Shown piece by piece: positions 1-64,000 of a DNA stretch of 64,000 nucleotides (its first letter is position 1; each line of letters starts with the position of its first letter). A program made the position numbers and the translations under genes. This DNA is from Alkalibacterium sp. (lineage in GTDB: Bacteria; Bacillota; Bacilli; Lactobacillales; Carnobacteriaceae_A). The notes under the pieces were generated by a model. That model did no database searches and was not told where the DNA came from. It was given only the letters and a program-made list of their open reading frames with translations. The stretch spans positions 62,001 through 126,000 of the forward strand of contig JAFIFE010000023.1 of the NCBI GenBank assembly GCA_020832185.1. The letters are read 5' to 3'.

Positions 1-1194
1 ACGAACTTGTATGATTTTATCCCATTGAATCATGTATACGGCTTATGGGAAGTCACTGCAGGAGAAAAAGTGATTCAAAATGGGCTCATAAAAACAGATG
101 AGATCAAAGCACAAGAGTCCAAAGTCATTGAACTGGCTATCGAATCATTTGAATCTGACGAATCGATTGATTTAACCATTCAGTTTGTTCAAAGGTATCC
201 GACAGAATGGTCAGAGATTGGCCATGAAGTAGCCTGGAGTCAATTCAGATTAAGCGAGGGCGATCGAACGAAAGCATTGCTTACAGCCAGTCTGGAAGCA
301 GAGCCCTTGAGTTTAAGAAGCGACTATGAGCGGGTAATCATTGAAAATTCAAAATTCAGTGTGGTATTCAACCAGTTTGAAGGAAGATTGGTGAGTTACA
401 GTTATAACGGAGGTGAATTGATTACGAATGGGCCGAAACAAAACTTCTGGAGAGCCTTAACAGATAATGACCGGATCAGTCACGATGAATTCAAGTCTTC
501 GAACAGCGAAAAACACTGGAAACAGTTTGCAGTGGACAAAATGCAGGAAAGAATCGAGGAATTTTCAATCGAGCAAGTCAGTGACACAGAATACACCCTT
601 ACAGTTAAGAGCACCCTTGCTCCTCCCATTTATGAATGGGGATTTAGAAGTCAGACAACCTATTCTATTTTCGAAAATGGCAGAATCGATATTTCAGTGA
701 CCTCAAAAAAATATGGAAAAGGGAGTGAGACTCTTCCAAAAATTGGATTACAGATGATGATTTCAAAAGACCTTGCCGAAACAAAGTGGTCTGGAAAAGG
801 ACCGGGAGAATCCTATCCTGATATTATCCTCGCTGCCAGAGACGGGATATGGGAAAGGGCTACTGATGAAATGATTACCCCGTATATCATGCCTCAGGAA
901 AGCGGCAATCGAAGCGATGTAGACTGGGCAGCCTTTTATAATTCCCGGGGTGAAGGAATGATCATTGCTGGAGAACCGTTTAATTTTTCCGTCAGTCAAT
1001 ACACCACGCGAGATGTGGACTTGGCCAGACACAGAACCGAACTTGTATCCGGTGAACAGTTCGAGCTGAATATCGACCATAAATTAAATGGAATCGGCTC
1101 ATCCAGCTGCGGTCCGGGTGTAATGGAGCAGTACCAGTTAAAAAATGGAGACTATGCTTACTCAGTTTCCATCATGCCTTATATCCACCATTAA
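1..1194 (+). CDS. lacZ: LacZ-type beta-galactosidase, C-terminal fragment (GH2), cut by window edge
   Basis: The frame is open from the first base, so the gene starts outside the window and 397 C-terminal residues are visible. They match the end of large cytoplasmic GH2 beta-galactosidases: an Ig-like domain, then the beta-sandwich domain 5 (Bgal_small_N) with NFWRALTDND near residue 150, GKGPGESYPD near 264 and PQESGNRSDVDW near 296. The catalytic glutamates lie upstream and cannot be checked. Only 42 bases separate it from a sugar-binding lipoprotein gene with no terminator between, so the two are probably co-transcribed, suggesting import and hydrolysis of beta-galactosides. The symbol is by family; beta-glucosidase-type relatives are less likely. 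Confidence 0.85.
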   Translation, partial: TNLYDFIPLNHVYGLWEVTAGEKVIQNGLIKTDEIKAQESKVIELAIESFESDESIDLTIQFVQRYPTEWSEIGHEVAWSQFRLSEGDRTKALLTASLEAEPLSLRSDYERVIIENSKFSVVFNQFEGRLVSYSYNGGELITNGPKQNFWRALTDNDRISHDEFKSSNSEKHWKQFAVDKMQERIEEFSIEQVSDTEYTLTVKSTLAPPIYEWGFRSQTTYSIFENGRIDISVTSKKYGKGSETLPKIGLQMMISKDLAETKWSGKGPGESYPDIILAARDGIWERATDEMITPYIMPQESGNRSDVDWAAFYNSRGEGMIIAGEPFNFSVSQYTTRDVDLARHRTELVSGEQFELNIDHKLNGIGSSSCGPGVMEQYQLKNGDYAYSVSIMPYIHH

Positions 1195-1236
1195 TTAAGT
1201 GTGTAACCATTAAAAATAAAAAACGGAGGGATCAAC

Positions 1237-2577
1237 ATGTTTAGCAAAAAGTCATATTTAGCTTTAAGTGCAACAGCATTACTTCTACTCTCAGCTTGTG
1301 GCAATGGGGACGAAATTGATGATACTGGAATTGGGAACGGCAATGGAGACGCAGCAGATGATGGCGATTTTGAAGGAGCGTCTGATGATCCGACTGAGTT
1401 AACGGTCTGGACGTGGGATCCCAACTTCAACGTGGTCGCTTTGGAAATGGCAGAAGAACGCTATCAGGAAGATAATCCGGATTTCAGCTTGAATATCGTT
1501 GAGAACTCACAGGAAGACGTGGTTCAACGGTTAAATACCAGTCTAAGTTCCGGCGTGGCAACTGGGCTGCCGAATATTGTCTTTATAGAAGATTACCGTG
1601 CACCAAGTTTCCTGAATTCATATGAAGGCTCATTCTACGCATTAGGCGATTATTTTGAGACAGATGACTTTGCGGACTATAAACTGGCGGCAGGTACTCA
1701 TGAGGATAATGTATACAATGTGCCTTTTGATACAGGTGTAACTGGGTTGTATGTACGTACTGACTATCTTGAAGATGCAGGCTACTCCCTTGAAGATCTG
1801 GAAGACATTACGTGGGAAGAGTATATTGAAATCGGTGAAGATGTCTATGAACAGACAGGCATCAGCTGGATCACGAATGACCATGGCGATTTAGGATTAA
1901 TGCGCGTCATGATGCAGTCAAGTGGCGTATGGTGGACAGAAGATGAAGATGGAGTGACTCCTTATATCGTTGGAAACGAATCGCTGAGACTGGCATTTGA
2001 AAATTACAAGCAGATGGTGGACGCAGGAATCATGAATGTTCATAACGAATGGGACCAGTTTATTCAAACCTTTAACAATGGGGATGTTGTAACAGTGCCT
2101 ACAGGAAACTGGATCAATGCATCCATCATGCAGGCAGAAGACCAGTCAGGCAACTGGGGAATTGCTCCGATTCCTAGACAAAGTTTGGATGGGTCAGTTA
2201 ATGCATCTAACTTAGGTGGATCCTCTATCTATGTGCTTGATATCGATGAAAAAGAACTCGCTGCAGAATTTCTTGCCGCTACGTTCGGATCAGATGTCGA
2301 TTTCTATCAGGATCTATTAGTAGAAATCGGTGCGATGGGGGCATATGAACCCGCAACAGAAGGAGAGGCTTACGAGTTTGAAGCTGAATTCTATGGTGGA
2401 CAACAGATTTATCAGGACTTAGCAGAATGGACTCAAGAAATACCTGAAGTCGAATTTGGTCAAAGAACTTATGAAATTCAGGATATTTTAGCCGTTGCCT
2501 TACAAGATTACCTGGGTGGCGCAGAATTAGACGATGTTCTTGAAAATGCACAGAGCCAGGCAGAATCAGCTATGTAA
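1237..2577 (+). CDS. ABC sugar importer, solute-binding lipoprotein (family 1)
   Basis: A 446-residue extracellular sugar-binding protein of the MalE/UgpB-like cluster. The N-terminus is a lipoprotein signal with a lipobox LSAC (Cys about 21), so the mature protein is lipid-anchored. A linker of about 30 residues rich in Asp, Gly and Asn follows, then the binding fold beginning LTVWTWDPNF. The ATG at 1237 is preceded by GGAGGG at a good distance. It lies between the lacZ fragment and two permease genes, and a 14-bp hairpin at 2597-2632 separates it from the permeases. The neighbouring beta-galactosidase suggests a beta-galactoside ligand, which is inference only. Confidence 0.9.
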   Translation: MFSKKSYLALSATALLLLSACGNGDEIDDTGIGNGNGDAADDGDFEGASDDPTELTVWTWDPNFNVVALEMAEERYQEDNPDFSLNIVENSQEDVVQRLNTSLSSGVATGLPNIVFIEDYRAPSFLNSYEGSFYALGDYFETDDFADYKLAAGTHEDNVYNVPFDTGVTGLYVRTDYLEDAGYSLEDLEDITWEEYIEIGEDVYEQTGISWITNDHGDLGLMRVMMQSSGVWWTEDEDGVTPYIVGNESLRLAFENYKQMVDAGIMNVHNEWDQFIQTFNNGDVVTVPTGNWINASIMQAEDQSGNWGIAPIPRQSLDGSVNASNLGGSSIYVLDIDEKELAAEFLAATFGSDVDFYQDLLVEIGAMGAYEPATEGEAYEFEAEFYGGQQIYQDLAEWTQEIPEVEFGQRTYEIQDILAVALQDYLGGAELDDVLENAQSQAESAM

Positions 2578-2596
2578 GGTTTACTCGATTTAAGTT

Positions 2597-2637
2597 ACAG
2601 GCTCTTTCAATCACTTACTTGAAAGAGCCTGTATTTT
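2597..2637 (+). terminator. Intercistronic hairpin between lipoprotein and permease genes
   Basis: A perfect 14-bp stem (2597-2610 with 2619-2632) and an 8-base loop, followed by ATTTTATT. It lies 20 bases after the lipoprotein stop codon. In importer operons such hairpins usually act as partial terminators or mRNA stabilisers that keep binding protein in excess over permease. Confidence 0.8.
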
Positions 2638-2656
2638 ATTAAAAGGGGGAGTTAAA

Positions 2657-3568
2657 ATGTCATCTGAGCACGTTGTGCCAAAGAAGAAGAAAATGGGTAA
2701 ACTTGAAAGAAATAGAGTTATCATGAGTTGGACATTTGTGATTATTCCAACGATTTTTATTGTTCTGTTTTATTTTTACCCGATGATTCAGGCGTTTTGG
2801 ATTTCACTTCATACTGGAGCGGGAATCAACTTAAACTTTACAGGTCTTGATAACTACAGACGACTCTTTAATGACCAGGCGTTTATCAGAGCGATGACCA
2901 ATACCTTCATTTTTCTCATCTTTCAAATACCGTTAATGATCATATTGGCACTGATGTTTTCTGTGCTCTTAAACCAGAAAACACTAAAATATAAAGGAAT
3001 TTTCAGAACGATTGTGTTTCTTCCAGCGATTACTTCTCTGGTTGCCTACTCATTAGTGTTCAGGTATCTTTTCGCAAATAATGGGATTGTTAATCAGATC
3101 CTGATGTTCATCAACCTTATTGACAGCCCGATACTGTGGCTGGGAAATCCGTTCTGGGCAAGAGTGCTGATCATCATTGCCATTACCTGGAGATGGACAG
3201 GGTATAACATGATTTTCTACTTATCCGCTCTCCAGAATGTCGATCCCGGGATATACGAAGCGGCACGCATGGATGGGGCTAATGCTGTACAGCAATTCTT
3301 CAAAATAACCATTCCAATGCTTAGACCCGTTATTTTATTTACGTCGATCACTTCAACTATCGGGACCTTACAGTTATTCGATGAGCCGATGAACTTGACA
3401 GGTGGGGGACCGGGTAATGCAACGACGACCCTGTCGCAGTATATCTATAATTTATCCTTTGAATACACCCCAAACTTTGGGTACGCAGCAGCAGTGTCCT
3501 ATAGTATTGTAGTTTTTGTTATCATACTGTCTGTTATTCAGTTTAGAGTAGGGAGGGAAAGAAAATGA
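2657..3568 (+). CDS. ABC sugar importer, permease 1 (MalF/LacF type)
   Basis: A 303-residue inner-membrane permease with about six transmembrane helices; the first is near residues 25-47, after a Lys-rich cytoplasmic tail. The EAA loop that docks the ATPase is visible as YEAARMDGANAVQQFF, followed by KITIPMLRP, near residues 200-225. The motif NLTGGGPGNAT toward the C-terminus is typical of carbohydrate permeases of the binding-protein-dependent family. The start has a RBS (AAAGGGGGAG). Its stop overlaps the next permease start (ATGA), so the pair is translationally coupled. It should form a heterodimer with the product of 3565-4398. Confidence 0.92.
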   Translation: MSSEHVVPKKKKMGKLERNRVIMSWTFVIIPTIFIVLFYFYPMIQAFWISLHTGAGINLNFTGLDNYRRLFNDQAFIRAMTNTFIFLIFQIPLMIILALMFSVLLNQKTLKYKGIFRTIVFLPAITSLVAYSLVFRYLFANNGIVNQILMFINLIDSPILWLGNPFWARVLIIIAITWRWTGYNMIFYLSALQNVDPGIYEAARMDGANAVQQFFKITIPMLRPVILFTSITSTIGTLQLFDEPMNLTGGGPGNATTTLSQYIYNLSFEYTPNFGYAAAVSYSIVVFVIILSVIQFRVGRERK

Positions 3569-4398
3569 AACAGAATCTTGCGATGAAAAAGTTCTTTATG
3601 TATTTTTTCCTGATCATCACGTCTATCATGTTCTTCTTCCCATTCTACTTTCTAGTGGTAAGCATCACGAATGCCTCTGTAGATATTACAAGAGGAAGAC
3701 TCTTGCCGGGCACTCACTTTATGGAAAACTTCAGAACCATGCTTGAGACGACTATTCTGACGCGTTCTGTCTGGAATTCGACGATTATTTCCATCAGTCA
3801 GACGTTTCTGTCTATCTTCATTTCGTCTTTAGCCGGGTATGGTTTTGAAGTACACAAAAGCAGAGGGAAAGAAGTAATCTATAACATCATTCTGTTGTCT
3901 ATGATGATTCCTTTCGCGGCGTTGATGGTTCCTTTATTCAGATTATTTGGAACAATTTCTGGTTTAGCCCCGGGCTTAGGGATCGACACGTTATTCGGTG
4001 TGATTCTGCCTTATGTATCGACCGCATTCCTGGTGTTCTTCTTTAGACAGAATACTAAAATGTTTCCAAAAGAATTGCTGGAGGCAGGCAGAATGGACGG
4101 ACTGTCTGAACTGGGTCTGTTCCTGAAAATATACATTCCTACTATGAAAACGACCTATGCAGCAGCGGGGATCGTCACATTTATGGGCGCATGGAACAAC
4201 TATCTATGGCCTTTGGTTATCCTGCAGTCGCCAAGAAACTACACTGTCCCTCTCGTTATATCTGCCATGGGATCAGGGTATACAATCGATTATGGCTCAG
4301 TCATGATTGCCATATTCTTTACAACGATACCGACTGCGATTATATTCTTTGTTCTACAGAAACATTTTGTTGCTGGAATGGTTGGATCAATCAAATAA
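3565..4398 (+). CDS. ABC sugar importer, permease 2 (MalG/LacG type)
   Basis: A 277-residue permease with six predicted helices and an EAA loop LEAGRMDGLSELGLFLKIY near residues 172-190. The C-terminal segment FVLQKHFVAGMVGSIK closely fits MalG/LacG-type proteins. The start overlaps the preceding permease stop by four bases. It is the last gene of the importer; no ATP-binding subunit follows, so the transporter must use an ATPase encoded elsewhere, as is usual for MsmK/UgpC-dependent systems. Confidence 0.92.
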   Translation: MKQNLAMKKFFMYFFLIITSIMFFFPFYFLVVSITNASVDITRGRLLPGTHFMENFRTMLETTILTRSVWNSTIISISQTFLSIFISSLAGYGFEVHKSRGKEVIYNIILLSMMIPFAALMVPLFRLFGTISGLAPGLGIDTLFGVILPYVSTAFLVFFFRQNTKMFPKELLEAGRMDGLSELGLFLKIYIPTMKTTYAAAGIVTFMGAWNNYLWPLVILQSPRNYTVPLVISAMGSGYTIDYGSVMIAIFFTTIPTAIIFFVLQKHFVAGMVGSIK

Positions 4399-4406
4399 AA
4401 CTAAAA

Positions 4407-4451
4407 ACAAGCAGACTTGATTTCATTCCGGTGAAAATTGAGTCTGCTTGT
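4407..4451 (+). terminator. Hairpin downstream of first importer operon
   Basis: An 11-bp outer stem (4407-4417 with 4441-4451) continues with an inner 5-bp stem (TTTCA/TGAAA). The following T-run is weak, so it may be an imperfect terminator or a 3' stabilising hairpin. Confidence 0.5.
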
Positions 4452-4536
4452 CTGTATAGTGTATTGGCAATTAAAAGCTTTGTTACCAGATACATTGAAT
4501 AAAGAATAGTTTTAATACTTGGAGACGGTCACTTGT

Positions 4537-4565
4537 TTGACTTCAATAGGAAGTGGGCATATAAT
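4537..4565 (+). promoter_or_regulatory. Consensus sigma-A promoter of the GH13 gene
   Basis: TTGACT at 4537-4542 and TATAAT at 4560-4565 with exactly 17 bases between. The predicted transcription start is near 4572, about 90 bases upstream of the preferred ATG. Confidence 0.8.
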
Positions 4566-4575
4566 TTAGCTGTCA

Positions 4576-4589
4576 TTAAAACGGTTACA
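4576..4589 (+). promoter_or_regulatory. cre site (CcpA operator) just downstream of the start of transcription
   Basis: TTAAAACGGTTACA matches the Gram-positive cre consensus TGWAANCGNTNWCA at all but one position. It lies about +5 to +18 of the promoter at 4537-4565, a position where CcpA would block initiation or elongation. The alpha-glucosidase gene is therefore probably glucose-repressed. Confidence 0.7.
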
Positions 4590-4660
4590 CTAAGTCTGTG
4601 TACCCTCATAATATTTTTTTTAAAAAAAACATGACCTTATTAGATTGGAATGACCGACAT

Positions 4661-6340
4661 ATGACTAGAAAATGGTGGAAAGAATCAGTTGTTTACCAGA
4701 TTTACCCTAAGAGTTTTCAGGACAGCAACGCTAACGGATCAGGAGACATCAGAGGGATAATCAATAGACTGGATTATTTGAAGCGTTTGGGAATAGATAT
4801 CATATGGATCTGCCCTATATACAAATCGCCAATGGATGACGGCGGGTATGATATCTCGGATTACTATTCAATCGATCCCATGTTCGGGGATAATGAAGAC
4901 TTTGATGAACTAATCAGACGTGCGGATGATCTGGGCATTAAAATCCTGATGGACCTGGTAGTGAATCATACCTCTGATGAACATCAGTGGTTTAAAGAGG
5001 CGCTCTCTGATCAAACCAGCAAATACAGAGACTACTACTTATTTAAAAAAGGGGTGAATGGAGAGCCACCGAATAACTGGCGCTCTTACTTTGGAGGGTC
5101 TGCCTGGGAAGCTGTTCCTGGAGAAGAAAACATGTTTTATCTTCATGCATTCAGCCGTAAACAACCTGATTTGAACTGGGAAAATCCAGACCTTAGAGAA
5201 GACATCTATGAAATGATCAACTATTGGCTCGATAAGGGCCTGGCAGGGTTTCGAGTGGATGCTATTTTAAACATCAAAAAGAACATGGTTTACGGCACAC
5301 TTGAGCCAGATGCAGAAGACGGACTGGTGTATATAGGGCACTGGATCATGAATCAGCCAGGCGTGACATCACTTTTAAAAGAATTGAACGCTCGTACATT
5401 TGAACAGCGAGACAGTTTTACAGTAGCTGAGGCAGCTGTACCTAATGAAGACCTGGAGGAATATATAGGACCAGACGGGTTCTTTTCTATGGTGTTTGAC
5501 TTTAGTTACACGGATATCGATGTCAGTGAAACAGGAGACTGGTTCAGGCCGAGCGGCTGGACCTTTGAAGACATGCGAGAAAAGATAGTTTTGAATCAGC
5601 TGATCACTCAGGAAAAGGGGTGGGGGGCGCTTTATCTGGAGAATCACGATCAGCCTCGTTCGGTCAGTAAATACATTCCGAAAGAAGACATCAGCGACTA
5701 CAGCAAAAAGATGCTGGCTACTCTATTTATGATGTTGAGAGGGACTCCCTTCATTTATCAGGGACAGGAAATTGGGATGACCAATATTGAAATGAATGTA
5801 ATCGACCAATTTGAGGACATAGCGACTCACGATCAGTACAAACGGGCCCTAAAGGAAGGGGTGTCAGAAGAAGACGCTTTTCGGTTGATCAGTAGTCGCA
5901 GTCGTGACAACTCCAGAACACCCATGCAATGGAATGATAGTAAACAGGCAGGTTTCTCGGAATCAGACAAGACCTGGATGAAGGTCAATCCGAACTATAC
6001 TCAAATCAATGTGGACCAGCAGGAGGGTGATGCACAGTCTGTACTCACTTTTTATAAGGAACTGATTCAACTTAGAAAAAACAGTCCATATAAAGAAGCC
6101 ATCGTTTATGGTGAGTTCGTGCCTGAGCTGTCAAACAGAACTCAGACTATCGTATATGAACGGATAACCGCTCGTGTAAATGTTCTTGTTGCAATCAATT
6201 ATACCAATACTGTTCAGACCATACGCATTCCATCGGACTATACTGTCTGTGTGTTGAGTAACTATGATGACCGATCAACCCGTCTAGATACGCTGCTCAC
6301 ACTCCGTCCCTATGAGAGCATCATTGCAGCCAATCAGTGA
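4661..6340 (+). CDS. malL: GH13 alpha-glucosidase (exo-alpha-1,4-glucosidase/oligo-glucosidase type)
   Basis: A 559-residue cytoplasmic alpha-glucosidase that removes terminal glucose from imported alpha-gluco-oligosaccharides. The N-terminus WWKESVVYQIYPKSF is typical of the subfamily. Visible are region I DLVVNH, region V QPDLNW, the nucleophile Asp200 in GFRVDAIL, acid/base Glu257 in TVAEAA and Asp330 in ENHDQPR. Ala follows the nucleophile, as in alpha-1,4-specific enzymes, where alpha-1,6-specific ones carry Val; maltase-like specificity is therefore inferred. I chose ATG 4661 because it gives the usual length; a longer frame from GTG 4598 has no RBS and would overlap the leader. The RBS at 4661 is weak (GGAA). 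Confidence 0.85.
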   Translation: MTRKWWKESVVYQIYPKSFQDSNANGSGDIRGIINRLDYLKRLGIDIIWICPIYKSPMDDGGYDISDYYSIDPMFGDNEDFDELIRRADDLGIKILMDLVVNHTSDEHQWFKEALSDQTSKYRDYYLFKKGVNGEPPNNWRSYFGGSAWEAVPGEENMFYLHAFSRKQPDLNWENPDLREDIYEMINYWLDKGLAGFRVDAILNIKKNMVYGTLEPDAEDGLVYIGHWIMNQPGVTSLLKELNARTFEQRDSFTVAEAAVPNEDLEEYIGPDGFFSMVFDFSYTDIDVSETGDWFRPSGWTFEDMREKIVLNQLITQEKGWGALYLENHDQPRSVSKYIPKEDISDYSKKMLATLFMMLRGTPFIYQGQEIGMTNIEMNVIDQFEDIATHDQYKRALKEGVSEEDAFRLISSRSRDNSRTPMQWNDSKQAGFSESDKTWMKVNPNYTQINVDQQEGDAQSVLTFYKELIQLRKNSPYKEAIVYGEFVPELSNRTQTIVYERITARVNVLVAINYTNTVQTIRIPSDYTVCVLSNYDDRSTRLDTLLTLRPYESIIAANQ

Positions 6341-6394
6341 TTATTTAATAGAATCTTTTCTTATAATAACAATGATTTTCCTTAAAATAGGTTC

Positions 6395-6416
6395 GTGAAT
6401 TTAGATAGAAATTCAC
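6395..6416 (+). terminator. Small hairpin after the GH13 gene
   Basis: An 8-bp stem GTGAATTT/AAATTCAC with a 6-base loop, about 55 bases after the GH13 stop. There is no T-run, so termination is uncertain. Confidence 0.3.
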
Positions 6417-6450
6417 AAAAATTGCAACTCAAACGGCTCGAGATGCTGAA

Positions 6451-6470
6451 TTATGATACCGCTATCATAA
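6451..6470. promoter_or_regulatory. Inverted repeat upstream of second importer promoter (possible operator)
   Basis: Arms TTATGATA and TATCATAA flank a 4-base centre CCGC, 13 bases upstream of the -35 hexamer. The position suits an activator site or an auxiliary repressor site; the cognate regulator is not in the window. Confidence 0.5.
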
Positions 6471-6483
6471 TAGAGGCATTCTA

Positions 6484-6512
6484 TTGATAAGCTGCTAAGT
6501 TTGTTATATATT
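6484..6512 (+). promoter_or_regulatory. Sigma-A promoter of second importer operon
   Basis: TTGATA (6484-6489), a 17-base spacer and TATATT (6507-6512). Transcription would begin near 6519, immediately before the operator-like sites at 6518-6544. Confidence 0.7.
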
Positions 6513-6517
6513 TGACT

Positions 6518-6544
6518 TGTAAGCACTTGCACAAGAGTTGTGCA
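6518..6544. promoter_or_regulatory. Overlapping cre-like site and 17-bp palindrome in the leader
   Basis: TGTAAGCACTTGCA at 6518-6531 resembles cre with two mismatches. It overlaps the perfect dyad TGCACAA-GAG-TTGTGCA (6528-6544). Both sit at the predicted transcription start and just ahead of the RBS, as expected for roadblock repression by CcpA and/or a LacI-family sugar repressor. Confidence 0.55.
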
Positions 6545-6572
6545 GGAGGAACAGAAAAAGGGAGGAAAAACA

Positions 6573-7898
6573 ATGTCCAAGAGCACTTATTTGTACAAAG
6601 GATTATTTTTACTTTCGGCAACAGCTTTACTTGCAGCCTGTGGGAATGAAGGCGATATTCCTGGAACAGACGGCACAGGAGATAACGGGAATGACAATGG
6701 GGATGCCGGTGAAGATATCAGTTTGACGATCATGCAGGGGAAAGTTGAATTTAACAATCAGTTCAATGATCTTGCTCAGATGTACATGGATGACAACCCT
6801 AATATATCGATCGATATTACATCTGTCGGTGGGGGTACAGAATACTTCACCCAGCTTACCACCCGCTTTTCAGCTGGTGACGAGCCGGACATATTCAGTG
6901 TAGCCGGTCCGAATGAGTTCGAACAAATGGCGGAATACTTGGCTGACCTGACCGATACAGAGGCTGCCGCAGCCGCTCTGGATGGCACAATGGAAGACGT
7001 TACTGATGAGGACGGTGTGATTACAGCGCTCCCTTACAACCTAGAAGGGTACGGATTTATTTACAATAGAGAGGTGTTTGAAGCTGCCGGAATCGATGCG
7101 GAAGCTATCAGTACCTATGAGGACCTGGAAGAAGCGGTCCAGACAATTGACAGTCAGAAAGAAGACCTTGATATTGAGGCAGTCTTCGCGTTTCCGGGAG
7201 CAGAAGCGTGGGTACCCGGTAATCACTTATCAAACGTGTTCCTCACACATGAATTCAATGAAAATGTAAATACGGCATATAATGCTGATACAGTCGAATT
7301 TGAAAGAGGAGATGAATTCCAGCGAATGCTTGACCTGCAAGTCGACTACTCTGTCCAGCCTGTATTGAGTTTAGATTATTCTCAGCAGGTAGAAGAGTAC
7401 TTCTCTTTAGGTCAGGTAGCGATGATCCAGCAAGGAAACTGGGTCTATCCGACCCTTGAGCAAATGGATCCTGAATTTGCTGAAAACAGTGTCGGGATGA
7501 TTCCGATTCCTCTTGAAGGCTACGAAAATCAACTGCCTGTTGGGGTGCCAAACTACTGGGCAGTAAACAGCAATAAAGATGAATCAACTATTCAGGCAGC
7601 AAAAGATTTCCTTGACTGGATGTATTTATCAGATGAGGGGAAAGATTTCGTTATCAATGAGTTCAACTTCATTCCGGCTTACGAAGGATATGAAGATATG
7701 GAAATCAATGACCCATTATCTCAGGTCGTTTATGATTATTCAGAACGAGGAGATACAATTGGATGGGTATTTAACGGGTATCCGACAGGCTGGACAAATA
7801 ACGAGTTCGGGCCAAACATTCAGGCTTATATCGGTGGAGAAATGTCATGGGATGAAATGATAGACAACTCCATATCAGGATGGGAATCACTCAAATAA
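6573..7898 (+). CDS. ABC sugar importer, solute-binding lipoprotein (second system)
   Basis: A 441-residue family-1 sugar-binding lipoprotein. The signal peptide ends in a LAAC lipobox, followed by an Asp/Gly/Asn-rich linker and a fold starting ISLTIMQGKVEF. The ATG at 6573 follows GGGAGG at ideal spacing; an in-frame GTG 33 bases upstream lies inside the palindrome and has no separate RBS. It begins an operon with two permeases and lies beside alpha-glucosidase genes (GH13 upstream, GH31 downstream), so alpha-glucosides are the likely ligand. It is clearly distinct in sequence from the lipoproteins at 1237 and 48819. Confidence 0.9.
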   Translation: MSKSTYLYKGLFLLSATALLAACGNEGDIPGTDGTGDNGNDNGDAGEDISLTIMQGKVEFNNQFNDLAQMYMDDNPNISIDITSVGGGTEYFTQLTTRFSAGDEPDIFSVAGPNEFEQMAEYLADLTDTEAAAAALDGTMEDVTDEDGVITALPYNLEGYGFIYNREVFEAAGIDAEAISTYEDLEEAVQTIDSQKEDLDIEAVFAFPGAEAWVPGNHLSNVFLTHEFNENVNTAYNADTVEFERGDEFQRMLDLQVDYSVQPVLSLDYSQQVEEYFSLGQVAMIQQGNWVYPTLEQMDPEFAENSVGMIPIPLEGYENQLPVGVPNYWAVNSNKDESTIQAAKDFLDWMYLSDEGKDFVINEFNFIPAYEGYEDMEINDPLSQVVYDYSERGDTIGWVFNGYPTGWTNNEFGPNIQAYIGGEMSWDEMIDNSISGWESLK

Positions 7899-7904
7899 CA
7901 GGTG

Positions 7905-7940
7905 AAAGGACCATATGTATCTCAGAATATGGTCCTTTTT
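7905..7940 (+). terminator. Hairpin with T-run between lipoprotein and permease genes
   Basis: A 12-bp perfect stem (7905-7916 with 7927-7938), a 10-base loop and a run of T at the 3' edge, seven bases after the lipoprotein stop. It is the same arrangement as in the other two importer operons and probably gives partial termination. Confidence 0.8.
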
Positions 7941-7987
7941 ACTCTTAGACAGATCATTCAGACTTTTGCAGAGAAAGGAAAAGGGGT

Positions 7988-8848
7988 ATGAGAAATAAAG
8001 AATTGAGCTTCTGGCTGTTTATCACACCAGTCATACTAAGTTTGTCCCTGGTTGTCATTCTTCCAGTCATCATGGGTTTCTTTTATTCATTTACTGACTG
8101 GAACGGCTTAGGTTTCAACCAGTTTATTGGATTATCACATTACAGAAGACTACTAGATGACAATCAGTTCAGGCAATCTTTGTGGTTTACATTTAGATTT
8201 GCATTCGTTAGTGTCATTATACTGAATATCGTGGGACTGAGTTTAGCACTTCTTGTGACAAGTAAACTTAAATCCCGCAACCTCCTCAGAACCGTATTTT
8301 TTATGCCCAATCTGATCGGCGGACTTATTTTAGGGTTCATCTGGCAGTTCATATTTATCAGAGTCTTCGCTGCTCTTGGAAACTTTACGGGGATTGAGGG
8401 CTTGTTAGGCTGGTTGTCTACTCCTGCTACAGGTTTTTGGGCACTGGTCATATTGACCGTATGGCAGCAGGCCGGGTATATCATGATCATCTATATCGCT
8501 TATTTACAGGGCATACCAAAAGAATTGATCGAATCAGCCAATATCGATGGCGCAACGCCATTTCAGAAATTCAAGTTTATTATTTTTCCACTCATAGCAC
8601 CGGGGTTCACGGTATCAATGTTTTTAACGCTATCAAGCTCATTTAAAATCTATGATCAGAACCTGTCTTTGACTGGCGGTGGTCCATTTAACTCCACTCA
8701 GATGGTCGCAATGAATATTGTAGATACAGCTTTCTCAAGTAATCAAATGGCTTACGGACAGTCTAAGGCGGTTATTTTCTTCATTATTGTCGCTACGTTT
8801 TCATTGTCTCAAGTCTATTACAGTAAGAAAAGAGAGGTTGATCTATAA
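7988..8848 (+). CDS. ABC sugar importer, permease 1 (second system)
   Basis: A 286-residue MalF/UgpA-type permease. The first helix is at about residues 9-31 (FWLFITPVILSLSLVV), with five more. The EAA loop ELIESANIDGATPFQKF is near residues 175-192, and LSLTGGGPFNST is close to the end. A RBS (AAAGGAAAAGGGG) precedes ATG 7988. The stop codon overlaps the start of permease 2 by one base. It should assemble with the 8848-9693 product and an ATPase encoded elsewhere. Confidence 0.92.
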   Translation: MRNKELSFWLFITPVILSLSLVVILPVIMGFFYSFTDWNGLGFNQFIGLSHYRRLLDDNQFRQSLWFTFRFAFVSVIILNIVGLSLALLVTSKLKSRNLLRTVFFMPNLIGGLILGFIWQFIFIRVFAALGNFTGIEGLLGWLSTPATGFWALVILTVWQQAGYIMIIYIAYLQGIPKELIESANIDGATPFQKFKFIIFPLIAPGFTVSMFLTLSSSFKIYDQNLSLTGGGPFNSTQMVAMNIVDTAFSSNQMAYGQSKAVIFFIIVATFSLSQVYYSKKREVDL

Positions 8849-9693
8849 TGAAGAAATCTAAAGAGAAAAAGACACATAAAAAAAGAGATAAAAAGTATGT
8901 CATTCTAGAAGTGATGGGCTTGCTTCTGGGTTTAGTATGGATATCGCCCTTTTACCTGATGCTGGTAAACAGTTTTAAAGTTCCAAGAGAAATTTTTGCT
9001 AATGTATTAAATTTTCCATCTCAGTTTAATTTCGATAATTACGTTATTGCTTTTGATGATCTGAACTTTATCCGTTCATTTTTCAACTCCTTACTTATCA
9101 CTCTAGTCAGTGTGGGATTCATTATTTTATTTTCTTCTATGGCTGGCTACGCCCTAGCGCGGAACAAAAGTCGATTGAGCGGCATCATTCTGCTGATATT
9201 TGTTGCAGCGATGCTCATACCCTTTCAGTCTGTTATGATTCCTCTGACCGCAAACTTTGGACGAGTAGGCATGCTGAATCGAGTGGGGTTGATCTTTATG
9301 TATCTGGGATTTGGAGGAAGCCTGGCTATCTTCTTATACCATGGCGCAATGACACGTGTGTCGATTTCGATGGATGAAGCAGCGATCATTGATGGCGCTA
9401 ATAAATTCCAGATTTTCTTTAAAATCATTTTTCCTCTCCTCAGTCCCATTTCAGTCACTGTAGCAATCTTAAATGTTATCTGGATCTGGAATGACTACCT
9501 GTTGCCGTCGCTTGTATTAAGTCGCCGAAATGAAACGATTCCTATCAGAATGTTTTATTTCTTCGGGCAATACACTAGGCAGTGGCATCTTGCACTGGCA
9601 GGCCTGACAATCGCCATCATACCAGTTATCATTTTCTACTTCAGTGCTCAAAAGAGTATTGTTGAAGGGGTATCTGAAGGAGCAGTCAAGTAA
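8848..9693 (+). CDS. ABC sugar importer, permease 2 (second system)
   Basis: A 281-residue MalG-type permease with a strongly basic N-terminal tail (about 22 residues) and six helices. The EAA loop DEAAIIDGANKFQIFFKII is near residues 174-192. The C-terminus ends SAQKSIVEGVSEGAVK as in sugar permeases. It is translationally coupled to permease 1 (TAATG). A strong terminator follows at 9718, so the DUF624 and GH31 genes further on are probably a separate or read-through transcript. Confidence 0.92.
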   Translation: MKKSKEKKTHKKRDKKYVILEVMGLLLGLVWISPFYLMLVNSFKVPREIFANVLNFPSQFNFDNYVIAFDDLNFIRSFFNSLLITLVSVGFIILFSSMAGYALARNKSRLSGIILLIFVAAMLIPFQSVMIPLTANFGRVGMLNRVGLIFMYLGFGGSLAIFLYHGAMTRVSISMDEAAIIDGANKFQIFFKIIFPLLSPISVTVAILNVIWIWNDYLLPSLVLSRRNETIPIRMFYFFGQYTRQWHLALAGLTIAIIPVIIFYFSAQKSIVEGVSEGAVK

Positions 9694-9717
9694 CTAAGTG
9701 ATTCACTTAACAGGAGA

Positions 9718-9766
9718 AAAGCTGCTTAATTGTTATGCTGAATAGCAAAGAAGCAGCTTTTTGTTT
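9718..9766 (+). terminator. Rho-independent terminator of second importer operon
   Basis: A 10-bp stem (9718-9727 with 9751-9760), an imperfect inner stem of seven pairs and a T-rich tail. Confidence 0.85.
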
Positions 9767-9819
9767 TGATTTAGTCACCATTCTCAGTATACTTTAGGAT
9801 ATAAAAAGGGGGGATTTGC

Positions 9820-10524
9820 TTGGGTGAAAAGGTCTACCTGATTTTTTATGAGTTATCAAAACTGCTTTTCAATCTTTTACAGGTAAATGTCCTATCGATG
9901 ATTGTCACTCTTCCAGTCCTCATAATTGGGATTCAAATAGCGGTAACGACAGAATTATCCAACTTATTTATCCTGGTGCCTATCGTTTCACTGCTGCTTC
10001 CCGTTCTCTTTTTCCCCGGGCTTCAGGCAGTGATCAGTTCTGTAAGACAATTGATTCGGGAAGAGGGCGTCTTGACTCCGTTATCATTTTTGAAACACTA
10101 TACATTGGGATATAAACATAGCTTTATTATTGGAATGGGGATCACTGGCTGTCTGACACTCATCGGGACCAGTCTTTTATTAAATAGAGAAGGCCTGATC
10201 ATACTCAACATTCTGCTGCTGGTCATGTTGTTCTACACTAGTCTATTTGGTTTTTATAGCCTCTTTATGGATGCCCATTATAAGATGCCCATCAGCTGGA
10301 TAATCAAGCGGGTATTTTACATGATTTCAACCTCGCCAATATTTACATTGACTGTATATATAGCTATTATCCTTCTGCAAGTGATTATATATACAGTGAG
10401 TCCGATAGTGTACATACTGTTTGGACCCGCCATCACCATCTATATGAGCTATTATTTATTCTTAAAAAAATTAGGCCATTACACTGATCATCAGACGGAC
10501 AACGGATTAGGAGGAAACAAATGA
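9820..10524 (+). CDS. DUF624 (YesL-family) membrane protein
   Basis: A 234-residue integral membrane protein with five to six hydrophobic helices starting at about residue 18. The TTG start is chosen because GGGGGG lies six bases upstream and no ATG fits. The family (YesL) is often encoded beside family-1 sugar ABC importers in Firmicutes; its biochemical role is unknown. The gene overlaps the GH31 alpha-glucosidase by four bases, so the two are coupled. A second DUF624 gene sits in the third importer operon at 52152. Confidence 0.75.
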   Translation: MGEKVYLIFYELSKLLFNLLQVNVLSMIVTLPVLIIGIQIAVTTELSNLFILVPIVSLLLPVLFFPGLQAVISSVRQLIREEGVLTPLSFLKHYTLGYKHSFIIGMGITGCLTLIGTSLLLNREGLIILNILLLVMLFYTSLFGFYSLFMDAHYKMPISWIIKRVFYMISTSPIFTLTVYIAIILLQVIIYTVSPIVYILFGPAITIYMSYYLFLKKLGHYTDHQTDNGLGGNK

Positions 10525-12860
10525 CTAATGAACAACTCATGCCACTAAAAGAGAATACGATACAAGGTTCCCGTTACCGATTCACACTCATTTCAGATAA
10601 ACTTTTACGGATGGAGTATTCTGATACTGGATTATTTGAAGACCGTGCAACTCAGTTAGTGAAACATCGTCATTTTGGAAAAGTTAATTATGAATTAAAA
10701 GAAACAAATGGGACGCTCGAGATCATAACGGATACGTTTCATTTATTTTATGTTAAGGAGGCAGAGTTTTCACCGAGAAACCTCCACATTGATGTTAGAT
10801 ACAACTATTCAAACTATACAAACCGATGGTATTATGGACAGAAAATAAACACACTTAAGGGGTCTTTGCGCACCTTGGACCGAGTAGATGGAGAAGCTGA
10901 ACTTGAAGAAAGTATCATGGGTAAATTCGGCTACGGAACACTTGACGATTCTGATTCGTTTGTATTTGATGATAACAACTATATTAAAGTCAAAGACAAT
11001 CCGCATACTGATGTCTACTTCTTTTCATATGGGCGCAATTATTTTGAAGCGTTGAATGACTATTATCGTCTCTCCGGGTACCCTCCATTACTGCCTCGTT
11101 ATGCTCTCGGAAACTGGTGGAGTCGTTACTGGAAATATACAGAAGACTCCTATCTGTCTCTGGTAGACAAATTCAAAGACCATTCTATCCCGCTCTCTGT
11201 CAGTGTCATTGATATGGACTGGCATTTGACAGATATTCCTTATAGATATGGGAGTGGCTGGACAGGGTATACCTGGAATAAAGACTACTTTCCAGATCCC
11301 AGACGGTTCTTATCTCGGCTGCATGATAAAGGATTAGCCACTACATTGAATGTTCACCCTGCAGATGGAATAAGAGCATTCGAATCTCAATATGAGCAGG
11401 TGGCTAGTCGCCTTAATTTAAAAAAAGAACTGGAAGAGCCAGCAAAATTTGATCTAATGGATGAGCAGTTTAGAGAAGTCTACTTTGAAGAGGTCCATCA
11501 TCCGATTGAGGAAGAGGGTATCGACTTCTGGTGGATCGACTGGCAGCAGGGGGAATATAGTGCGAGCGATATCGATCCATTATGGTTACTAAATCATTAC
11601 CATTATAAAGATCTAAAAGATCGCGGTAAAGATGCACTCATTTTATCTCGTTACGCTGGTCCAGGGAGTCACAGGTATCCGGTCGGCTTTTCTGGGGATT
11701 CAGTTATCTCCTGGAAATCCCTAAACTTTCAGCCCTATTTAACCGCTACATCGACGAATATAGGCTACACGTGGTGGAGTCATGACATTGGTGGCCATTA
11801 TAAAGGGTATAAAGACGAAGAGCTGGTTCAAAGGTGGTTCCAGTTCGGGGTGTTCAGTCCAATTAATCGGTTGCATAGTTCAAACAGTGCTTTTTCAAGC
11901 AAGGAACCTTGGAACTACAGTGAATCAGTACAAACAAATATGATCAAGTTTCTACAAATGCGTCACGCTTTAATCCCTTATATCTATACCTATAACGTAC
12001 TGAATAGCATGGAAGGAACACCGCTTATCCGTCCAGTTTATTATCATTACCCGTTAGAAGACCATAGTTATGATGTGAAGAATGAGTATTTCTTTGGGAG
12101 CGAATTACTAGTCCTCCCTATCACTTCCAAAAAAGATAATGAGACCTTATACGGTAGTGATATCCTTTATCTTCCTAAAGGAGACTGGTTTGATATATTT
12201 AATAATTTCAGATATAAAGGTGAAGCCAATCTCAGGATCTACAGGGAACCCGATCATATGCCTGTATTTGCAAAAGAAGGAAGTATTGTTCCATTAGATT
12301 CTCATCCGACAGAAACTAAGTCAACTGACTTACCAGAAGCACTTGACTGGCTGATTTACCCAGGGGAGACCAATTGTTTTCATTTGATAGAAGATCGAGA
12401 CGAAAATCGTGGGACTACTGAGTTTAATTTAAATAGTGAAAAACAGACGATACGGTTACTTGTGAGTGGGGATACTGACATTCTTCCTGAGAATCGCCGG
12501 CACACCATTCATTTCAATGCATCTGAGAAAGTCAGCATAAAAGAGTGTCAAGGAGCGGACATTATCAGTCAAACGTATTCCAGAGACTTGAAGAGAACAT
12601 CTGTGACGTTTGAGACTGGCTTAGACAATGAGGTTATTCTTTCATTCAGTCAGTTTGAACCCATACAAAAACAGAATATAAATGAGGAACTTTTTAAAAG
12701 ATTGAACACTGCTCAAATAGGGTATTTTCTAAAAGATGACCTCTACAATGAATTCAATAAAGACTTAACTGACTTCAGCCTTCTTTCTAAAATCAATGAG
12801 CTCAAGGAAGAGCATGTCAGTCAGTCACTCTTTGAACTGTTGTATATCAAAAACAGTTAA
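10521..12860 (+). CDS. GH31 alpha-glucosidase family hydrolase
   Basis: A 779-residue cytoplasmic GH31 enzyme. An N-terminal beta-sandwich (about 1-200) leads to a TIM barrel from about 210. The catalytic nucleophile is Asp340 in FWWIDWQQG and the acid/base is Asp393 in FSGDSVISW; WWSHDIGGH near 423 also fits. A C-terminal beta-domain and a tail of about 60 helical residues follow. GH31 members cleave alpha-glucosides or alpha-xylosides; the adjacent importer and GH13 gene favour alpha-glucosides. There is no signal peptide. The start overlaps the DUF624 stop (ATGA) and has GGAGGAAAC as RBS. Confidence 0.88.
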   Translation: MTNEQLMPLKENTIQGSRYRFTLISDKLLRMEYSDTGLFEDRATQLVKHRHFGKVNYELKETNGTLEIITDTFHLFYVKEAEFSPRNLHIDVRYNYSNYTNRWYYGQKINTLKGSLRTLDRVDGEAELEESIMGKFGYGTLDDSDSFVFDDNNYIKVKDNPHTDVYFFSYGRNYFEALNDYYRLSGYPPLLPRYALGNWWSRYWKYTEDSYLSLVDKFKDHSIPLSVSVIDMDWHLTDIPYRYGSGWTGYTWNKDYFPDPRRFLSRLHDKGLATTLNVHPADGIRAFESQYEQVASRLNLKKELEEPAKFDLMDEQFREVYFEEVHHPIEEEGIDFWWIDWQQGEYSASDIDPLWLLNHYHYKDLKDRGKDALILSRYAGPGSHRYPVGFSGDSVISWKSLNFQPYLTATSTNIGYTWWSHDIGGHYKGYKDEELVQRWFQFGVFSPINRLHSSNSAFSSKEPWNYSESVQTNMIKFLQMRHALIPYIYTYNVLNSMEGTPLIRPVYYHYPLEDHSYDVKNEYFFGSELLVLPITSKKDNETLYGSDILYLPKGDWFDIFNNFRYKGEANLRIYREPDHMPVFAKEGSIVPLDSHPTETKSTDLPEALDWLIYPGETNCFHLIEDRDENRGTTEFNLNSEKQTIRLLVSGDTDILPENRRHTIHFNASEKVSIKECQGADIISQTYSRDLKRTSVTFETGLDNEVILSFSQFEPIQKQNINEELFKRLNTAQIGYFLKDDLYNEFNKDLTDFSLLSKINELKEEHVSQSLFELLYIKNS

Positions 12861-12892
12861 AAAATAAGACTATATATAGATGGCATTAATGA

Positions 12893-12929
12893 AGGAAGAC
12901 TAGGGGGAAACCCCAGTCTTCCTTTTTTG
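12893..12929 (+). terminator. Rho-independent terminator after GH31 gene
   Basis: A stem AAGGAAGACT paired with AGTCTTCCTT, extended by GGGG/CCCC around a GAAA-type loop, then six T. Confidence 0.88.
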
Positions 12930-13049
12930 AAGCTTTATGTACCTTGATGAAAGGGTTCTTATGATATCATAGATTATGAACCATTAATGAATTAATTGCG
13001 TTAAAATAATGAACGTTTTTTATACTATAGCGATGAGTGAGGTCATATA

Positions 13050-14114
13050 ATGAAAAACTGTGTGATTGTTATACCCGCACTTAACCCCGCGGACTCTTTT
13101 TATGAATACGTCTCATCACTAAGTGATCAAGAGTTTCTGTCAATTATTGTCATCAATGACGGGAGCAGCGACGATAAGCAGTCGATTTTTGACAAGTGTG
13201 ATCAGTTGGACGGTGTCAGGGTTATTCAACATGCCGTCAACTTGGGTAAAGGAAGAGCTTTAAAGAATGCGTTTAATTACATATTAAATGATGCTGAACT
13301 GCACAATGCAAATGGTGTGATAACGGTAGATGCCGATGGTCAGCATAAACAAGAAGATGTCCTTGCCATATGCCAGGGGCTTTCTAAGGGCGGAAATAAG
13401 CTGATACTAGGTGTAAGGTCCTTTGATAATGAGAATGTTCCAACTAAAAACAGACTGGGCAATACTATCACAAGAAAATTATTTAAACTACTATATGGTA
13501 AAAGCATCTCGGATACTCAAACGGGTCTGCGTGGGTTTTCACTCGATACCTTATCTTTTTTTGTTGCATTAGAAGGGGAACGGTTCAGTTATGAAACCAA
13601 TGTATTGATCATAGCAGTGAAAAAAAAGATGACTATTGAAGAAACAGCTATCGATACTGTCTATATCAATGAAAATGAAAGTTCTCATTTTAGACCATTC
13701 CAGGATTCATTTGAGATTTACTGGCTGTTGTTTAAAAATTTTTTTAAGTTTATGGGAGTATCAATCGCTTCATTTTTAATAGATATTTCCCTTTTTCAGA
13801 TCGTGATTCTCCTGCTAAGATTTACACCAGCGAGTAGAAGAATCACAGTAGCAACGATCCTAGCTCGAGCAGGGTCCTCATTGTTCAATTTTTGTATGAA
13901 TCGCTCATTTGTTTTTAAGAGTAAAAAGAAGTGGAATAAGACGATCATAGGTTATTATACCTTGGTAGTAGCTGAAGCGTTACTCTCAGCGGGGTCAGTC
14001 TACATGTTATACAGAGTGACAGGGTTTAGAGAACTCTTTCTGAAGATTGGAGTCGACTTTCTCATATTTTTAGTAAGTTATCGAGTTCAAAAACTCATTG
14101 TGTTTAAAGACTGA
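13050..14114 (+). CDS. Glycosyltransferase family 2 fused to a GtrA membrane domain
   Basis: A 354-residue two-domain protein. Residues 1-225 form a GT2 (dolichyl-phosphate-mannose-synthase-like) domain: VIPALNPADSF, IIVINDGSSDD, NLGKGRALK and the metal-binding TVDADGQHK. Residues about 235-354 form a GtrA domain with four helices (FKFMGVSIASFLIDISLF onward). Such proteins are thought to transfer a sugar to undecaprenyl phosphate and help flip it for decoration of wall polymers. It appears monocistronic. A separate GtrA gene lies at 33716. The acceptor and the sugar cannot be told from sequence. Confidence 0.85.
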   Translation: MKNCVIVIPALNPADSFYEYVSSLSDQEFLSIIVINDGSSDDKQSIFDKCDQLDGVRVIQHAVNLGKGRALKNAFNYILNDAELHNANGVITVDADGQHKQEDVLAICQGLSKGGNKLILGVRSFDNENVPTKNRLGNTITRKLFKLLYGKSISDTQTGLRGFSLDTLSFFVALEGERFSYETNVLIIAVKKKMTIEETAIDTVYINENESSHFRPFQDSFEIYWLLFKNFFKFMGVSIASFLIDISLFQIVILLLRFTPASRRITVATILARAGSSLFNFCMNRSFVFKSKKKWNKTIIGYYTLVVAEALLSAGSVYMLYRVTGFRELFLKIGVDFLIFLVSYRVQKLIVFKD

Positions 14115-14240
14115 AAACTGAAAGCCTAGTTTGAAAAAATAAGTGTTCTAGACAATCCATGTCAGTTCGTTTACTATGCTATTGACTGACAGACGTACTA
14201 TAATGAAGAAAATCTGTATATAGAAAGGATCAAAGATATA

Positions 14241-15092
14241 ATGTCAGTCAACGTAAACCAGTTCAGCTTAAATGATGGAACGACACTCCCTGCTGTTGGT
14301 CTGGGAACAGTCCATATCAAGGGAGCGAAAGGGGTGACAAGCGTTCTGTCAGCCATTCAAAACGGATACCGGCTGATTGATACCTCAACTAATTATAACA
14401 ACGAAGGCATGGTGGGTGAGGCTGTAAGGCGCAGTAACGTCCCTAGAGAAGAGCTCATCATCAGTTCCAAACTTCCAGGAGCAGCTCATGACTACGATAA
14501 GGCTATTCTGATGATTCAAGAATCGTTGTACCGAATAGGCATAGACTACTTCGATAAATACCTGATTCACTGGCCCCTTCCCAAACAGGGGAAATATGTA
14601 GAAGCCTGGCAGGCGCTGGTTGATGCACAAAAATTCGGCTTGATCAAAACGATAGGCGTATCAAATTTTCTTGAAGAACACCTTACAGCAATCATTGAAG
14701 AAACAGGTGTCACACCAGCTACCAACCAAATCGAGCGACATCCCTACTTTAATAACAAAGCACTTGTTAAGGTTAATGATCAGAAAAGCATTTTAACTGA
14801 AGCGTGGAGTCCATTTGGTCGAGAAATAAACAAGGTATTAACGGATCCAGTTATCAAAAAAATAGCAGACCACTACGGTAAATCACCTGCACAAATTATT
14901 TTAAGGTGGAATTATGAAAATAATGTATTATCAGTAGCGAAATCTGCGAGCACTACCAATCAGCAAATGAATCTTGACTTGTTTGATTTCGAGTTAACTG
15001 CAGAAGACAGACAGCTGCTCGATCAATTAGACAAAGGTGAAGAGGGACGTCTGCAGGGTCAGCACCCCAATGAGTATGAAGAATTTGATTAA
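14241..15092 (+). CDS. Aldo/keto reductase
   Basis: A 283-residue NADPH-dependent (alpha/beta)8 oxidoreductase. The full catalytic tetrad is present: Asp47, Tyr52, Lys77 and His110 (LIHWPLP). GVSNF is at about 145 and the cofactor segment near SVAKSAS at 240. It resembles AKR5-type reductases of small aldehydes and ketones; the substrate is unknown. The RBS is AGAAAGGATC. It is monocistronic with its own terminator. A second AKR gene on the other strand at 19091 is only moderately similar. Confidence 0.9.
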   Translation: MSVNVNQFSLNDGTTLPAVGLGTVHIKGAKGVTSVLSAIQNGYRLIDTSTNYNNEGMVGEAVRRSNVPREELIISSKLPGAAHDYDKAILMIQESLYRIGIDYFDKYLIHWPLPKQGKYVEAWQALVDAQKFGLIKTIGVSNFLEEHLTAIIEETGVTPATNQIERHPYFNNKALVKVNDQKSILTEAWSPFGREINKVLTDPVIKKIADHYGKSPAQIILRWNYENNVLSVAKSASTTNQQMNLDLFDFELTAEDRQLLDQLDKGEEGRLQGQHPNEYEEFD

Positions 15093-15100
15093 ATTAGAGT

Positions 15101-15137
15101 GCACAGTTCAAGATTCTTGAGCTGTGCTTTTGTCTGT
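15101..15137 (+). terminator. Terminator after aldo/keto reductase
   Basis: A 12-bp stem with one G-U pair (15101-15112 with 15116-15127), a tight loop and a T-rich tail. Confidence 0.85.
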
Positions 15138-15272
15138 TTATCATCATTTTCATGCGTTTAAACGTGAATGGCTGTGTGATATAAGTTAAGTTATTTTTAA
15201 TTCCATGATTAAAGTTGAACGAAATGAATGGTATACTAATAATGAAATCGGAAGAAATGGAGGAATGAGGAG

Positions 15273-16418
15273 ATGCATTTTTTCTTTACAAAAAAACTCA
15301 TGAAGGCATTTAAAGATGCTGAAAAACTGATGAATGAAGAAAACACGACGCTAATGTTTAATGAAACCGAGGATCTCATTGTTCCTAAAGAGTCATTCTT
15401 TAGATGGCACGGTAATTTAGTTAAATTTGAAGAAAAAGAATGCATCGTACTGACAAACGATGCCACTGGATTTACTTTAATTTTCTTGAATCCTTATGAA
15501 GAAGATTATATCGAATTTGGGGACTGGCTCAGCGAAGCCCTGTCACGAATGATGAAACGAATGGGCTTTTCTGATGAATCGGTCATTGATTATTTTAAAG
15601 CGTTTGGTGAGTATACTGTAAGCAGAGCGTCCAATCAGACACTGATGGGAAAGAATAGTGCATCAAGTCAGCTCGCTGGGGCGTATGACACATTTATCAA
15701 CACGGACGAATGTTTTCAGGATTCCTGGTCGTTTAAAGTCAGTGAAATGAAAAAAGGGGAAGATGGATCGGTCAATGCGGTTCAGGCATTTATCAATCAG
15801 TTTAAGAAGTCAATCGGGGACTATTATATTGATGTGGACATGGCTGAGCTTGAAATCAGGCTAAAACTGCAGGGCATGAAAGATGTTGTCCGAATTGTTC
15901 AAGTGCCTATGAATGTGACTTTTGATGATTTGCATACGATTATTCAGACTGTGTTCATGTGGCAGGATGCTCATTTGCATCAATTTGTACTCGAAGATGG
16001 GTATACGTTAGTGGGAGCCGAAGGGTATTCACAAATGCAGCAGTTTAAACGAGAAGGGGATGACCTTACAGATTCAGGTAATCATTACCTGCTGTCAGAT
16101 ATTATTTCTTATGATGAGAACAAAGCGTTCACCTATATTTATGACTTTGGAGACTTCTGGGAGCATACGATTCACGTCAGAAAAATCTGGACTGAACATC
16201 AACAGATGCCGCCGAGACTTAAAATGATGCTGGGAGATCCAGTTCCCGAAAATGTAGGGGGAGCAGGTGGGTACGCCTATTTTCTTGAAGTAATGAAAGA
16301 CCCGCACCATCCAGAGTTTTCAAGTCTCAAGGCTTGGGCAAATGAGTATGAAGAGAGTAAACATCTCACGAATACTGTGGAAAGCATCAATAATCGATTG
16401 CTGTCAAAAAGGATTTAA
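15273..16418 (+). CDS. DUF6933-like domain fused to plasmid pRiA4b ORF-3-like domain
   Basis: A 381-residue protein of two recognisable parts. Residues 1 to about 165 resemble DUF6933 (MHFFFTKKLMKAF, then WHGNLVKFEEKECIVLTND). Residues about 190-370 are a pRiA4b-ORF-3-like domain (RLKLQGMKDVVRIVQV, FMWQDAHLHQF, YIYDFGDFWEH). No biochemical function is known for either. Both are usually chromosomal in Firmicutes, despite the plasmid-derived name, and the fusion occurs in standalone genes. A RBS (GGAGG) lies ahead of ATG 15273. A hairpin terminator follows. No mobile element genes are nearby. Confidence 0.75.
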   Translation: MHFFFTKKLMKAFKDAEKLMNEENTTLMFNETEDLIVPKESFFRWHGNLVKFEEKECIVLTNDATGFTLIFLNPYEEDYIEFGDWLSEALSRMMKRMGFSDESVIDYFKAFGEYTVSRASNQTLMGKNSASSQLAGAYDTFINTDECFQDSWSFKVSEMKKGEDGSVNAVQAFINQFKKSIGDYYIDVDMAELEIRLKLQGMKDVVRIVQVPMNVTFDDLHTIIQTVFMWQDAHLHQFVLEDGYTLVGAEGYSQMQQFKREGDDLTDSGNHYLLSDIISYDENKAFTYIYDFGDFWEHTIHVRKIWTEHQQMPPRLKMMLGDPVPENVGGAGGYAYFLEVMKDPHHPEFSSLKAWANEYEESKHLTNTVESINNRLLSKRI

Positions 16419-16421
16419 ACG

Positions 16422-16464
16422 AGTGCTGTACTCACTTTAATAGGGAGTGCAGTACTTTGTTTTT
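16422..16464 (+). terminator. Terminator after DUF6933/pRiA4b gene
   Basis: A 12-bp stem with two G-U pairs (16422-16433 with 16445-16456), followed by TTGTTTTT. Confidence 0.75.
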
Positions 16465-16495
16465 GAACATATAACTTTCAGTTATATGTTCAAAA
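16461..16495. repeat. Perfect 15-bp inverted repeat with 5-base loop
   Basis: Arms TTTTGAACATATAAC and GTTATATGTTCAAAA are separated by TTTCA. AGTACT boxes at 16451-16456 and 16495-16500 extend the symmetry. It directly follows the preceding terminator and could be a second, bidirectional terminator or the relic of an element end. Confidence 0.8.
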
Positions 16496-16500
16496 GTACT

Positions 16501-17007
16501 TCATGAAATATTCATATTTTCTGAATGAATATTAAGCGAAGAATAATGACCAGGTAGATTTTAATTTGAAATCGGATTAAATTAATCACTATTCTCATTT
16601 TTATTTATATTATATGATAATCTATTTTAAAGGGGAAATCAGAATGTATATTCTATGTGTTATATTGATTAATATTTATTAGTGAAATAATCACTTCTAT
16701 TATTAAACAATGTGAAAGATACAAAAAAATAATGTTCAAGCTGATAAGAAGTTGAATTTTTAACAAAATAAAAAATAAAAAGACGTAATGAAATTGTAAA
16801 AAAAGGTTTTTTGTAACTCTATATAAACTTTAAATCAGTTATTTTATTTAAAATATACAAAATAAAAGTGTGATCAAGGGGAAATGCATGTAATATACGA
16901 TTTGATTACAATTTTATCAGAGGGTATAGATTGCTTTTTGATTATAATAGGATTAAAATGAATTTTATAAATAACACATCAAATTACTCAGCCGTGAGCC
17001 CCTTTTA
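16501..17007. other. AT-rich gene-free spacer
   Basis: About 500 bases of very AT-rich sequence with no ORF of convincing length, no RBS-linked start and no repeats that I can define. It has no coding character on either strand. Confidence 0.6.
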
Positions 17008-17037
17008 TAGACAGTAGTGAATATTAATAGATATATA
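17008..17037 (+). promoter_or_regulatory. Possible promoter for the unit at 17044-17370
   Basis: TAGACA at 17008-17013 and TATATA at 17032-17037 with an 18-base spacer. Base composition rises sharply right after the predicted transcription start. Confidence 0.35.
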
Positions 17038-17043
17038 AACATT

Positions 17044-17370
17044 CGTATTCATTCCGGAGTGTACTAGCACTCGAACCGGCGAGGGGTGTATTTTGACCTC
17101 GTACTACTCGTCTCTTCCTTGTAGACTACTCCACTCTTGTATTATTTACCTTGATATAATAGACTTCTCAAAAAGTGGCTATTACTTCTTCGTACCCCCC
17201 GTGCAACATGAAGGATTACAGGTCCTTGTTCACTGGCCAAGAGTCTTCTTCCATGCAAGGACTTTCTTTCATTTTATTTTTCTAGAGTTATTTGTTCAGC
17301 CTATACTAACTAGTCACCGAATAAAAATAAGCGATTCAGCTTATCAAGCATAGCTGAATCGCTTATTTTT
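17044..17370 (+). ncRNA. Candidate non-coding RNA (or unrecognised small gene) with strong terminator
   Basis: This stretch is clearly richer in G+C than the 500 bases before it and ends in a near-ideal terminator. It contains several local pairings: GAGTG/CACTC around 17057-17072, CGAGG/CCTCG around 17080-17101 and GTCCTTG/CAAGGAC (17222-17228 with 17256-17262). An open frame of 86 codons from TTG 17093 has no RBS and an unusual composition rich in Cys, His and Phe, so I do not call it a protein. I do not recognise 6S, tmRNA, SRP or RNase P RNA. A decayed gene is the other possibility. Confidence 0.35.
17323..17370. terminator. 19-bp perfect terminator hairpin
   Basis: Arms 17323-17341 and 17352-17370 are perfectly complementary, with A5 on the left and T5 on the right and a 10-base loop. 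It could act in both directions. It terminates a plus-strand transcript starting after 16500, since the flanking nanE gene begins only downstream. Confidence 0.9.
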
Positions 17371-17461
17371 GTGCTTCTCCTTTAACTATTGGTCAGTTAG
17401 ACTTATACTGGACTTATAATGAACGATTGATTCAGATGTAAAGAAAGTAGGAGAGACTCAC

Positions 17462-18145
17462 ATGACAATGTTGCAACAGATAAAGAATGGACTGGTAGTA
17501 TCCTGTCAGGCACTGGCAAATGAACCACTGCACAGTTCATTTATTATGAGTAAAATGGCTAAAGCCGCTGAAGAAGGAGGTGCTGCAGGGATCAGAGCGA
17601 ATTCTAAAGAAGATATTATCGCTATTCAATCCGAAACCGATCTTCCTATTATTGGAATAGTTAAACGGGATTATCCTGATTCGTCCGTCTATATCACGGC
17701 TACGATGAAGGAAGTGGATGAATTGATGGAAACCGGATGTGAAATGATTGCCCTGGATGCCACTAAGCAGATCCGGCCAAATGGGGAAACGTTACAGTCT
17801 TTTGTGAAGGCTATCCGGGAAAAATACGGTCAGTTGTTATTGATGGCAGATACGTCCACTCTTGAAGAAGGGATAGAAGCAGAGCGGTTAGGATTCGACG
17901 TCATTTCTACGACTTTAGTAGGGTATACAGAGTATTCAAAAGAATCCGATATTTTCAGTGACGACTACTCATTACTTAAAGACTACCTCGATAACATTAG
18001 TGTCCCAGTGATTGCAGAGGGGAATGTCAATACCCCTGGCAAAGCAAAACAATGTCTGGCATTAGGTGTTCATTCCGTAGTAGTCGGAAGTGCCATCACA
18101 CGCCCACAGCTTATTACAAAACGTTTCGTAGACGGTATAAACTAG
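17462..18145 (+). CDS. nanE: N-acetylmannosamine-6-phosphate 2-epimerase
   Basis: A 227-residue TIM-barrel epimerase that converts N-acetylmannosamine-6-P to N-acetylglucosamine-6-P in sialic acid catabolism. Family motifs are clear: [29 protein letters not shown] with the catalytic Lys68, [44 protein letters not shown] and VVGSAITRP. The start follows GTAGGAGAG. It stands alone: no nanA, nanK or sialic acid transporter is within the window. A TATAAT box at 17415-17420 is a likely -10 element. Confidence 0.93.
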
Positions 18146-18196
18146 AAGAGCGTGTTTTCTCAAACCCAAATGCGGGTGAGAAGACACGCTCTTTTA
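18146..18196. terminator. Bidirectional terminator between convergent genes
   Basis: A 17-bp stem (18146-18162 with 18177-18193), ending in T on the plus strand and preceded by A-rich sequence for the minus strand. It lies between nanE and the flavoprotein gene. Confidence 0.85.
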
Positions 18197-18200
18197 TTCC

Positions 18201-18896
18201 TTAATACCCAAAATATGGGTCAGTAATCATGCGTTTTCTTTTTATACCTGTCTGCTTCAGTTCTTTTTTAGTCGCTTTAATCGTCTCGCTTTTACCCGAA
18301 ATATAATAGTATGCACTGTTCTCAAATAGCTGAGCCATATGGGTGTAGGCTTTGATCGTGTCTTCTTTATTTGATGTGTACACTGGCTTAAAAGACGGAT
18401 TATGCAAGGCTACGTCATCAAACAAGTCTTTAAACAGATAGCCTGAAGGCGATGCATAAACTAAATAAATCGGTCGTGACTGATCCTTTTCCAATTGTTT
18501 GACTAATGCACGCATAGGTGTAATACCTATTCCTGTAGAAATCATTACGATAGGGGACGTCTTATCCTGAACTTTGAACCAGCCGAAGGGGCCTCGAACG
18601 GTGACTGTATCTCCTCTGGATAAGTTAAACAATGTACTCTTGAAGCTGCTGGTCGGTTTGTTTGCATCAGTCGCTATAATCATTTTTCCTTCTTCAGGAA
18701 TTGAGGCAACTGAGAATGCACGAAAAGGTTTACCCGATACTTTATTATCTGGAAGAGTAAACACGCCATGTTCTCCTGCCTCCCATGTCAGTTTATCTGG
18801 AAAACTCATATGAATAACATGAAGATCGTCAATCGGATTTTCAATCCAATCGATTGTTGCTGTGCTTTTCTTAAATAAGCCTTTAAAGTCTCTCAT
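18201..18896 (-). CDS. FAD/NAD(P)-binding oxidoreductase (ferredoxin reductase-like)
   Basis: A protein of about 231 residues of the ferredoxin-NADP reductase superfamily. The FAD domain has RAFSVAS (RxYSxxS-type) near residue 60 and GPFGWF near 100. The NAD domain begins MISTGIGITPMR, and the C-terminus ends PYFGY, typical of the family's aromatic end. No iron-sulphur or haem domain is attached. The start is uncertain: ATG 18896 is used here, with TTG 18902 and GTG 18911 as alternatives relative to GAGGTGA. The partner and substrate are unknown. It converges on nanE. Confidence 0.8.
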   Translation of the reverse strand: MRDFKGLFKKSTATIDWIENPIDDLHVIHMSFPDKLTWEAGEHGVFTLPDNKVSGKPFRAFSVASIPEEGKMIIATDANKPTSSFKSTLFNLSRGDTVTVRGPFGWFKVQDKTSPIVMISTGIGITPMRALVKQLEKDQSRPIYLVYASPSGYLFKDLFDDVALHNPSFKPVYTSNKEDTIKAYTHMAQLFENSAYYYISGKSETIKATKKELKQTGIKRKRMITDPYFGY

Positions 18897-19023
18897 CTTC
18901 AAGCGGTTCACCTCATCTATAAATTTAAATTGTTATTATAAGTATACTGGAAAAGTGTGACTAATTTTAATATTCCGGCACATTTTCTCATCCAGAAGGA
19001 GAAAAAATCAGAGATTATTACAC

Positions 19024-19068
19024 AAAAAAAGCCCCCAGCCCGTTTGAGCAAGGGTGCTCAGTGGGCTG
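19024..19068 (-). terminator. Terminator of minus-strand aldo/keto reductase
   Basis: On the minus strand a CAGCCC/GGGCTG stem with inner TGAGCA/TGCTCA precedes a run of seven T (A-run at 19024-19030 on the plus strand). Confidence 0.85.
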
Positions 19069-19090
19069 AAGACTATCTACTACTTACCGA

Positions 19091-19903
19091 TCAGTTTCGA
19101 ACGTCTTCCATTTTGTCCAGGACAGCTAAGTCATCGGCTGAAATTTCGAAATTCAACTCTTTGTTCTCGATAATGCGTTTTTCGTGTGTCGATTTTGGCA
19201 ATGGCAAGGTGTCTTTATCCAGACAGTAACGGATAGCCAGTTGAGCTGTTGTTACGCCGTATCTTTCAGCCATTTCCTTAAGTTCTGGACGATCAAGAAT
19301 CTGTCCAGTCGCAAGAGGAGAATAAGCCTCGACAACGATGTCGTGTTTCTTACAGAAGTCCAGTAAATCTTTCTGATCACGCCCAATGTAAAATGGAATC
19401 TGGTTAGCCATTGGAACGATATCGCAATTATCTAAAAGGGCTTGGATATCTTTGATTTCAAAGTTTGATACCCCAATTGCTTTAATTCTTCCATCATTGT
19501 AGAGTTTTTCCATTGCTTTCCATGAAGCGATGTTTCCTTCTGTACAGTCTTTACCAATGTCGTTCCATGGCCACGGTGCGTGGATCAGATACAGATCAAG
19601 GTAGTCTAAACCTAAGTTTGTCATCGTTTCATCAAATGCATCTAAAGCTTCCTGATAGCCTTTGATTTGTGCAGGTAATTTACTTGTGATAAACACATCT
19701 TCACGAGCAATATCAAAATCTCTGATTGCTTTTCCTACATTTTCTTCATTCTGATAAGCTAAAGCTGTATCAATATGTGTATATCCATTTTTTAAAGCCA
19801 TAGTGACTGAATCGTAAGCTTCCTCGTTCGGAATCTGCCACGTACCAAATCCGATACTTGGAATCGTCACTCCATTATGAAACGTAAATGTTTCTTTTGA
19901 CAT
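19091..19903 (-). CDS. Aldo/keto reductase
   Basis: A 270-residue NADPH-dependent aldo/keto reductase with the intact tetrad Asp45, Tyr50, Lys75 and His108 (LIHAPWPW). It is of the 2,5-diketo-gluconate-reductase-like type, with KAIGVSNFE near 140 and LPLPKSTHEKRI near 233. The start is ATG 19903: AGGAGG lies ten bases upstream, whereas an in-frame ATG nine bases earlier would be one base from the RBS. It is a single gene with its own terminator. Physiological substrate unknown. Confidence 0.9.
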   Translation of the reverse strand: MSKETFTFHNGVTIPSIGFGTWQIPNEEAYDSVTMALKNGYTHIDTALAYQNEENVGKAIRDFDIAREDVFITSKLPAQIKGYQEALDAFDETMTNLGLDYLDLYLIHAPWPWNDIGKDCTEGNIASWKAMEKLYNDGRIKAIGVSNFEIKDIQALLDNCDIVPMANQIPFYIGRDQKDLLDFCKKHDIVVEAYSPLATGQILDRPELKEMAERYGVTTAQLAIRYCLDKDTLPLPKSTHEKRIIENKELNFEISADDLAVLDKMEDVRN

Positions 19904-19983
19904 CTTGTACATTCCTCCTAAATTTTTAACTAGTCTTAGTTTACATTAAAAAGAATGAAAATGCTTCCTTTTTGATTAACGGA

Positions 19984-21762
19984 TTATTTGTAATCAATAA
20001 GAACAGTAAAAGCACCACCCAAATAATCTGTAGAATCAGTCTCCAGACGGTTAACTACAACGGTCACTTTAACTTCTTCATTCTCTTCAGTAAAGCTCAA
20101 TTCATCCAAGGTTAACGTTTGTGATGATTCAGAAAGGACATAAATTTCATCCTGCAGGAAAGATAAGTCAAAATTCATAACGACTGCTTCGTCCTGAATG
20201 ATTTCAAGTGTTAATACTGATCCATCTGCCGTTATAATCATTTCACTGTCAGGCTCATTTAAATCGATTCTGTTTTCGCCCGGGGTATGATGCAGCCAGT
20301 AGGTAGCGAAAAATATTACATCATCAAATTCAGTGACTGGAAGTACAAGCGGGATTGTCTCATCCAGTTCAATATAGGCATAGTCGTTGGCACTAGGATC
20401 CTGGATCAATCCGTCTGAATCATAATTGGCATAATAGTAAGGATCAAATCCGAACACTTGCTCGAACTGATTATAGTAGTTGAAATTATCAGGGAGCCAT
20501 TCGAGTCGATCAAGTGCATTGGTTTGCTCAAGGTAATTGAAACTGTAACTGATCTGAACCCTATCTTCATGAGAAAATTCAACGTCGGATCGCACTCTCC
20601 CGTCGTCATCTAACTGTTCCTCATCAACCACTGTGTTGACTTGTCTGACTTGACTGGCAATGCCGATTGAGACTGCATCGACCAGTGGAAGAACGGAAAC
20701 CACTCCTAAAGCGACTAAGATAAATGGAATGACCTTTTTGAAAGATCGGAAGAAAGCATAGATCAGTACACCACTGATAGCAAAAATGCCAAACAGTAAT
20801 ACAAAGTAGCGTCCGTGAGTTAATCCAAGTTCAAACGATTTGATCGATGATGACACACTTTGAAAAATGGCAATGACCAGTAAAAGATAAGGAAAGTAGC
20901 GGTTAAACGCCGTTACCCATGGTTTAGATGAATATTCAGTTAAAAATAATGTTATAAAACCAATGGAAACATAACTGATCAGCATAGGTTCAATCAGATT
21001 ATCAAGCCAGAATTCGCCAGTAATATTTATGCCAATATAGGCAATAAGCAATACCGAAAAAATAAGCAGCAGAGGAACAATGATAAAATCGACTAAAAAA
21101 GATAACAAGGTTGGCCGACTAACAGCGGTATGAGCAGAAGCCGTTTCTCTTTCCTCATTATAGACTGGAAGACCTGAGAGGAAAAAAGCAGGGGCAAAGA
21201 ATATAAAAATTAATGCAGCAGCCTGTCCGAACCATTCAAAGCTTAAGGGAGTAAAGAGGGTGCTGAATGCGCCTAAGATAGCCGCTACACCTATATAAAA
21301 GACTACAGCTATCAGTAAACTGCTGAAGAGTGATGTGATAAAAGCAACGAGTGTTTCTGAAAACGTAAATCGGGATTTGATAGTCGGTACAGCGATAAAA
21401 GCAACAACTACTATAAAGTATAAGACTAAGGTTCGAATAAAACTGATTTCGTTGGTGAATAAATCAGTTTGTAACAGATATACATAGTACAGTAGAGAAA
21501 GGATAAACACCGAAGCGAACAGAGGGAGATGCCATTTTTTCTTCTGAGCAAGGACTCCTTCAACTGCAAGGTGGCCTGTTGCAAATAGAATCGCTGCGAG
21601 ACCTGAAGAAACGGCTTCTCTGGTAAATGAGTTCTGATCCATTTGAATGGAAAGCATAGAGGAAATCGTCGCTGCCAGAATAAAAAATATGGCCAAAGGG
21701 AACCGTCTGAAAACGTGCATTCCCCGTTCCTTGAGCTTGTCAAAAATACGCATTTTGTTCAT
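19984..21762 (-). CDS. DUF4153-like polytopic membrane protein
   Basis: A protein of about 592 residues with some 11-12 hydrophobic helices spanning residues 20-385. A C-terminal extracytoplasmic-looking region of about 200 residues, rich in acidic and aromatic residues, follows. It resembles DUF4153 membrane proteins, whose function is unknown. ATG 21762 is preferred because AGGAGG lies eight bases upstream; ATG 21768 would be only two bases away. No neighbours share its strand closely except the aldo/keto reductase, and an A/T-rich gap separates them. Confidence 0.65.
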   Translation of the reverse strand: MNKMRIFDKLKERGMHVFRRFPLAIFFILAATISSMLSIQMDQNSFTREAVSSGLAAILFATGHLAVEGVLAQKKKWHLPLFASVFILSLLYYVYLLQTDLFTNEISFIRTLVLYFIVVVAFIAVPTIKSRFTFSETLVAFITSLFSSLLIAVVFYIGVAAILGAFSTLFTPLSFEWFGQAAALIFIFFAPAFFLSGLPVYNEERETASAHTAVSRPTLLSFLVDFIIVPLLLIFSVLLIAYIGINITGEFWLDNLIEPMLISYVSIGFITLFLTEYSSKPWVTAFNRYFPYLLLVIAIFQSVSSSIKSFELGLTHGRYFVLLFGIFAISGVLIYAFFRSFKKVIPFILVALGVVSVLPLVDAVSIGIASQVRQVNTVVDEEQLDDDGRVRSDVEFSHEDRVQISYSFNYLEQTNALDRLEWLPDNFNYYNQFEQVFGFDPYYYANYDSDGLIQDPSANDYAYIELDETIPLVLPVTEFDDVIFFATYWLHHTPGENRIDLNEPDSEMIITADGSVLTLEIIQDEAVVMNFDLSFLQDEIYVLSESSQTLTLDELSFTEENEEVKVTVVVNRLETDSTDYLGGAFTVLIDYK

Positions 21763-21890
21763 AATCATTGCCTCCTGAAGTTCGAATAAAGAACAGTTTT
21801 CTTACCAGAATCATACTCCTCAGTCACTTATTTAGCAATATAAGAGTATTCAGTCTAATGAATAAATAGGGGAAGCTGTTTACTTTATTG

Positions 21891-21946
21891 CAACATATCA
21901 TGTTGAGATAATCTGAATGTTAGGGCTTTCACAAATGTGATATACT
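21891..21946 (+). promoter_or_regulatory. Dyads and -10 box ahead of PRD regulator gene
   Basis: CAACAT-ATC-ATGTTG (21891-21905) and TCACA-AA-TGTGA (21929-21940) precede TATACT (21941-21946). No good -35 is visible, which fits an activated promoter, perhaps autoregulated. Confidence 0.4.
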
Positions 21947-21974
21947 TTCTTTAAAGAGGAGGGAGGGATAATCC

Positions 21975-23927
21975 ATGTCATTGAAAAACAAGCAGAAGCT
22001 GGTTGAATTACTGGTAAAGACAGAGCAGTTTGAAACGGCATCCTCTTTAGCTGACCAGCTTGGAGTATCTCCGCGAACTGTTTATTCATATCTGGATGAA
22101 ATAGAAGACGTACTCATTAAAAGCGACACTATTCTAGAGAAAAAACCGGGTCTAGGCACTAGAATTATCGGGGATGCGGAAGCTAAGAACGGTCTGCTTC
22201 TTTCCATGCATCAGAAAGGAACGATTGATTTAGATCCGATAGAAAGACAAGCGTACTTATTAAAAGCACTCTTAAAGGGGAAGCGCATGTCTTACATTGA
22301 AATGGCTGAGCAGTACTATGTTAGTCGCTCGACCATCGTCAAAGACATAAAAGCAGTCAAAAAACGCTATACCCTTGATGATCAGTTGATTTGTTCCAAT
22401 AATGAAGGAACGATACTTAAGGCAGATGAGCGAACTCTTCAATCGGTTTGGGGAAAATACCTGTCTACAAGATATGAAAGCCTATTTGGGCATCCTCCGA
22501 TAACGACCGAACACTATAGTCAGTTTATCAAGGAAGAACTATCCTTATGTCCATTAGTTGTTCAGCACATCAGTGAAGAGATAGAGCATTTAGGCGCAAG
22601 ATTTCAACTGGCTGACTATTACCGGATTCAGTTACTTGAAAATCTGATTGTCATGTCATACCGAATCAGTCAAGGTTGTCACCACCAGAAGTCCTCGGGT
22701 TACGTGTTCGAACGCGTAACAGAACTGGATACGTATTATATCGCGTATGACATGGCTTCACGCATCGAGAGTGCTATAGGGTTGACTTATAAAACAGAAG
22801 ACAGAGTATTTTTAAACGAATGTCTGATTGCGAATGGAATTAAGAACACGGATTTGACCGATTTTCCTGAGTATTATAGCGATTTAGTTAGTGAAATGAT
22901 TTTTAAACTCAGTCAAATTATGAACGAAGATCTAACAGAAGACAGGAAGCTGCGAAAGGGACTGCTTCATCACATTGTACCTATGTGTTTCCGTTTGAAA
23001 AATGGGATAGCTCTTCAGAATCCGTATATACATGAAATCAAAAGACAGTATTCGATGATGTTTCATCTGACTTGGTATGTGGCAATCGATTTAGAAAACG
23101 AACTCGGCAAGCGGATCCCGGAAGATGAAATCGCCTTTTTAATGATTCATTTCCAGTCAGCTTTGGAACGGAAACGGGACATAAAAAAGATTCTTATCAT
23201 TAGTCAGACTGGGTTGCTGACAACTGACCTGCTTGAGAGACGAATCAAGCGCTACTTACCTAGCGTTCATATTTACGAAGTGATTACGGAAGATAAAATA
23301 GGGCAGGTCGATCTTGAAAAAGTTGATTTGATTATTTCGACTGTGGCGCTAAAAATCAAAGCTTCACCTGTTTTGACTCTTTCGTCTATTCCATCAGATA
23401 CTGAATTGAAAGACTTAGTCAGTCAGATGAATGCCGCTTTTTCCACCCCTTCACATCACATGAAGCGAGTGGATGCATCAAGTCAGGAGCATCCATTGAT
23501 AGCGTCGATCAGTAAGCATTTAACGATTGACCGTATCCATGTTCAGTCCCGTGAAGAAGCACTGACTAGGTTAATTGATCCATTAATTAAAGTGAAAACT
23601 GTAACGGCGGAGTACCGTTCATCTGTGTTCGAAAGAGAAGAGATGTCGTCTACTGCATTTGAAACAGGCATTGCGATCCCACACGGAAATCCAGCATACG
23701 TAAAAGAGACGCATATATCATTATTGATCAACGATAGAAAAATAAGCTGGGGAACTGAAAAAGTGGATGTGGTCGTCATGATCAGTGTGGCTAGAGATGA
23801 TATTCAGCATATTGGTCTAATTATCGAGCGGTTATATGATGTCATGCAGTCCAGAGCAGACGTGGAACGTTTATTTATTAATCAGTCAGATCAGTCCATT
23901 TACCGTTTTTTTGCAGGATACCATTAA
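21975..23927 (+). CDS. PRD-containing transcriptional regulator with EIIB- and EIIA-like domains (BglG/MtlR/LicR type)
   Basis: A 650-residue PTS-controlled activator. Domains in order: helix-turn-helix (about 1-60, LADQLGVSPRTVYSYLDEI), second HTH (about 90-140, YYVSRSTIVKDI), PRD1 (about 180-290), PRD2 (about 300-400, ending DEIAFLMIHFQSALER), an EIIB-like domain (about 405-490) and an EIIA domain (about 500-650) with the phosphorylatable His570 in AIPHGNP. The EIIB-like domain has Ser where EIIB proteins have the active Cys (ISQTGLL). A RBS GAGGAGGGAGG is present. It heads the PTS operon that follows within 17 bases and very likely controls it. Confidence 0.88.
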   Translation: MSLKNKQKLVELLVKTEQFETASSLADQLGVSPRTVYSYLDEIEDVLIKSDTILEKKPGLGTRIIGDAEAKNGLLLSMHQKGTIDLDPIERQAYLLKALLKGKRMSYIEMAEQYYVSRSTIVKDIKAVKKRYTLDDQLICSNNEGTILKADERTLQSVWGKYLSTRYESLFGHPPITTEHYSQFIKEELSLCPLVVQHISEEIEHLGARFQLADYYRIQLLENLIVMSYRISQGCHHQKSSGYVFERVTELDTYYIAYDMASRIESAIGLTYKTEDRVFLNECLIANGIKNTDLTDFPEYYSDLVSEMIFKLSQIMNEDLTEDRKLRKGLLHHIVPMCFRLKNGIALQNPYIHEIKRQYSMMFHLTWYVAIDLENELGKRIPEDEIAFLMIHFQSALERKRDIKKILIISQTGLLTTDLLERRIKRYLPSVHIYEVITEDKIGQVDLEKVDLIISTVALKIKASPVLTLSSIPSDTELKDLVSQMNAAFSTPSHHMKRVDASSQEHPLIASISKHLTIDRIHVQSREEALTRLIDPLIKVKTVTAEYRSSVFEREEMSSTAFETGIAIPHGNPAYVKETHISLLINDRKISWGTEKVDVVVMISVARDDIQHIGLIIERLYDVMQSRADVERLFINQSDQSIYRFFAGYH

Positions 23928-23944
23928 TAAAGGAGTCGGGGTGC

Positions 23945-24382
23945 ATGTTAAATCAGTATTTATCTAAAGCAACCATGCAACATAAGAAGTCAGCTGAAAC
24001 GTGGGAAAAGGCTATCGCATATGCAGCAAAACCCTTACTCGAAAAGGGAGTGATTGAGGAGAGCTACATTCAGGCGATGATCGATAGTGTTGAAGAGAAC
24101 GGACCTTATATTGTATTGAAAGACTATTTTGCCTTGCCTCATGCGAAAGCTGGGGTTGGAGTAAATGAAGTAGGGATGTCACTGCTGACATTAGAGGAAC
24201 CTGTCGATTTAAAAGGAAATCAGGTCAAAGTTTTTTTAGTTCTAGCAGCAGTAGATTCATCGGCTCATCTGGAGGCCTTGTCTGAGGTATCAGAACTGCT
24301 GATGGATGATGAGAGTTATGACCTGTTTTTATCAGGAAATTTAGATGAAATATCAAATTTATTAAGAAAAGGAGAGGAATAA
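23945..24382 (+). CDS. PTS sugar transporter subunit IIA (UlaC-like)
   Basis: A 145-residue cytoplasmic phosphocarrier of the EIIA-2 (fructose/mannitol/ascorbate) fold. The phosphorylated residue is His66 in YFALPHAKAG. It accepts phosphate from HPr and passes it to the IIB encoded next. RBS AAAGGAGTC precedes the ATG. It is separated from the regulator by 17 bases and from IIB by one base, so it is part of the same operon. Confidence 0.9.
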   Translation: MLNQYLSKATMQHKKSAETWEKAIAYAAKPLLEKGVIEESYIQAMIDSVEENGPYIVLKDYFALPHAKAGVGVNEVGMSLLTLEEPVDLKGNQVKVFLVLAAVDSSAHLEALSEVSELLMDDESYDLFLSGNLDEISNLLRKGEE

Positions 24383-24383
24383 T

Positions 24384-24665
24384 ATGTATAAATTTTTAGC
24401 TGTGTGCGGATTTGGAGTAGGGTCTTCAATGGTATTGAAAATGTCGATCGAAAAGGCCGCGAAGGAAAGAGGGATTGAGTGTGAGGTGGAAAATACAGAT
24501 TTAAGTTCTGCGAAAGGAAGCAATGCAGATGCCATATTTACCAGTCAGGAGTTAGGAGATGACTTGAAAGGTTCAACTAAAGCGCCCGTATATCCAATTC
24601 AGCGCTATATGGATAAAGAAGAAGTCGGTAAAGCACTTGATGATTTTTTAGCCAGTAAAGAATAG
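24384..24665 (+). CDS. PTS sugar transporter subunit IIB (UlaB-like)
   Basis: A 93-residue phosphocarrier with the active-site cysteine Cys8 in VCGFGVGSSM, the signature of ascorbate-type (SgaB/UlaB) IIB subunits. It has a RBS AAAGGAGAGG. It donates phosphate to the substrate imported by the IIC protein encoded 84 bases downstream. Confidence 0.92.
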   Translation: MYKFLAVCGFGVGSSMVLKMSIEKAAKERGIECEVENTDLSSAKGSNADAIFTSQELGDDLKGSTKAPVYPIQRYMDKEEVGKALDDFLASKE

Positions 24666-24749
24666 AAATACTGGAAGGAATAACAATGGTTATAGGGTAA
24701 ACCACTACCTAAGTTAAAACCCTAAATACCTACAAAGGAATGAGATAAA

Positions 24750-26021
24750 ATGCAGGGTATACTCGATTTTTTCACAGATTATATTCTAAGGAATCCCCCA
24801 GTACTCTTAGGATTGATTGCAGCTATTGGGCTCATAATTCAGAGGAAGAATATTGCAGACATTGTTAAAGGGTCTCTATCTGCTGCGTTTGGTATGTTTA
24901 TTTTAGATGCAGGGGTTGGTCTGATTGTTGGAGCGATCATCCCGATCAACGATGCATTTCAGGAAACCGTTGCCGAGGGTGTTGAAGTTGGCGAAGGATT
25001 AAGTGATGTGACATTTATTGCTGATTTTGGCGGAGAGATTGGACTGGCTATGTTTGCCGGCTTGATCATGCACTTGCTGATTGCCAGATTCACTCCTGTG
25101 AAAACCATTTTTCTGACAGGGCATATGCTCTGGTGGTTTCCCTTCATTTTCGTAGCTGCAGGCGTTGAAGGCGGTCTAAATGGATTAGCTCTCATATTGT
25201 TTGGAGCGATATTATCTGCTTTATACTGGTCATTCATGCCTTGGATCATGCGCCATTATATCTGGGATGTGACAGGTGATGAGTCCTTCCTGATTGGTCA
25301 CCCGACTGGGATATTGAGTATTATCTCAGGGTTTGTTGCTAAGCGTGTAGGGAACAAAGAACGGTCAACTGAATCTTTGAATGTTCCTAAGAGTTTGTCC
25401 TTCTTTAGAGAAATATCTGTCATGGGTGCCTTTGTTATTTTCATTATGTATATCATCATGGCATTTGCTGCTCCTGAAATAGTCGCTGAAGGTGAAAATG
25501 CCTTCTTTACAGCCATTACACAGGGGATAACATTTGGGGCCGGCTTGATCATCATGCTTCAAGGGGTTCGTATGCTGATCAACCAGATCATTCCTGCCTT
25601 TCAGGGGATTTCGGACAAAGTTATTCCGGGTGCGATACCGGCATTTGATGTGCCGATTCTATTTAACTACAAACCTAATGCGGTGATCATCGGGTTTATT
25701 GTCGCAATGATCACGTCTACCATTATGATCCTCATTGCCAACACAACGAATTTATTTGGGGTCATCCTCATTCCACTCGTTGTTACCTCATTCTTTGAAA
25801 TGGGTGGAGCAGCAGTTGTCGGTGAAGGTCAAGGGGGCCTTCGAGGGGCTATTATAGGAACAGTCGTCGGTGCGGTCGTAATGGTCGGCTTAATGGGCAT
25901 CTCAGTCATTATTTATGAGAATACCATCAGAAACTGGATGCTGATTTTTGGAGGAAACGACTTTTCCTTATTCGGTCCATTAGCAAGCTGGCTGGCACAA
26001 CTCTTGTCTGGGGTGTTTTGA
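24750..26021 (+). CDS. PTS ascorbate-type subunit IIC (UlaA/SgaT family)
   Basis: A 423-residue membrane permease with about 11 helices. The family signature is seen at the start (LGLIAAIGLIIQRKNIADIVKGS) and in the repeated glycine-rich helices. UlaA relatives import L-ascorbate or other, often unidentified, sugars. No ascorbate-6-P lactonase, UlaD, UlaE or UlaF gene is present. The stop overlaps a TTG codon upstream of the SIS-protein start. The RBS is AAAGGAATGAG. Confidence 0.88.
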   Translation: MQGILDFFTDYILRNPPVLLGLIAAIGLIIQRKNIADIVKGSLSAAFGMFILDAGVGLIVGAIIPINDAFQETVAEGVEVGEGLSDVTFIADFGGEIGLAMFAGLIMHLLIARFTPVKTIFLTGHMLWWFPFIFVAAGVEGGLNGLALILFGAILSALYWSFMPWIMRHYIWDVTGDESFLIGHPTGILSIISGFVAKRVGNKERSTESLNVPKSLSFFREISVMGAFVIFIMYIIMAFAAPEIVAEGENAFFTAITQGITFGAGLIIMLQGVRMLINQIIPAFQGISDKVIPGAIPAFDVPILFNYKPNAVIIGFIVAMITSTIMILIANTTNLFGVILIPLVVTSFFEMGGAAVVGEGQGGLRGAIIGTVVGAVVMVGLMGISVIIYENTIRNWMLIFGGNDFSLFGPLASWLAQLLSGVF

Positions 26022-26023
26022 TT

Positions 26024-26761
26024 ATGTTTGATTACTTTGTTGAAATTAAAAAGCTGTTAGATATCGTAGAAGTTAAAGAGAAAGAAACCATAAGGGAAGC
26101 TGTTGATTCTCTCGTCGCAGCAGTGGAAAATAAACGGTCCATTTTTGCTTTCGGTGCTAGTCATGCTGGGATTTTAACTCAGGAACTGTTTTACCGTGCT
26201 GGAGGATTGATGACGGTCAATCCCATCTTTGGTGAGAGTGTGCTGCTTGATGTTGAACCGGTTACTCACACTAGTCAAATGGAACGTCTTGAAGGATACG
26301 GGACATTGCTGGCAGAGAAAACGCCCTTTAAAAAAGGGGACGTTCTTATTGTACATTCAGTCTCAGGGCGAAACCCCGTCACGATCGAACTGGCATTGGA
26401 AGCTCAGAAAATGGGTGTGACCACCATCGGAATCACGAATTTAACCTATTCAAAAACGGTGGAATCCAGACATTCGTCAGGCAAAAACCTTTACGCCTAC
26501 AGTGATATCGTCATTGATAATCACGGGCATGTGGGGGACAGCATGTGTGAAATTAAAGGACTGGATATGCGTGTAGGCCCCTCTTCGACAGTTATAGGTG
26601 CAACGATCGTCAATACATTAGTTGTCGAAACTGTGAAGACATTGAGAGCGAATGGCCTTGAAAAACCTCCCATATTTTACAGTGCTAATTTAGACGGTGG
26701 TGATGAGCTGAATAAAGAACTGATCAAAGAATATAAAGACTCGATTCACTATCAGTTCTGA
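26024..26761 (+). CDS. SIS-domain sugar-phosphate-binding protein (UPF0309-like)
   Basis: A protein of about 245 residues with one SIS (sugar isomerase) domain: FAFGASHAGILTQELFYRAGG near residue 40, the phosphosugar-binding HSVSGRNPVTIELAL near 110 and TTIGITNL near 134. UPF0309 proteins are related to GmhA and MurQ but have no settled activity. ATG 26024 is preferred because GGGGTG lies nine bases upstream; TTG 26018 is too close. It is the last gene of the PTS operon, so it probably acts on the phosphosugar made by that PTS. Confidence 0.8.
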   Translation: MFDYFVEIKKLLDIVEVKEKETIREAVDSLVAAVENKRSIFAFGASHAGILTQELFYRAGGLMTVNPIFGESVLLDVEPVTHTSQMERLEGYGTLLAEKTPFKKGDVLIVHSVSGRNPVTIELALEAQKMGVTTIGITNLTYSKTVESRHSSGKNLYAYSDIVIDNHGHVGDSMCEIKGLDMRVGPSSTVIGATIVNTLVVETVKTLRANGLEKPPIFYSANLDGGDELNKELIKEYKDSIHYQF

Positions 26762-26778
26762 GTCAAAGACTAATGGAG

Positions 26779-26811
26779 CATCTCTGATTTTACCGATCAG
26801 GGATGTTTTTT
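26779..26811 (+). terminator. Terminator of PTS operon
   Basis: A 10-bp stem with one G-U pair (26779-26788 with 26796-26805) and a T-run. Confidence 0.85.
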
Positions 26812-26880
26812 CCTGAGCAGAAAACAGGGAAGGGTCCATGTGAACTGAACTTATCAAACTCAAGATTAAAGTGCTCTTCT

Positions 26881-26910
26881 TTGAGTTGATTGACCTACCT
26901 TTGTTACAAT
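26881..26910 (+). promoter_or_regulatory. Promoter of glycerol dehydrogenase gene
   Basis: TTGAGT (26881-26886), an 18-base spacer and TACAAT (26905-26910), 34 bases before the ATG. Confidence 0.55.
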
Positions 26911-26943
26911 CAAGTTGAACATAAAAACGAAAGGAGCAAAATT

Positions 26944-28038
26944 ATGCAGAAGTATATTTTTAAGTCACCTAGTCGTTATATTCAAGGAAACGGGGTTATT
27001 GAGACGCTCGGTAAAGAGTCCGAGTCAATAGGTAAGACGTCGCTGCTGTTGTCCGATGAGGTTGTATGGGATATTACAAAAGAGTTCATTGAAGACAGTT
27101 TTAAAGAGTCTAAAAGCGACTTTCATTTCGAACAGTTTAATGGGGAAGCCTCAACGAAGGAGATTGATCGGTTAGTTGAGAGAGGTAAAGAACTGGAAGT
27201 AGACTCAGTGATCGGAGTAGGCGGAGGGAAAACGCTTGATACGGCTAAGGCTGTGTCAGACGGATTGCAAGTCCCAGTAATCATTGTTCCAACAACGGCG
27301 TCTACAGATGCACCAACCAGTGCATTGTCGGTCATTTATTCAGACGATGGCGTATTTGAAGGGTACAAATTTTATGATAAAAATCCGGATCTGGTTTTAG
27401 TGGACACAGGAATTGTTGTGAAAGCTCCCTTGCATTTATTTGCATCTGGGATGTCAGATGCAATGGCAACGCTAGTGGAAGTAAAAGCAGCTATGAAGCG
27501 AAACAGTGATACTATGGCCGGTGGAAAGACGACATTTGCTGCTAAAGCCATTGCAGAAATGGCTGAAGAGGTTCTGTTTACACACGGATTATCTGCGTAT
27601 AAGGCCGTTAAAGAGCAGTTGGTGACTCCTCAAGTAGATGCGGTGGTTGAAGCAAATACATTATTATCAGGGTTAGGATTTGAGAATGGCGGTCTGGCTG
27701 GAGCTCATGCCATCCATAATGGGTTTACAGCTGTTGATGGGGATATCCACGACCTGACTCACGGTCAAAAAGTGGCCTACGGCGTATTAGTACAGCTGGT
27801 ACTGGAAAGAAAGTCGGGGAAAGAAATCACTAAATACATCGACTTTTTCAAAGCGATCGACATGCCAACAACTTTAAAAGACATGCACCTGGATGATAAA
27901 CCTCTTGAGGAACTAATAGAAATCGGCAAGTTAGCTACGGCTGACGGAGAAACGATGGAAAATCTCGATCCAGAAATTACAGCAGAAGAAATTGCCCAAG
28001 CAATCCTGGCAGTTAATGAACTAAGTACAACTGATTAG
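26944..28038 (+). CDS. gldA: Glycerol dehydrogenase (iron-type alcohol dehydrogenase family)
   Basis: A 364-residue cytoplasmic NAD-dependent enzyme that oxidises glycerol to dihydroxyacetone, or reduces small ketones. Family landmarks: KYIFKSPSRYIQG, the NAD-binding GVGGGKTLDTAK near residue 95, VPTTASTDAPTSALSVIY, the metal-site regions SGMSDAMAT and GGLAGAHAIHNG, and DLTHGQKVAYG. The start at ATG 26944 follows AAAGGAG and gives the usual length; a longer frame from 26890 lies inside the promoter. No dihydroxyacetone kinase genes are adjacent. Confidence 0.93.
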   Translation: MQKYIFKSPSRYIQGNGVIETLGKESESIGKTSLLLSDEVVWDITKEFIEDSFKESKSDFHFEQFNGEASTKEIDRLVERGKELEVDSVIGVGGGKTLDTAKAVSDGLQVPVIIVPTTASTDAPTSALSVIYSDDGVFEGYKFYDKNPDLVLVDTGIVVKAPLHLFASGMSDAMATLVEVKAAMKRNSDTMAGGKTTFAAKAIAEMAEEVLFTHGLSAYKAVKEQLVTPQVDAVVEANTLLSGLGFENGGLAGAHAIHNGFTAVDGDIHDLTHGQKVAYGVLVQLVLERKSGKEITKYIDFFKAIDMPTTLKDMHLDDKPLEELIEIGKLATADGETMENLDPEITAEEIAQAILAVNELSTTD

Positions 28039-28086
28039 ATTACAAGGCAGGCAGATAGGAAGAAACAGACTGAAATAACTGAAGAG

Positions 28087-28130
28087 AAAAAAGGCAAGGG
28101 CAGTTTATTCTGTCCTCGCCTTTTTTTTCT
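28087..28130. terminator. Bidirectional terminator between gldA and esterase genes
   Basis: An imperfect 13-bp stem (AAGGCAAGGGCAG with CTGTCCTCGCCTT) flanked by A and T runs. Confidence 0.8.
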
Positions 28131-29049
28131 CCAACCCTCTTATCAACGCTGCCACTCGTCTATGTCTGGACGCTTCAGCTAAAGAACTTTTAGTGTTAAT
28201 GTCATACCCATGAATCATTTTTGGGATAAATGACAGATCAACGGTCACTCCTGCCTGCATCAGAGCGTCACCATATAAAAGGCCTTCATCTCTCAAAGGA
28301 TCAAACTCACACACTTCTATAAATGCCTCGGGAAGATCGCTAAAGGTATCTGCCTCCATGGGCGCCGCGTATTTAACGTCCGTTTGAATGGGATCCTGTA
28401 CATATAATGACCACATCATTTCATTTAATTTACTGCTCCAAAGAGGCGTATCACTAAATGCTTTCATTGAAGGGGAATCCATCTTCGCATCAGTAACCGG
28501 ATAGATTAGAAACTGGAAACAAAAATTCTTCAAGTGTTTGTCCCTTCTCATCATAGACACACTACTCGCCAGCGCTCCACCAGAACTGTCACCGCCGACT
28601 GCAATTCTTGACGGGTCGATATTTAAGCGTTCAGCTTGCTGAAATACCCATTCACTGGCCAGGAAACAATCCAGAAACGGAGCAGGAAAAGGGTGCTGTG
28701 GGGCTAAGCGGTAATCGACTACAATCACTAGACAATTCGCTTCTTTAGCGTAAGTCATGGCCCATTTTTTATGATGGGGGGCGCGCTTCATAAAATATGC
28801 ACTCCCATAATAATAGAGCAGGCAAGGGGAGTGATCAGGTAAGTCTTTTGGATAATATAAAGTCACCTTGATAGTGTCATCATCGTACGTATTTAAAAGC
28901 AAGTGCTTCTCGACGATTCCTTTATCTACGGGAACATTTTTTTCCAGTAGCGTCAAGACTGAATTGATCAATGGAATAACGACAGGGGAAGCAGGTAATG
29001 TAAGATATTTCAAGTAACCCACTTCTTTATGTATAGGGTATTTGCTCAC
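28105..29049 (-). CDS. Alpha/beta hydrolase, hormone-sensitive-lipase-like (GDSAG family)
   Basis: A 314-residue esterase-like protein. The nucleophile elbow is GGDSSGG near residue 154, the acid is in CEFDPLRDEG near 245, and the base is in MIHGYD near 280; VVDYRLAPQHPFPA is the family landmark. The usual oxyanion-hole motif HGGG is replaced by YYGSAYF near residue 80, so activity may be altered. The GTG start has AGAGGTG upstream. The coding 3' end overlaps the shared terminator with gldA. Substrate unknown. Confidence 0.82.
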   Translation of the reverse strand: MSKYPIHKEVGYLKYLTLPASPVVIPLINSVLTLLEKNVPVDKGIVEKHLLLNTYDDDTIKVTLYYPKDLPDHSPCLLYYYGSAYFMKRAPHHKKWAMTYAKEANCLVIVVDYRLAPQHPFPAPFLDCFLASEWVFQQAERLNIDPSRIAVGGDSSGGALASSVSMMRRDKHLKNFCFQFLIYPVTDAKMDSPSMKAFSDTPLWSSKLNEMMWSLYVQDPIQTDVKYAAPMEADTFSDLPEAFIEVCEFDPLRDEGLLYGDALMQAGVTVDLSFIPKMIHGYDINTKSSLAEASRHRRVAALIRGLEKKKARTE

Positions 29050-29301
29050 GTGACACCTCTTTCTGATATATGCTTTCCTTCATCATAAAGAAAGTTTAAT
29101 GCCGAGTAAAGTAGACTGTATTAGAATGGGTTGTCTGTTCTGTAGTCAGTGTATAAATAAATTATTAATACAAATGTGTCTAATATATTTAATTAGTAAT
29201 AAATTGTGAAAGATAACACTGAAATGTATTTATTTTGGACAGGTATAGTGTATACTAGATATGAAATCGTTTTATATTACATATTATACTGAGGTGACAT
29301 T

Positions 29302-30639
29302 GTGAAAAAATGGGTCATAGCCTTTCTAGTTGCAACACTTGCTGCTGTCTCTTTGTCTATACCGGTTCAACTCCTTCGAATGGAATATAATGATCAGTAT
29401 CATCAGGAGCAGCGCACCCAAGCTCGAGACCATTTGACACTCATCCGGGAAGAGCTGCAGTCGGAACTGGATAACAGCCTTTTTTATGCAGACTTCATAG
29501 AAATGATCATCAGACAAAATCCGGCGATTTCAGAACCGGAATTAAGAGAGTATGCCAGATTCATAGTTGAACGCAATCAGTTGATAGACAATGTCACAGT
29601 TGCCAAAGACGGTATTATTCATTTTATTTACCCATCAGCTGGAAATGAAGCCGTCATTGGAATGGACTTGTTTGATGATGAAACCAGCGTCTCCTCGATA
29701 GAACAGGCCGTGAACAGTGGAACAGCATTCACACAAGGGCCCTCAGAATCCGTCCAGGGGGGATTGAAAATTTTTAACCGTACACCCGTCTTTACAGAAT
29801 CTGTGAGTGCAGAGAATCTCTGGGGGTTTGCCAGCGTCACAGTTGATTTTGAAGAATTGATTACCTCTACTTTGAAAAATCATCAGCATCCGGATTATCA
29901 TTTCTCAATGATGGTTGAATCTGAAAATAGCCTTCCTTTTATTTTGGGAAGGGAGGATCTGTTCTCACGAGAAAATGTGATGCAGACAATCACTCTCCCT
30001 GATAACCATTGGACTCTGGCGGTAGCTCCTGTAAATGGATGGGTAGCAAGGGAGGCATCTCTAAACTCAGAGTTGACTGTTTCGTATGTATTGATCAGTA
30101 TTATTTTTATGCTTGTCTTCTTTTTCAGTGCACAGTATGTCTCTAAACGCGATTTGTCTAGAAAAGATGCATTAACAGGTCTTTTAAATAAGCATACATT
30201 TGAACTCTCAGCCAAGAGACTCCTCAAATACTCGACTCAGAAAAATGGGATTCTACTGATTGATTTTAACGATTTTAAAAGAATTAATGATGAACATGGA
30301 CACTTGGCAGGTGATCGCGTCTTAAAAGAAAGTGCTCGTAGAATGAAAGAAATCGTCAAACAGTCAGACCGTGTTGGACGAATAGGCGGAGACGAATTTA
30401 TGATTATGGTAAGAGATGTCAGAAATGAAGGCAATTTGGAAAAGATTGCTGATCGAATTGTTGCCCACGTGGAGCAGCCAGTCATCCATAACGCTAAGCT
30501 TATCGATTTTACAGTCTCGGTCGGATTTATGATGACGACCAATACCGAAGCATTTGATAATGTGTATGAATTAGTAGATAAAAAAATGTACAAACACAAA
30601 GAAGGAAATAAAGAGTCAGCCTGTTTAACATTGGAGTAA
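29302..30639 (+). CDS. Diguanylate cyclase with CHASE-like extracellular sensor domain
   Basis: A 445-residue membrane signalling protein: helix 1 (about 4-24), an extracytoplasmic CHASE-like sensor (about 40-250), helix 2 (about 258-280) and a GGDEF domain (about 290-440). The active loop is intact (GGDEF at residues 362-366), so c-di-GMP synthesis is likely. At the inhibitory I-site, five residues before, KQSD replaces RxxD. There is no EAL domain. The GTG start follows GAGGTGA. The gene is monocistronic, with pseudogene remains downstream. Confidence 0.85.
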   Translation: MKKWVIAFLVATLAAVSLSIPVQLLRMEYNDQYHQEQRTQARDHLTLIREELQSELDNSLFYADFIEMIIRQNPAISEPELREYARFIVERNQLIDNVTVAKDGIIHFIYPSAGNEAVIGMDLFDDETSVSSIEQAVNSGTAFTQGPSESVQGGLKIFNRTPVFTESVSAENLWGFASVTVDFEELITSTLKNHQHPDYHFSMMVESENSLPFILGREDLFSRENVMQTITLPDNHWTLAVAPVNGWVAREASLNSELTVSYVLISIIFMLVFFFSAQYVSKRDLSRKDALTGLLNKHTFELSAKRLLKYSTQKNGILLIDFNDFKRINDEHGHLAGDRVLKESARRMKEIVKQSDRVGRIGGDEFMIMVRDVRNEGNLEKIADRIVAHVEQPVIHNAKLIDFTVSVGFMMTTNTEAFDNVYELVDKKMYKHKEGNKESACLTLE

Positions 30640-30862
30640 TTTGACTTTCACCTATTCTTTTTCAGTAAGCAGCTAGGATTGTATGCGTCAGTGACTATGG
30701 CCCTTTCCTTTTGGATTAGCCTTTGATCTATTTGGTAGTTATGATGAGATACTGCTGGTTTCTGCTGTTTTACGAGTACTTGCGGCTATTGTCATGTTTA
30801 TTTCACTGGCACTTACCTCCGAAGATAAAGAGCGTGCCGTTATGTCTTTATCTAACAAATAA
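30640..30862 (+). pseudogene. Remnant of an MFS transporter C-terminus
   Basis: Translation gives a C-terminal MFS-like segment split by a frameshift near 30700. In one frame KQLGLYASVTMA is readable; in another follows PFLFGLAFDLFGSYDEILL, then VSAVLRVLAAIVMFISLAL, ending SLSNK at the stop 30860-30862. The remainder of the gene is absent and there is no start or RBS. A transcription terminator is still present just after it, as expected for a gene eroded by deletion. Confidence 0.6.
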
Positions 30863-30880
30863 AGAGGGTCTCATTATAGG

Positions 30881-30924
30881 AAGCGCACATGTGTGGTGAT
30901 ATGTCACGCGTGTGTGCTTTTTTT
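30881..30924 (+). terminator. Terminator after MFS remnant
   Basis: An imperfect 15-bp stem (30881-30895 with 30905-30919) with G-U pairs and seven T. Confidence 0.7.
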
Positions 30925-31051
30925 ATCACTGAGTTGAATTGCCTGAAGAAGGGTCTGTTCACTAAAATATACGACCAGAAAGCATATATTTTGATTTTTA
31001 ATGAAAACTCCTTGTATGCTAAACGTAACTAAATGAGGAGGAATCAGAATC

Positions 31052-31789
31052 ATGAGATTAAAGGATAAAGTAGCATTGGTTATCGGGGGCACGTCGGGAA
31101 TCGGTGAAGCAACCGCTAAAGCGTTCGCTGAAGAAGGAGCACAAGTGGTCGTAGCTGGTCGCAAACAAGAAGAAGGGGACCGCATTGTCAAAGAAATTAC
31201 GACTGCTGATGGGCAGGCAATCTTTGCTAAAATGGATACGACTAAATTTGAAGAGGTCAAAAAAGCAGTTCAAAAAGCTCAGGATGAGTATGGAACATTG
31301 GATATCTTATACAATGGGGCCGGGATCCATGATAGTTATCAGACCGCTTTGGATATTGAGGAAGAAGATTATGACCAGCTTATGGCTGTCAATGTGAAAG
31401 GGCCGTATTTAGCAGTCAAAGCGGCATTGCCTGTTTTTCTGGAAAAAGGAAAAGGAACGATTATTAATGTAGGGTCACAGGCCACTCATGTTGCAGGTCC
31501 TGGAGGGTCAGCCTACGTGACGTCCAAACATGCGCTGGAAGGATTTACTAAACAGTTGGCTTATGATTTTGGTGAACAAGGCGTAAAAGCCAATCTGATA
31601 GCTCCCGGATTTGTAGAAACACCTATGACAGAGGGGATAGAGGAAAAGCGGTTGAATGATATCCCTGCAAGAAGGGCTGGCAAGCCTGAAGAAGTTGCCT
31701 CTCTAGCAGTTTTTTTAGCTTCTGAGGAATCCAATTATATGCACGGAACATCAGTGACTATGGACGGCGGGTGGACAGTCGGACGCTGA
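31052..31789 (+). CDS. Short-chain dehydrogenase/reductase
   Basis: A 245-residue classical SDR with a Rossmann fold. GGTSGIGEA (residues 12-20) binds NAD(P), NGAG is at 88-91, the catalytic set is Asn114, Ser142, Tyr155 and Lys159 (YVTSK), and APGFVETPM is near 188. Basic residues after strand 2 (AGRKQ) suggest NADPH. The RBS is GAGGAGGAATC. Substrate unknown. It is monocistronic with its own terminator. Confidence 0.9.
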   Translation: MRLKDKVALVIGGTSGIGEATAKAFAEEGAQVVVAGRKQEEGDRIVKEITTADGQAIFAKMDTTKFEEVKKAVQKAQDEYGTLDILYNGAGIHDSYQTALDIEEEDYDQLMAVNVKGPYLAVKAALPVFLEKGKGTIINVGSQATHVAGPGGSAYVTSKHALEGFTKQLAYDFGEQGVKANLIAPGFVETPMTEGIEEKRLNDIPARRAGKPEEVASLAVFLASEESNYMHGTSVTMDGGWTVGR

Positions 31790-31824
31790 ATATGGTCCAC
31801 ATCAGATGCGTCACAGTGACAATA

Positions 31825-31867
31825 ACAGACAGGTAGATGACCCCATTTACTTGTCTGTCTTCTTTTT
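31825..31867 (+). terminator. Terminator after SDR gene
   Basis: An 11-bp stem with one G-U pair (31825-31835 with 31848-31858) and a T-rich tail. Confidence 0.8.
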
Positions 31868-31980
31868 GTTCAATAAAACACAAAATTTAACAAAAAATGT
31901 GATTTTTAATAAAATAAAGCTTCCCTTTGGTGTTTAAATTTGTTAAACTATTCACATAACGAAGGACAGGAGAGAATGTT

Positions 31981-32466
31981 ATGAAAAAAGTAATGAGTGC
32001 TTTACGATTTGTCTTCCGCAACGGTGAAACCTGGACAGTGCGCCGTGAACATATTGGAGACTTATGGATCAAACAGGTTACAACAAGTTTTGGACGTATT
32101 GGTGATGATGATTTTCAAGAAATCCATCCCTGTGAATCATTGAAAATTGAAATTGCACGAGAAGCAGACAGTGTGAATTCAAATGATATCAACAAAGGTG
32201 GATTAGAAGCAGGCATGTTCGCTCGTGTCAGTAAGTATCAGGATATCGAAATGATGGATATTTTATATCGTGATCGTGTAAATGGGGATAAACGAATGTC
32301 AGTCGAAAAAGACCGTATTTATTTCCCGTACAAAGCACTAGATACTGATGGACACGATAATTCGTATCAATCTTCTCAAGAACAGAAAGAAACATTATAT
32401 ATTGTGATTGATCCGGAACGAACAGTGGAAGAGGTTTATCCTCAACTTAGCGCTGCTCATTCATAA
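31981..32466 (+). CDS. Hypothetical protein, 161 aa
   Basis: I do not recognise this protein. It has a clear RBS (GGACAGGAGAG) and ATG, and its own terminator. It is soluble and acidic, with no signal or helix. The first half (LRFVFRNGETWTVRREHIGDL) looks like a small beta-rich domain, with a second conserved-looking stretch MFARVSKYQDIEMMDILYRDR near residue 80. It stands alone between an SDR and an old-yellow-enzyme gene. Confidence 0.75.
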   Translation: MKKVMSALRFVFRNGETWTVRREHIGDLWIKQVTTSFGRIGDDDFQEIHPCESLKIEIAREADSVNSNDINKGGLEAGMFARVSKYQDIEMMDILYRDRVNGDKRMSVEKDRIYFPYKALDTDGHDNSYQSSQEQKETLYIVIDPERTVEEVYPQLSAAHS

Positions 32467-32481
32467 TGTGTTCCCTTACCT

Positions 32482-32518
32482 CAGTCAGATGGATAACCCC
32501 CATCTGGCTGTTTTTTTT
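32482..32518 (+). terminator. Terminator after 161-aa gene
   Basis: An 11-bp stem with one G-U pair (32482-32492 with 32500-32510) followed by eight T. Confidence 0.9.
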
Positions 32519-32582
32519 GCATTAAAATTGTGTTTATTTAGGCGAATGGGTACAATAAGATATATTAGAAAGGATGATCAAT

Positions 32583-33692
32583 GTGGACTTGAAAAAATAT
32601 GCACAGTCTTTTACGTTTAAAAGTGGGGTAACATTAAAAAACCGATTCATCATGGCACCTATGACGACAAAAATGAGTTTTTACGATGGAGTCATTACAG
32701 AAGATGAGAAGCGCTACTACCATATGCGAAGCAAAGAAGCAGGGGCAGTTATTACGGCTGCAGCCAATGTATCTGAAGGGGGTAAAGGATGGGAAGGCGA
32801 GCTGGGCATATGCGATGATAAGCACCTTCAAGGCCTGGCGTCCCTAGCATCGTCTATCCAAGTAAATGGGACTAAAGCAATCGTTCAGCTGTATCATGGA
32901 GGCCGAATGACTGATTCTTCAGTATTAAGAGGGACCCAGCCCGTCGCGCCAAGTGCAGTTAAAGCTGAACGTCCAACAGCAGAAGTACCCAGACCTTTAG
33001 AAGAAAAAGAACTCTTTCAAATTATAGAGGACTTCAAACAAGGTGCTATTCGTGCAATCAAGGCAGGATTTGACGGTATTGAGTTGCATGGCGCAAATAC
33101 TTATCTGCTTCAGCAGTTTTTCTCACCCCATTCAAATCGCAGGGAAGACAAATGGGGAGGAAGCGTAGAAAAACGCTTTACATTTATAGACTTACTTGTC
33201 GATGAAGTGATTCAAACAGTGAAAGAGAACGCTAAAGGGCCATTTATTATAGGTTACCGTTTTTCTCCGGAAGAGTATGAAACACCAGGAATCCGTTTTG
33301 AAGAGACTCTTTACCTAGTTGATAAGCTGTCAAACAAGGCCCTCGATTATTTACATGTCTCATTAGGGAACTATAAACAGATGTCAAAATCAGACACGTA
33401 TCAGGATCGACCTATGCTGGCATATTTGAACGAAAAAATAGACGGGCGAACCGCTTTTATTTCAGTCGGAGATATTAGAACAGGAGAAGACGCACTAGAA
33501 GCACTGGAACACAGTGACTTAACTGCTCTAGGGCGTGTGATTCTCGCTGATCCTCACTGGGTAGGCAAAGTACTGAACGATAAAGAAGACACTATTCGCT
33601 ACACAGTTGCTCAAGAAGAGCGCGAGGAATTAGGACTGACTAATGGGGTTTGGCAATTCATGCAGAATATGATGACTGATCGACTGAATTAA
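32583..33692 (+). CDS. NADH:flavin oxidoreductase (old yellow enzyme family)
   Basis: A protein of about 369 residues with an FMN-binding TIM barrel. Landmarks: KNRFIMAPMTT near 20, YHGGR near 103, GFDGIELHGANTYLLQQFFSP near 165 (with the HGAN substrate-binding motif), NRREDKWGGS and a C-terminal ALGRVILADPHW. Only the OYE-like barrel is present, with no Fe-S or dinucleotide domain. GTG 32583 is chosen because AAAGGA lies eight bases upstream; ATG 32574 overlaps that RBS. It is followed closely by gtrA, so possibly co-transcribed. Electrophilic alkene reduction is inferred. Confidence 0.88.
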   Translation: MDLKKYAQSFTFKSGVTLKNRFIMAPMTTKMSFYDGVITEDEKRYYHMRSKEAGAVITAAANVSEGGKGWEGELGICDDKHLQGLASLASSIQVNGTKAIVQLYHGGRMTDSSVLRGTQPVAPSAVKAERPTAEVPRPLEEKELFQIIEDFKQGAIRAIKAGFDGIELHGANTYLLQQFFSPHSNRREDKWGGSVEKRFTFIDLLVDEVIQTVKENAKGPFIIGYRFSPEEYETPGIRFEETLYLVDKLSNKALDYLHVSLGNYKQMSKSDTYQDRPMLAYLNEKIDGRTAFISVGDIRTGEDALEALEHSDLTALGRVILADPHWVGKVLNDKEDTIRYTVAQEEREELGLTNGVWQFMQNMMTDRLN

Positions 33693-33715
33693 TTAAAGAG
33701 AGGGAGGTAAGCTGA

Positions 33716-34120
33716 ATGAACACTCTGTATAATAGATTTCATCAGTTTATTGATTACTTTCTCTTTGGGGTCATCACGGCCTCGTTGAATATTAGTCTAT
33801 TTTTCACTCTTCATAAACGCTTGGGGCTGAACTATCTGCTGGCAAATGCAATAGCCGTAACGATGGCAATGGTCTTCTCTTATGTAGTCAATAAAAAATT
33901 TGTTTTTCATACCAAAATGACGACTAAGAGAGCGGTCGTCAGAGAATGTATGCTGTTTTTATCAATGCGGGGCACTGCGGCAGTCATGGACATTGCGGGA
34001 ATCTATATACTCGTCCAGTTCATACGACTAGGTGCGACACTGTCTAAAGTGATTATAGAGATACTCATAGCGTCCAGTAACTATTTTGTCAGTAAAAAAG
34101 TGATTTTCAAGAAAGAATAA
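33716..34120 (+). CDS. GtrA family membrane protein
   Basis: A 134-residue protein with four helices and the family motif MVFSYVVNKKFVF near residue 55 and NYFVSKKVIF at the end. GtrA proteins are thought to help flip polyprenyl-linked sugars. It is standalone, unlike the GT2-GtrA fusion at 13050. A RBS GAGGGAGGTAAG precedes the ATG, 23 bases after the OYE gene. Confidence 0.88.
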   Translation: MNTLYNRFHQFIDYFLFGVITASLNISLFFTLHKRLGLNYLLANAIAVTMAMVFSYVVNKKFVFHTKMTTKRAVVRECMLFLSMRGTAAVMDIAGIYILVQFIRLGATLSKVIIEILIASSNYFVSKKVIFKKE

Positions 34121-34150
34121 CATCTAGACAATAAAAGGAGGATAATGTGA

Positions 34151-34696
34151 ATGAGAGCGTTGATCAATATTGATTACACCAATGATTTTGTGGCAGAGGA
34201 TGGGGCACTGACATGTGGAGAGCCGGGGCAGGCAATCCATGACAGACTCCTTGAACTGACCAGGCAATTTTATGAAGCAGGAGACTTCGTCGCTTTTACA
34301 ATAGACAGGCACGAAGCTGGAGATGCCTTCCACCCGGAAAACGACCTCTTTCCTCCGCATAACGTGACAGGAACGAATGGGCGTCATTTATATGGCGAGC
34401 TTGAAGTCTTGTATCAGTCTATTAAAGAGGAGCAGACGGTTTATTATACTGATAAAACGCGATACAGTGCTTTTAAGGGAACCGATTTAGAAATGAAGTT
34501 AAGAGAACGAGGAATAACTGAACTTCATTTAGTGGGAGTCTGCACAGATATCTGCGTCCTGCACACAGCCGTTGATGCATATAACATGGGATTCGATCTT
34601 GTGATCTATAAGGACGCGGTTGCCAGTTTTAACCCGGCAGGTCACGAATGGGCACTGTCTCATTTCAGTAATACACTGGGTGCAACAGTGATTTAA
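34151..34696 (+). CDS. Isochorismatase-family cysteine hydrolase (nicotinamidase-like)
   Basis: A 181-residue hydrolase with the catalytic triad Asp8, Lys102 and Cys135 (GVCTDICVLHTA). TIDRHEAGDAFHPEN near 50-64 supplies the Asp/His metal ligands of nicotinamidases (PncA), so conversion of nicotinamide to nicotinate is the best guess; other amides are possible. RBS AAAGGAGG. It is 30 bases downstream of gtrA and ends in a strong bidirectional terminator. Confidence 0.85.
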   Translation: MRALINIDYTNDFVAEDGALTCGEPGQAIHDRLLELTRQFYEAGDFVAFTIDRHEAGDAFHPENDLFPPHNVTGTNGRHLYGELEVLYQSIKEEQTVYYTDKTRYSAFKGTDLEMKLRERGITELHLVGVCTDICVLHTAVDAYNMGFDLVIYKDAVASFNPAGHEWALSHFSNTLGATVI

Positions 34697-34716
34697 TGCA
34701 GCATCGATTTAAACAT

Positions 34717-34786
34717 AAAAACCCCGAACGCAATCTAAACCAATGCTTTTATCTTGAGCATTCGTTTAGATTGTTCGGGGTTTTTT
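34717..34786. terminator. Long bidirectional terminator between convergent genes
   Basis: A stem of over 20 bp (34718-34740 with 34764-34786) with A-run and T-run ends and an inner AATGCT/AGCATT stem. Confidence 0.9.
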
Positions 34787-34796
34787 AATGCAAAGA

Positions 34797-35324
34797 TTAA
34801 CTGAACTGAATATAGATTGTCAGATCATAGGAATCAGTGCCTTGCTCCAGTTCATTATCAGGGCCGTTCCAGAGTTTATAAGGACCGCCGTTGATATAGG
34901 CAAACGACATAATAATAGTGGATTGTAAATAATGAAGAGCGTCTTTAGTGTAATGCTCAGGCAACTCTCCTAAGTATATATCCTCTATGAATAGGTCCAG
35001 TCGATCAGATTGAGAAGGGACTAATTTTACTTTATTTGTCTGGTAACTTTCATACTGATAAATTTTGTTTGTATAAGTCGTCAGATCTTGATCAGATTTA
35101 CCGGCATAGGTTCGTTTAGTGTTATCTTTTTTTATGATTTTTTTGACAACAGAATCGATCACTTCTTGATTCGATGTTAATTCACTGGCAAAAACCTGTA
35201 ATTTATACTGAATAGACAGGGTTTTCCCGTGTTTCTTTTCTTTTAATGATTTAGTTTGAATCAGTTGATCTGATTTAGATGCGTTTCGTTTAATAAAACT
35301 TTTGACATTCTCATAGAAACTCAA
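34797..35324 (-). CDS. Hypothetical protein, 175 aa
   Basis: I do not recognise a family with confidence. It has ATG with AGGAGGAG upstream, a basic N-terminus, no signal peptide and no helices. The last 70 residues (DIYLGELPEHYTKDAL, then YINGGPYKLW) have the spacing of small beta-barrel domains of the HIRAN type, a resemblance too weak to assign. It shares the strand of the comK-like gene upstream (35528-36415), 203 bases away, with no terminator seen between. Confidence 0.7.
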   Translation of the reverse strand: MSFYENVKSFIKRNASKSDQLIQTKSLKEKKHGKTLSIQYKLQVFASELTSNQEVIDSVVKKIIKKDNTKRTYAGKSDQDLTTYTNKIYQYESYQTNKVKLVPSQSDRLDLFIEDIYLGELPEHYTKDALHYLQSTIIMSFAYINGGPYKLWNGPDNELEQGTDSYDLTIYIQFS

Positions 35325-35527
35325 GATTACTCCTCCTCTACACAGTCAATAGTATAAGATTTGTCCCGTACATTCATTGCTTGTTTTCTATGCATAAATT
35401 AATAATAACGAAAACGCCTTTTCACTTCAACTATTTCGGACTATCAGTTGGTAATTAGTCGTTTTACACGAAGATAGTGATAAATATCAGACTTATAGGA
35501 TAATAAAAAACGTAATATTAATAAAAA

Positions 35528-36415
35528 TTATGTATATTCATCTTTATATAAATGAGTTAAGGGAAAGGTGGCCCGGATATCATTTAGATAAGGATTATCT
35601 TCTCCGAGTACGGCCTGCAGCATGTCATTTGCCCGATGCAGAGATAAATAATCGAATAAGTTAGTCAGCTTGAGTGTGGGCTGCCCCAAAGTTTTAAAAG
35701 CTAATTCTTTTTTGATGATATGCATGTCTTCAAATGTGTGATCCTGATATCGGGATGTAAATTTTTCCTGCAGATCAATACTGATTGCCTTTGTCGTATG
35801 GTAAAGAGTTGTTGTTTTATAAATCATATCTGACGTGCGTTTATGAGTCAGCGGCAAAATAAGTTCATGGTATTTTCGGACTTTAAAACTGATCAGCTGA
35901 CTGTTGATAGGTTCAACATAAATGATGTGATGGAAAGCGATCCAGCTAGAATTGGTTTTGACCGATCCTTTTTCAGGGGCGAACAGTGTTTCACCGACAA
36001 CGTAGGGACAGCGCTGAGTAATCCCTATACATTTCCCGATTCGTTGAATAAAGGAATAGTCGACTTCTAAATAATGAAAATACCGTTTCATGACTTGACT
36101 GGTGGTTTCATGGGTTTTTAATATACTGCCACATATCTGGTAGACGAGGGTATTGTACTCGCTCTCTATTATATGAGAAATATCTTGTATGTAAAAAGAA
36201 TCCTTGGTTAATAGAAGAGGCGTCTGCTCAATGGCTTCATCTAAATATAATACGATTGAATCACATGTGATGCTAAGGATCCGGTTCGATAGGGATTGAC
36301 CATTACAGGAGTCATAGGGTGAGGGGGATGTTTCCTCTTTACGAATCGCTTGAGTGTAATAGGTGTGGAGATTTTTATAAATGTAGTCAGAACAATGATT
36401 GGAAAATTGAGTCAT
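35528..36415 (-). CDS. comK: ComK-like competence transcription factor
   Basis: A 295-residue protein. Residues about 75-230 follow the ComK pattern: LLLTKDSFYI, then a segment SFIQRIGKCIGITQRCPYV, LFAPEKGS, SWIAFHHIIYV and a basic stretch KVRKYHELILPL. ComK activates DNA-uptake genes by binding AT-rich boxes. It is longer than the 190-residue Bacillus protein, with about 40 extra N-terminal and 60 extra C-terminal residues. ATG 36415 has AAAGGGA upstream. It is divergent from a sigma-factor gene. The match is by pattern, so moderate confidence. Confidence 0.65.
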   Translation of the reverse strand: MTQFSNHCSDYIYKNLHTYYTQAIRKEETSPSPYDSCNGQSLSNRILSITCDSIVLYLDEAIEQTPLLLTKDSFYIQDISHIIESEYNTLVYQICGSILKTHETTSQVMKRYFHYLEVDYSFIQRIGKCIGITQRCPYVVGETLFAPEKGSVKTNSSWIAFHHIIYVEPINSQLISFKVRKYHELILPLTHKRTSDMIYKTTTLYHTTKAISIDLQEKFTSRYQDHTFEDMHIIKKELAFKTLGQPTLKLTNLFDYLSLHRANDMLQAVLGEDNPYLNDIRATFPLTHLYKDEYT

Positions 36416-36447
36416 TAGCAGAGCTCCCTTTAAACTATTTTAGTGTT

Positions 36448-36461
36448 AGTTAGCGCTTACA
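36448..36461 (-). promoter_or_regulatory. cre-like site in comK leader
   Basis: On the minus strand TGTAAGCGCTAACT matches the cre consensus TGWAANCGNTNWCA in all but the last base. It is about 33 bases ahead of the comK-like start codon. CcpA control of competence is inferred only. Confidence 0.5.
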
Positions 36462-36496
36462 AACTGAATCAAGAACTAAAGTGATAAAGATAGTGT

Positions 36497-36515
36497 ATCA
36501 TATCACATATTCGAA
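36497..36515 (-). promoter_or_regulatory. Possible comK promoter: com-box-like element and -10
   Basis: On the minus strand TTCGAATA (36515-36508) differs by one base from the com-box TACGAATA read by ComX-type sigma factors. TATGAT (36502-36497) could be a sigma-A -10 but has no -35. The position suits a comK transcript with a leader of about 80-90 bases. Confidence 0.3.
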
Positions 36516-36678
36516 ATTTGGAGGAAATGAGTTATATTTGATTATAATTTAATGAAAAAATGAACTAAAAGTGACTGATCTGGATTGATTCTGCCCTAAT
36601 GTATGCTCTGGGACAGAGTATGGACACATTAAGTGAACATCTGGCTTTTTGAATGAGGAAGACGTAGAGGATAGACTT

Positions 36679-36726
36679 ATGAGTGAACAAGGCCTTGTAT
36701 CAAAAAGTAAAGGACGAATTAAATGA
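36679..36726 (+). CDS. 15-codon leader ORF coupled to the sigma-factor gene
   Basis: The ORF encodes MSEQGLVSKSKGRIK. Its ATG has AGAGGA eight bases upstream. Its stop TGA (36724-36726) overlaps the sigma-factor ATG (36723-36725), and the sigma-factor RBS lies inside it. The arrangement suggests translational coupling or a regulatory leader. A ten-residue ORF (36620-36652) lies further upstream with a poor RBS. The peptide has no secretion signal and no known match; it may be accidental. Confidence 0.4.
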   Translation: MSEQGLVSKSKGRIK

Positions 36727-37295
36727 TCAGATCACTACTGGAAGAAATAGAATCAGATTTTTTTGCTGTACATGAGTGTATTGTCCATGGGGTCCTCAAT
36801 AAATGTCGTGTGAATCCAACGCATAATGACTACGATGACTATCTTCAGATAGGGCGCCTGGCGTTAGTTAAAGCATATGAATCCTTTCCTGACTCGTTAG
36901 TCTGTGAAGAGCATATGTATCAGTTTACAGGTTTTGCTTATCAGAAAATTTATTGGGCCATTATTGATGAGCTGAGGAAGGAACGAAGGAACAAAGAAGT
37001 AATGTGTCAAGTACCGGATGATTTAGAAACCGACAGTGTGTTCACTTTGCCCAGTTTTGAAAACACTCTCGTTGAAGAGACGCTGCTGACCTCCTTTATA
37101 GCTTTACTGTCAAAAAATGAACAAATTTTTATAACAGAAAGTGTCATCAATCAGCTGACAATTACTGAAATTGCTAAAAAATACCAGGTTAGTCGCAAGA
37201 CGGTATACGCCTGGCGAACAAAAGCAGGAATGAAATATTCTGCACATAAAAAAGTCACTAGACATGAGGAGCGAAACGATGAACGTAATCATTGA
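36723..37295 (+). CDS. comX: Sigma-70-family factor, ComX/SigH-like
   Basis: A 190-residue small sigma factor. Region 2 is visible as DYDDYLQIGRLALVKAYESF with YQKIYWAIIDELRKERR after it. Region 4 HTH is ITEIAKKYQVSRKTVYAWR near residues 145-163. There is no region 1.1 or 3. The length and region 2 fit ComX/SigH-like factors that direct RNA polymerase to late competence genes in lactobacilli and staphylococci. The RBS is AAAGGA. It overlaps an amidase gene by 17 bases. A phage-type late sigma factor is the alternative, but no phage genes are nearby. Confidence 0.75.
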   Translation: MIRSLLEEIESDFFAVHECIVHGVLNKCRVNPTHNDYDDYLQIGRLALVKAYESFPDSLVCEEHMYQFTGFAYQKIYWAIIDELRKERRNKEVMCQVPDDLETDSVFTLPSFENTLVEETLLTSFIALLSKNEQIFITESVINQLTITEIAKKYQVSRKTVYAWRTKAGMKYSAHKKVTRHEERNDERNH

Positions 37296-38124
37296 TCCAG
37301 GCCATGGGGGAAGCGATCCCGGAGCCTCTGCATTTGGCGTCACCGAAAAAGAATGGAATTTAATCGTGAGTCTGTACCAGTTCAAACGGTTTAAGGAATT
37401 AGGAGTCCAGGTTGAGCTGACCCGACACTCGGATTTGACGCTGGATCCTGTTACTCGAATCGCAAAAGTTAAAAATAAGGCGGACTTGTGTTTAAGCAAT
37501 CACTTCAATGCCTTTAACGGAAAAGCGAGGGGGATTGAAGTGATCCATTCTATTCACGCGCGTTCGACTCTTTCAGATAGGATAGCATCCCATTTGGTTA
37601 GTGAAACAGGTCTCCCCTTGAGACGGGTATTTACACGCCAAATTGCACAGAATAAGGATTATTACTATATGCATAGACTCACAGGGAAAACAAAAACGGT
37701 TATCATCGAGTACGGTTTTTTAGATAACGTTGAAGATTTTGCCTATTTCAGCAAGGAGACTCATTTATATAAAGCAGCAGAGGCAGTTGTCAAGGCTGTC
37801 TGTCTATCACTGGAGATTCCTTACTCACACGGGGTATCGGCTAAGATCACAGATACAGCACCTGCCGGCAACGTTACGAGTGAACCGTCAGTCCATTCCA
37901 CACCCAAACAGAGATTAGTCAGTATTCATGAGGGCAACTTAAGGTTTTATTCGAAAGCAAGCTGGGCAGATCAGGATGTCTATGGCTATATGAGAAAAGG
38001 GCAACTCTTTACGACGGTTATTGATAAGGTAGCTGTTGGGAATGGAGAACAATATATAGTAAAGAATAAAAATGATGAAGTGTATTATGTAACGGCTCAC
38101 CCCGCTTTTGTAAAAATAGTTTAG
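37279..38124 (+). CDS. N-acetylmuramoyl-L-alanine amidase (Amidase_3) without signal peptide
   Basis: A protein of about 281 residues with a zinc amidase domain (1-175): His9 in DPGHGG, a Glu in TEKEWN near 24, His75 in SNHFNAF and the catalytic Glu in IIEYGFLDN near 145. A linker rich in Thr, Ser and Pro (about 185-215) leads to a C-terminal SH3-like or wall-binding domain. No signal peptide is present, so release needs lysis, a holin or a competence-linked route. ATG 37279 has GAGGAG seven bases upstream; an earlier ATG at 37264 has none. Overlap with the sigma-factor gene implies co-expression. Confidence 0.82.
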   Translation: MNVIIDPGHGGSDPGASAFGVTEKEWNLIVSLYQFKRFKELGVQVELTRHSDLTLDPVTRIAKVKNKADLCLSNHFNAFNGKARGIEVIHSIHARSTLSDRIASHLVSETGLPLRRVFTRQIAQNKDYYYMHRLTGKTKTVIIEYGFLDNVEDFAYFSKETHLYKAAEAVVKAVCLSLEIPYSHGVSAKITDTAPAGNVTSEPSVHSTPKQRLVSIHEGNLRFYSKASWADQDVYGYMRKGQLFTTVIDKVAVGNGEQYIVKNKNDEVYYVTAHPAFVKIV

Positions 38125-38487
38125 TCTTTGATGTACCGAGCTCTTTTCTACTGTGATTCGATTATGAGGATCTCCTCTCGAGAGAATGTCCTCTGGGATC
38201 AGTAAGGGGAGCTCTCATTTTAAAAAACGATAACTGTATAACTGTCAGTTTACGCTTGCATTAGTCAGACAGGAAAGTTGCAAGTGATAGTGGTATTCAG
38301 CTGCTTCATTCATGCGTTTTCCAAAAGAATGGAGGTTTTGAGGTAGTCTAAGGGTTGCTCCTGCTTCAGTTACCGATTTTGAGTTTTCCCTTTAAAAATC
38401 TAGTTTATCAAGGCAGTCTGTATGGTATAGTAAGAGTACCAATAGGCGGTTTATAGCGCTAAGACATGCACATAATGAGGGATGACG
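38125..38487. other. Spacer with imperfect long-range hairpin and -10 box
   Basis: GAGCTC boxes at 38139-38144 and 38209-38214 and the small stem GAGGA/TCCTC (38166-38177) could form a terminator for the amidase transcript, but the T-run is poor. TATAGT at 38426-38431 is the likely -10 of the kinase operon; no good -35 is seen. No gene is apparent in the rest. Confidence 0.4.
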
Positions 38488-39615
38488 ATGATTGGTTTTT
38501 GGATTTTGTTTAGCTTTCTGTCACTCTTTTGGCTGACAGCTGTAGTGAATCAGGGTGGAGCGATGGAATCAGTTATTTTGTTGAGTGCTCTTTTCTATCT
38601 GTTCTACTTCCTGCTTCCCATAATGAATAAACGACTGAAAATACTCACGTATGTTGCCCTTCCTCTTGTGGCCATGGCAACTTTTTGGAGCACCTCTGCT
38701 TTCCCGGCTGTCTGGCTAATTTTAACTATTATAGGGATGGAAGGAACGTCGCACATGTCCTTTGTAATGGCAGCAGGATACCATCTGTATGTGACCGCCA
38801 TCGCCTTAATACCAACTATTCTTTCAGAACAGGGTATTTTCCCTTTTGCACAGCTCATGGTATTCATTTTTTTATCCGTGCTTTCTCTTTACTTGCGGTC
38901 ATTTTCTATTAGGACAGGAGAGCTTAAGAAAGAGCGGGATCAGATTTACTCAGAGCATCGCCATCTGAAAAGACAGGTCGTTAGAGGGGAGCAGCTTGCC
39001 AGACAAGAAGAGAGAAGTGTTGTAGCACGTGACATTCATGATTCTGTTGGGCACCGATTGACTGCACTAGTGATGCAGCTGGAAGTGGCACGCTACCAGA
39101 CAGGGAATGAAAAGGAGAAAGAACAGTTGACCACTTTTAAAAAACTCGCTCAGCAAAGTCTGCATGAAACGCGGTCAGCTGTCAGCGCCCTGAAAGCAGA
39201 TGAAACTGCTGGCTTGCAGGCTGTTATTCAACTTGTCAGAAAACTGGAAGCAGAAAGTCATATACAGATCCGTTTCCTGCTGGAGTCGGGTGTCTTAAAC
39301 GAACCTCTATCTAACAAGCAATCAATTGTCTTATACAGGGCGATTCAGGAATCATTGACAAACATGATGCGCCACAGTCATACCCGAGAAGCAGATATAC
39401 AGTTCAAGCTGATAGCTGACCGCTATTTTCAGTTTTCGGTCAGCCATCCATTAAAAGAGAAAGTGGAATTAAAGGAAGGATTTGGCCTGTCTAATATGAG
39501 AAAACGACTGGAAGAACTCGATGGCAATCTGACGATATCTCAACATGGACAGAGGTTTAGGCTAACTGGACAGTTTCCGCTGGACATAGTAAATAGAATT
39601 GAGGACCAGAAATGA
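38488..39615 (+). CDS. Sensor histidine kinase (HisKA_3 family, LnrJ/LiaS-like)
   Basis: A protein of about 375 residues with five to six helices in the first 140 residues and no large extracellular loop, so it probably senses within the membrane. A short coiled coil then leads to HisKA_3: His184 in ARDIHDSVGHRLTAL. The ATPase domain has an N-box (IQESLTNMMRHS) near 290 and GFGLSNMRKRLEE near 335. ATG 38488 is used (GAGGG six bases upstream). It overlaps the response-regulator gene. The five-gene order matches Bacillus lnrJKLMN (linearmycin resistance). Confidence 0.88.
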   Translation: MIGFWILFSFLSLFWLTAVVNQGGAMESVILLSALFYLFYFLLPIMNKRLKILTYVALPLVAMATFWSTSAFPAVWLILTIIGMEGTSHMSFVMAAGYHLYVTAIALIPTILSEQGIFPFAQLMVFIFLSVLSLYLRSFSIRTGELKKERDQIYSEHRHLKRQVVRGEQLARQEERSVVARDIHDSVGHRLTALVMQLEVARYQTGNEKEKEQLTTFKKLAQQSLHETRSAVSALKADETAGLQAVIQLVRKLEAESHIQIRFLLESGVLNEPLSNKQSIVLYRAIQESLTNMMRHSHTREADIQFKLIADRYFQFSVSHPLKEKVELKEGFGLSNMRKRLEELDGNLTISQHGQRFRLTGQFPLDIVNRIEDQK

Positions 39616-40259
39616 CAACTATTTTATTAGCTGAGGATCAGGCGTTAGTCAGACATGGATTAAAAATGATGATTGAGATGGATGATGCATTTCAAGTGAC
39701 AGGAGAAGCGGAAAACGGCGCAGAAGCCGTCGAGCTTTGCCGAAAGCAGCGATTTGATTTAGCCATTCTTGATATCAGAATGCCCGTGATGAATGGACTT
39801 GAAGCCAGTCGGCGACTACGTGAAGAACACCCCAATCTTAAAATACTGATTCTGACCACATTCAACGACGAGGGGTATGCTCTGGAAGCATTGAAAAATC
39901 ATGTGAATGGCTACCTGCTGAAAGATGGAGAAATTGACGAGCTGCTGCAATCGATTCACCAGTGTCTGCAAGGCGGACTAATCATCGAAGGTCAAGTCGC
40001 CGCAAAACTGATGCCCTCATTGATTCAGAAAAATGCCGAGGTCGAAGAAATCGACGGGTCACTGACCGAAAGAGAAAAATGCCTCTTAGCATTGATCAGT
40101 GAAGGAAAGAATAATCAGGAAATTGCGGACGCCCTTTATTTGTCTGTAGGCACAGTCAAAAATCATATCACTGTGATACTGGACAAACTGGAGCTCAGAG
40201 ACCGGACGCAGTTGGCTATTTATGCCATTAAACATAATCTAGACAAAAGGAGTGACTAA
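39612..40259 (+). CDS. NarL/LuxR-type response regulator
   Basis: A 215-residue regulator. The receiver has the acidic pocket AEDQ (residues 7-10), phospho-acceptor Asp54 in LDIRMPVMNG and the conserved Lys in YLLKDGE near 104. The DNA-binding LuxR HTH (EEIDGSLTEREK onward, about 145-210) contains NNQEIADALYLSVGTVKNH. It overlaps the kinase gene by four bases and very likely activates the downstream exporter. Confidence 0.92.
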   Translation: MTTILLAEDQALVRHGLKMMIEMDDAFQVTGEAENGAEAVELCRKQRFDLAILDIRMPVMNGLEASRRLREEHPNLKILILTTFNDEGYALEALKNHVNGYLLKDGEIDELLQSIHQCLQGGLIIEGQVAAKLMPSLIQKNAEVEEIDGSLTEREKCLLALISEGKNNQEIADALYLSVGTVKNHITVILDKLELRDRTQLAIYAIKHNLDKRSD

Positions 40260-40280
40260 AGTCACATCACTAAATGACCG

Positions 40281-40312
40281 GAGACAGTGTATACACTGTC
40301 TCTATTTTTATA
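40281..40312 (+). terminator. Hairpin between two-component and exporter genes
   Basis: A perfect 22-base palindrome (40281-40302) with TATTTTTA after it. It may allow separate or attenuated expression of the exporter genes. Confidence 0.65.
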
Positions 40313-40351
40313 TAATCTAAGTAGGTATAAGAGAAGAAAGGAGTGAGTCAC

Positions 40352-41284
40352 ATGCTTGAAACTAAAGACCTGACAAAAGTATTCAAAAAGACAACAGCAG
40401 TTAATCAAGTCAATATTTATTTAGAAAAAGGAGAATCGGTGGGACTGCTTGGACCAAATGGGGCAGGAAAATCAACGACCATTTCCATGATATCAACGTT
40501 GCTGCCGCCAACATCAGGGGAAGTTCGTTTCAATGGAGAAGACGCACTGAAGCATTCACAACGTCTCAGAAAAGTCATGGGGGTTGTGCCTCAGGAAATA
40601 GCGCTATATGAGGAACTATCCGCCTATGAAAATATGCGGTTTTTTGGAAAGGTTTATGGGTTGAGAGGGAAAGAACTGGAGACACGTGTGCAAGACGTAT
40701 TAGAACTTATCGGATTGACTGACCGAAAAAAAGATGCCATCAATACGTATTCCGGCGGGATGAAAAGACGCATCAATATTGGAGTCACTCTTCTTCATGA
40801 GCCAGAAATACTGATCATGGATGAACCGACAGTCGGTATCGATCCCCAATCGAGAAATTATATACTGGATATGATCAGAACATTGAACCGCGAAAAAGAC
40901 ATCACAGTCCTTTACACCAGCCATTATATGGAAGAGGTTGAAAAGCTGTGTGACCGTGTGTATATCATGGACCACGGAGAAATCATTGCGTCTGGCACAA
41001 ATGAGGAACTGAAAAGTATCCTGTCCAATGAAGAGACCATTCAAATCCACGTGCATACTCTCTCGCCTGCGTTCAGAGATACGCTTTCAAAACATGGAAG
41101 TGTCAGAAAAGTTACTGAAGAAGGCCAAGGATACAAAGTGATTGCACCTAAGGGAGAAGATTTACTGGGAGAAGTTTTTGAACTGGCTAAACAGACAAAA
41201 ACGAAAATAACAGGAGTAGCGATCCAGACTCCGACTTTAGAAGATGTATTTTTACATTTAACTGGACGGACATTGAGAGATTAA
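40352..41284 (+). CDS. ABC exporter ATP-binding protein (LnrL-like)
   Basis: A protein of about 310 residues with Walker A GPNGAGKST, Q-loop VVPQE, signature YSGGMKRR, Walker B ILIMDEPT and H-loop TSHYM. A C-terminal extension of about 90 residues is typical of DrrA/NodI/Lnr-type exporters. ATG 40352 has AAAGGAG eight bases upstream. With the two permeases encoded next it should form a drug or lipid exporter. Confidence 0.9.
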   Translation: MLETKDLTKVFKKTTAVNQVNIYLEKGESVGLLGPNGAGKSTTISMISTLLPPTSGEVRFNGEDALKHSQRLRKVMGVVPQEIALYEELSAYENMRFFGKVYGLRGKELETRVQDVLELIGLTDRKKDAINTYSGGMKRRINIGVTLLHEPEILIMDEPTVGIDPQSRNYILDMIRTLNREKDITVLYTSHYMEEVEKLCDRVYIMDHGEIIASGTNEELKSILSNEETIQIHVHTLSPAFRDTLSKHGSVRKVTEEGQGYKVIAPKGEDLLGEVFELAKQTKTKITGVAIQTPTLEDVFLHLTGRTLRD

Positions 41285-41315
41285 AGACAGAGATTAAAGA
41301 GAGAGGTGAAAAGGG

Positions 41316-42590
41316 ATGTTCGAATTAATAAAAAAAGACAGTCTCATCCTTTCAAGAAGTCGGTCAGATTTAACAGAATTACTCTTCATGCCGTTCATTC
41401 TAATTGCGATCTTAGGACTGGCACTTGGAAACCTCACGATGACGGAATTCAATATTAATGCGTTTCCAGTTGCAGTCGTACATGAACAGACCACCGCAGA
41501 GTCGCTTAATAACTGGGAATCAGAGCTGGAGGAGAGGGGGGTGCCGTCTGAAGGAGTGAGGGCACTGGTTGCACAAGCTGAGGATGTAGCACCGGGTGAA
41601 CAAGTAGATTACCTGTTCAATAGTGAAGAAATCCAGGAATGGATGACAGTTGAAGAGTACTCATCAGCAGAAGCAGCACAAGCTGCACTCGATGATGGGG
41701 ATATTTCAGGCGTGATCATTATTCCAGAAGGCTTTAATGAAGCAGTCTGGTCAGCGCTGTTTCTAGAAGAAGAAGGGACACACGCGCTGACACTTGAAGT
41801 TCAAAACGTGGAGAGTGTGACCACAGATATTCTAAGAAGTGTCCTGACCACCTACGCTAATCAGTTTAATCTCGAAGCCAGTATTGCGATTGCGACTGAA
41901 GGAGAAGCGGACACTGCCAATCAGCAGGAAGAAAGCTATGGGGAGGTAACTAACCTCACGGCGGCGGACCCTATCACATCCTTTCAATATTATACTATTG
42001 GAATGGGCGCAATGTTCGCTCTGCACACTGCACCAGCTCTTGCCAGCCGTGCATTTTTAGAAAAGAAACAGCATGTCTTTGGTCGACTGATGATTTCCGG
42101 TACAAAACCACTGACCTACCTCGGGAGTAAACTCGTGTCTGGAACACTCATCACGTTTATCCAGTTAGGGATTTTATTTGGGTTAAGCACATTGATTTTT
42201 GGAACATTTAGAGGGTATGCATTAAATTTCTGGATCGACTTGAGTATCGTCAGCTTTGCTTTTTCACTGGTTGTCGGTTCAATTACGAGTCTTCTGACTT
42301 CTATTTCTCTTTATTCAGACAGTAATACGTCCTCAAGTTTTTTTGGGGGCATCATCGTGACACTGTTTGCCTTTATCGGAGGCAGTTTTACGCCAGTTGA
42401 ACAATTCTCAGAGAGTTTAAGAGCACTGGGCAACTGGACACCAAATGGGGCAATGATGACATCTTATCTGCAGCTCATGCAGGGGTTCAGTTTAACTGAA
42501 GTCGCCCCATTGATTATTAGAGTAATAGGGATGACAGCTGTTCTGCTAGTCACGAGTGTCGTTCTATTCCCAAAAAGGAGGTTGGATTAA
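41316..42590 (+). CDS. ABC-2 type exporter permease (LnrM-like)
   Basis: A 424-residue ABC-2 permease. The first helix is near residues 22-42, followed by a large extracytoplasmic loop of about 170 residues (acidic, NINAFPVAVVHEQT onward). Five helices lie in the C-terminal half, including FFGGIIVTLFAFIGGSFTP. The architecture fits LnrM/YhgE-like exporters. It has RBS AGAGAGGTGAAAAGG and abuts the second permease gene. Confidence 0.88.
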   Translation: MFELIKKDSLILSRSRSDLTELLFMPFILIAILGLALGNLTMTEFNINAFPVAVVHEQTTAESLNNWESELEERGVPSEGVRALVAQAEDVAPGEQVDYLFNSEEIQEWMTVEEYSSAEAAQAALDDGDISGVIIIPEGFNEAVWSALFLEEEGTHALTLEVQNVESVTTDILRSVLTTYANQFNLEASIAIATEGEADTANQQEESYGEVTNLTAADPITSFQYYTIGMGAMFALHTAPALASRAFLEKKQHVFGRLMISGTKPLTYLGSKLVSGTLITFIQLGILFGLSTLIFGTFRGYALNFWIDLSIVSFAFSLVVGSITSLLTSISLYSDSNTSSSFFGGIIVTLFAFIGGSFTPVEQFSESLRALGNWTPNGAMMTSYLQLMQGFSLTEVAPLIIRVIGMTAVLLVTSVVLFPKRRLD

Positions 42591-43673
42591 ATGTGGACAG
42601 TGTTTAAACTCCAATGGCTGAGGCTTTTTAAACAGCCTGTACTGATGGTGACGTTTTTGGGATTGACGTTGTTATTCGTTTATTTTCTGGCAGGGGCTCA
42701 AGGAACGCAGACGATCTCTGTTCCGACGTATAGTGAAGAGTTGACTTCCGAAGAGCTGAACGAATGGATCGATCGATTGAATGAAGAAGAAACCTTTCTT
42801 TTCGTCGAAAGTGACTATGAGACAGTTTATGACAACATACGCATGAATGAAACGGCCTTTGCGCTTGGATTAACTCAAGAGAATTACGAATTTCTGATTG
42901 GACGAGAAGACATGGAAATATCAACCCTTATCCAGTATGTCGATCAGATATTTGTAACTGAAATGCGACTGCAGGGGGTTGAAACGGATTTCGGGTTAAC
43001 CGGTTTAGAGGTCACAGAATTCATTGAAATCGAAACCCGCTCACACGCAGCCGCTGTTTCTTCAGGAGACCGATACCGACTCGGAATCGTTGTCGGCATG
43101 AGCTTGTATTTTTCTGTATTCTCTATCTTATTTTTAATGATTAATCTAGTAGAAGAAAAACAGACAGGGACATGGAACAGACTGATTTTTTCTCCTTTGA
43201 CGAAAACCAAAATTTATTTGGGTCAGCTTACGCATTATCTATTAGCAGGGATGATTCAAATCGGTTTGGCTTTCCTTATTTTAAGGGTTTTGGTGGGAAT
43301 CGATTTAGGGACTAACTACCTTGAAATGGGTGTCATCATTTTCAGTTTCGTGTTTGCGATTGTCTCTTTAGGTATGCTGCTGATGGGCATCGTTAATACA
43401 CCTCAACAGCTGCAGGTGGTGATTCCAATTGTGACCACATCCATGGCTATGCTGGGAGGCGCATTCTGGCCGCTTGAAGTGGTGACGAATCGTCTTCTGC
43501 TTTTCCTGGGAGATCTTATGCCCATTAAATATGGAATGGAGGCGATGGTAGATACAATTGTTCATGACCACACATTGTCACAGCTCATCGTTCCACTGTC
43601 AGCTCTGATACTCATGGGCATCCTATTTATGGGAGTAGGTATAAATCTCATGGAAAGAGTATCGGATAATTAA
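42591..43673 (+). CDS. ABC-2 type exporter permease (LnrN-like)
   Basis: A 360-residue ABC-2 permease with the same layout: a first helix near 20-35, a soluble loop of about 130 residues and a six-helix C-terminal half. LVEEKQTGTWNRLIFSPLTK near 186 is the usual cytoplasmic motif. Its ATG directly follows the LnrM-like stop codon. It completes the kinase-regulator-ATPase-permease-permease cluster. Confidence 0.88.
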   Translation: MWTVFKLQWLRLFKQPVLMVTFLGLTLLFVYFLAGAQGTQTISVPTYSEELTSEELNEWIDRLNEEETFLFVESDYETVYDNIRMNETAFALGLTQENYEFLIGREDMEISTLIQYVDQIFVTEMRLQGVETDFGLTGLEVTEFIEIETRSHAAAVSSGDRYRLGIVVGMSLYFSVFSILFLMINLVEEKQTGTWNRLIFSPLTKTKIYLGQLTHYLLAGMIQIGLAFLILRVLVGIDLGTNYLEMGVIIFSFVFAIVSLGMLLMGIVNTPQQLQVVIPIVTTSMAMLGGAFWPLEVVTNRLLLFLGDLMPIKYGMEAMVDTIVHDHTLSQLIVPLSALILMGILFMGVGINLMERVSDN

Positions 43674-43718
43674 ACTCTAACCCCCCTAAAAAACGTTTAC
43701 AATACGACCACAGACCTA

Positions 43719-43747
43719 TTGACCACCCTGGTCAGAGAGAGTAAACT
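43719..43747 (+). promoter_or_regulatory. Promoter of tetR-exporter operon
   Basis: TTGACC (43719-43724), a 17-base spacer and TAAACT (43742-43747). The -35 hexamer lies within the first TetR-operator-like dyad. Confidence 0.55.
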
Positions 43748-43802
43748 TAACTCATCGACCAGGGTGGTCAGTTTAAATATTAGTTTTGACCAGTGCGGTC
43801 AA
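43721..43802. promoter_or_regulatory. Three copies of a TetR-type operator dyad
   Basis: The dyad GACCA-NNN-TGGTC occurs at 43721-43733 and 43757-43769, and with one mismatch at 43788-43800 (flanked as TTGACC/GGTCAA). Centres are 36 and 31 bases apart. The first two are mirror images (CCC versus GGG centres). They cover the -35, the transcribed leader and the region before the RBS of the tetR gene, so autorepression is likely. Confidence 0.8.
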
Positions 43803-43836
43803 CGGATGTAGTCGTTAAGTGGAAAGGAGGTATGTC

Positions 43837-44490
43837 ATGGATGATGCATTCAAGGCGTTAGATAGTGATAAGCAAAGAAGAATTTTGGATTCCGCTTATA
43901 AGGAATTCTCTAACAAAGGATATAAGCAGGCATCGACTAATCGGATAGCTAAAGAAGCTGGAATTGGAAAAGGGACACTGTTTTATTATTTTACGAATAA
44001 GGAAGGGCTGTTCCATGATCTGGTAGAAGAAGCATTTTGCATAGCAGATGAGTTTTTTCTGAAAAAAGTAGATTTTTCTGAAACAGACTTTTTCATCAGA
44101 TTGAGACAGACAAGTGAGCTGAAATGGGCTGTCTATCAGGAACATCCTCATGCCCTGAGCTTTATGGCTCGTGTATTTATTCATAGTGATGAACACAATC
44201 TACCAGATAAGCTGCTTCTCAAACGAACTAAAGCAGAACACGTATGGGGATCTCTCTTAACTAAGAATATCGACTTTTCAAAATTTAGAGATGACATCCC
44301 GCAGGAAACGTCCTTTAACTTCATCAGATGGACGATTGAAGGGTACAGGACTGAGTTGGAACAGCGGGTTAAGATGGAGGGCATCGAGGTTTTCACTAAT
44401 CAGGCTTTCGAACCCTATTATAAAGAATTTTATAGCTATCTGGATACGTTGAAGAAAATTTATTACAAACCGGAGTACACTAATGGATGA
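43837..44490 (+). CDS. TetR/AcrR family repressor
   Basis: A protein of about 217 residues. The N-terminal HTH is typical: RRILDSAYKEFSNKGYKQASTNRIAKEAGIG, then KGTLFYYFTNKEGLF. The C-terminal ligand domain is not assignable. ATG 43837 is chosen for its AAAGGAGGT; a GTG at 43819 precedes that RBS. It is the first gene of an operon with an ATPase and a 12-helix permease and probably derepresses it upon binding the exported compound. Confidence 0.9.
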   Translation: MDDAFKALDSDKQRRILDSAYKEFSNKGYKQASTNRIAKEAGIGKGTLFYYFTNKEGLFHDLVEEAFCIADEFFLKKVDFSETDFFIRLRQTSELKWAVYQEHPHALSFMARVFIHSDEHNLPDKLLLKRTKAEHVWGSLLTKNIDFSKFRDDIPQETSFNFIRWTIEGYRTELEQRVKMEGIEVFTNQAFEPYYKEFYSYLDTLKKIYYKPEYTNG

Positions 44491-44505
44491 GAGCGGAGGG
44501 TTAAA

Positions 44506-45405
44506 ATGGAAAAAGTGATAGAAATCAATGCAATTGAAAAATCATTCGGAAAAACAAAAGCACTGAATAAAGTGAGTTTTGAGGTCAACAAGGGGGAAAT
44601 TGTCGGGTTCATTGGACCGAATGGGGCTGGAAAGTCAACAACGATAAGAATCCTGCTGGGACTTATCAAAGCGGATGGCGGGTCAGCTACCTTATTTGGA
44701 AAAGATGTATGGAAAGATGCTGTAGATATTCATAAACGTGTGGCCTATGTACCTGGTGATGTGAATTTATGGCCTAACTTGACAGGTGGTCAGGTGATCG
44801 ATTTATTCTTGAGTATGCGTGGAGCGAAAGTTGATAAAGAAAGAAAAGAAGAACTGATCAAACGGTTCGAGTTCGATCCGACCAAAAAATGTCGAGCCTA
44901 TTCAAAAGGAAATCGTCAAAAAGTTGCATTGATCGCCGCATTTTCAGCAGAGGCTGATGTCTATATCTTCGATGAACCTACAGCTGGATTAGACCCTCTT
45001 CAAGAAAGAGTATTCCAGAGATGTGCGAGAGAAGTTCTGGATAAAGGAGCAAGTGTCTTGTTGTCGAGTCATATCCTATCCGAGGTTGAGCAGCTTTGTG
45101 ACCGGGTCGCTATTATAAGACAAGGCGAAATCGTTGAGTCAGGATCATTGGTTGATTTAAGACATCTGACCCGTTCACAAATCACTTTAAAAACTAAAGA
45201 AGACATCCATACTATCGATAGCCAGGATTTTGCCCATGACGTAACAAGGGACAAAGGTGAGATCGTCTTTCAGCTGGACAGTGATCATCTTGATGATTTC
45301 CTGAGGTTTATTCAGCCTTACACTGTATTAAAGCTGGAAAGTGCGCCTCCTAAATTGGAAGATTTATTTATGCGTCACTATGAATCGACTAAAGGAGGGG
45401 TATAG
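44506..45405 (+). CDS. ABC exporter ATP-binding protein (antibiotic exporter type)
   Basis: A 299-residue ATPase: Walker A GPNGAGKST near 39-47, Q-loop region YVPGD, signature YSKGNRQKVAL near 133, Walker B VYIFDEPT and H-loop SSHIL. The signature deviates from LSGGQ in the way common to the polyketide-exporter (Tnr/Nar-like) subgroup. It is followed by a C-terminal extension that fits DrrA-like proteins. It is 15 bases after tetR and abuts the permease gene. Confidence 0.9.
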   Translation: MEKVIEINAIEKSFGKTKALNKVSFEVNKGEIVGFIGPNGAGKSTTIRILLGLIKADGGSATLFGKDVWKDAVDIHKRVAYVPGDVNLWPNLTGGQVIDLFLSMRGAKVDKERKEELIKRFEFDPTKKCRAYSKGNRQKVALIAAFSAEADVYIFDEPTAGLDPLQERVFQRCAREVLDKGASVLLSSHILSEVEQLCDRVAIIRQGEIVESGSLVDLRHLTRSQITLKTKEDIHTIDSQDFAHDVTRDKGEIVFQLDSDHLDDFLRFIQPYTVLKLESAPPKLEDLFMRHYESTKGGV

Positions 45406-47001
45406 ATGATGCAGACACATGCTCAGACTGGACGTATTTTCCGGTTCACTTTAAGAAAAGAGTGGCTGAAGCTGCTTCTCTGGTTAATTGGCGGCGCTTT
45501 TTATGTCATTATGGGTGTCGTGGCTTTTGTCGAAGTGTATGGAGACCCACTTGAACGACAGGCTATGGCCATGGCCATGCAGAATCCTGCAATGGAGGCT
45601 TTATTTGGCCGAGCTATAGGTATCGATAACTATACGATCGGGGCTATGTATTCGCACACCATGACGATTCTAGGTTTTGCCCTTTTTGCAATCATGTCCA
45701 TTCTATTAGTTGTACGTAATACACGGTCTGAAGAAGAGGATGGAATCCTGGAGCTGATACAGGCTCTGCCAACTGGTCGCTTAGCTCACACAACCTCTGC
45801 TATTATTCTTTTATTAGTCACCAATGTTCTGGTTGCTCTCATATCCGCGGGTTTGTTGATCGGACTGGGTGATGCGAGCATGTCTACAGAAGGGGCTCTC
45901 TTAACTGGGGTGATTTATGGGATGACAGGACTCTTATTTGGGGCGATCACTCTGGTGACTGCGCAGCTTTCGTCCAATGCAAGAGGCGCGATGATGCTGG
46001 CATTTGGGGCATTAGGCCTATCTTATGTGTTTAGAATCATTGGTGACTCAGGTATGGAAGTGTTCAGCTGGATTTCACCGCTGGGCCTTCTGTACAATAC
46101 GGAACCCTTCGTTAATAATTACTGGTTCCCGGTCTGGATAGCCTTGGGCATCAGTCTGGTACTCATTGTTCTTGCTCTTTTCTTAAAACACCAGCGGGAC
46201 ATGGGGGCCGGATTACTTCCTGATCGATCAGGAAGAAGACATGCTTCAGCCTTTTTGAAAACACCCATTGGCTTTGTGGTTAAACTAGTCAAGACCCCAT
46301 TAATTGTCTGGGCAGTTGCTATGGTATTTCTCGGTATTTCATACGGATCTGTCATCGGAGATGTCGAAGGCCTGCTTGAAGGAAATGAAGTGATTGAACA
46401 GATCATAGCCGGAGATCCTGATATATCAATGGTCGATCAGTTCATGGCCATGATTCTTGGGGTGCTTGCAATGGCAGCAACCATCCCTTCTCTGCAAGTC
46501 ATGCTTAGACTCAGAGGAGAAGAGAAAAAGAATCGCCTTGAAAAAGTTATAGCCGGAGCACACTCACGATTGATTATCTTTGGTTCGTTCATAGTGCTGA
46601 GTGCTATTGTAGCGATTGCTTTACAGATCCTTCAGTCCCTGGCTTTTGGGGGAGCGGCAGTAGCTATGGGGTATGACGTATCCCTAGTTGAAATCATTGT
46701 AGCCGGTTTTGCGTATATTCCAGCCATGTATGTCATGATCGGGGTGGCAGCATTACTGATAGGCTGGCTGCCAAAACTGACGTCGCTGGTCTGGCTATAC
46801 CTGGGCTTTGCATTCATGATCCTATATTTTGGTGGATTATTCGATTTTCCTGAGATCATTAATGGGCTTTCTCCATTCTATCATGTGCCTCAAATGCCTA
46901 TTGATGACTGGAACTGGATAGTCACTCTAGCGCTCACAGGGATTTCACTTGTTTTGTCGGTAGTTGGATACCTCGGATATAGTAGAAGAGATATCGACTA
47001 A
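45406..47001 (+). CDS. ABC exporter permease, 12-helix antibiotic-exporter type
   Basis: A 531-residue permease with about 12 helices in two halves joined by a loop near 255-300, similar to the tetronasin/narasin-type polyketide exporter permeases of actinomycetes and lactobacilli. An NTRSEEEDGILELIQALPTG motif in the first cytoplasmic loop is typical. The start is ATG 45406 or ATG 45409; the AAAGGAGGGG favours the second slightly. With the upstream ATPase it forms a predicted drug exporter. Confidence 0.85.
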   Translation: MMQTHAQTGRIFRFTLRKEWLKLLLWLIGGAFYVIMGVVAFVEVYGDPLERQAMAMAMQNPAMEALFGRAIGIDNYTIGAMYSHTMTILGFALFAIMSILLVVRNTRSEEEDGILELIQALPTGRLAHTTSAIILLLVTNVLVALISAGLLIGLGDASMSTEGALLTGVIYGMTGLLFGAITLVTAQLSSNARGAMMLAFGALGLSYVFRIIGDSGMEVFSWISPLGLLYNTEPFVNNYWFPVWIALGISLVLIVLALFLKHQRDMGAGLLPDRSGRRHASAFLKTPIGFVVKLVKTPLIVWAVAMVFLGISYGSVIGDVEGLLEGNEVIEQIIAGDPDISMVDQFMAMILGVLAMAATIPSLQVMLRLRGEEKKNRLEKVIAGAHSRLIIFGSFIVLSAIVAIALQILQSLAFGGAAVAMGYDVSLVEIIVAGFAYIPAMYVMIGVAALLIGWLPKLTSLVWLYLGFAFMILYFGGLFDFPEIINGLSPFYHVPQMPIDDWNWIVTLALTGISLVLSVVGYLGYSRRDID

Positions 47002-47035
47002 GTTTAAATTTACAATCGTTTGATAATGATAAGAG

Positions 47036-47079
47036 AATCAGATTAAAGGCATGTATCAGTCTTTAGTCTGATTTTTTTA
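47036..47079 (+). terminator. Terminator of tetR-exporter operon
   Basis: A 13-bp stem with one G-U pair (47036-47048 with 47061-47073) followed by a T-run. Confidence 0.88.
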
Positions 47080-47194
47080 TTTTACTACGATAAGTGTAGT
47101 AATTTCAAAACGCATATGCTAAACTAAGTACAACGACAGATGCAGTAATTAAATATACATAACCGTCTACTGGACATGAAGGAGGAACGATCTC

Positions 47195-47527
47195 ATGATA
47201 AGCAGTGATGTCATCAGAGGGTATAACGACTCGTTCCTGTTATCCTTGTTAAATGAAGGGGATTCTTACGGGTATGCTTTATCGAAGGACATTAAAGAGC
47301 GAACGAATGGACAGTATCTGATCAAAGAAACCACCATGTATTCGGCCTTTACTCGATTAAAAAAGAACGGCTATATTGACTCTTACCCAGGAAACGTTAC
47401 ACAAGGGAAGAAACGGACCTATTACCGGATCACACCAGAAGGCAAGCGGTATTTAAAAGAAAAACAGGAAGAATGGCTGGTTACTAAGCAAGTAGTCGAT
47501 CAATTCGTTGGAGGGGAAATAAAATGA
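47195..47527 (+). CDS. PadR family transcriptional regulator
   Basis: A 110-residue winged-helix PadR repressor. The LLSLLNEGDSYGYALSKDI core near 15-33, then ETTMYSAFTRLKKNGYI near 45 and GKKRTYYRITPEGKRYL near 72, are all typical. The RBS is GAAGGAGG. Its stop overlaps the start of a HAAS-domain membrane protein gene by four bases, a common PadR arrangement. ACTAC-N7-GTAGT at 47084-47100 may be its operator. Confidence 0.92.
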   Translation: MISSDVIRGYNDSFLLSLLNEGDSYGYALSKDIKERTNGQYLIKETTMYSAFTRLKKNGYIDSYPGNVTQGKKRTYYRITPEGKRYLKEKQEEWLVTKQVVDQFVGGEIK

Positions 47528-48492
47528 ATATAATTAATGAATACGTGAACCAAGTGTTCAAGACCGTTCCTTTAACAGAGGAAACGAATCAGCTGCGTTT
47601 GGATATCCTAGCTAACATGGAGGATAAATACGATGAGCTGATTGGAAATGGGGCATCAGAACACGAAGCAATTGGTGTGGTTATTGCAGAGTTTGGAAAC
47701 ATCGATGAGTTACTCAGCGAAATGGGTATAGAAAAAGAGTCTGCCGAAACCTTGGAAAATCATCCGACTATGGAAGAAGGAGCTATAGACTTTTTCGTGG
47801 AAGCAAAAGCAATGATCGGTTTGAGAGTGGGACTTGGTATTTTATCTATTCTTCTGGGCGTAGGGTTGATGCTCTCATTCTTAAGTGCAGGCTCAGCGAT
47901 TCAAGCGAATAGAGTGATTGGGATTATCCTTCTACTGGTATGTCTAGTGATCGGTATTGCACTTCTCATAATAGAAGGCATGCGGGCGGATGAGTTGAAA
48001 CCTTATCATCAGCCATTTGTTCTGTTAGCTGATTTAAGAGATGAGGTAGAGCATCAGAAAAAAGCGTATAAGAAATCACTCGCTTTGAGTATTGTACTAG
48101 GCGTGTCGTTCTGTATTTTATCACTGACACCCTTACTTGTAGGTGCTTTAACCAATCTGTTATCTCTTTTAACTGGACTGGGACTGATGCTGGTTCTGAT
48201 AGGCGTAGGGGTCATGTTTTTCACCTATAGTGGTAATGTCTTCAATGCCTATGGAGTGATTTTATCAAACGGAAAAGATCCGGAACACTTTGAGGAAGAA
48301 GTCAAAGCTGAAGCCAGACGCAAAAAAATTGACTATATCATTGAAGAAATTTACTGGCCCATTATCGTCGTTATTTATTTCGCCTCTAGTTTTATTTTTG
48401 GAGGAAGCATCTGGGCCTGGAGTTGGATTATCTTTGTCCTTGGGGGAGCTTTGGAAGGTACAATCAAATCTTTATTCGACACATGGGAATAA
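47524..48492 (+). CDS. HAAS-domain (DUF1700-like) membrane protein
   Basis: A 322-residue protein. Residues 1-75 are a permease-prefix/HAAS helical domain (YVNQVFKTVPLTEETNQLRLDI...MEDKYDELI). Six or seven helices follow. The pairing with PadR, with a four-base overlap, is the usual one and suggests that the HAAS domain takes part in the regulatory circuit, as in other PadR-HAAS modules. Precise function unknown. Confidence 0.8.
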   Translation: MNIINEYVNQVFKTVPLTEETNQLRLDILANMEDKYDELIGNGASEHEAIGVVIAEFGNIDELLSEMGIEKESAETLENHPTMEEGAIDFFVEAKAMIGLRVGLGILSILLGVGLMLSFLSAGSAIQANRVIGIILLLVCLVIGIALLIIEGMRADELKPYHQPFVLLADLRDEVEHQKKAYKKSLALSIVLGVSFCILSLTPLLVGALTNLLSLLTGLGLMLVLIGVGVMFFTYSGNVFNAYGVILSNGKDPEHFEEEVKAEARRKKIDYIIEEIYWPIIVVIYFASSFIFGGSIWAWSWIIFVLGGALEGTIKSLFDTWE

Positions 48493-48557
48493 TGTCTGAT
48501 GGGATACTGATCCTATGAATTTATTAACTTTAAGTAAAACAATTATTTTTCATATTT

Positions 48558-48592
48558 AAAGCGGTAGAAGCCATGCTTCTACCGCTTTTTTT
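48558..48592 (+). terminator. Terminator after PadR-HAAS pair
   Basis: A perfect 14-bp stem (48558-48571 with 48575-48588), a 3-base loop and seven T. Confidence 0.92.
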
Positions 48593-48719
48593 GCTTTCAT
48601 AACAAATTGAAAAGTTAAAATAATTGAAAAAATGAATGTTCAAAATATTAAGATAGTGCTCTGACAACAAGTGGGGTCTATTTAATCAAATGATTTTAGC
48701 AGTTAACAGGAGTTATTGT

Positions 48720-48748
48720 TTGAATAGTTTAGAGAAGTTGTCTATCAT
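48720..48748 (+). promoter_or_regulatory. Promoter of third importer operon
   Basis: TTGAAT (48720-48725), a 17-base spacer and TATCAT (48743-48748), 71 bases upstream of the GTG. The rest of the 326-base gap holds only AT-rich sequence. Confidence 0.5.
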
Positions 48749-48818
48749 TTAAAGTGAAAAATAGTCACAGAAAAAGACGGATAAATTCATGTTTTTTTCA
48801 CAATGAGGAGGAATAACT

Positions 48819-50168
48819 GTGAAAACTATTAAGGTAAGGACATTGCTTAAGGCAGGTACGTGGTGTGCTGCTGTTTCACTGATTTTAGCTGCGTGCGGCA
48901 ATGGAGAGACTGAAACTGGAGACAACACAACTACTGATGGAGAATCAGACACTCAGGGACAGGTCGAACTTGAATTCTGGTCGTTCTGGGGTTCAGGCCC
49001 ACGACGCGATACAATTGAAGAGATCATTGAGGAATTCAATGATACTCATGACACAATCACAGTCGAATATGTCTATCAGCCATGGGGAGATATCTGGACC
49101 AAGGCACTAGCTGCTATAGCTGGAGGTAATGCACCAGATGTTATTGTGCAGGATATTAATAGCGTAAGGCAGCGTGCAGATGCTAATCAGGCAACTAATT
49201 TACAGTCATTCATTGATGAGGAAGATATTTCTGATTCATTCTATCCTCAGCTGTGGGAAACAGTCATTTTCGAAGACGAAGCCTACGCTGTTCCGTTCAA
49301 TACGGATACCCAGGTCTTATTTTATAATATAGACGCATTTGAAGAAGCAGGTCTCGATCCTGACAGCCCCCCACAGACATGGGAAGAGTTGGAAGAAGTC
49401 GCTCGAACCCTGGATCAAGGATCTGAGAACGACTGGGAGCAAATCGGATTTTATCCTAGATGGAATATTGGTCCTGATGTCTGGGCTTTGAATGCAGATG
49501 GCGGTACTTCCTGGTTTGATGAAGAAGGGAACGTGACCATCCATACACCTGAAAAGGTAGATGCTCTAGAGTGGTTACTCGACTGGCAGGATTATTATGG
49601 ACGTGAAACAGTCACCCAGTACGAAGCTGAATTCGGCTCGGGAGTTGCTGACCCGTTTATTTCAGGTCTTGTAGCTATGAGAGGCCAGAACATCAACTAT
49701 TATACTAATCTGAGAGAAAATGCCCCTGAAGATTTCAGATTTAATGTCGCTCCTCTTCCGGAAAGAGAAGAAGGCAGTGGAAATTGGTCTTGGGGTGGAG
49801 GGTTTGTATTGGAAATTCCAGAAAACACTTCTCATCCCGAAGAATCTTACGAATTTATCCGACACTTGACTTCAACAGAAGTTCAGGAACAATTTGGGAT
49901 GAACAGTTTTGATATTATGGCCAATGTGGAGGCAAATGAAAACCTTGCAGAACACGCTGAGCTGGACGAAACGGGTCATATGATATACGAAATGGCTCAC
50001 CAGAATCTTGAGCAGACAGTGATTACACCCGTCCCACTGCATGCACCAGACTATCATTCACTGATCAACACTCAAATCGATGCAGCGTTCCTTGGAGAAA
50101 AAACAGCTGAAGAAGCTCTGGAAGATGCTCAGAACTCTGTTGAAAATCTGGTAGAACAGAACCAGTAA
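48819..50168 (+). CDS. ABC sugar importer, solute-binding lipoprotein (third system)
   Basis: A 449-residue family-1 sugar-binding lipoprotein. A signal peptide ends in a LAAC lipobox, then a Thr/Gly/Asp-rich linker and the fold starting LEFWSFWGSGPRRDTIEEII. The GTG start follows GAGGAGGAATAACT. No glycosidase gene is adjacent, so the ligand cannot be inferred. Downstream are a hairpin, two permeases and a DUF624 gene. Confidence 0.9.
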   Translation: MKTIKVRTLLKAGTWCAAVSLILAACGNGETETGDNTTTDGESDTQGQVELEFWSFWGSGPRRDTIEEIIEEFNDTHDTITVEYVYQPWGDIWTKALAAIAGGNAPDVIVQDINSVRQRADANQATNLQSFIDEEDISDSFYPQLWETVIFEDEAYAVPFNTDTQVLFYNIDAFEEAGLDPDSPPQTWEELEEVARTLDQGSENDWEQIGFYPRWNIGPDVWALNADGGTSWFDEEGNVTIHTPEKVDALEWLLDWQDYYGRETVTQYEAEFGSGVADPFISGLVAMRGQNINYYTNLRENAPEDFRFNVAPLPEREEGSGNWSWGGGFVLEIPENTSHPEESYEFIRHLTSTEVQEQFGMNSFDIMANVEANENLAEHAELDETGHMIYEMAHQNLEQTVITPVPLHAPDYHSLINTQIDAAFLGEKTAEEALEDAQNSVENLVEQNQ

Positions 50169-50193
50169 AAACATATGAAAAGAGTATTAATTC

Positions 50194-50234
50194 TAGTGAT
50201 GAAAAGGGGATGGATTCATCTCCTTTTTCACTAC
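50194..50234 (+). terminator. Hairpin between third lipoprotein and permease genes
   Basis: An imperfect stem (AGTGATGAAAAGGGGA with TCTCCTTTTTCACT) and an 8-base loop, 25 bases after the lipoprotein stop; the third such hairpin in the window. Confidence 0.7.
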
Positions 50235-50254
50235 AGATGAAAGGAGAGTGTGTA

Positions 50255-51211
50255 ATGAAGGCAGCTGAAGATCAGTCACAATTCAAAAAAGCAGTGCAGG
50301 AAGCCAGGCAGTTCAAGAAGAAAAAGTGGACACCCAGTCAGAAGAAAGAAGCGTTATGGGGGCTTCTGTTTGTCTCTCCATTTATCATAGGTTTTTTTGG
50401 ATTTATGTTTTTACCCATGTTATTTTCATTTGTCGGGAGTTTTACTAATTACAATATTACGTCACGTATGGACTTTATTGGACTGACTAACTTCAGACGA
50501 ATGTTCACTCAAGATGAATTATTCACGACGTCACTTTACAATACGGCCTATTATGTAGCATTCAATGTTCCTTTAACTGCTATCGGAAGTGTTTTTTTAG
50601 CGGTATTATTAAACAGGAAAATAAGAGGGATACGCGTTTTTCGCACAATCTTTTATCTTCCGGCGGTATTATCCGGGGTCGCGGTTTATGTTTTGTGGAT
50701 GCAGCTGCTGTCTCCATCATCGGGGTTGATCAATACTATTTTGTCCTGGGTGGGCATAAGTGGTCCATCATGGCTGTTTGATCCTCAGTGGACAAAACCT
50801 GCCTTGATACTTATGCGTTTATGGAGTGTCGGTGGAGCGATGCTGCTTTACTTAGCTACCTTGCAGAACGTTCCAAAACAACTATATGAATCAGCAGAAG
50901 TAGATGGAGCCGGTTTTTCACGCCAGTTTTTCCATATTACGCTGCCCATGATTACGCCTATTATTTTCTATGATGTAGTGACCTCGACGATCGGTGCGTT
51001 CCAGATTTTTCAGGAAGCGTATGTGATGACAGAAGGAGGCACTGGCGGACCGGCTAACTCATTGCTATTCTATAACCTGCACATGTGGAACCAGGCTTTC
51101 GTAGCTTATAATATGGGGTACGCTATGGCGATGTCCATGATTTTATTTATTATCGTCTTATCATTAACCTTCGTCAATTTGAAACTTGCCCCAAGGTGGG
51201 TACATTATTAA
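50255..51211 (+). CDS. ABC sugar importer, permease 1 (third system)
   Basis: A protein of about 318 residues with a basic cytoplasmic N-tail of about 32 residues, then six helices beginning ALWGLLFVSPFIIGFFGFMF. The EAA loop YESAEVDGAGFSRQFFHITL is near 209-228. ATG 50255 is chosen because AAAGGAGA precedes it; an in-frame ATG at 50210 lies within the hairpin. The coding end is 38 bases upstream of the next permease's unusual ATT start. Confidence 0.9.
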   Translation: MKAAEDQSQFKKAVQEARQFKKKKWTPSQKKEALWGLLFVSPFIIGFFGFMFLPMLFSFVGSFTNYNITSRMDFIGLTNFRRMFTQDELFTTSLYNTAYYVAFNVPLTAIGSVFLAVLLNRKIRGIRVFRTIFYLPAVLSGVAVYVLWMQLLSPSSGLINTILSWVGISGPSWLFDPQWTKPALILMRLWSVGGAMLLYLATLQNVPKQLYESAEVDGAGFSRQFFHITLPMITPIIFYDVVTSTIGAFQIFQEAYVMTEGGTGGPANSLLFYNLHMWNQAFVAYNMGYAMAMSMILFIIVLSLTFVNLKLAPRWVHY

Positions 51212-51249
51212 TAGCCAGTCGAGTTAGAGTATAGAGAGGGGGAGGGCTT

Positions 51250-52152
51250 ATTGCTACTTCAAAAGTTATACCGAGTGAGAAACCTCGCGTAAAATGGCAT
51301 AGGAATTATTTTAAAAGTAGAAAAAGACAGCAATTTTTAGGAAAAGTATTCGTATATATCTTGCTTCTTTCAGTTAGTCTAGTGTTGATTGCGCCACTGC
51401 TATGGATGTTAGGAACGTCGCTAAAACCAATGGAAGAAATCGTGAGGTTTCCACCTACGATCATACCTGAGACAATCCAGTGGTCAAATTATATCGAAAC
51501 CGTCCAGGCTTTTCCTTTTTTTAGATATATGAGGAATACGATGGTCATTACTGCGTTTGTTGTTATGGGAAATGTCTTATCCAATTCATTTATTGCCTAT
51601 GGGTTTGCAAAAATCAGTTTTCCAGGTAAAAATATCTTATTTGCACTTGTGTTAGCAACCATGATGGTCCCAGGATTTGTGACGATGATCCCCCAGTATA
51701 TCTTATTTACTCAAATTGGGTGGGTGGGAACCTATCTCCCTTTGATTGTACCGTCGTTTTTTGGGAGTGCATTTTTCATTTTCCTCATGAGGCAGTTTTA
51801 TATGTCGATCAGTAATGAACTAGTAGAAGCTGCTAAAATTGATGGAGCGAATCACCTGTATATTTGGAGTCGGTTGATGCTGCCGTTAACGAAGCCTGCA
51901 CTGATTACGGTGGGAATCATGTCGTTCAATGGCGCTTGGAATGACTTTCTGGGCCCGCTGCTATATATCACCAGAGAAGACCGGTACACATTACAAATTG
52001 GTCTGCAGAGTTTTCAGAGTCAGTCGACTACACAGTGGAATTATCTGATGGCTGGGGCAACACTAGTCATGATCCCAACTATTCTGCTTTTCTTCTTTGC
52101 TCAGAAGTACTTTATCAGTGGAATGGATTTAACAGGAGGGACTAAAGGGTAA
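51250..52152 (+). CDS. ABC sugar importer, permease 2 (third system), apparent ATT start
   Basis: A permease of about 300 residues of MalG type with helices from YILLLSVSLVLIAPLLWM and EAA loop LVEAAKIDGANHLYIWSRLM. The reading frame is open upstream to a stop at 51232 and contains no ATG, GTG or TTG until 51361, inside helix 1. A start at ATT 51250 gives a normal basic N-terminus (IATSKVIPSEKPRVKWHRNYFK) four bases after a GGGGGAGGG ribosome binding site. The alternative is a frameshift with TTG 51251. It overlaps the next gene by one base. Confidence 0.8.
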   Translation: MATSKVIPSEKPRVKWHRNYFKSRKRQQFLGKVFVYILLLSVSLVLIAPLLWMLGTSLKPMEEIVRFPPTIIPETIQWSNYIETVQAFPFFRYMRNTMVITAFVVMGNVLSNSFIAYGFAKISFPGKNILFALVLATMMVPGFVTMIPQYILFTQIGWVGTYLPLIVPSFFGSAFFIFLMRQFYMSISNELVEAAKIDGANHLYIWSRLMLPLTKPALITVGIMSFNGAWNDFLGPLLYITREDRYTLQIGLQSFQSQSTTQWNYLMAGATLVMIPTILLFFFAQKYFISGMDLTGGTKG

Positions 52153-52799
52153 TGGAAGGAGAAGATAGAAAGGGAAGTGAATTAAATCGAGAGGAAAAGA
52201 CATCTGCCCTAGTGGTATTTACAGAATATTTTTCATTTCTGGCCGTCCTCAACTTGCTGTGGGTGCTCACGTCACTCCTCATTATTCCCATTTTTGCCTC
52301 TACAGAAGCTGTTTTTTACTGTATTAATAAGAGGATCAGACAAGAGAAAGTCAGCTGGAAAATTGATTACATCGGATATGTAAAAGCAAACATATGGGGG
52401 AGCATGAAAAGAGGATGGGTTTTCTTATTTATCGGGCTTGTTTTAGTTGCTGACGGACTGATTCTTTTCCTGATGCCGGAAGAAATGATTGTGCGTCCTT
52501 TTCTTTTAGGGGCATTGTTTATCTTTTCACTCTTGTTCATATTTATTATTTTTTATTTTTATACGTTGCTTGTGCACACACACTATTCATTTAAAACCCG
52601 TGTCGTCTACTCATTCATTTACAGTATTAGATTTCCTCATTACAGTATAGGGATAGTCCTACTACTGACAGCACAATTAATAGTGTCACTGTTTTTTGTG
52701 CCTCTGTTTGTATTTTTTGGGCTAAGTTTTCCAGCTTTATTATTTACCTTGAGCGTACAGAAAAATAGGTCGAAATTAAATAAAGAAGAGACCTCTTAA
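52152..52799 (+). CDS. DUF624 (YesL-family) membrane protein, third importer operon
   Basis: A 215-residue membrane protein with five helices (VLNLLWVLTSLLIIPIFASTEAVF near 33 and later). It resembles DUF624/YesL proteins. Its ATG overlaps the preceding permease stop (TAATG), so it is coupled to the transporter. A second member is at 9820, also beside an importer. Biochemical role unknown. Confidence 0.75.
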   Translation: MEGEDRKGSELNREEKTSALVVFTEYFSFLAVLNLLWVLTSLLIIPIFASTEAVFYCINKRIRQEKVSWKIDYIGYVKANIWGSMKRGWVFLFIGLVLVADGLILFLMPEEMIVRPFLLGALFIFSLLFIFIIFYFYTLLVHTHYSFKTRVVYSFIYSIRFPHYSIGIVLLLTAQLIVSLFFVPLFVFFGLSFPALLFTLSVQKNRSKLNKEETS

Positions 52800-52889
52800 A
52801 TGAAGAGGGCCATTCTTATAGAGTTTCTTATAAAAATGAAACAATGAAACAATGTGATTGTACTGAATATACTGTGTCACAGTAAAAAA

Positions 52890-52922
52890 CCTCCCCGTGG
52901 TCATTTGGGGGAGGCATTTTTT
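52890..52922. terminator. Bidirectional terminator at 3' ends of third importer and ADH gene
   Basis: CCTCCCC paired with GGGGAGG, flanked by A6 and T6, between convergent genes. Confidence 0.85.
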
Positions 52923-52939
52923 ATGGCGAGGAATGAGAA

Positions 52940-53974
52940 TCAACTGTTTTTGTGATGCTCCAGTACAATTTTTCCTATGGTATGTTCTGATTGCAGTAAA
53001 GTGTAGGCTTCAGTCAATGTGTCTTCATTTAATTTGTCAAAGCGCTTCGATAACGTAGACTGAACGAATCCCTGCTCGACCTGGTTTTTAAGTTCTGTTA
53101 AATACTCATGTTGTTTTATCCAGTCATCCGTTTGATAGACGGAACGTGTATACATCAGTTCGAAGCTGATTGTCAGGCTTTTAGTGAAAAACGGCATGGG
53201 CAGAGGGTCACTTATCGGAAGTAACGAACAAATATGACCTTGAGGTTTGACGACTTTGGAAGCTTCTAGAATATTGTCATCTGATCGGGCGGCTAAAAAA
53301 ACAGCATCGATTTTATTCAGCCCTTTTTCTTCAAGTTGTTTCTTATAAGGTTCAGAGTGATCGATCACATGCTGGACTCCTAATTGGTTTAAATGCTGTT
53401 TAGATTGGTCACGAGAAGCCGTGCCGATCACGTTAAAGCCGTAATTCAGTGCGAGCTGAGTGGCGATTGAGCCGACTCCACCTGCAGCGCCTACAATCAG
53501 CAGGGTCACTTCGCCTGGCTGATCTGCCTGGTCGAATAAATGAAGCCGGTCATGGATAACTTCGTATGAGGTCAATGCAGTTAAAGGGAGCGCAGCTGCT
53601 TCGGCAAAGCTTAAGTTCTTAGGCTTGAGACTGACCATTCGTTCGTCGATTTTGTGATAGTCTGCCTGAGCACCCTGCACATTGCTGGTTCCGGGATAGA
53701 AGACCTCATCGCCTTTTTTAAATAAAGTGACCTGATCCCCTACAGAGACGACTACTCCTGCAATGTCTCTTCCTAATACAGTGAAGGAATCGTCCGTCGT
53801 TTTTTTCATCAGTCGAGTGGCAAGGTCGGTAGGGTTGATGCCGACTGCTCTGACCTCTACCACAATTTCTCTATTTCGTGCTTCAGGAACGGGCAGTACT
53901 CTTTTTTCAAAAGCAGGCAATGCCTGATCTTTTTTCGGATCAGTAAATCCATAAGCATCCATTGATGGTGACAT
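52940..53974 (-). CDS. Zinc-free quinone-oxidoreductase-like alcohol dehydrogenase
   Basis: A protein of about 344 residues of the medium-chain dehydrogenase family. A GroES-like domain (EVRAVGINPTDL near 50) and a Rossmann domain (VGAAGGVGSIATQLAL near 155) are visible. The zinc-ligand residues of classical ADH are not evident, so an NADPH:quinone-type reductase is likelier. ATG 53974 (AAAGGA nine bases upstream) is chosen over ATG 54013. The gene is monocistronic. Confidence 0.85.
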   Translation of the reverse strand: MSPSMDAYGFTDPKKDQALPAFEKRVLPVPEARNREIVVEVRAVGINPTDLATRLMKKTTDDSFTVLGRDIAGVVVSVGDQVTLFKKGDEVFYPGTSNVQGAQADYHKIDERMVSLKPKNLSFAEAAALPLTALTSYEVIHDRLHLFDQADQPGEVTLLIVGAAGGVGSIATQLALNYGFNVIGTASRDQSKQHLNQLGVQHVIDHSEPYKKQLEEKGLNKIDAVFLAARSDDNILEASKVVKPQGHICSLLPISDPLPMPFFTKSLTISFELMYTRSVYQTDDWIKQHEYLTELKNQVEQGFVQSTLSKRFDKLNEDTLTEAYTLLQSEHTIGKIVLEHHKNS

Positions 53975-54130
53975 GTAAAAACATCCTTTCAAAGTCTTTT
54001 TTTCAGTGTACACCTTAATCTATTAATCTTCAAAGATTAATAAGGGAAGCATTTAAAAATAATTATGATGTTAAAATACACTCATTTTAGTTAGAATAGA
54101 GGTAAGATGGACATTTGAGGAGATGAGAAA

Positions 54131-55075
54131 ATGACAAACTATATAGAAAATGCATTAAGGGTGTTTGAAAATAATTTCGACTTAAAGAAAGATGAACGCG
54201 TGGCTATTATTACGGATGATCATATGAAACTAGTAGCGATGCCTTTTTATGAAGCCTCATGCATTAAAGGAAACGAAACAGTGTTTATGCAGTTTCCAGC
54301 TAATTACAAATCAGGTGAAGAGCCACCATTCATTGTGGCTCAAGCAATGAAAGATGCGGACGTAGCTCTTTGTGTGACCACTGCAAGTATTACGCATACC
54401 CGCGCGAAAAAAGAGGCTGCTGCTGGCGGTACTCGAATAGGTACAATGCCGGGGATTACGTTGTCCATGCTTGAAAAAGGGGCAATCGAAGCAGATCCGC
54501 AAGTGGTGCAGGATTTAACTGCGCGCTTCACTAAACTACTGGATGGTGCTTCAGAAGTGAAGATCGAGAAAGACGATGCCGTGTTGACCTTTTCAATTGC
54601 CGATAGAAAAGGCATTGCTAGTACAGGTATTTTCAGAGAGAAAGGCCAGGCAGGAAATGTGCCTTCCGGCGAAGCATTCATCGCTCCCTTAGAAACATCA
54701 GCAAACGGGACATTAGTAGTAGATGGCTCTATCGCTCAAATAGGAATGGTCAAAGAGCCAGTGATCCTAACGATAGATAACGGACGACTAACAGAGGCGA
54801 CTGGCAATCAAGGAAGAGAGCTGCTGGATATCCTTGGTGATGAAGAAGGGCGTACTATCGCAGAATTTGGAATTGGTACGAATCCCTCTGCCCGCATCAC
54901 AGGTGTCGTACTTGAAGATGAGAAAGTCTATGGCACCATTCATATCGCCTTTGGATCAAACAAACCGTTCGGAGGAGTGACAGAAGCTGGAGTGCATATC
55001 GACTGTGTGGTTAAAACACCAACAGTCTGGATAGATGACGTTAAAATTATGGAACAAGGCACAATGCTTGACTAG
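54131..55075 (+). CDS. M29-type (thermophilic) aminopeptidase-like metalloprotein
   Basis: A 314-residue protein related to M29 aminopeptidases. Likely metal ligands are visible: the Glu in SGEAFIAPLE near 178, the Glu in AEFGIGTN near 254, the His in HIAFGSN near 279 and HIDC near 295. It is shorter than typical M29 enzymes (about 400), lacking much of the N-terminal domain. Related ring-cleaving dioxygenases (NicX-like) cannot be excluded. The ATG follows TGAGGAGATGAG. Confidence 0.75.
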   Translation: MTNYIENALRVFENNFDLKKDERVAIITDDHMKLVAMPFYEASCIKGNETVFMQFPANYKSGEEPPFIVAQAMKDADVALCVTTASITHTRAKKEAAAGGTRIGTMPGITLSMLEKGAIEADPQVVQDLTARFTKLLDGASEVKIEKDDAVLTFSIADRKGIASTGIFREKGQAGNVPSGEAFIAPLETSANGTLVVDGSIAQIGMVKEPVILTIDNGRLTEATGNQGRELLDILGDEEGRTIAEFGIGTNPSARITGVVLEDEKVYGTIHIAFGSNKPFGGVTEAGVHIDCVVKTPTVWIDDVKIMEQGTMLD

Positions 55076-55123
55076 ATTTAACTCATTAACTGTTAAATAA
55101 ATGGGTCATAAGGGGGCGATTAG

Positions 55124-55789
55124 GTGACGAGTAAGCAAAAAACGAAAGCGAGACTGGTTCAATCTTTTTCCTGGGTAATGGTTTTGTTTTGGATGGGTGT
55201 GATTTTCTGGTTCTCATCTCAGCCTGCCCAGGAATCTGCCAGACTGAGCATAGGAGTGATGCGCCTTGGCGGAGAACTCATTTCCAACTGGCAGTTAGTG
55301 GGTATAGTCGTTTTCGTGGTTCTATACCATCTCTTTTTAGTGTGGCTGGTACGAATGCAGTCCCACATTATACTGAAGGGTCTACTGTTTTTAATGTTTA
55401 TCGCTCTCAGTATAGGAATCGTCTTTGTCCTCTATACTATAGTCAGGCCTCGAGTGAGCGGGTTCGGTATATTTGAGATGAACCGTTGGGTCATTCACCT
55501 TTATCTAAGAAAGTATGCTCATTTTATTATTTATCTCTTTCTGGGCAGTTTTTTAATGAACGCATTGACCTTGTCGGGTGTTAGAGTTTGGAGGGCATTT
55601 GGTATTGCAGTAGTGGTGTCCTTTATTTATGCTGTCTCAGACGAACTGCATCAATATTTCGTTCCAGGAAGAACGGCTCTGCTGTCCGATGTGATTATCG
55701 ATACGGTTGGGGCAAGTGTAGGCATTGCACTCTATAGTGCGTTAAACACTTTGTTCAGATGGAGTAAACAAGGTAAACCGAAAAAATAA
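55124..55789 (+). CDS. VanZ-like membrane protein
   Basis: A 221-residue membrane protein with five helices. WFSSQP near 30, LRKYAHFIIYLFLG near 130 and SDELHQYFVPGR near 170 are VanZ landmarks. Function is unknown outside teicoplanin resistance clusters. GTG start with AAGGGGGCGA upstream. No van genes are nearby. Confidence 0.85.
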   Translation: MTSKQKTKARLVQSFSWVMVLFWMGVIFWFSSQPAQESARLSIGVMRLGGELISNWQLVGIVVFVVLYHLFLVWLVRMQSHIILKGLLFLMFIALSIGIVFVLYTIVRPRVSGFGIFEMNRWVIHLYLRKYAHFIIYLFLGSFLMNALTLSGVRVWRAFGIAVVVSFIYAVSDELHQYFVPGRTALLSDVIIDTVGASVGIALYSALNTLFRWSKQGKPKK

Positions 55790-55810
55790 GCGAATCATTT
55801 TTTAAAAGGA

Positions 55811-55864
55811 AAAACACATGTCTCAAACTGAACCTGACTGTTCAGTTTACGGGACATGTGTTTT
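55811..55864. terminator. Bidirectional terminator between VanZ and DUF72 genes
   Basis: A 12-bp outer stem (55811-55822 with 55853-55864) and an inner AAACTGAAC/GTTCAGTTT stem. Confidence 0.88.
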
Positions 55865-55881
55865 AGTATGTGTCGGTCTTT

Positions 55882-56721
55882 TCATCTGAAGAGATCCATC
55901 TGCTGAGGCCCAAGGTATCCAAAATCCAGGTGCAGAAGTTCCTGAAGACGTTTGGCATTTTTAGCCGCGTGTCCTCCAGAATTATTGTTGAAAATGATAC
56001 AGACCTTCTTAGCAGTTTTGTTTAAACGGTCGACAGTTACCTTAAACGTGTTCAGTTCACTATCGGAATAGTCATAAAGGGTGCGTTCAGCACGCCAGTC
56101 TTCGACATTTTCACCTAGCCAGCCTTCGTAATTACGGCCATGAAGTCTCAGTATGCTCAAATCAGAATGAGTCGTTTCCACTACTATAGGCACACTGTTG
56201 TTAGGCGTTTGTGGTTGATCGACTACCACATGAGTGAAGCTCAACTGGCGTAATAATTGAAGCGTCTTTTCTTTAGTCGACTCACTAAACCATGTCTGAT
56301 TTCTAAACTCGACAGCAACTGGCAGCTCATCCATATGCAGCCTTACATATTTCAGATAGTTGACATTTTTGCGTGTACAGTCGAAAAAAGGGGGGAACTG
56401 AAAGAGGAAAGATGTCACTCTTTCGTTCTCTACCATTGGTTTAAAGGCGGCCTTGTAGGCTTCAAAAACGTCATCCATCGACGGGTAGTCAGGATAAAAA
56501 GGCTTATGTAACGTCATCTGGTTGTACACTTTAGGTAAAAAAGTGAATGATTCAGGTGTCTTCTGTAACCAGCTGAGAATATTTTTATGAGAGGGGATAG
56601 CATAAAAGCTTGTATCCAGTTCCACTATCGGAAAGTGATTAGCATAATCTTCCAGTTTTTTAGACGGATGACGCTGAATGAGTTCATGATCGCTCCATCC
56701 CGTCAGCCCTATCGTTATCAC
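55882..56721 (-). CDS. DUF72 family protein (YecE-like)
   Basis: A 279-residue TIM-barrel-like protein of DUF72: IGLTGWSDHELI at the start, FPIVELDTSFYAIP near 32, FLFQFPPFF near 104 and VAVEFRNQTWF near 134. Role unknown. The GTG start is weakly preceded (GAAAGGA 12 bases upstream) but overlaps the upstream UPF0178 gene by 38 bases, so translational coupling is likely. Confidence 0.88.
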   Translation of the reverse strand: MITIGLTGWSDHELIQRHPSKKLEDYANHFPIVELDTSFYAIPSHKNILSWLQKTPESFTFLPKVYNQMTLHKPFYPDYPSMDDVFEAYKAAFKPMVENERVTSFLFQFPPFFDCTRKNVNYLKYVRLHMDELPVAVEFRNQTWFSESTKEKTLQLLRQLSFTHVVVDQPQTPNNSVPIVVETTHSDLSILRLHGRNYEGWLGENVEDWRAERTLYDYSDSELNTFKVTVDRLNKTAKKVCIIFNNNSGGHAAKNAKRLQELLHLDFGYLGPQQMDLFR

Positions 56722-57199
56722 TTGACTGATCGATCCTTTCTGTCTGTTCTAGTTGTTCCTCAATGACCTGGCGTAGCAGCTCATCAAATGCTCTCTGCGT
56801 TTCATCAGCAAAAGGGTTTAAACTTTTAACTTTGCTTTTTTTGGACTGGCGTCTCATCTGTGCGGATAAGTGTCGTCCGTCTATCAGTTTCTGGATACTT
56901 TTGTTCGTATATTCATATCCTTCATGATGGAGAACCCGACACTGTTTGGGTAAAAGCATTGAAGCCAGACCGTAATCCTGTGTCACCACAATGTCATTCG
57001 GATAGGCCAGCTTCATGATTTTAAAATCTGCCTGATCACTGCCTTTGTCGACCCATATGCGTTCGATCCCATCCGGTAATTCTTTTGTAGAAAAATGTGA
57101 AATACTCGATATCAGCAGCACGGGAATCTGATAATTCTGTGCTTCTTGAATGATTGCTTCTTTTTTCGGACATGCATCCGCATCTACTAAAATCCTCAT
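56684..57199 (-). CDS. UPF0178 (YaiI/YqxD) family protein, DUF188
   Basis: A 171-residue protein with the UPF0178 landmarks: VDADACPKKEAI at the start, VDKGSDQADFKIMKLA near 50, VVTQDYGLA near 72 and MRRQSKKSK near 115. The fold is PIN-like; activity unproven. The RBS is GAGGGCGA. It overlaps the DUF72 gene downstream. Confidence 0.92.
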   Translation of the reverse strand: MRILVDADACPKKEAIIQEAQNYQIPVLLISSISHFSTKELPDGIERIWVDKGSDQADFKIMKLAYPNDIVVTQDYGLASMLLPKQCRVLHHEGYEYTNKSIQKLIDGRHLSAQMRRQSKKSKVKSLNPFADETQRAFDELLRQVIEEQLEQTERIDQSSDNDRADGMERS

Positions 57200-57379
57200 T
57201 CTCTATCGCCCTCCTATAAAAATAGTTTACCATATCTCCAGAACGTTCAGGTAGTCAAATCTACCTATTTGATTGAGTTCCATTTTACTGCTTAATTCAG
57301 CTTATATTAAATGGAAAGTTAGTCATCTTAACCCACTACTTGCTTGATGTATTGGCGCATTCGCAAATGGCGTTTTCTG

Positions 57380-57408
57380 TTGACATCGTTTCCAAAAAGG
57401 GCTACTCT
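57380..57408 (+). promoter_or_regulatory. Promoter of GH2-uxuB-like operon
   Basis: TTGACA (57380-57385), a 17-base spacer and TACTCT (57403-57408), about 78 bases ahead of the TTG start. Confidence 0.65.
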
Positions 57409-57420
57409 TATGGAAGAAGA

Positions 57421-57443
57421 GTTTGTTTAACAACCGAACAAAC
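57421..57443. promoter_or_regulatory. XylR-type inverted repeat (ROK operator)
   Basis: GTTTGTT (57421-57427) and AACAAAC (57437-57443) flank a 9-base spacer, 13 bases after the -10 box, in the position of a repressor roadblock. It resembles the XylR/ROK operator arms, and a related dyad lies at 63966-63984. Confidence 0.6.
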
Positions 57444-57486
57444 AGGCGAAAAAAAGAACGGTTTTTGCCGGAAGTGAGGAAATGAT

Positions 57487-60400
57487 TTGAATACGAGAAA
57501 GCTGATGTTAAAAGGATGGGAATTTTCTAAGTCAAGGGGATTGGATGACACGAAGCCAACTATGTTCAAGCCAGTTGAACTCCCACACGACTGGCTGATT
57601 GAAGACACTCAGGAGTTGTATCAGAATAGTATCGGATGGTACAAAAAAGAATGGGTGTATGACGGGAAATCCCCTCATATTTCTATTCGATTTGATGGCG
57701 TGTACATGGATGCCACTTTGTTTGTAAACGATTCAGAAGTGGGGCAGTGGAAATACGGTTACTCTGCCTTTGAGTTTGAATTGACAGATTATCTGATTAA
57801 AGGATCAAACAGCATTGAATTAAGAGTCGTTCACCAGGCGCCAAACAGCAGATGGTACACTGGGGCGGGGATTTACAGAAATGTCTGGATTATAACTCGT
57901 GGCCGTTCATATATCGAAAGTGACGGAATCTATATTTCGACCAGCAAGAAAGGCCAGACCTACGACTTGGAAATTGATACTGATCTTATAATAGAGCAGA
58001 ACAAGGGATTACCTGTTGTACTGACTCATATAGTCTCACAAAATGGAGAGCTGATCGCCGAAGTTCAAGCGCAGGCAGCAACTAGTCAGACGATGACGTC
58101 CAATATTAAAGAACTGAATGTGGCGGAGTGGTCCCCAGAGTCACCCGAACGTTACACTCTGGAAACCACACTTTATTCAGAAGATAAAACTGAGGTGATT
58201 GAAAGTCAGACTCACTATATCGGATTTAAGTCTGTCGAGATGATCCCTGATCAAGGACTCTTATTAAATGGGTCTCCGTACAAGATAAAAGGCTTTTGTG
58301 AACACCATGATTTAGGGGCCTTAGGTGCAGCATTCAGCCCTTCTGCCATGCGATACCGAATGAGGGTATTCAAGGAAATGGGGGTTAATGCCATTCGTAC
58401 CTCACATAATATGCCGGCCAAAGAATTGATGGAACTGGCAGATGAGCTTGGGTTTCTCATAGCTTCTGAGTCATTTGATATGTGGGAACGGCCTAAAACT
58501 CCTTATGACTATGCCCGTTTCTTTAAAGATTGGGCATCTAAAGATGTAAAAAGCTGGGTCAAAAGAGACCGTAATCATGTCAGTCTGCTTCTATGGACGA
58601 TCGGTAATGAAATATATGATACACATGCAGACGAAAGGGGCTTGATACTGACTGACCAGTTGACGGAGTGGGTCAAAGAATATGATCCCAAAGGAAATGC
58701 TCCAGTAACACTTGGGTCCAATTACATGCCTTGGGAACATGCACAGAAATGTGCCGATCTTCTAAAAATCGTCGGCTATAATTATGGAGAGAAGTATTAC
58801 GATGATCATCACGCAGACCACCCAGACTGGGTCATCTACGGAAGTGAAACGGGGTCTGTTGTTCAAAGCAGAGGCATATACCATTTCCCATTTAAACAAT
58901 CTGTTCTGGCAGACGATGATGAACAGTGTTCGGCATTAGGAAACAGTTCAACAAGCTGGGGAGCTAAATCTCCAGAACGTATATTAACGGGTGAACGTGA
59001 TCGTCCTTATTCTATGGGACAGTTTGTCTGGACAGGGTTCGACTATATTGGGGAACCAACGCCCTATCATACAAAAAATTCATACTTTGGACAAATCGAC
59101 ACTGCTAATTTTCCTAAAGATTCTTATTACATTTACCAATCTGCCTGGACTGATTTTAAAGATAAACCAATGCTGCATGTCTTTCCCTATTGGGATTTTA
59201 ATCCAGGACAGACTATTGATGTCAGAGTAGCGACAAATGCTCCCAGAGTGGCTTTATATTTAAATGACGTTCAAATAGGGGACCAAAGAATCGATCATCA
59301 AAGGGGTCAGACGATCACACCCACGTGGCAGGTCAGTTATGAACCGGGAGAGATAAAAGCCGTTGCTTATGACGAAAATGATAACGTTGTCATTGAAAAG
59401 GTTCGCCATTCCTTTAAAGACGCCCATACAGTTGTTTTGACTCCTGAACGAACAAAACTTAAAGCGAACGGACAGGATTTGATATTTGTAGAAGTCAGTG
59501 CTTTGGATGAAGACGAACACCCAGTTGACAATGCGACTAACAGAGTGGAACTGCACGTTTCTGGAGCTGGACGTCTAGTTGGATACGACAACGGGGACAG
59601 TACCGATTACGATCAGTACAAAGGAACTTCCCGGCGCTTGTTCAGTGGAAAAGCAATGGCAATCATACAAGCTACCGAAGAAGTCGGGCCTATTATTATA
59701 GAAGCTGAATCAGAAGGATTGAGTACATCCCGCCTGGTATTATCAGCAACTGAAACCGACGAACCAATTGAACACGACGTCATCAGAAGGAATACACATA
59801 GAGAAATCTTAACGGGTCAATCAACTGAAGTGCCCATTCGGAAAATCGAGCTCATCAGCGAAAATGGACGACAGTGTTCACCTGATAATAGAGAAGTGAC
59901 TGTTAAGGCGATCCTTCATCCCTCAAATACATCCTATACTGATATTGAGTGGAGTGTAGTCAATGATGCGGGAGTAGAAGCAACTAATGTGTCCATGACC
60001 TCAGAAGGCAATCGGGCGTACATTACGGCAAAAGGGGATGGATCATTTAGAGTCAGATGTACGTCTAAAAATGGGACAGACTCAATCAAACTGATCTCTG
60101 AACTGGATATGGACGTGACTGGACTGGGAACAGCTTATAAAAACCCTTATACTCTAGTATCCGGCTCGCTGTTTGATGACTCTAAAGGAGAGGTCACAAA
60201 TGGGAACGAACGGGGCATCGCTACAAGTCGGGATGGAGAGACGGTTGTCGGATACCATGATATCGACTTTGGAAAATATGGCTCTGATACCATCACACTG
60301 CCTGTTTTTGCATTAACCAGTGAGGAATATACGATTGGGATATGGGAAGGGCACCCCGACGCTGAAAACAGTCTCTTATTGCTCGACGCAGTGTATCAGA

Positions 60401-60927
60401 AAGAGTCGCAGTGGAATGTCTATCAGGAAGAGATCTATACCCTAAACAAATCCCTAAAAGGCATCACCACTCTTTATTTCGTGATGCAGGCGAAGGTTCA
60501 TTTAAAAGGATTCTATTTCGAAGAGTTTAGTCGAGCATTCGCTTATAATTCTGCAGGAGATGCAGATGCCATATATGGAGATGACTTCACGAGATCGGGA
60601 AAACAGGTGCGAAATATCGGAAACAATGTGTCTCTGGTTTTCGAAGACATAGACTTTGGCGACCAGTCTGCTGATAAAATCAGACTCGTCGGTCATTCTC
60701 CGATAGATAAGAATACTATCCATGTCCGATTTGTGACTGAAGAGGGTGAATCTGACAATCAAGTCATTGATTTTACTCGAACACTTGCTATTGAAGAAAA
60801 AACAGTTGATTTATCGCCTTTACATGGAAAAGGCACACTGACATTTGTCTTTTTGCCAGGCAGTCAGTTCGACTTTGAAGGCTTTGAATTTTTAGAAGCA
60901 AACCAATTAAAAAAAGAGGAGACTTAG
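57487..60927 (+). CDS. Large GH2 glycoside hydrolase (beta-galactosidase/glucuronidase type)
   Basis: An 1146-residue cytoplasmic GH2 enzyme. Jelly-roll domain (about 1-140), Ig-like domain (145-240), TIM barrel (245-545) with acid/base Glu375 in TIGNEI and nucleophile Glu454 in YGSETGS, and DUF4982-type domains (550-735). A bacterial Ig-like domain (about 775-875) and a tail with two CBM6-like halves (DIDFGKYGSD; DIDFGDQSAD) follow. TTG start with GAGGA six bases upstream. No signal peptide. It is followed two bases later by a fructuronate-reductase-like gene, which raises the possibility of glucuronide substrates. Confidence 0.85.
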   Translation: MNTRKLMLKGWEFSKSRGLDDTKPTMFKPVELPHDWLIEDTQELYQNSIGWYKKEWVYDGKSPHISIRFDGVYMDATLFVNDSEVGQWKYGYSAFEFELTDYLIKGSNSIELRVVHQAPNSRWYTGAGIYRNVWIITRGRSYIESDGIYISTSKKGQTYDLEIDTDLIIEQNKGLPVVLTHIVSQNGELIAEVQAQAATSQTMTSNIKELNVAEWSPESPERYTLETTLYSEDKTEVIESQTHYIGFKSVEMIPDQGLLLNGSPYKIKGFCEHHDLGALGAAFSPSAMRYRMRVFKEMGVNAIRTSHNMPAKELMELADELGFLIASESFDMWERPKTPYDYARFFKDWASKDVKSWVKRDRNHVSLLLWTIGNEIYDTHADERGLILTDQLTEWVKEYDPKGNAPVTLGSNYMPWEHAQKCADLLKIVGYNYGEKYYDDHHADHPDWVIYGSETGSVVQSRGIYHFPFKQSVLADDDEQCSALGNSSTSWGAKSPERILTGERDRPYSMGQFVWTGFDYIGEPTPYHTKNSYFGQIDTANFPKDSYYIYQSAWTDFKDKPMLHVFPYWDFNPGQTIDVRVATNAPRVALYLNDVQIGDQRIDHQRGQTITPTWQVSYEPGEIKAVAYDENDNVVIEKVRHSFKDAHTVVLTPERTKLKANGQDLIFVEVSALDEDEHPVDNATNRVELHVSGAGRLVGYDNGDSTDYDQYKGTSRRLFSGKAMAIIQATEEVGPIIIEAESEGLSTSRLVLSATETDEPIEHDVIRRNTHREILTGQSTEVPIRKIELISENGRQCSPDNREVTVKAILHPSNTSYTDIEWSVVNDAGVEATNVSMTSEGNRAYITAKGDGSFRVRCTSKNGTDSIKLISELDMDVTGLGTAYKNPYTLVSGSLFDDSKGEVTNGNERGIATSRDGETVVGYHDIDFGKYGSDTITLPVFALTSEEYTIGIWEGHPDAENSLLLLDAVYQKESQWNVYQEEIYTLNKSLKGITTLYFVMQAKVHLKGFYFEEFSRAFAYNSAGDADAIYGDDFTRSGKQVRNIGNNVSLVFEDIDFGDQSADKIRLVGHSPIDKNTIHVRFVTEEGESDNQVIDFTRTLAIEEKTVDLSPLHGKGTLTFVFLPGSQFDFEGFEFLEANQLKKEET

Positions 60928-60928
60928 C

Positions 60929-62551
60929 ATGAAATTATCGAATGGAGAATTAAACAATCAAGCGCAATGGGAAGAAAAAGGGTATGCAATTCCGTCTTAT
61001 GACCGCGAAAAAGTCACTAAGAAAACAAAAACAAATCCGACGTGGTTACATTTAGGAGCGGGCAATATTTTCAGAGCGTTTCCTGCCATGCTGAATCACC
61101 GGTTGCTGAATGAAGGAAAAATGGATACAGGGATCATAGTTGGAGAAGGCTTTGACTATGAGATTATAGAAAAGGCCTACCGACCATATGACGAGTTAAG
61201 CTTACTGGTCACATTGAAGGCTGACGGTTCAGTGGACAAGACGGTCGTAGGGTCAGTCGTTGAGTCGCTTAGAATGGATAGTACGAATGAAGAGGAATTC
61301 GACCGCTTAAAGGATATATTTACCGCACCGTCCCTTCAGATGGTCAGTTTCACGATCACAGAAAAAGGCTACAGTCTTGTTAATGCACGTGGGGAAATTA
61401 TGGGAGACGTACAAGCAGACTTTACAAATGGACCAGCTCACCCGGTTAGTTACATGGGAAAACTGACAGCGTTACTGTATGAACGCTTTAAGAAATCAGC
61501 CGAACCCATTGCGTTAGTATCGATGGATAATGCATCGCATAATGGAGCGCTTTTACAGGCAACTGTGACTGAATTTGTGGAAGTCTGGGTAAAAGCAGGG
61601 CTAGTAGATGACGGATTTAAAGAGTATGTCAGTGACGTCACTAAAGTGGCTTTCCCCTGGAGCATGATTGATAAAATCACGCCACGTCCCGACAAGGATG
61701 TGCAGTCACTCTTATCAACAGAAGGATTTGAAGACACTGAGACAATCATCACCTCTAAAAATACCTATACTGCTCCATTTGTTAATGCCGAAGAAGCCGA
61801 GTATTTAGTCATTGAAGATACATTTCCTAACGGTCGCCCCCCACTAGAAGATGCCGGAGTCATATTCACGGACCGCGAAACAGTAGATAAAGCAGAAACA
61901 ATGAAGGTGACCACTTGTCTGAATCCACTGCACACAGCACTGGCAATTTATGGTTGTCTTTTGGGACATACATCTATTCATGAAGAAATGAAAGACCACG
62001 AGTTAACGGGATTGATCGGGAAAATAGGATACGAAGAAGGCTTGCCTGTGGTAGTGGATCCCAAAATACTTGATCCGAAGGCCTTTATAGATGAAGTGAT
62101 TAATGTAAGATTTCCAAATCCATTTATGCCGGATACGCCGCAGCGTATTGCAACGGATACGTCACAAAAATTATCTATCCGTTACGGCAAAACGATGCAG
62201 TCATATATTGATGCAGAAAACAGAGAGGTAACAGACCTGACATTCATCCCACTGGTTTTAGCAGGATGGCTCCGTTACTTGATGCAGGTGGACGATGAAG
62301 GAAACAAACTGGAACTAAGCCCAGATCCACTTCTTGAAGAATTAACACCAGTCATGAGTGCCGTGAAATTAGGAGAGACAAACAAAGAAGAGCTCGCTGA
62401 AATAGTGAAGCCCATACTGGCCCGTAAGGATATCTTTGCTGTTGATCTGTACGAAACAGGGTTAGCCGATAAAGTGGTAGGTTTCCTGTCACAACTGACT
62501 GAAAAGCCAGGTGCGGTCAGAGACACGCTGAAACAATCGTTAAAAAACTAG
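60929..62551 (+). CDS. uxuB: Mannitol dehydrogenase family, fructuronate/mannonate oxidoreductase-like
   Basis: A 540-residue polyol-specific long-chain dehydrogenase. The Rossmann motif is GAGNIFRAF near 45, the middle has SMDNASHNG and FPWSMIDKITPRP, and the catalytic K-x5-N-x2-H is Lys326, Asn332 and His335. Length and motifs fit the Thermotoga-type UxuB (539 residues), which reduces fructuronate to mannonate. The RBS is AGAGGAG. Co-transcribed with the GH2 enzyme. The symbol is a best guess; tagaturonate or polyols are possible substrates. Confidence 0.75.
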   Translation: MKLSNGELNNQAQWEEKGYAIPSYDREKVTKKTKTNPTWLHLGAGNIFRAFPAMLNHRLLNEGKMDTGIIVGEGFDYEIIEKAYRPYDELSLLVTLKADGSVDKTVVGSVVESLRMDSTNEEEFDRLKDIFTAPSLQMVSFTITEKGYSLVNARGEIMGDVQADFTNGPAHPVSYMGKLTALLYERFKKSAEPIALVSMDNASHNGALLQATVTEFVEVWVKAGLVDDGFKEYVSDVTKVAFPWSMIDKITPRPDKDVQSLLSTEGFEDTETIITSKNTYTAPFVNAEEAEYLVIEDTFPNGRPPLEDAGVIFTDRETVDKAETMKVTTCLNPLHTALAIYGCLLGHTSIHEEMKDHELTGLIGKIGYEEGLPVVVDPKILDPKAFIDEVINVRFPNPFMPDTPQRIATDTSQKLSIRYGKTMQSYIDAENREVTDLTFIPLVLAGWLRYLMQVDDEGNKLELSPDPLLEELTPVMSAVKLGETNKEELAEIVKPILARKDIFAVDLYETGLADKVVGFLSQLTEKPGAVRDTLKQSLKN

Positions 62552-62559
62552 ATAGTTAC

Positions 62560-62612
62560 AAAATAGACGATCCCTCTCGATGACTGACTCATAGAGGGGA
62601 TCGTCTATTTTT
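62560..62612. terminator. Bidirectional terminator of GH2 operon and ROK gene
   Basis: A stem of about 18 bp (62560-62577 with 62593-62612) with A and T flanks, between convergent genes. Confidence 0.88.
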
Positions 62613-62635
62613 GTATAGTTAAAAAGCAGTTTAAA

Positions 62636-63811
62636 TTATACTTCCAATACTTTTTCCATATTTAAACTGAATTCGACATTTTCTACATGCAGGAATTCCT
62701 GAAGATTCATGACAGTTGCACCATACAGACTGGCCTTTTTACCCAAAATGGATTGTTTTAATGGCACGTTTTTATATATAGTCATGCTCAAATAGTGCTG
62801 GAGCAAACTGATCAGTTCCGGAATCTCTTCAAGAAGTTCTGAATTGATATAGACAATTTCAGGGTCATAGTTGCCGATAACATTCATCAGTCCGATTCCA
62901 AAATCTTTAGCGAACTGCAGAATCATATTCAGCGTAGAGGAGTCTTTCTGATGATAAGAATCGATCAGATCATCAAATGACAGTGATGGATCTCCTTTCA
63001 GTATTTGAAATTTACGAACAATTGCTTTCGTTGAGCAGTATTGCTCAAGACATCCCTGATTTCCACAAGGACAGCTTGTTCCGTTAGGGTAGAGGACAGT
63101 GTGCCCGACTTCACCGGCACGTCCTTTATTCCCGCGGTGAACTTTTCCGTCCAGAATGATTCCTGCACCGATACCAGTATGGGCGCTGAACGAAACGATA
63201 CTTTTATGTTCATTATCAAAAGCAGCCTCTGCTAATGCGGATAGGTTTGCTTCGTTTTCAATATGGATAGGTAAATCCAGCTGCTCAGTTAATAACGTCG
63301 CTAAATCTATCTCATTCAAATTGAAGTAAGGTGTAAATTCGATTCTGTTTTCATGAACGATCCCATGTACTGAAATGGTTACTCCAATAATGCCGAAAGG
63401 GATGTCTCCGATTGAATGCTTGACCTCTTCTACGACATCAGAAATAAAATCAACAATATTATCTTTGTTCATTTCTTTCTCTTCTATAGTATAATCGATT
63501 TTCTCGCCGTCAAGATATGTAATCAGATAACTGATTCGATCATAGCGGACTTCAAAACTGATGGAAACACCGGCTTTTTTATTGACGGTTAGTTGAATAG
63601 GCCGTCTTCCGCCGGAAGAGGTACTTTTGCCCGGACCAATTTCGATTACATAATTATCGTCGATTAATCGTCTGACAATTTCAGATACGGTGGCTTTGTT
63701 TAAACCAGTCAACTCAGAAATCATGGCACGTGATATTTCCGGCTGGTTTATTATTTCAGATAATACTAAAATACTGTTGTTTTCTCTGATTGAATTTTTC
63801 ATTCTAAACAT
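62636..63811 (-). CDS. ROK family transcriptional repressor (XylR/NagC-like)
   Basis: A 391-residue repressor. N-terminal winged HTH (about 1-75: SRAMISELTGLNKATVSEIVRRL), ROK domain with ISVHGIV, IENEANLSALAEA and the zinc site (His237, Cys247, Cys249, Cys254 in CPCGNQGC). The usual sugar-binding residues of ROK repressors are retained. ATG 63811 has CGAGGA seven bases upstream. Operators at 57421 and 63966 share half-sites, so it probably controls both the GH2 operon and the divergent gene off the right edge. Confidence 0.88.
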   Translation of the reverse strand: MFRMKNSIRENNSILVLSEIINQPEISRAMISELTGLNKATVSEIVRRLIDDNYVIEIGPGKSTSSGGRRPIQLTVNKKAGVSISFEVRYDRISYLITYLDGEKIDYTIEEKEMNKDNIVDFISDVVEEVKHSIGDIPFGIIGVTISVHGIVHENRIEFTPYFNLNEIDLATLLTEQLDLPIHIENEANLSALAEAAFDNEHKSIVSFSAHTGIGAGIILDGKVHRGNKGRAGEVGHTVLYPNGTSCPCGNQGCLEQYCSTKAIVRKFQILKGDPSLSFDDLIDSYHQKDSSTLNMILQFAKDFGIGLMNVIGNYDPEIVYINSELLEEIPELISLLQHYLSMTIYKNVPLKQSILGKKASLYGATVMNLQEFLHVENVEFSLNMEKVLEV

Positions 63812-63917
63812 AGTGGATTCCTCGTTTCTTATTTACGTAATTTATAGGGAGAACACAGCCAACGCACAGACTCACCTTTGATTCGTCAAAGTTCATTCAT
63901 AAAATTGAAAAAGTGTC

Positions 63918-63931
63918 TGGAAGCGCTTGAC
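63918..63931 (+). promoter_or_regulatory. cre-like site overlapping the right-edge promoter
   Basis: TGGAAGCGCTTGAC carries the AAGCGCTT core of cre but has several consensus mismatches, and overlaps the -35 hexamer. Confidence 0.4.
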
Positions 63932-63955
63932 ATTAAAATCAAGTTTCGCTATAGT
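63927..63955 (+). promoter_or_regulatory. Divergent promoter facing out of the right edge
   Basis: TTGACA (63927-63932), a 17-base spacer and TATAGT (63950-63955). The gene it drives lies beyond the window. Confidence 0.75.
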
Positions 63956-63965
63956 TATAACAGAA

Positions 63966-63984
63966 GTTAGTTAATTCAACTAAC
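63966..63984. promoter_or_regulatory. XylR-type operator downstream of right-edge promoter
   Basis: GTTAGTT-AATTC-AACTAAC at about +5 to +23 of the predicted transcript. Arms resemble the dyad at 57421-57443. Likely ROK-repressor site. Confidence 0.65.
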
Positions 63985-64000
63985 AAACTATCGATACACC

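Follow-up and report, generated by a model that had tools for sequence, protein, structure and literature searches.

Characterised non-canonical start codons in bacteria are very few, and start prediction confined to ATG, GTG and TTG misplaces them (PMC5472188). IF3 acts as a repressor of initiation at codons outside this set; infC starts with ATT in E. coli, and in Streptomyces with ATC (PMC5472188). The infC start is also ATT in B. subtilis (PMC6097659), and it is AUA in S. aureus (PMC13009471). In Streptomyces, sigR starts with GTC in 32 of 34 species and with GTT in the other two, behind a very strong and conserved Shine-Dalgarno (SD) sequence (PMC5472188). The S. aureus genes cvfC1 (AUU) and ccpN (AUA) have conserved non-canonical starts with extended SDs; S. 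aureus non-canonical starts gave about 10% of the expression of AUG reporters, and ccpN up to 30% in rich medium (PMC13009471). The E. coli pcnB gene has an AUU start and is called translationally limited in the title of a cited work.

Here, we analysed a permease gene with a putative ATT start in a 64,000-nucleotide stretch of Alkalibacterium sp. DNA (the window; contig JAFIFE010000023.1, positions 62,001 to 126,000). Like infC, this gene has a strong SD and a codon that differs from AUG at the third base only, but infC codes for the very factor that sets fidelity and regulates its own expression, whereas the permease is a transporter subunit and has ATG in some close relatives. The GTC/GTT variation of sigR parallels the exchange of T and C at the permease start; sigR, however, encodes a sigma factor, and its repression by IF3 was demonstrated (PMC5472188). 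The cvfC1 and ccpN genes share with the permease the Bacillota background, the extended SD and the conserved non-canonical start, and the lower reporter yield was seen in them; they belong to other gene families, and their starts were shown by initiation-site profiling and reporters (PMC13009471). The parallel with pcnB is an AUU start on an ordinary gene, a different one for which experimental work exists. A literature search of open-licence papers returned no description of the start of this permease gene. The second permease adds a probable case to the known rare class of AUU/AUC starts: a conserved non-canonical start on a Bacillota transport gene. Because close relatives carry either ATG or ATT/ATC at this place, they provide a natural comparison for what a weak start codon buys.

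The importer operon and the start region of the second permease

The importer that contains the second permease spans 48819-52152, and all genes of the operon lie on the forward strand. It comprises an extracellular solute-binding protein (48819..50168, PF01547/PF13416, GTG start as listed), a first permease (50255..51211, PF00528, with the ATG start taken at 50255 and an earlier ATG at 50210 in the list of open reading frames) and the second, MalG/UgpE-like permease (51250..52152 with the stop included, PF00528, 300 amino acids from ATT). The second permease scored 72.5 bits against PF00528, above the Pfam gathering score of 26.4, and thus belongs to this family of binding-protein-dependent ABC permeases (subgroup name CUT1). 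UgpE, GlcU and MalG were the best-scoring models, all below their NCBIfam cut-offs (121.3 vs. 297, 104.5 vs. 340 and 98.1 vs. 261 bits respectively). As these scores are well under the cut-offs, we call the protein only a probable sugar permease and assign no substrate. The ATG of the following gene, which encodes a DUF624 membrane protein (52152..52799), overlaps the permease stop (TAATG), and this gene is possibly translationally coupled to the second permease. The DUF624 gene diverges much faster than the two permeases (34-53% vs. 82-95% identity to the Alkalibacterium orthologues).

The frame of the second permease is closed upstream by a TAG (51232-51234) and runs from stop to stop over 305 codons (51235-52152). 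After the TAG it reads AGA GGG GGA GGG CTT ATT GCT ACT TCA AAA. As the preliminary description had claimed, there is no in-frame ATG, GTG or TTG upstream of helix 1, and from 51235 onwards the first one is the TTG at 51361..51363, 37 codons past the ATT and within the first transmembrane helix (helix placed by eye). The SD stretch AGAGGGGGAGGG (51235..51246) ends 3 nt before the proposed start codon ATT (51250..51252). Its duplex with the anti-SD was predicted at -11.5 kcal/mol, assuming a standard anti-SD. The ribosome-binding site had been described as excellent; an SD is present, but in the window no more than 5 consecutive bases match AAAGGAGGTGA exactly, so that the wording was slightly generous. 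Three sister species carry AAAGGAGG at the matching place, ending 7 nt before the start codon, and the SD of the window is less perfect.

On this arrangement and on the comparison that follows, translation of the second permease very probably starts behind a strong SD at the AUU at 51250, or at AUC in some of the sister species, a configuration retained in at least four species and likely to lower the initiation rate. Annotation limited to ATG, GTG and TTG would instead pick TTG 51361, the first canonical in-frame codon, and predict a permease of 263 residues. This start is highly improbable and was rejected: the protein would lose part of helix 1 and its basic cytoplasmic head (RKRQQ or QKRQQ), both of which are kept in the five other Alkalibacterium orthologues, and in A. 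olivapovliticus canonical codons are absent from the first 50 codons counted from the ATC.

Start codons of the orthologues

Some match to this broad permease family was present in 57 of 60 related genomes, and an orthologue (E <= 1e-100) in 6 of the 12 genomes of the genus. A scan of a genome collection retained the best 80 loci of 559 relatives; the five other in-genus orthologues are all from Alkalibacterium. When the sequences are aligned at the SD, the start codon reads ATT in the window (...agagggggagggctt ATT GCT ACT TCA), ATC in A. olivapovliticus (...aaaggaggagagctt ATC GCT ACC TCA), ATT in A. pelagium (...aaaggaggaaagctt ATT GCT ACC TCA) and ATC in A. sp. MB6 (...aaaggaggaatttat ATC GCT ACT TCA), while A. 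putridalgicola (...aaagggggaaaaagt ATG GAT TTA ACT) and A. kapii (...aaaggaggaaaaaa ATG GAC TTA TCT) have ATG. In all six orthologues, whether with ATG or with ATT/ATC, a distance of 6 or 7 nt separates the start codon and the equivalent of AAAGGAGG, and the peptide downstream of the start (IATSKV.P / IATSDVLA) is kept with silent changes. The earlier proposal of an ATT at the right distance from the SD, followed by a permease N-terminus, is borne out by this register and by the alignable N-termini, and the comparison of the codon with its orthologues that had been suggested gave ATT or ATC in three other species and ATG in two. The site thus has the marks of a non-canonical start, namely no canonical codon at the start (in MB6, an upstream ATG without a good SD), normal SD spacing and a codon kept in four of six orthologues.

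The ATT/ATC seems to be a genuine weak start signal that has been retained, and a sequencing error does not seem to explain it. A single base change would give a canonical start, and the TTG in the +1 frame (51251..51253) overlaps the ATT, so the codon might in reality be ATG, or a missing base might make TTG 51251 the start. Such a sequencing or assembly error is extremely improbable, because four separate assemblies agree: ATC, ATT and ATC occur in three other species, and the same error would need to recur each time. The one-base frameshift through TTG 51251, offered originally as the alternative, was rejected because its frame is missing where the codon is ATC; A. olivapovliticus and MB6 have TCG in place of this TTG, which is not conserved and is not the start.

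The rarity of the arrangement was assessed in 81 loci (the best 80 of the scan and the window), in which we looked for an in-frame canonical start with an SD run of at least 4 before helix 1. Such a start was present in 76 of the 81 loci (ATG in 71, GTG in 4 and TTG in 1), and the orthologues outside the genus have canonical starts; that of Marinilactibacillus piezotolerans has a TTG behind an SD-like stretch. The five loci without it are those of the window, A. olivapovliticus, A. pelagium, MB6 and one further locus, L059. In the first three, no canonical codon occurs in frame ahead of helix 1. MB6 carries, in the same frame as its ATC and 33 nt upstream of it, an ATG with an SD run of 3, and also a TTG with a run of 2; L059 has ATGs with an SD run of 3. 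L059 was taken, by eye and as a borderline call, to have an ordinary ATG start, because a G-rich stretch precedes its ATG and no better site is present, and MB6 was taken to start at ATC because AAAGGAGG stands 7 nt before it. By score alone MB6 and L059 are alike, so that the case for ATT/ATC is strongest for the other three species and good for MB6, which is the least forced of the four.

The upstream ATG of MB6, which has the same score as the ATG accepted in L059, also bears on whether initiation might occur upstream of the ATT, for instance at the CTT or at this ATG, with the ATT/ATC being an internal isoleucine codon. The start column does resemble a conserved isoleucine codon, as 13 of 17 conserved isoleucine columns are ATY throughout. 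Against this, the window and A. olivapovliticus have a TAG directly upstream of the SD, only five codons before the ATT/ATC, and four of these codons are the SD stretch itself; moreover, ATY is preceded by CTT in three of the species only, MB6 having TAT there. We consider an upstream start very unlikely.

Constraint, ancestry and possible role of the start codon

Of the 92 conserved four-fold columns, only 5 show the same base in every one of the four ATT/ATC species, and pairwise four-fold identity over the gene body is 0.23-0.36, so that silent sites are near saturation. The start column nevertheless reads AT followed by T or C in all four species. As silent sites are near saturated, the conserved AT points clearly to constraint on the first two bases of the codon. 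The pyrimidine at the third base is suggestive and mild evidence of constraint only, because 6 of the 92 four-fold columns are all pyrimidine and G is absent from 31.

In all five trees, the window, A. olivapovliticus and A. pelagium grouped together (support 86/91 for the first permease and at least 96/98 otherwise), as did A. putridalgicola and A. kapii (92/89 to 100/100). MB6 did not join the window, A. olivapovliticus and A. pelagium in any of the five. A single clade of the four ATT/ATC species was absent from the best tree and costs 6.9 log-likelihood units, and it was not rejected (p-AU 0.161). The trees are thus compatible with a single origin followed by reversion to ATG, with two origins, and with a single origin if MB6 is misplaced.

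We infer that fMet-tRNA would be placed at the AUU or AUC by the strong SD, pairing with the first two bases of the codon and forming a mismatch with the third, to give a product with the N-terminus fMet-Ala-Thr-Ser. By analogy with infC, pcnB, sigR and cvfC1/ccpN, initiation of the second permease would be slow and dependent on IF3 fidelity. AUU/AUC probably lowers the yield of the second permease, and its start may be sensitive to IF3; the lowered rate would perhaps extend to the DUF624 gene through the TAATG overlap.

Whether a weak start of this kind serves control is a separate matter. Selection might hold AUU/AUC as a translational valve that makes the second permease, together with the DUF624 protein coupled to it, the limiting part of the importer and ties importer assembly to IF3 level or growth state; we put this forward tentatively, as a possibility on the doubtful side. 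The chances are about even that AUU/AUC is instead a tolerated slip, offset by the strong SD and without a regulatory role, and such a tolerated weak start is at least as likely as a control point. Two in-genus orthologues, A. putridalgicola and A. kapii, start with ATG behind a similar SD, and therefore the operon can do without the weak start; drift at the third base is compatible with the column counts given above. On the other hand, a return to ATG should be easy at near-saturated silent divergence, yet four species keep T or C.

Folding placed the AUY in the loop of a hairpin, with the SD paired to codons 3-4, in the window, A. olivapovliticus and A. pelagium. The hairpin was dropped as a candidate riboregulator, being no stronger than in synonymous reshuffles of codons 2-9: 1916 of 2000 reshuffles folded at least as well in the window, 827 of 2000 in A. 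olivapovliticus and 964 of 2000 in A. pelagium. When a longer stretch was compared with its dinucleotide shuffles, A. pelagium alone stood out, with a z of -2.16.

infC and other candidate starts in the genome

The rare ATT start had been likened to that of infC in the preliminary description, and the likeness is apt within the genus itself. In 12 of 12 genomes, a GGAGG ends 8 nt before ATA GCN AAA GAC ATG at infC (e.g. C1:336234), with GCT AAA GAC ATG after the ATA in 11 genomes and GCA AAA GAC ATG in one. An in-frame ATG lies four codons downstream of the ATA, and the SD itself contains a GTG and a TTG in frame. Presumably the infC of the genus initiates at AUA, as reported for S. aureus.

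We scanned a 738,957-base sample (28% of the genome, 633 predicted genes) for codons behind an SD run of at least 6 that have no SD-backed canonical start within 45 nt. Genes were called with a simple codon-usage model and not with a standard gene finder, and the SD of the permease (run 5) is itself below the scan threshold, so that similar cases would also be missed. The scan revealed no clear excess of ATT (9) or ATC (4) over other codons (GAA 13, AAA 10, TTA 10, TAT 9). Among 19 rows with ATT, ATC, ATA or CTG, only the infC ATA was judged a likely start; two others (C1:188911 and C1:326147) are followed by an ATG no more than two codons further on. Within the limits of the scan, the AUU start of the permease looks like an isolated case and not like part of a relaxed start code.

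The predicted genes of contig C16 (281) were ranked by the length of coding-like sequence ahead of their first canonical start, and the top 25 were listed. Five of those listed have at least 25 such codons, among them the permease and a gene that is transposase-like by eye. In the transposase-like frame at C16:163446 (minus strand), 49 codons precede the first canonical start and CTTTTTAAAAG occurs close to the beginning; the frame is possibly read by programmed frameshifting. At C16:263355-263400, the first ATG of a long gene has no clear SD, and AGGAGAGAAGGGG lies upstream in frame.
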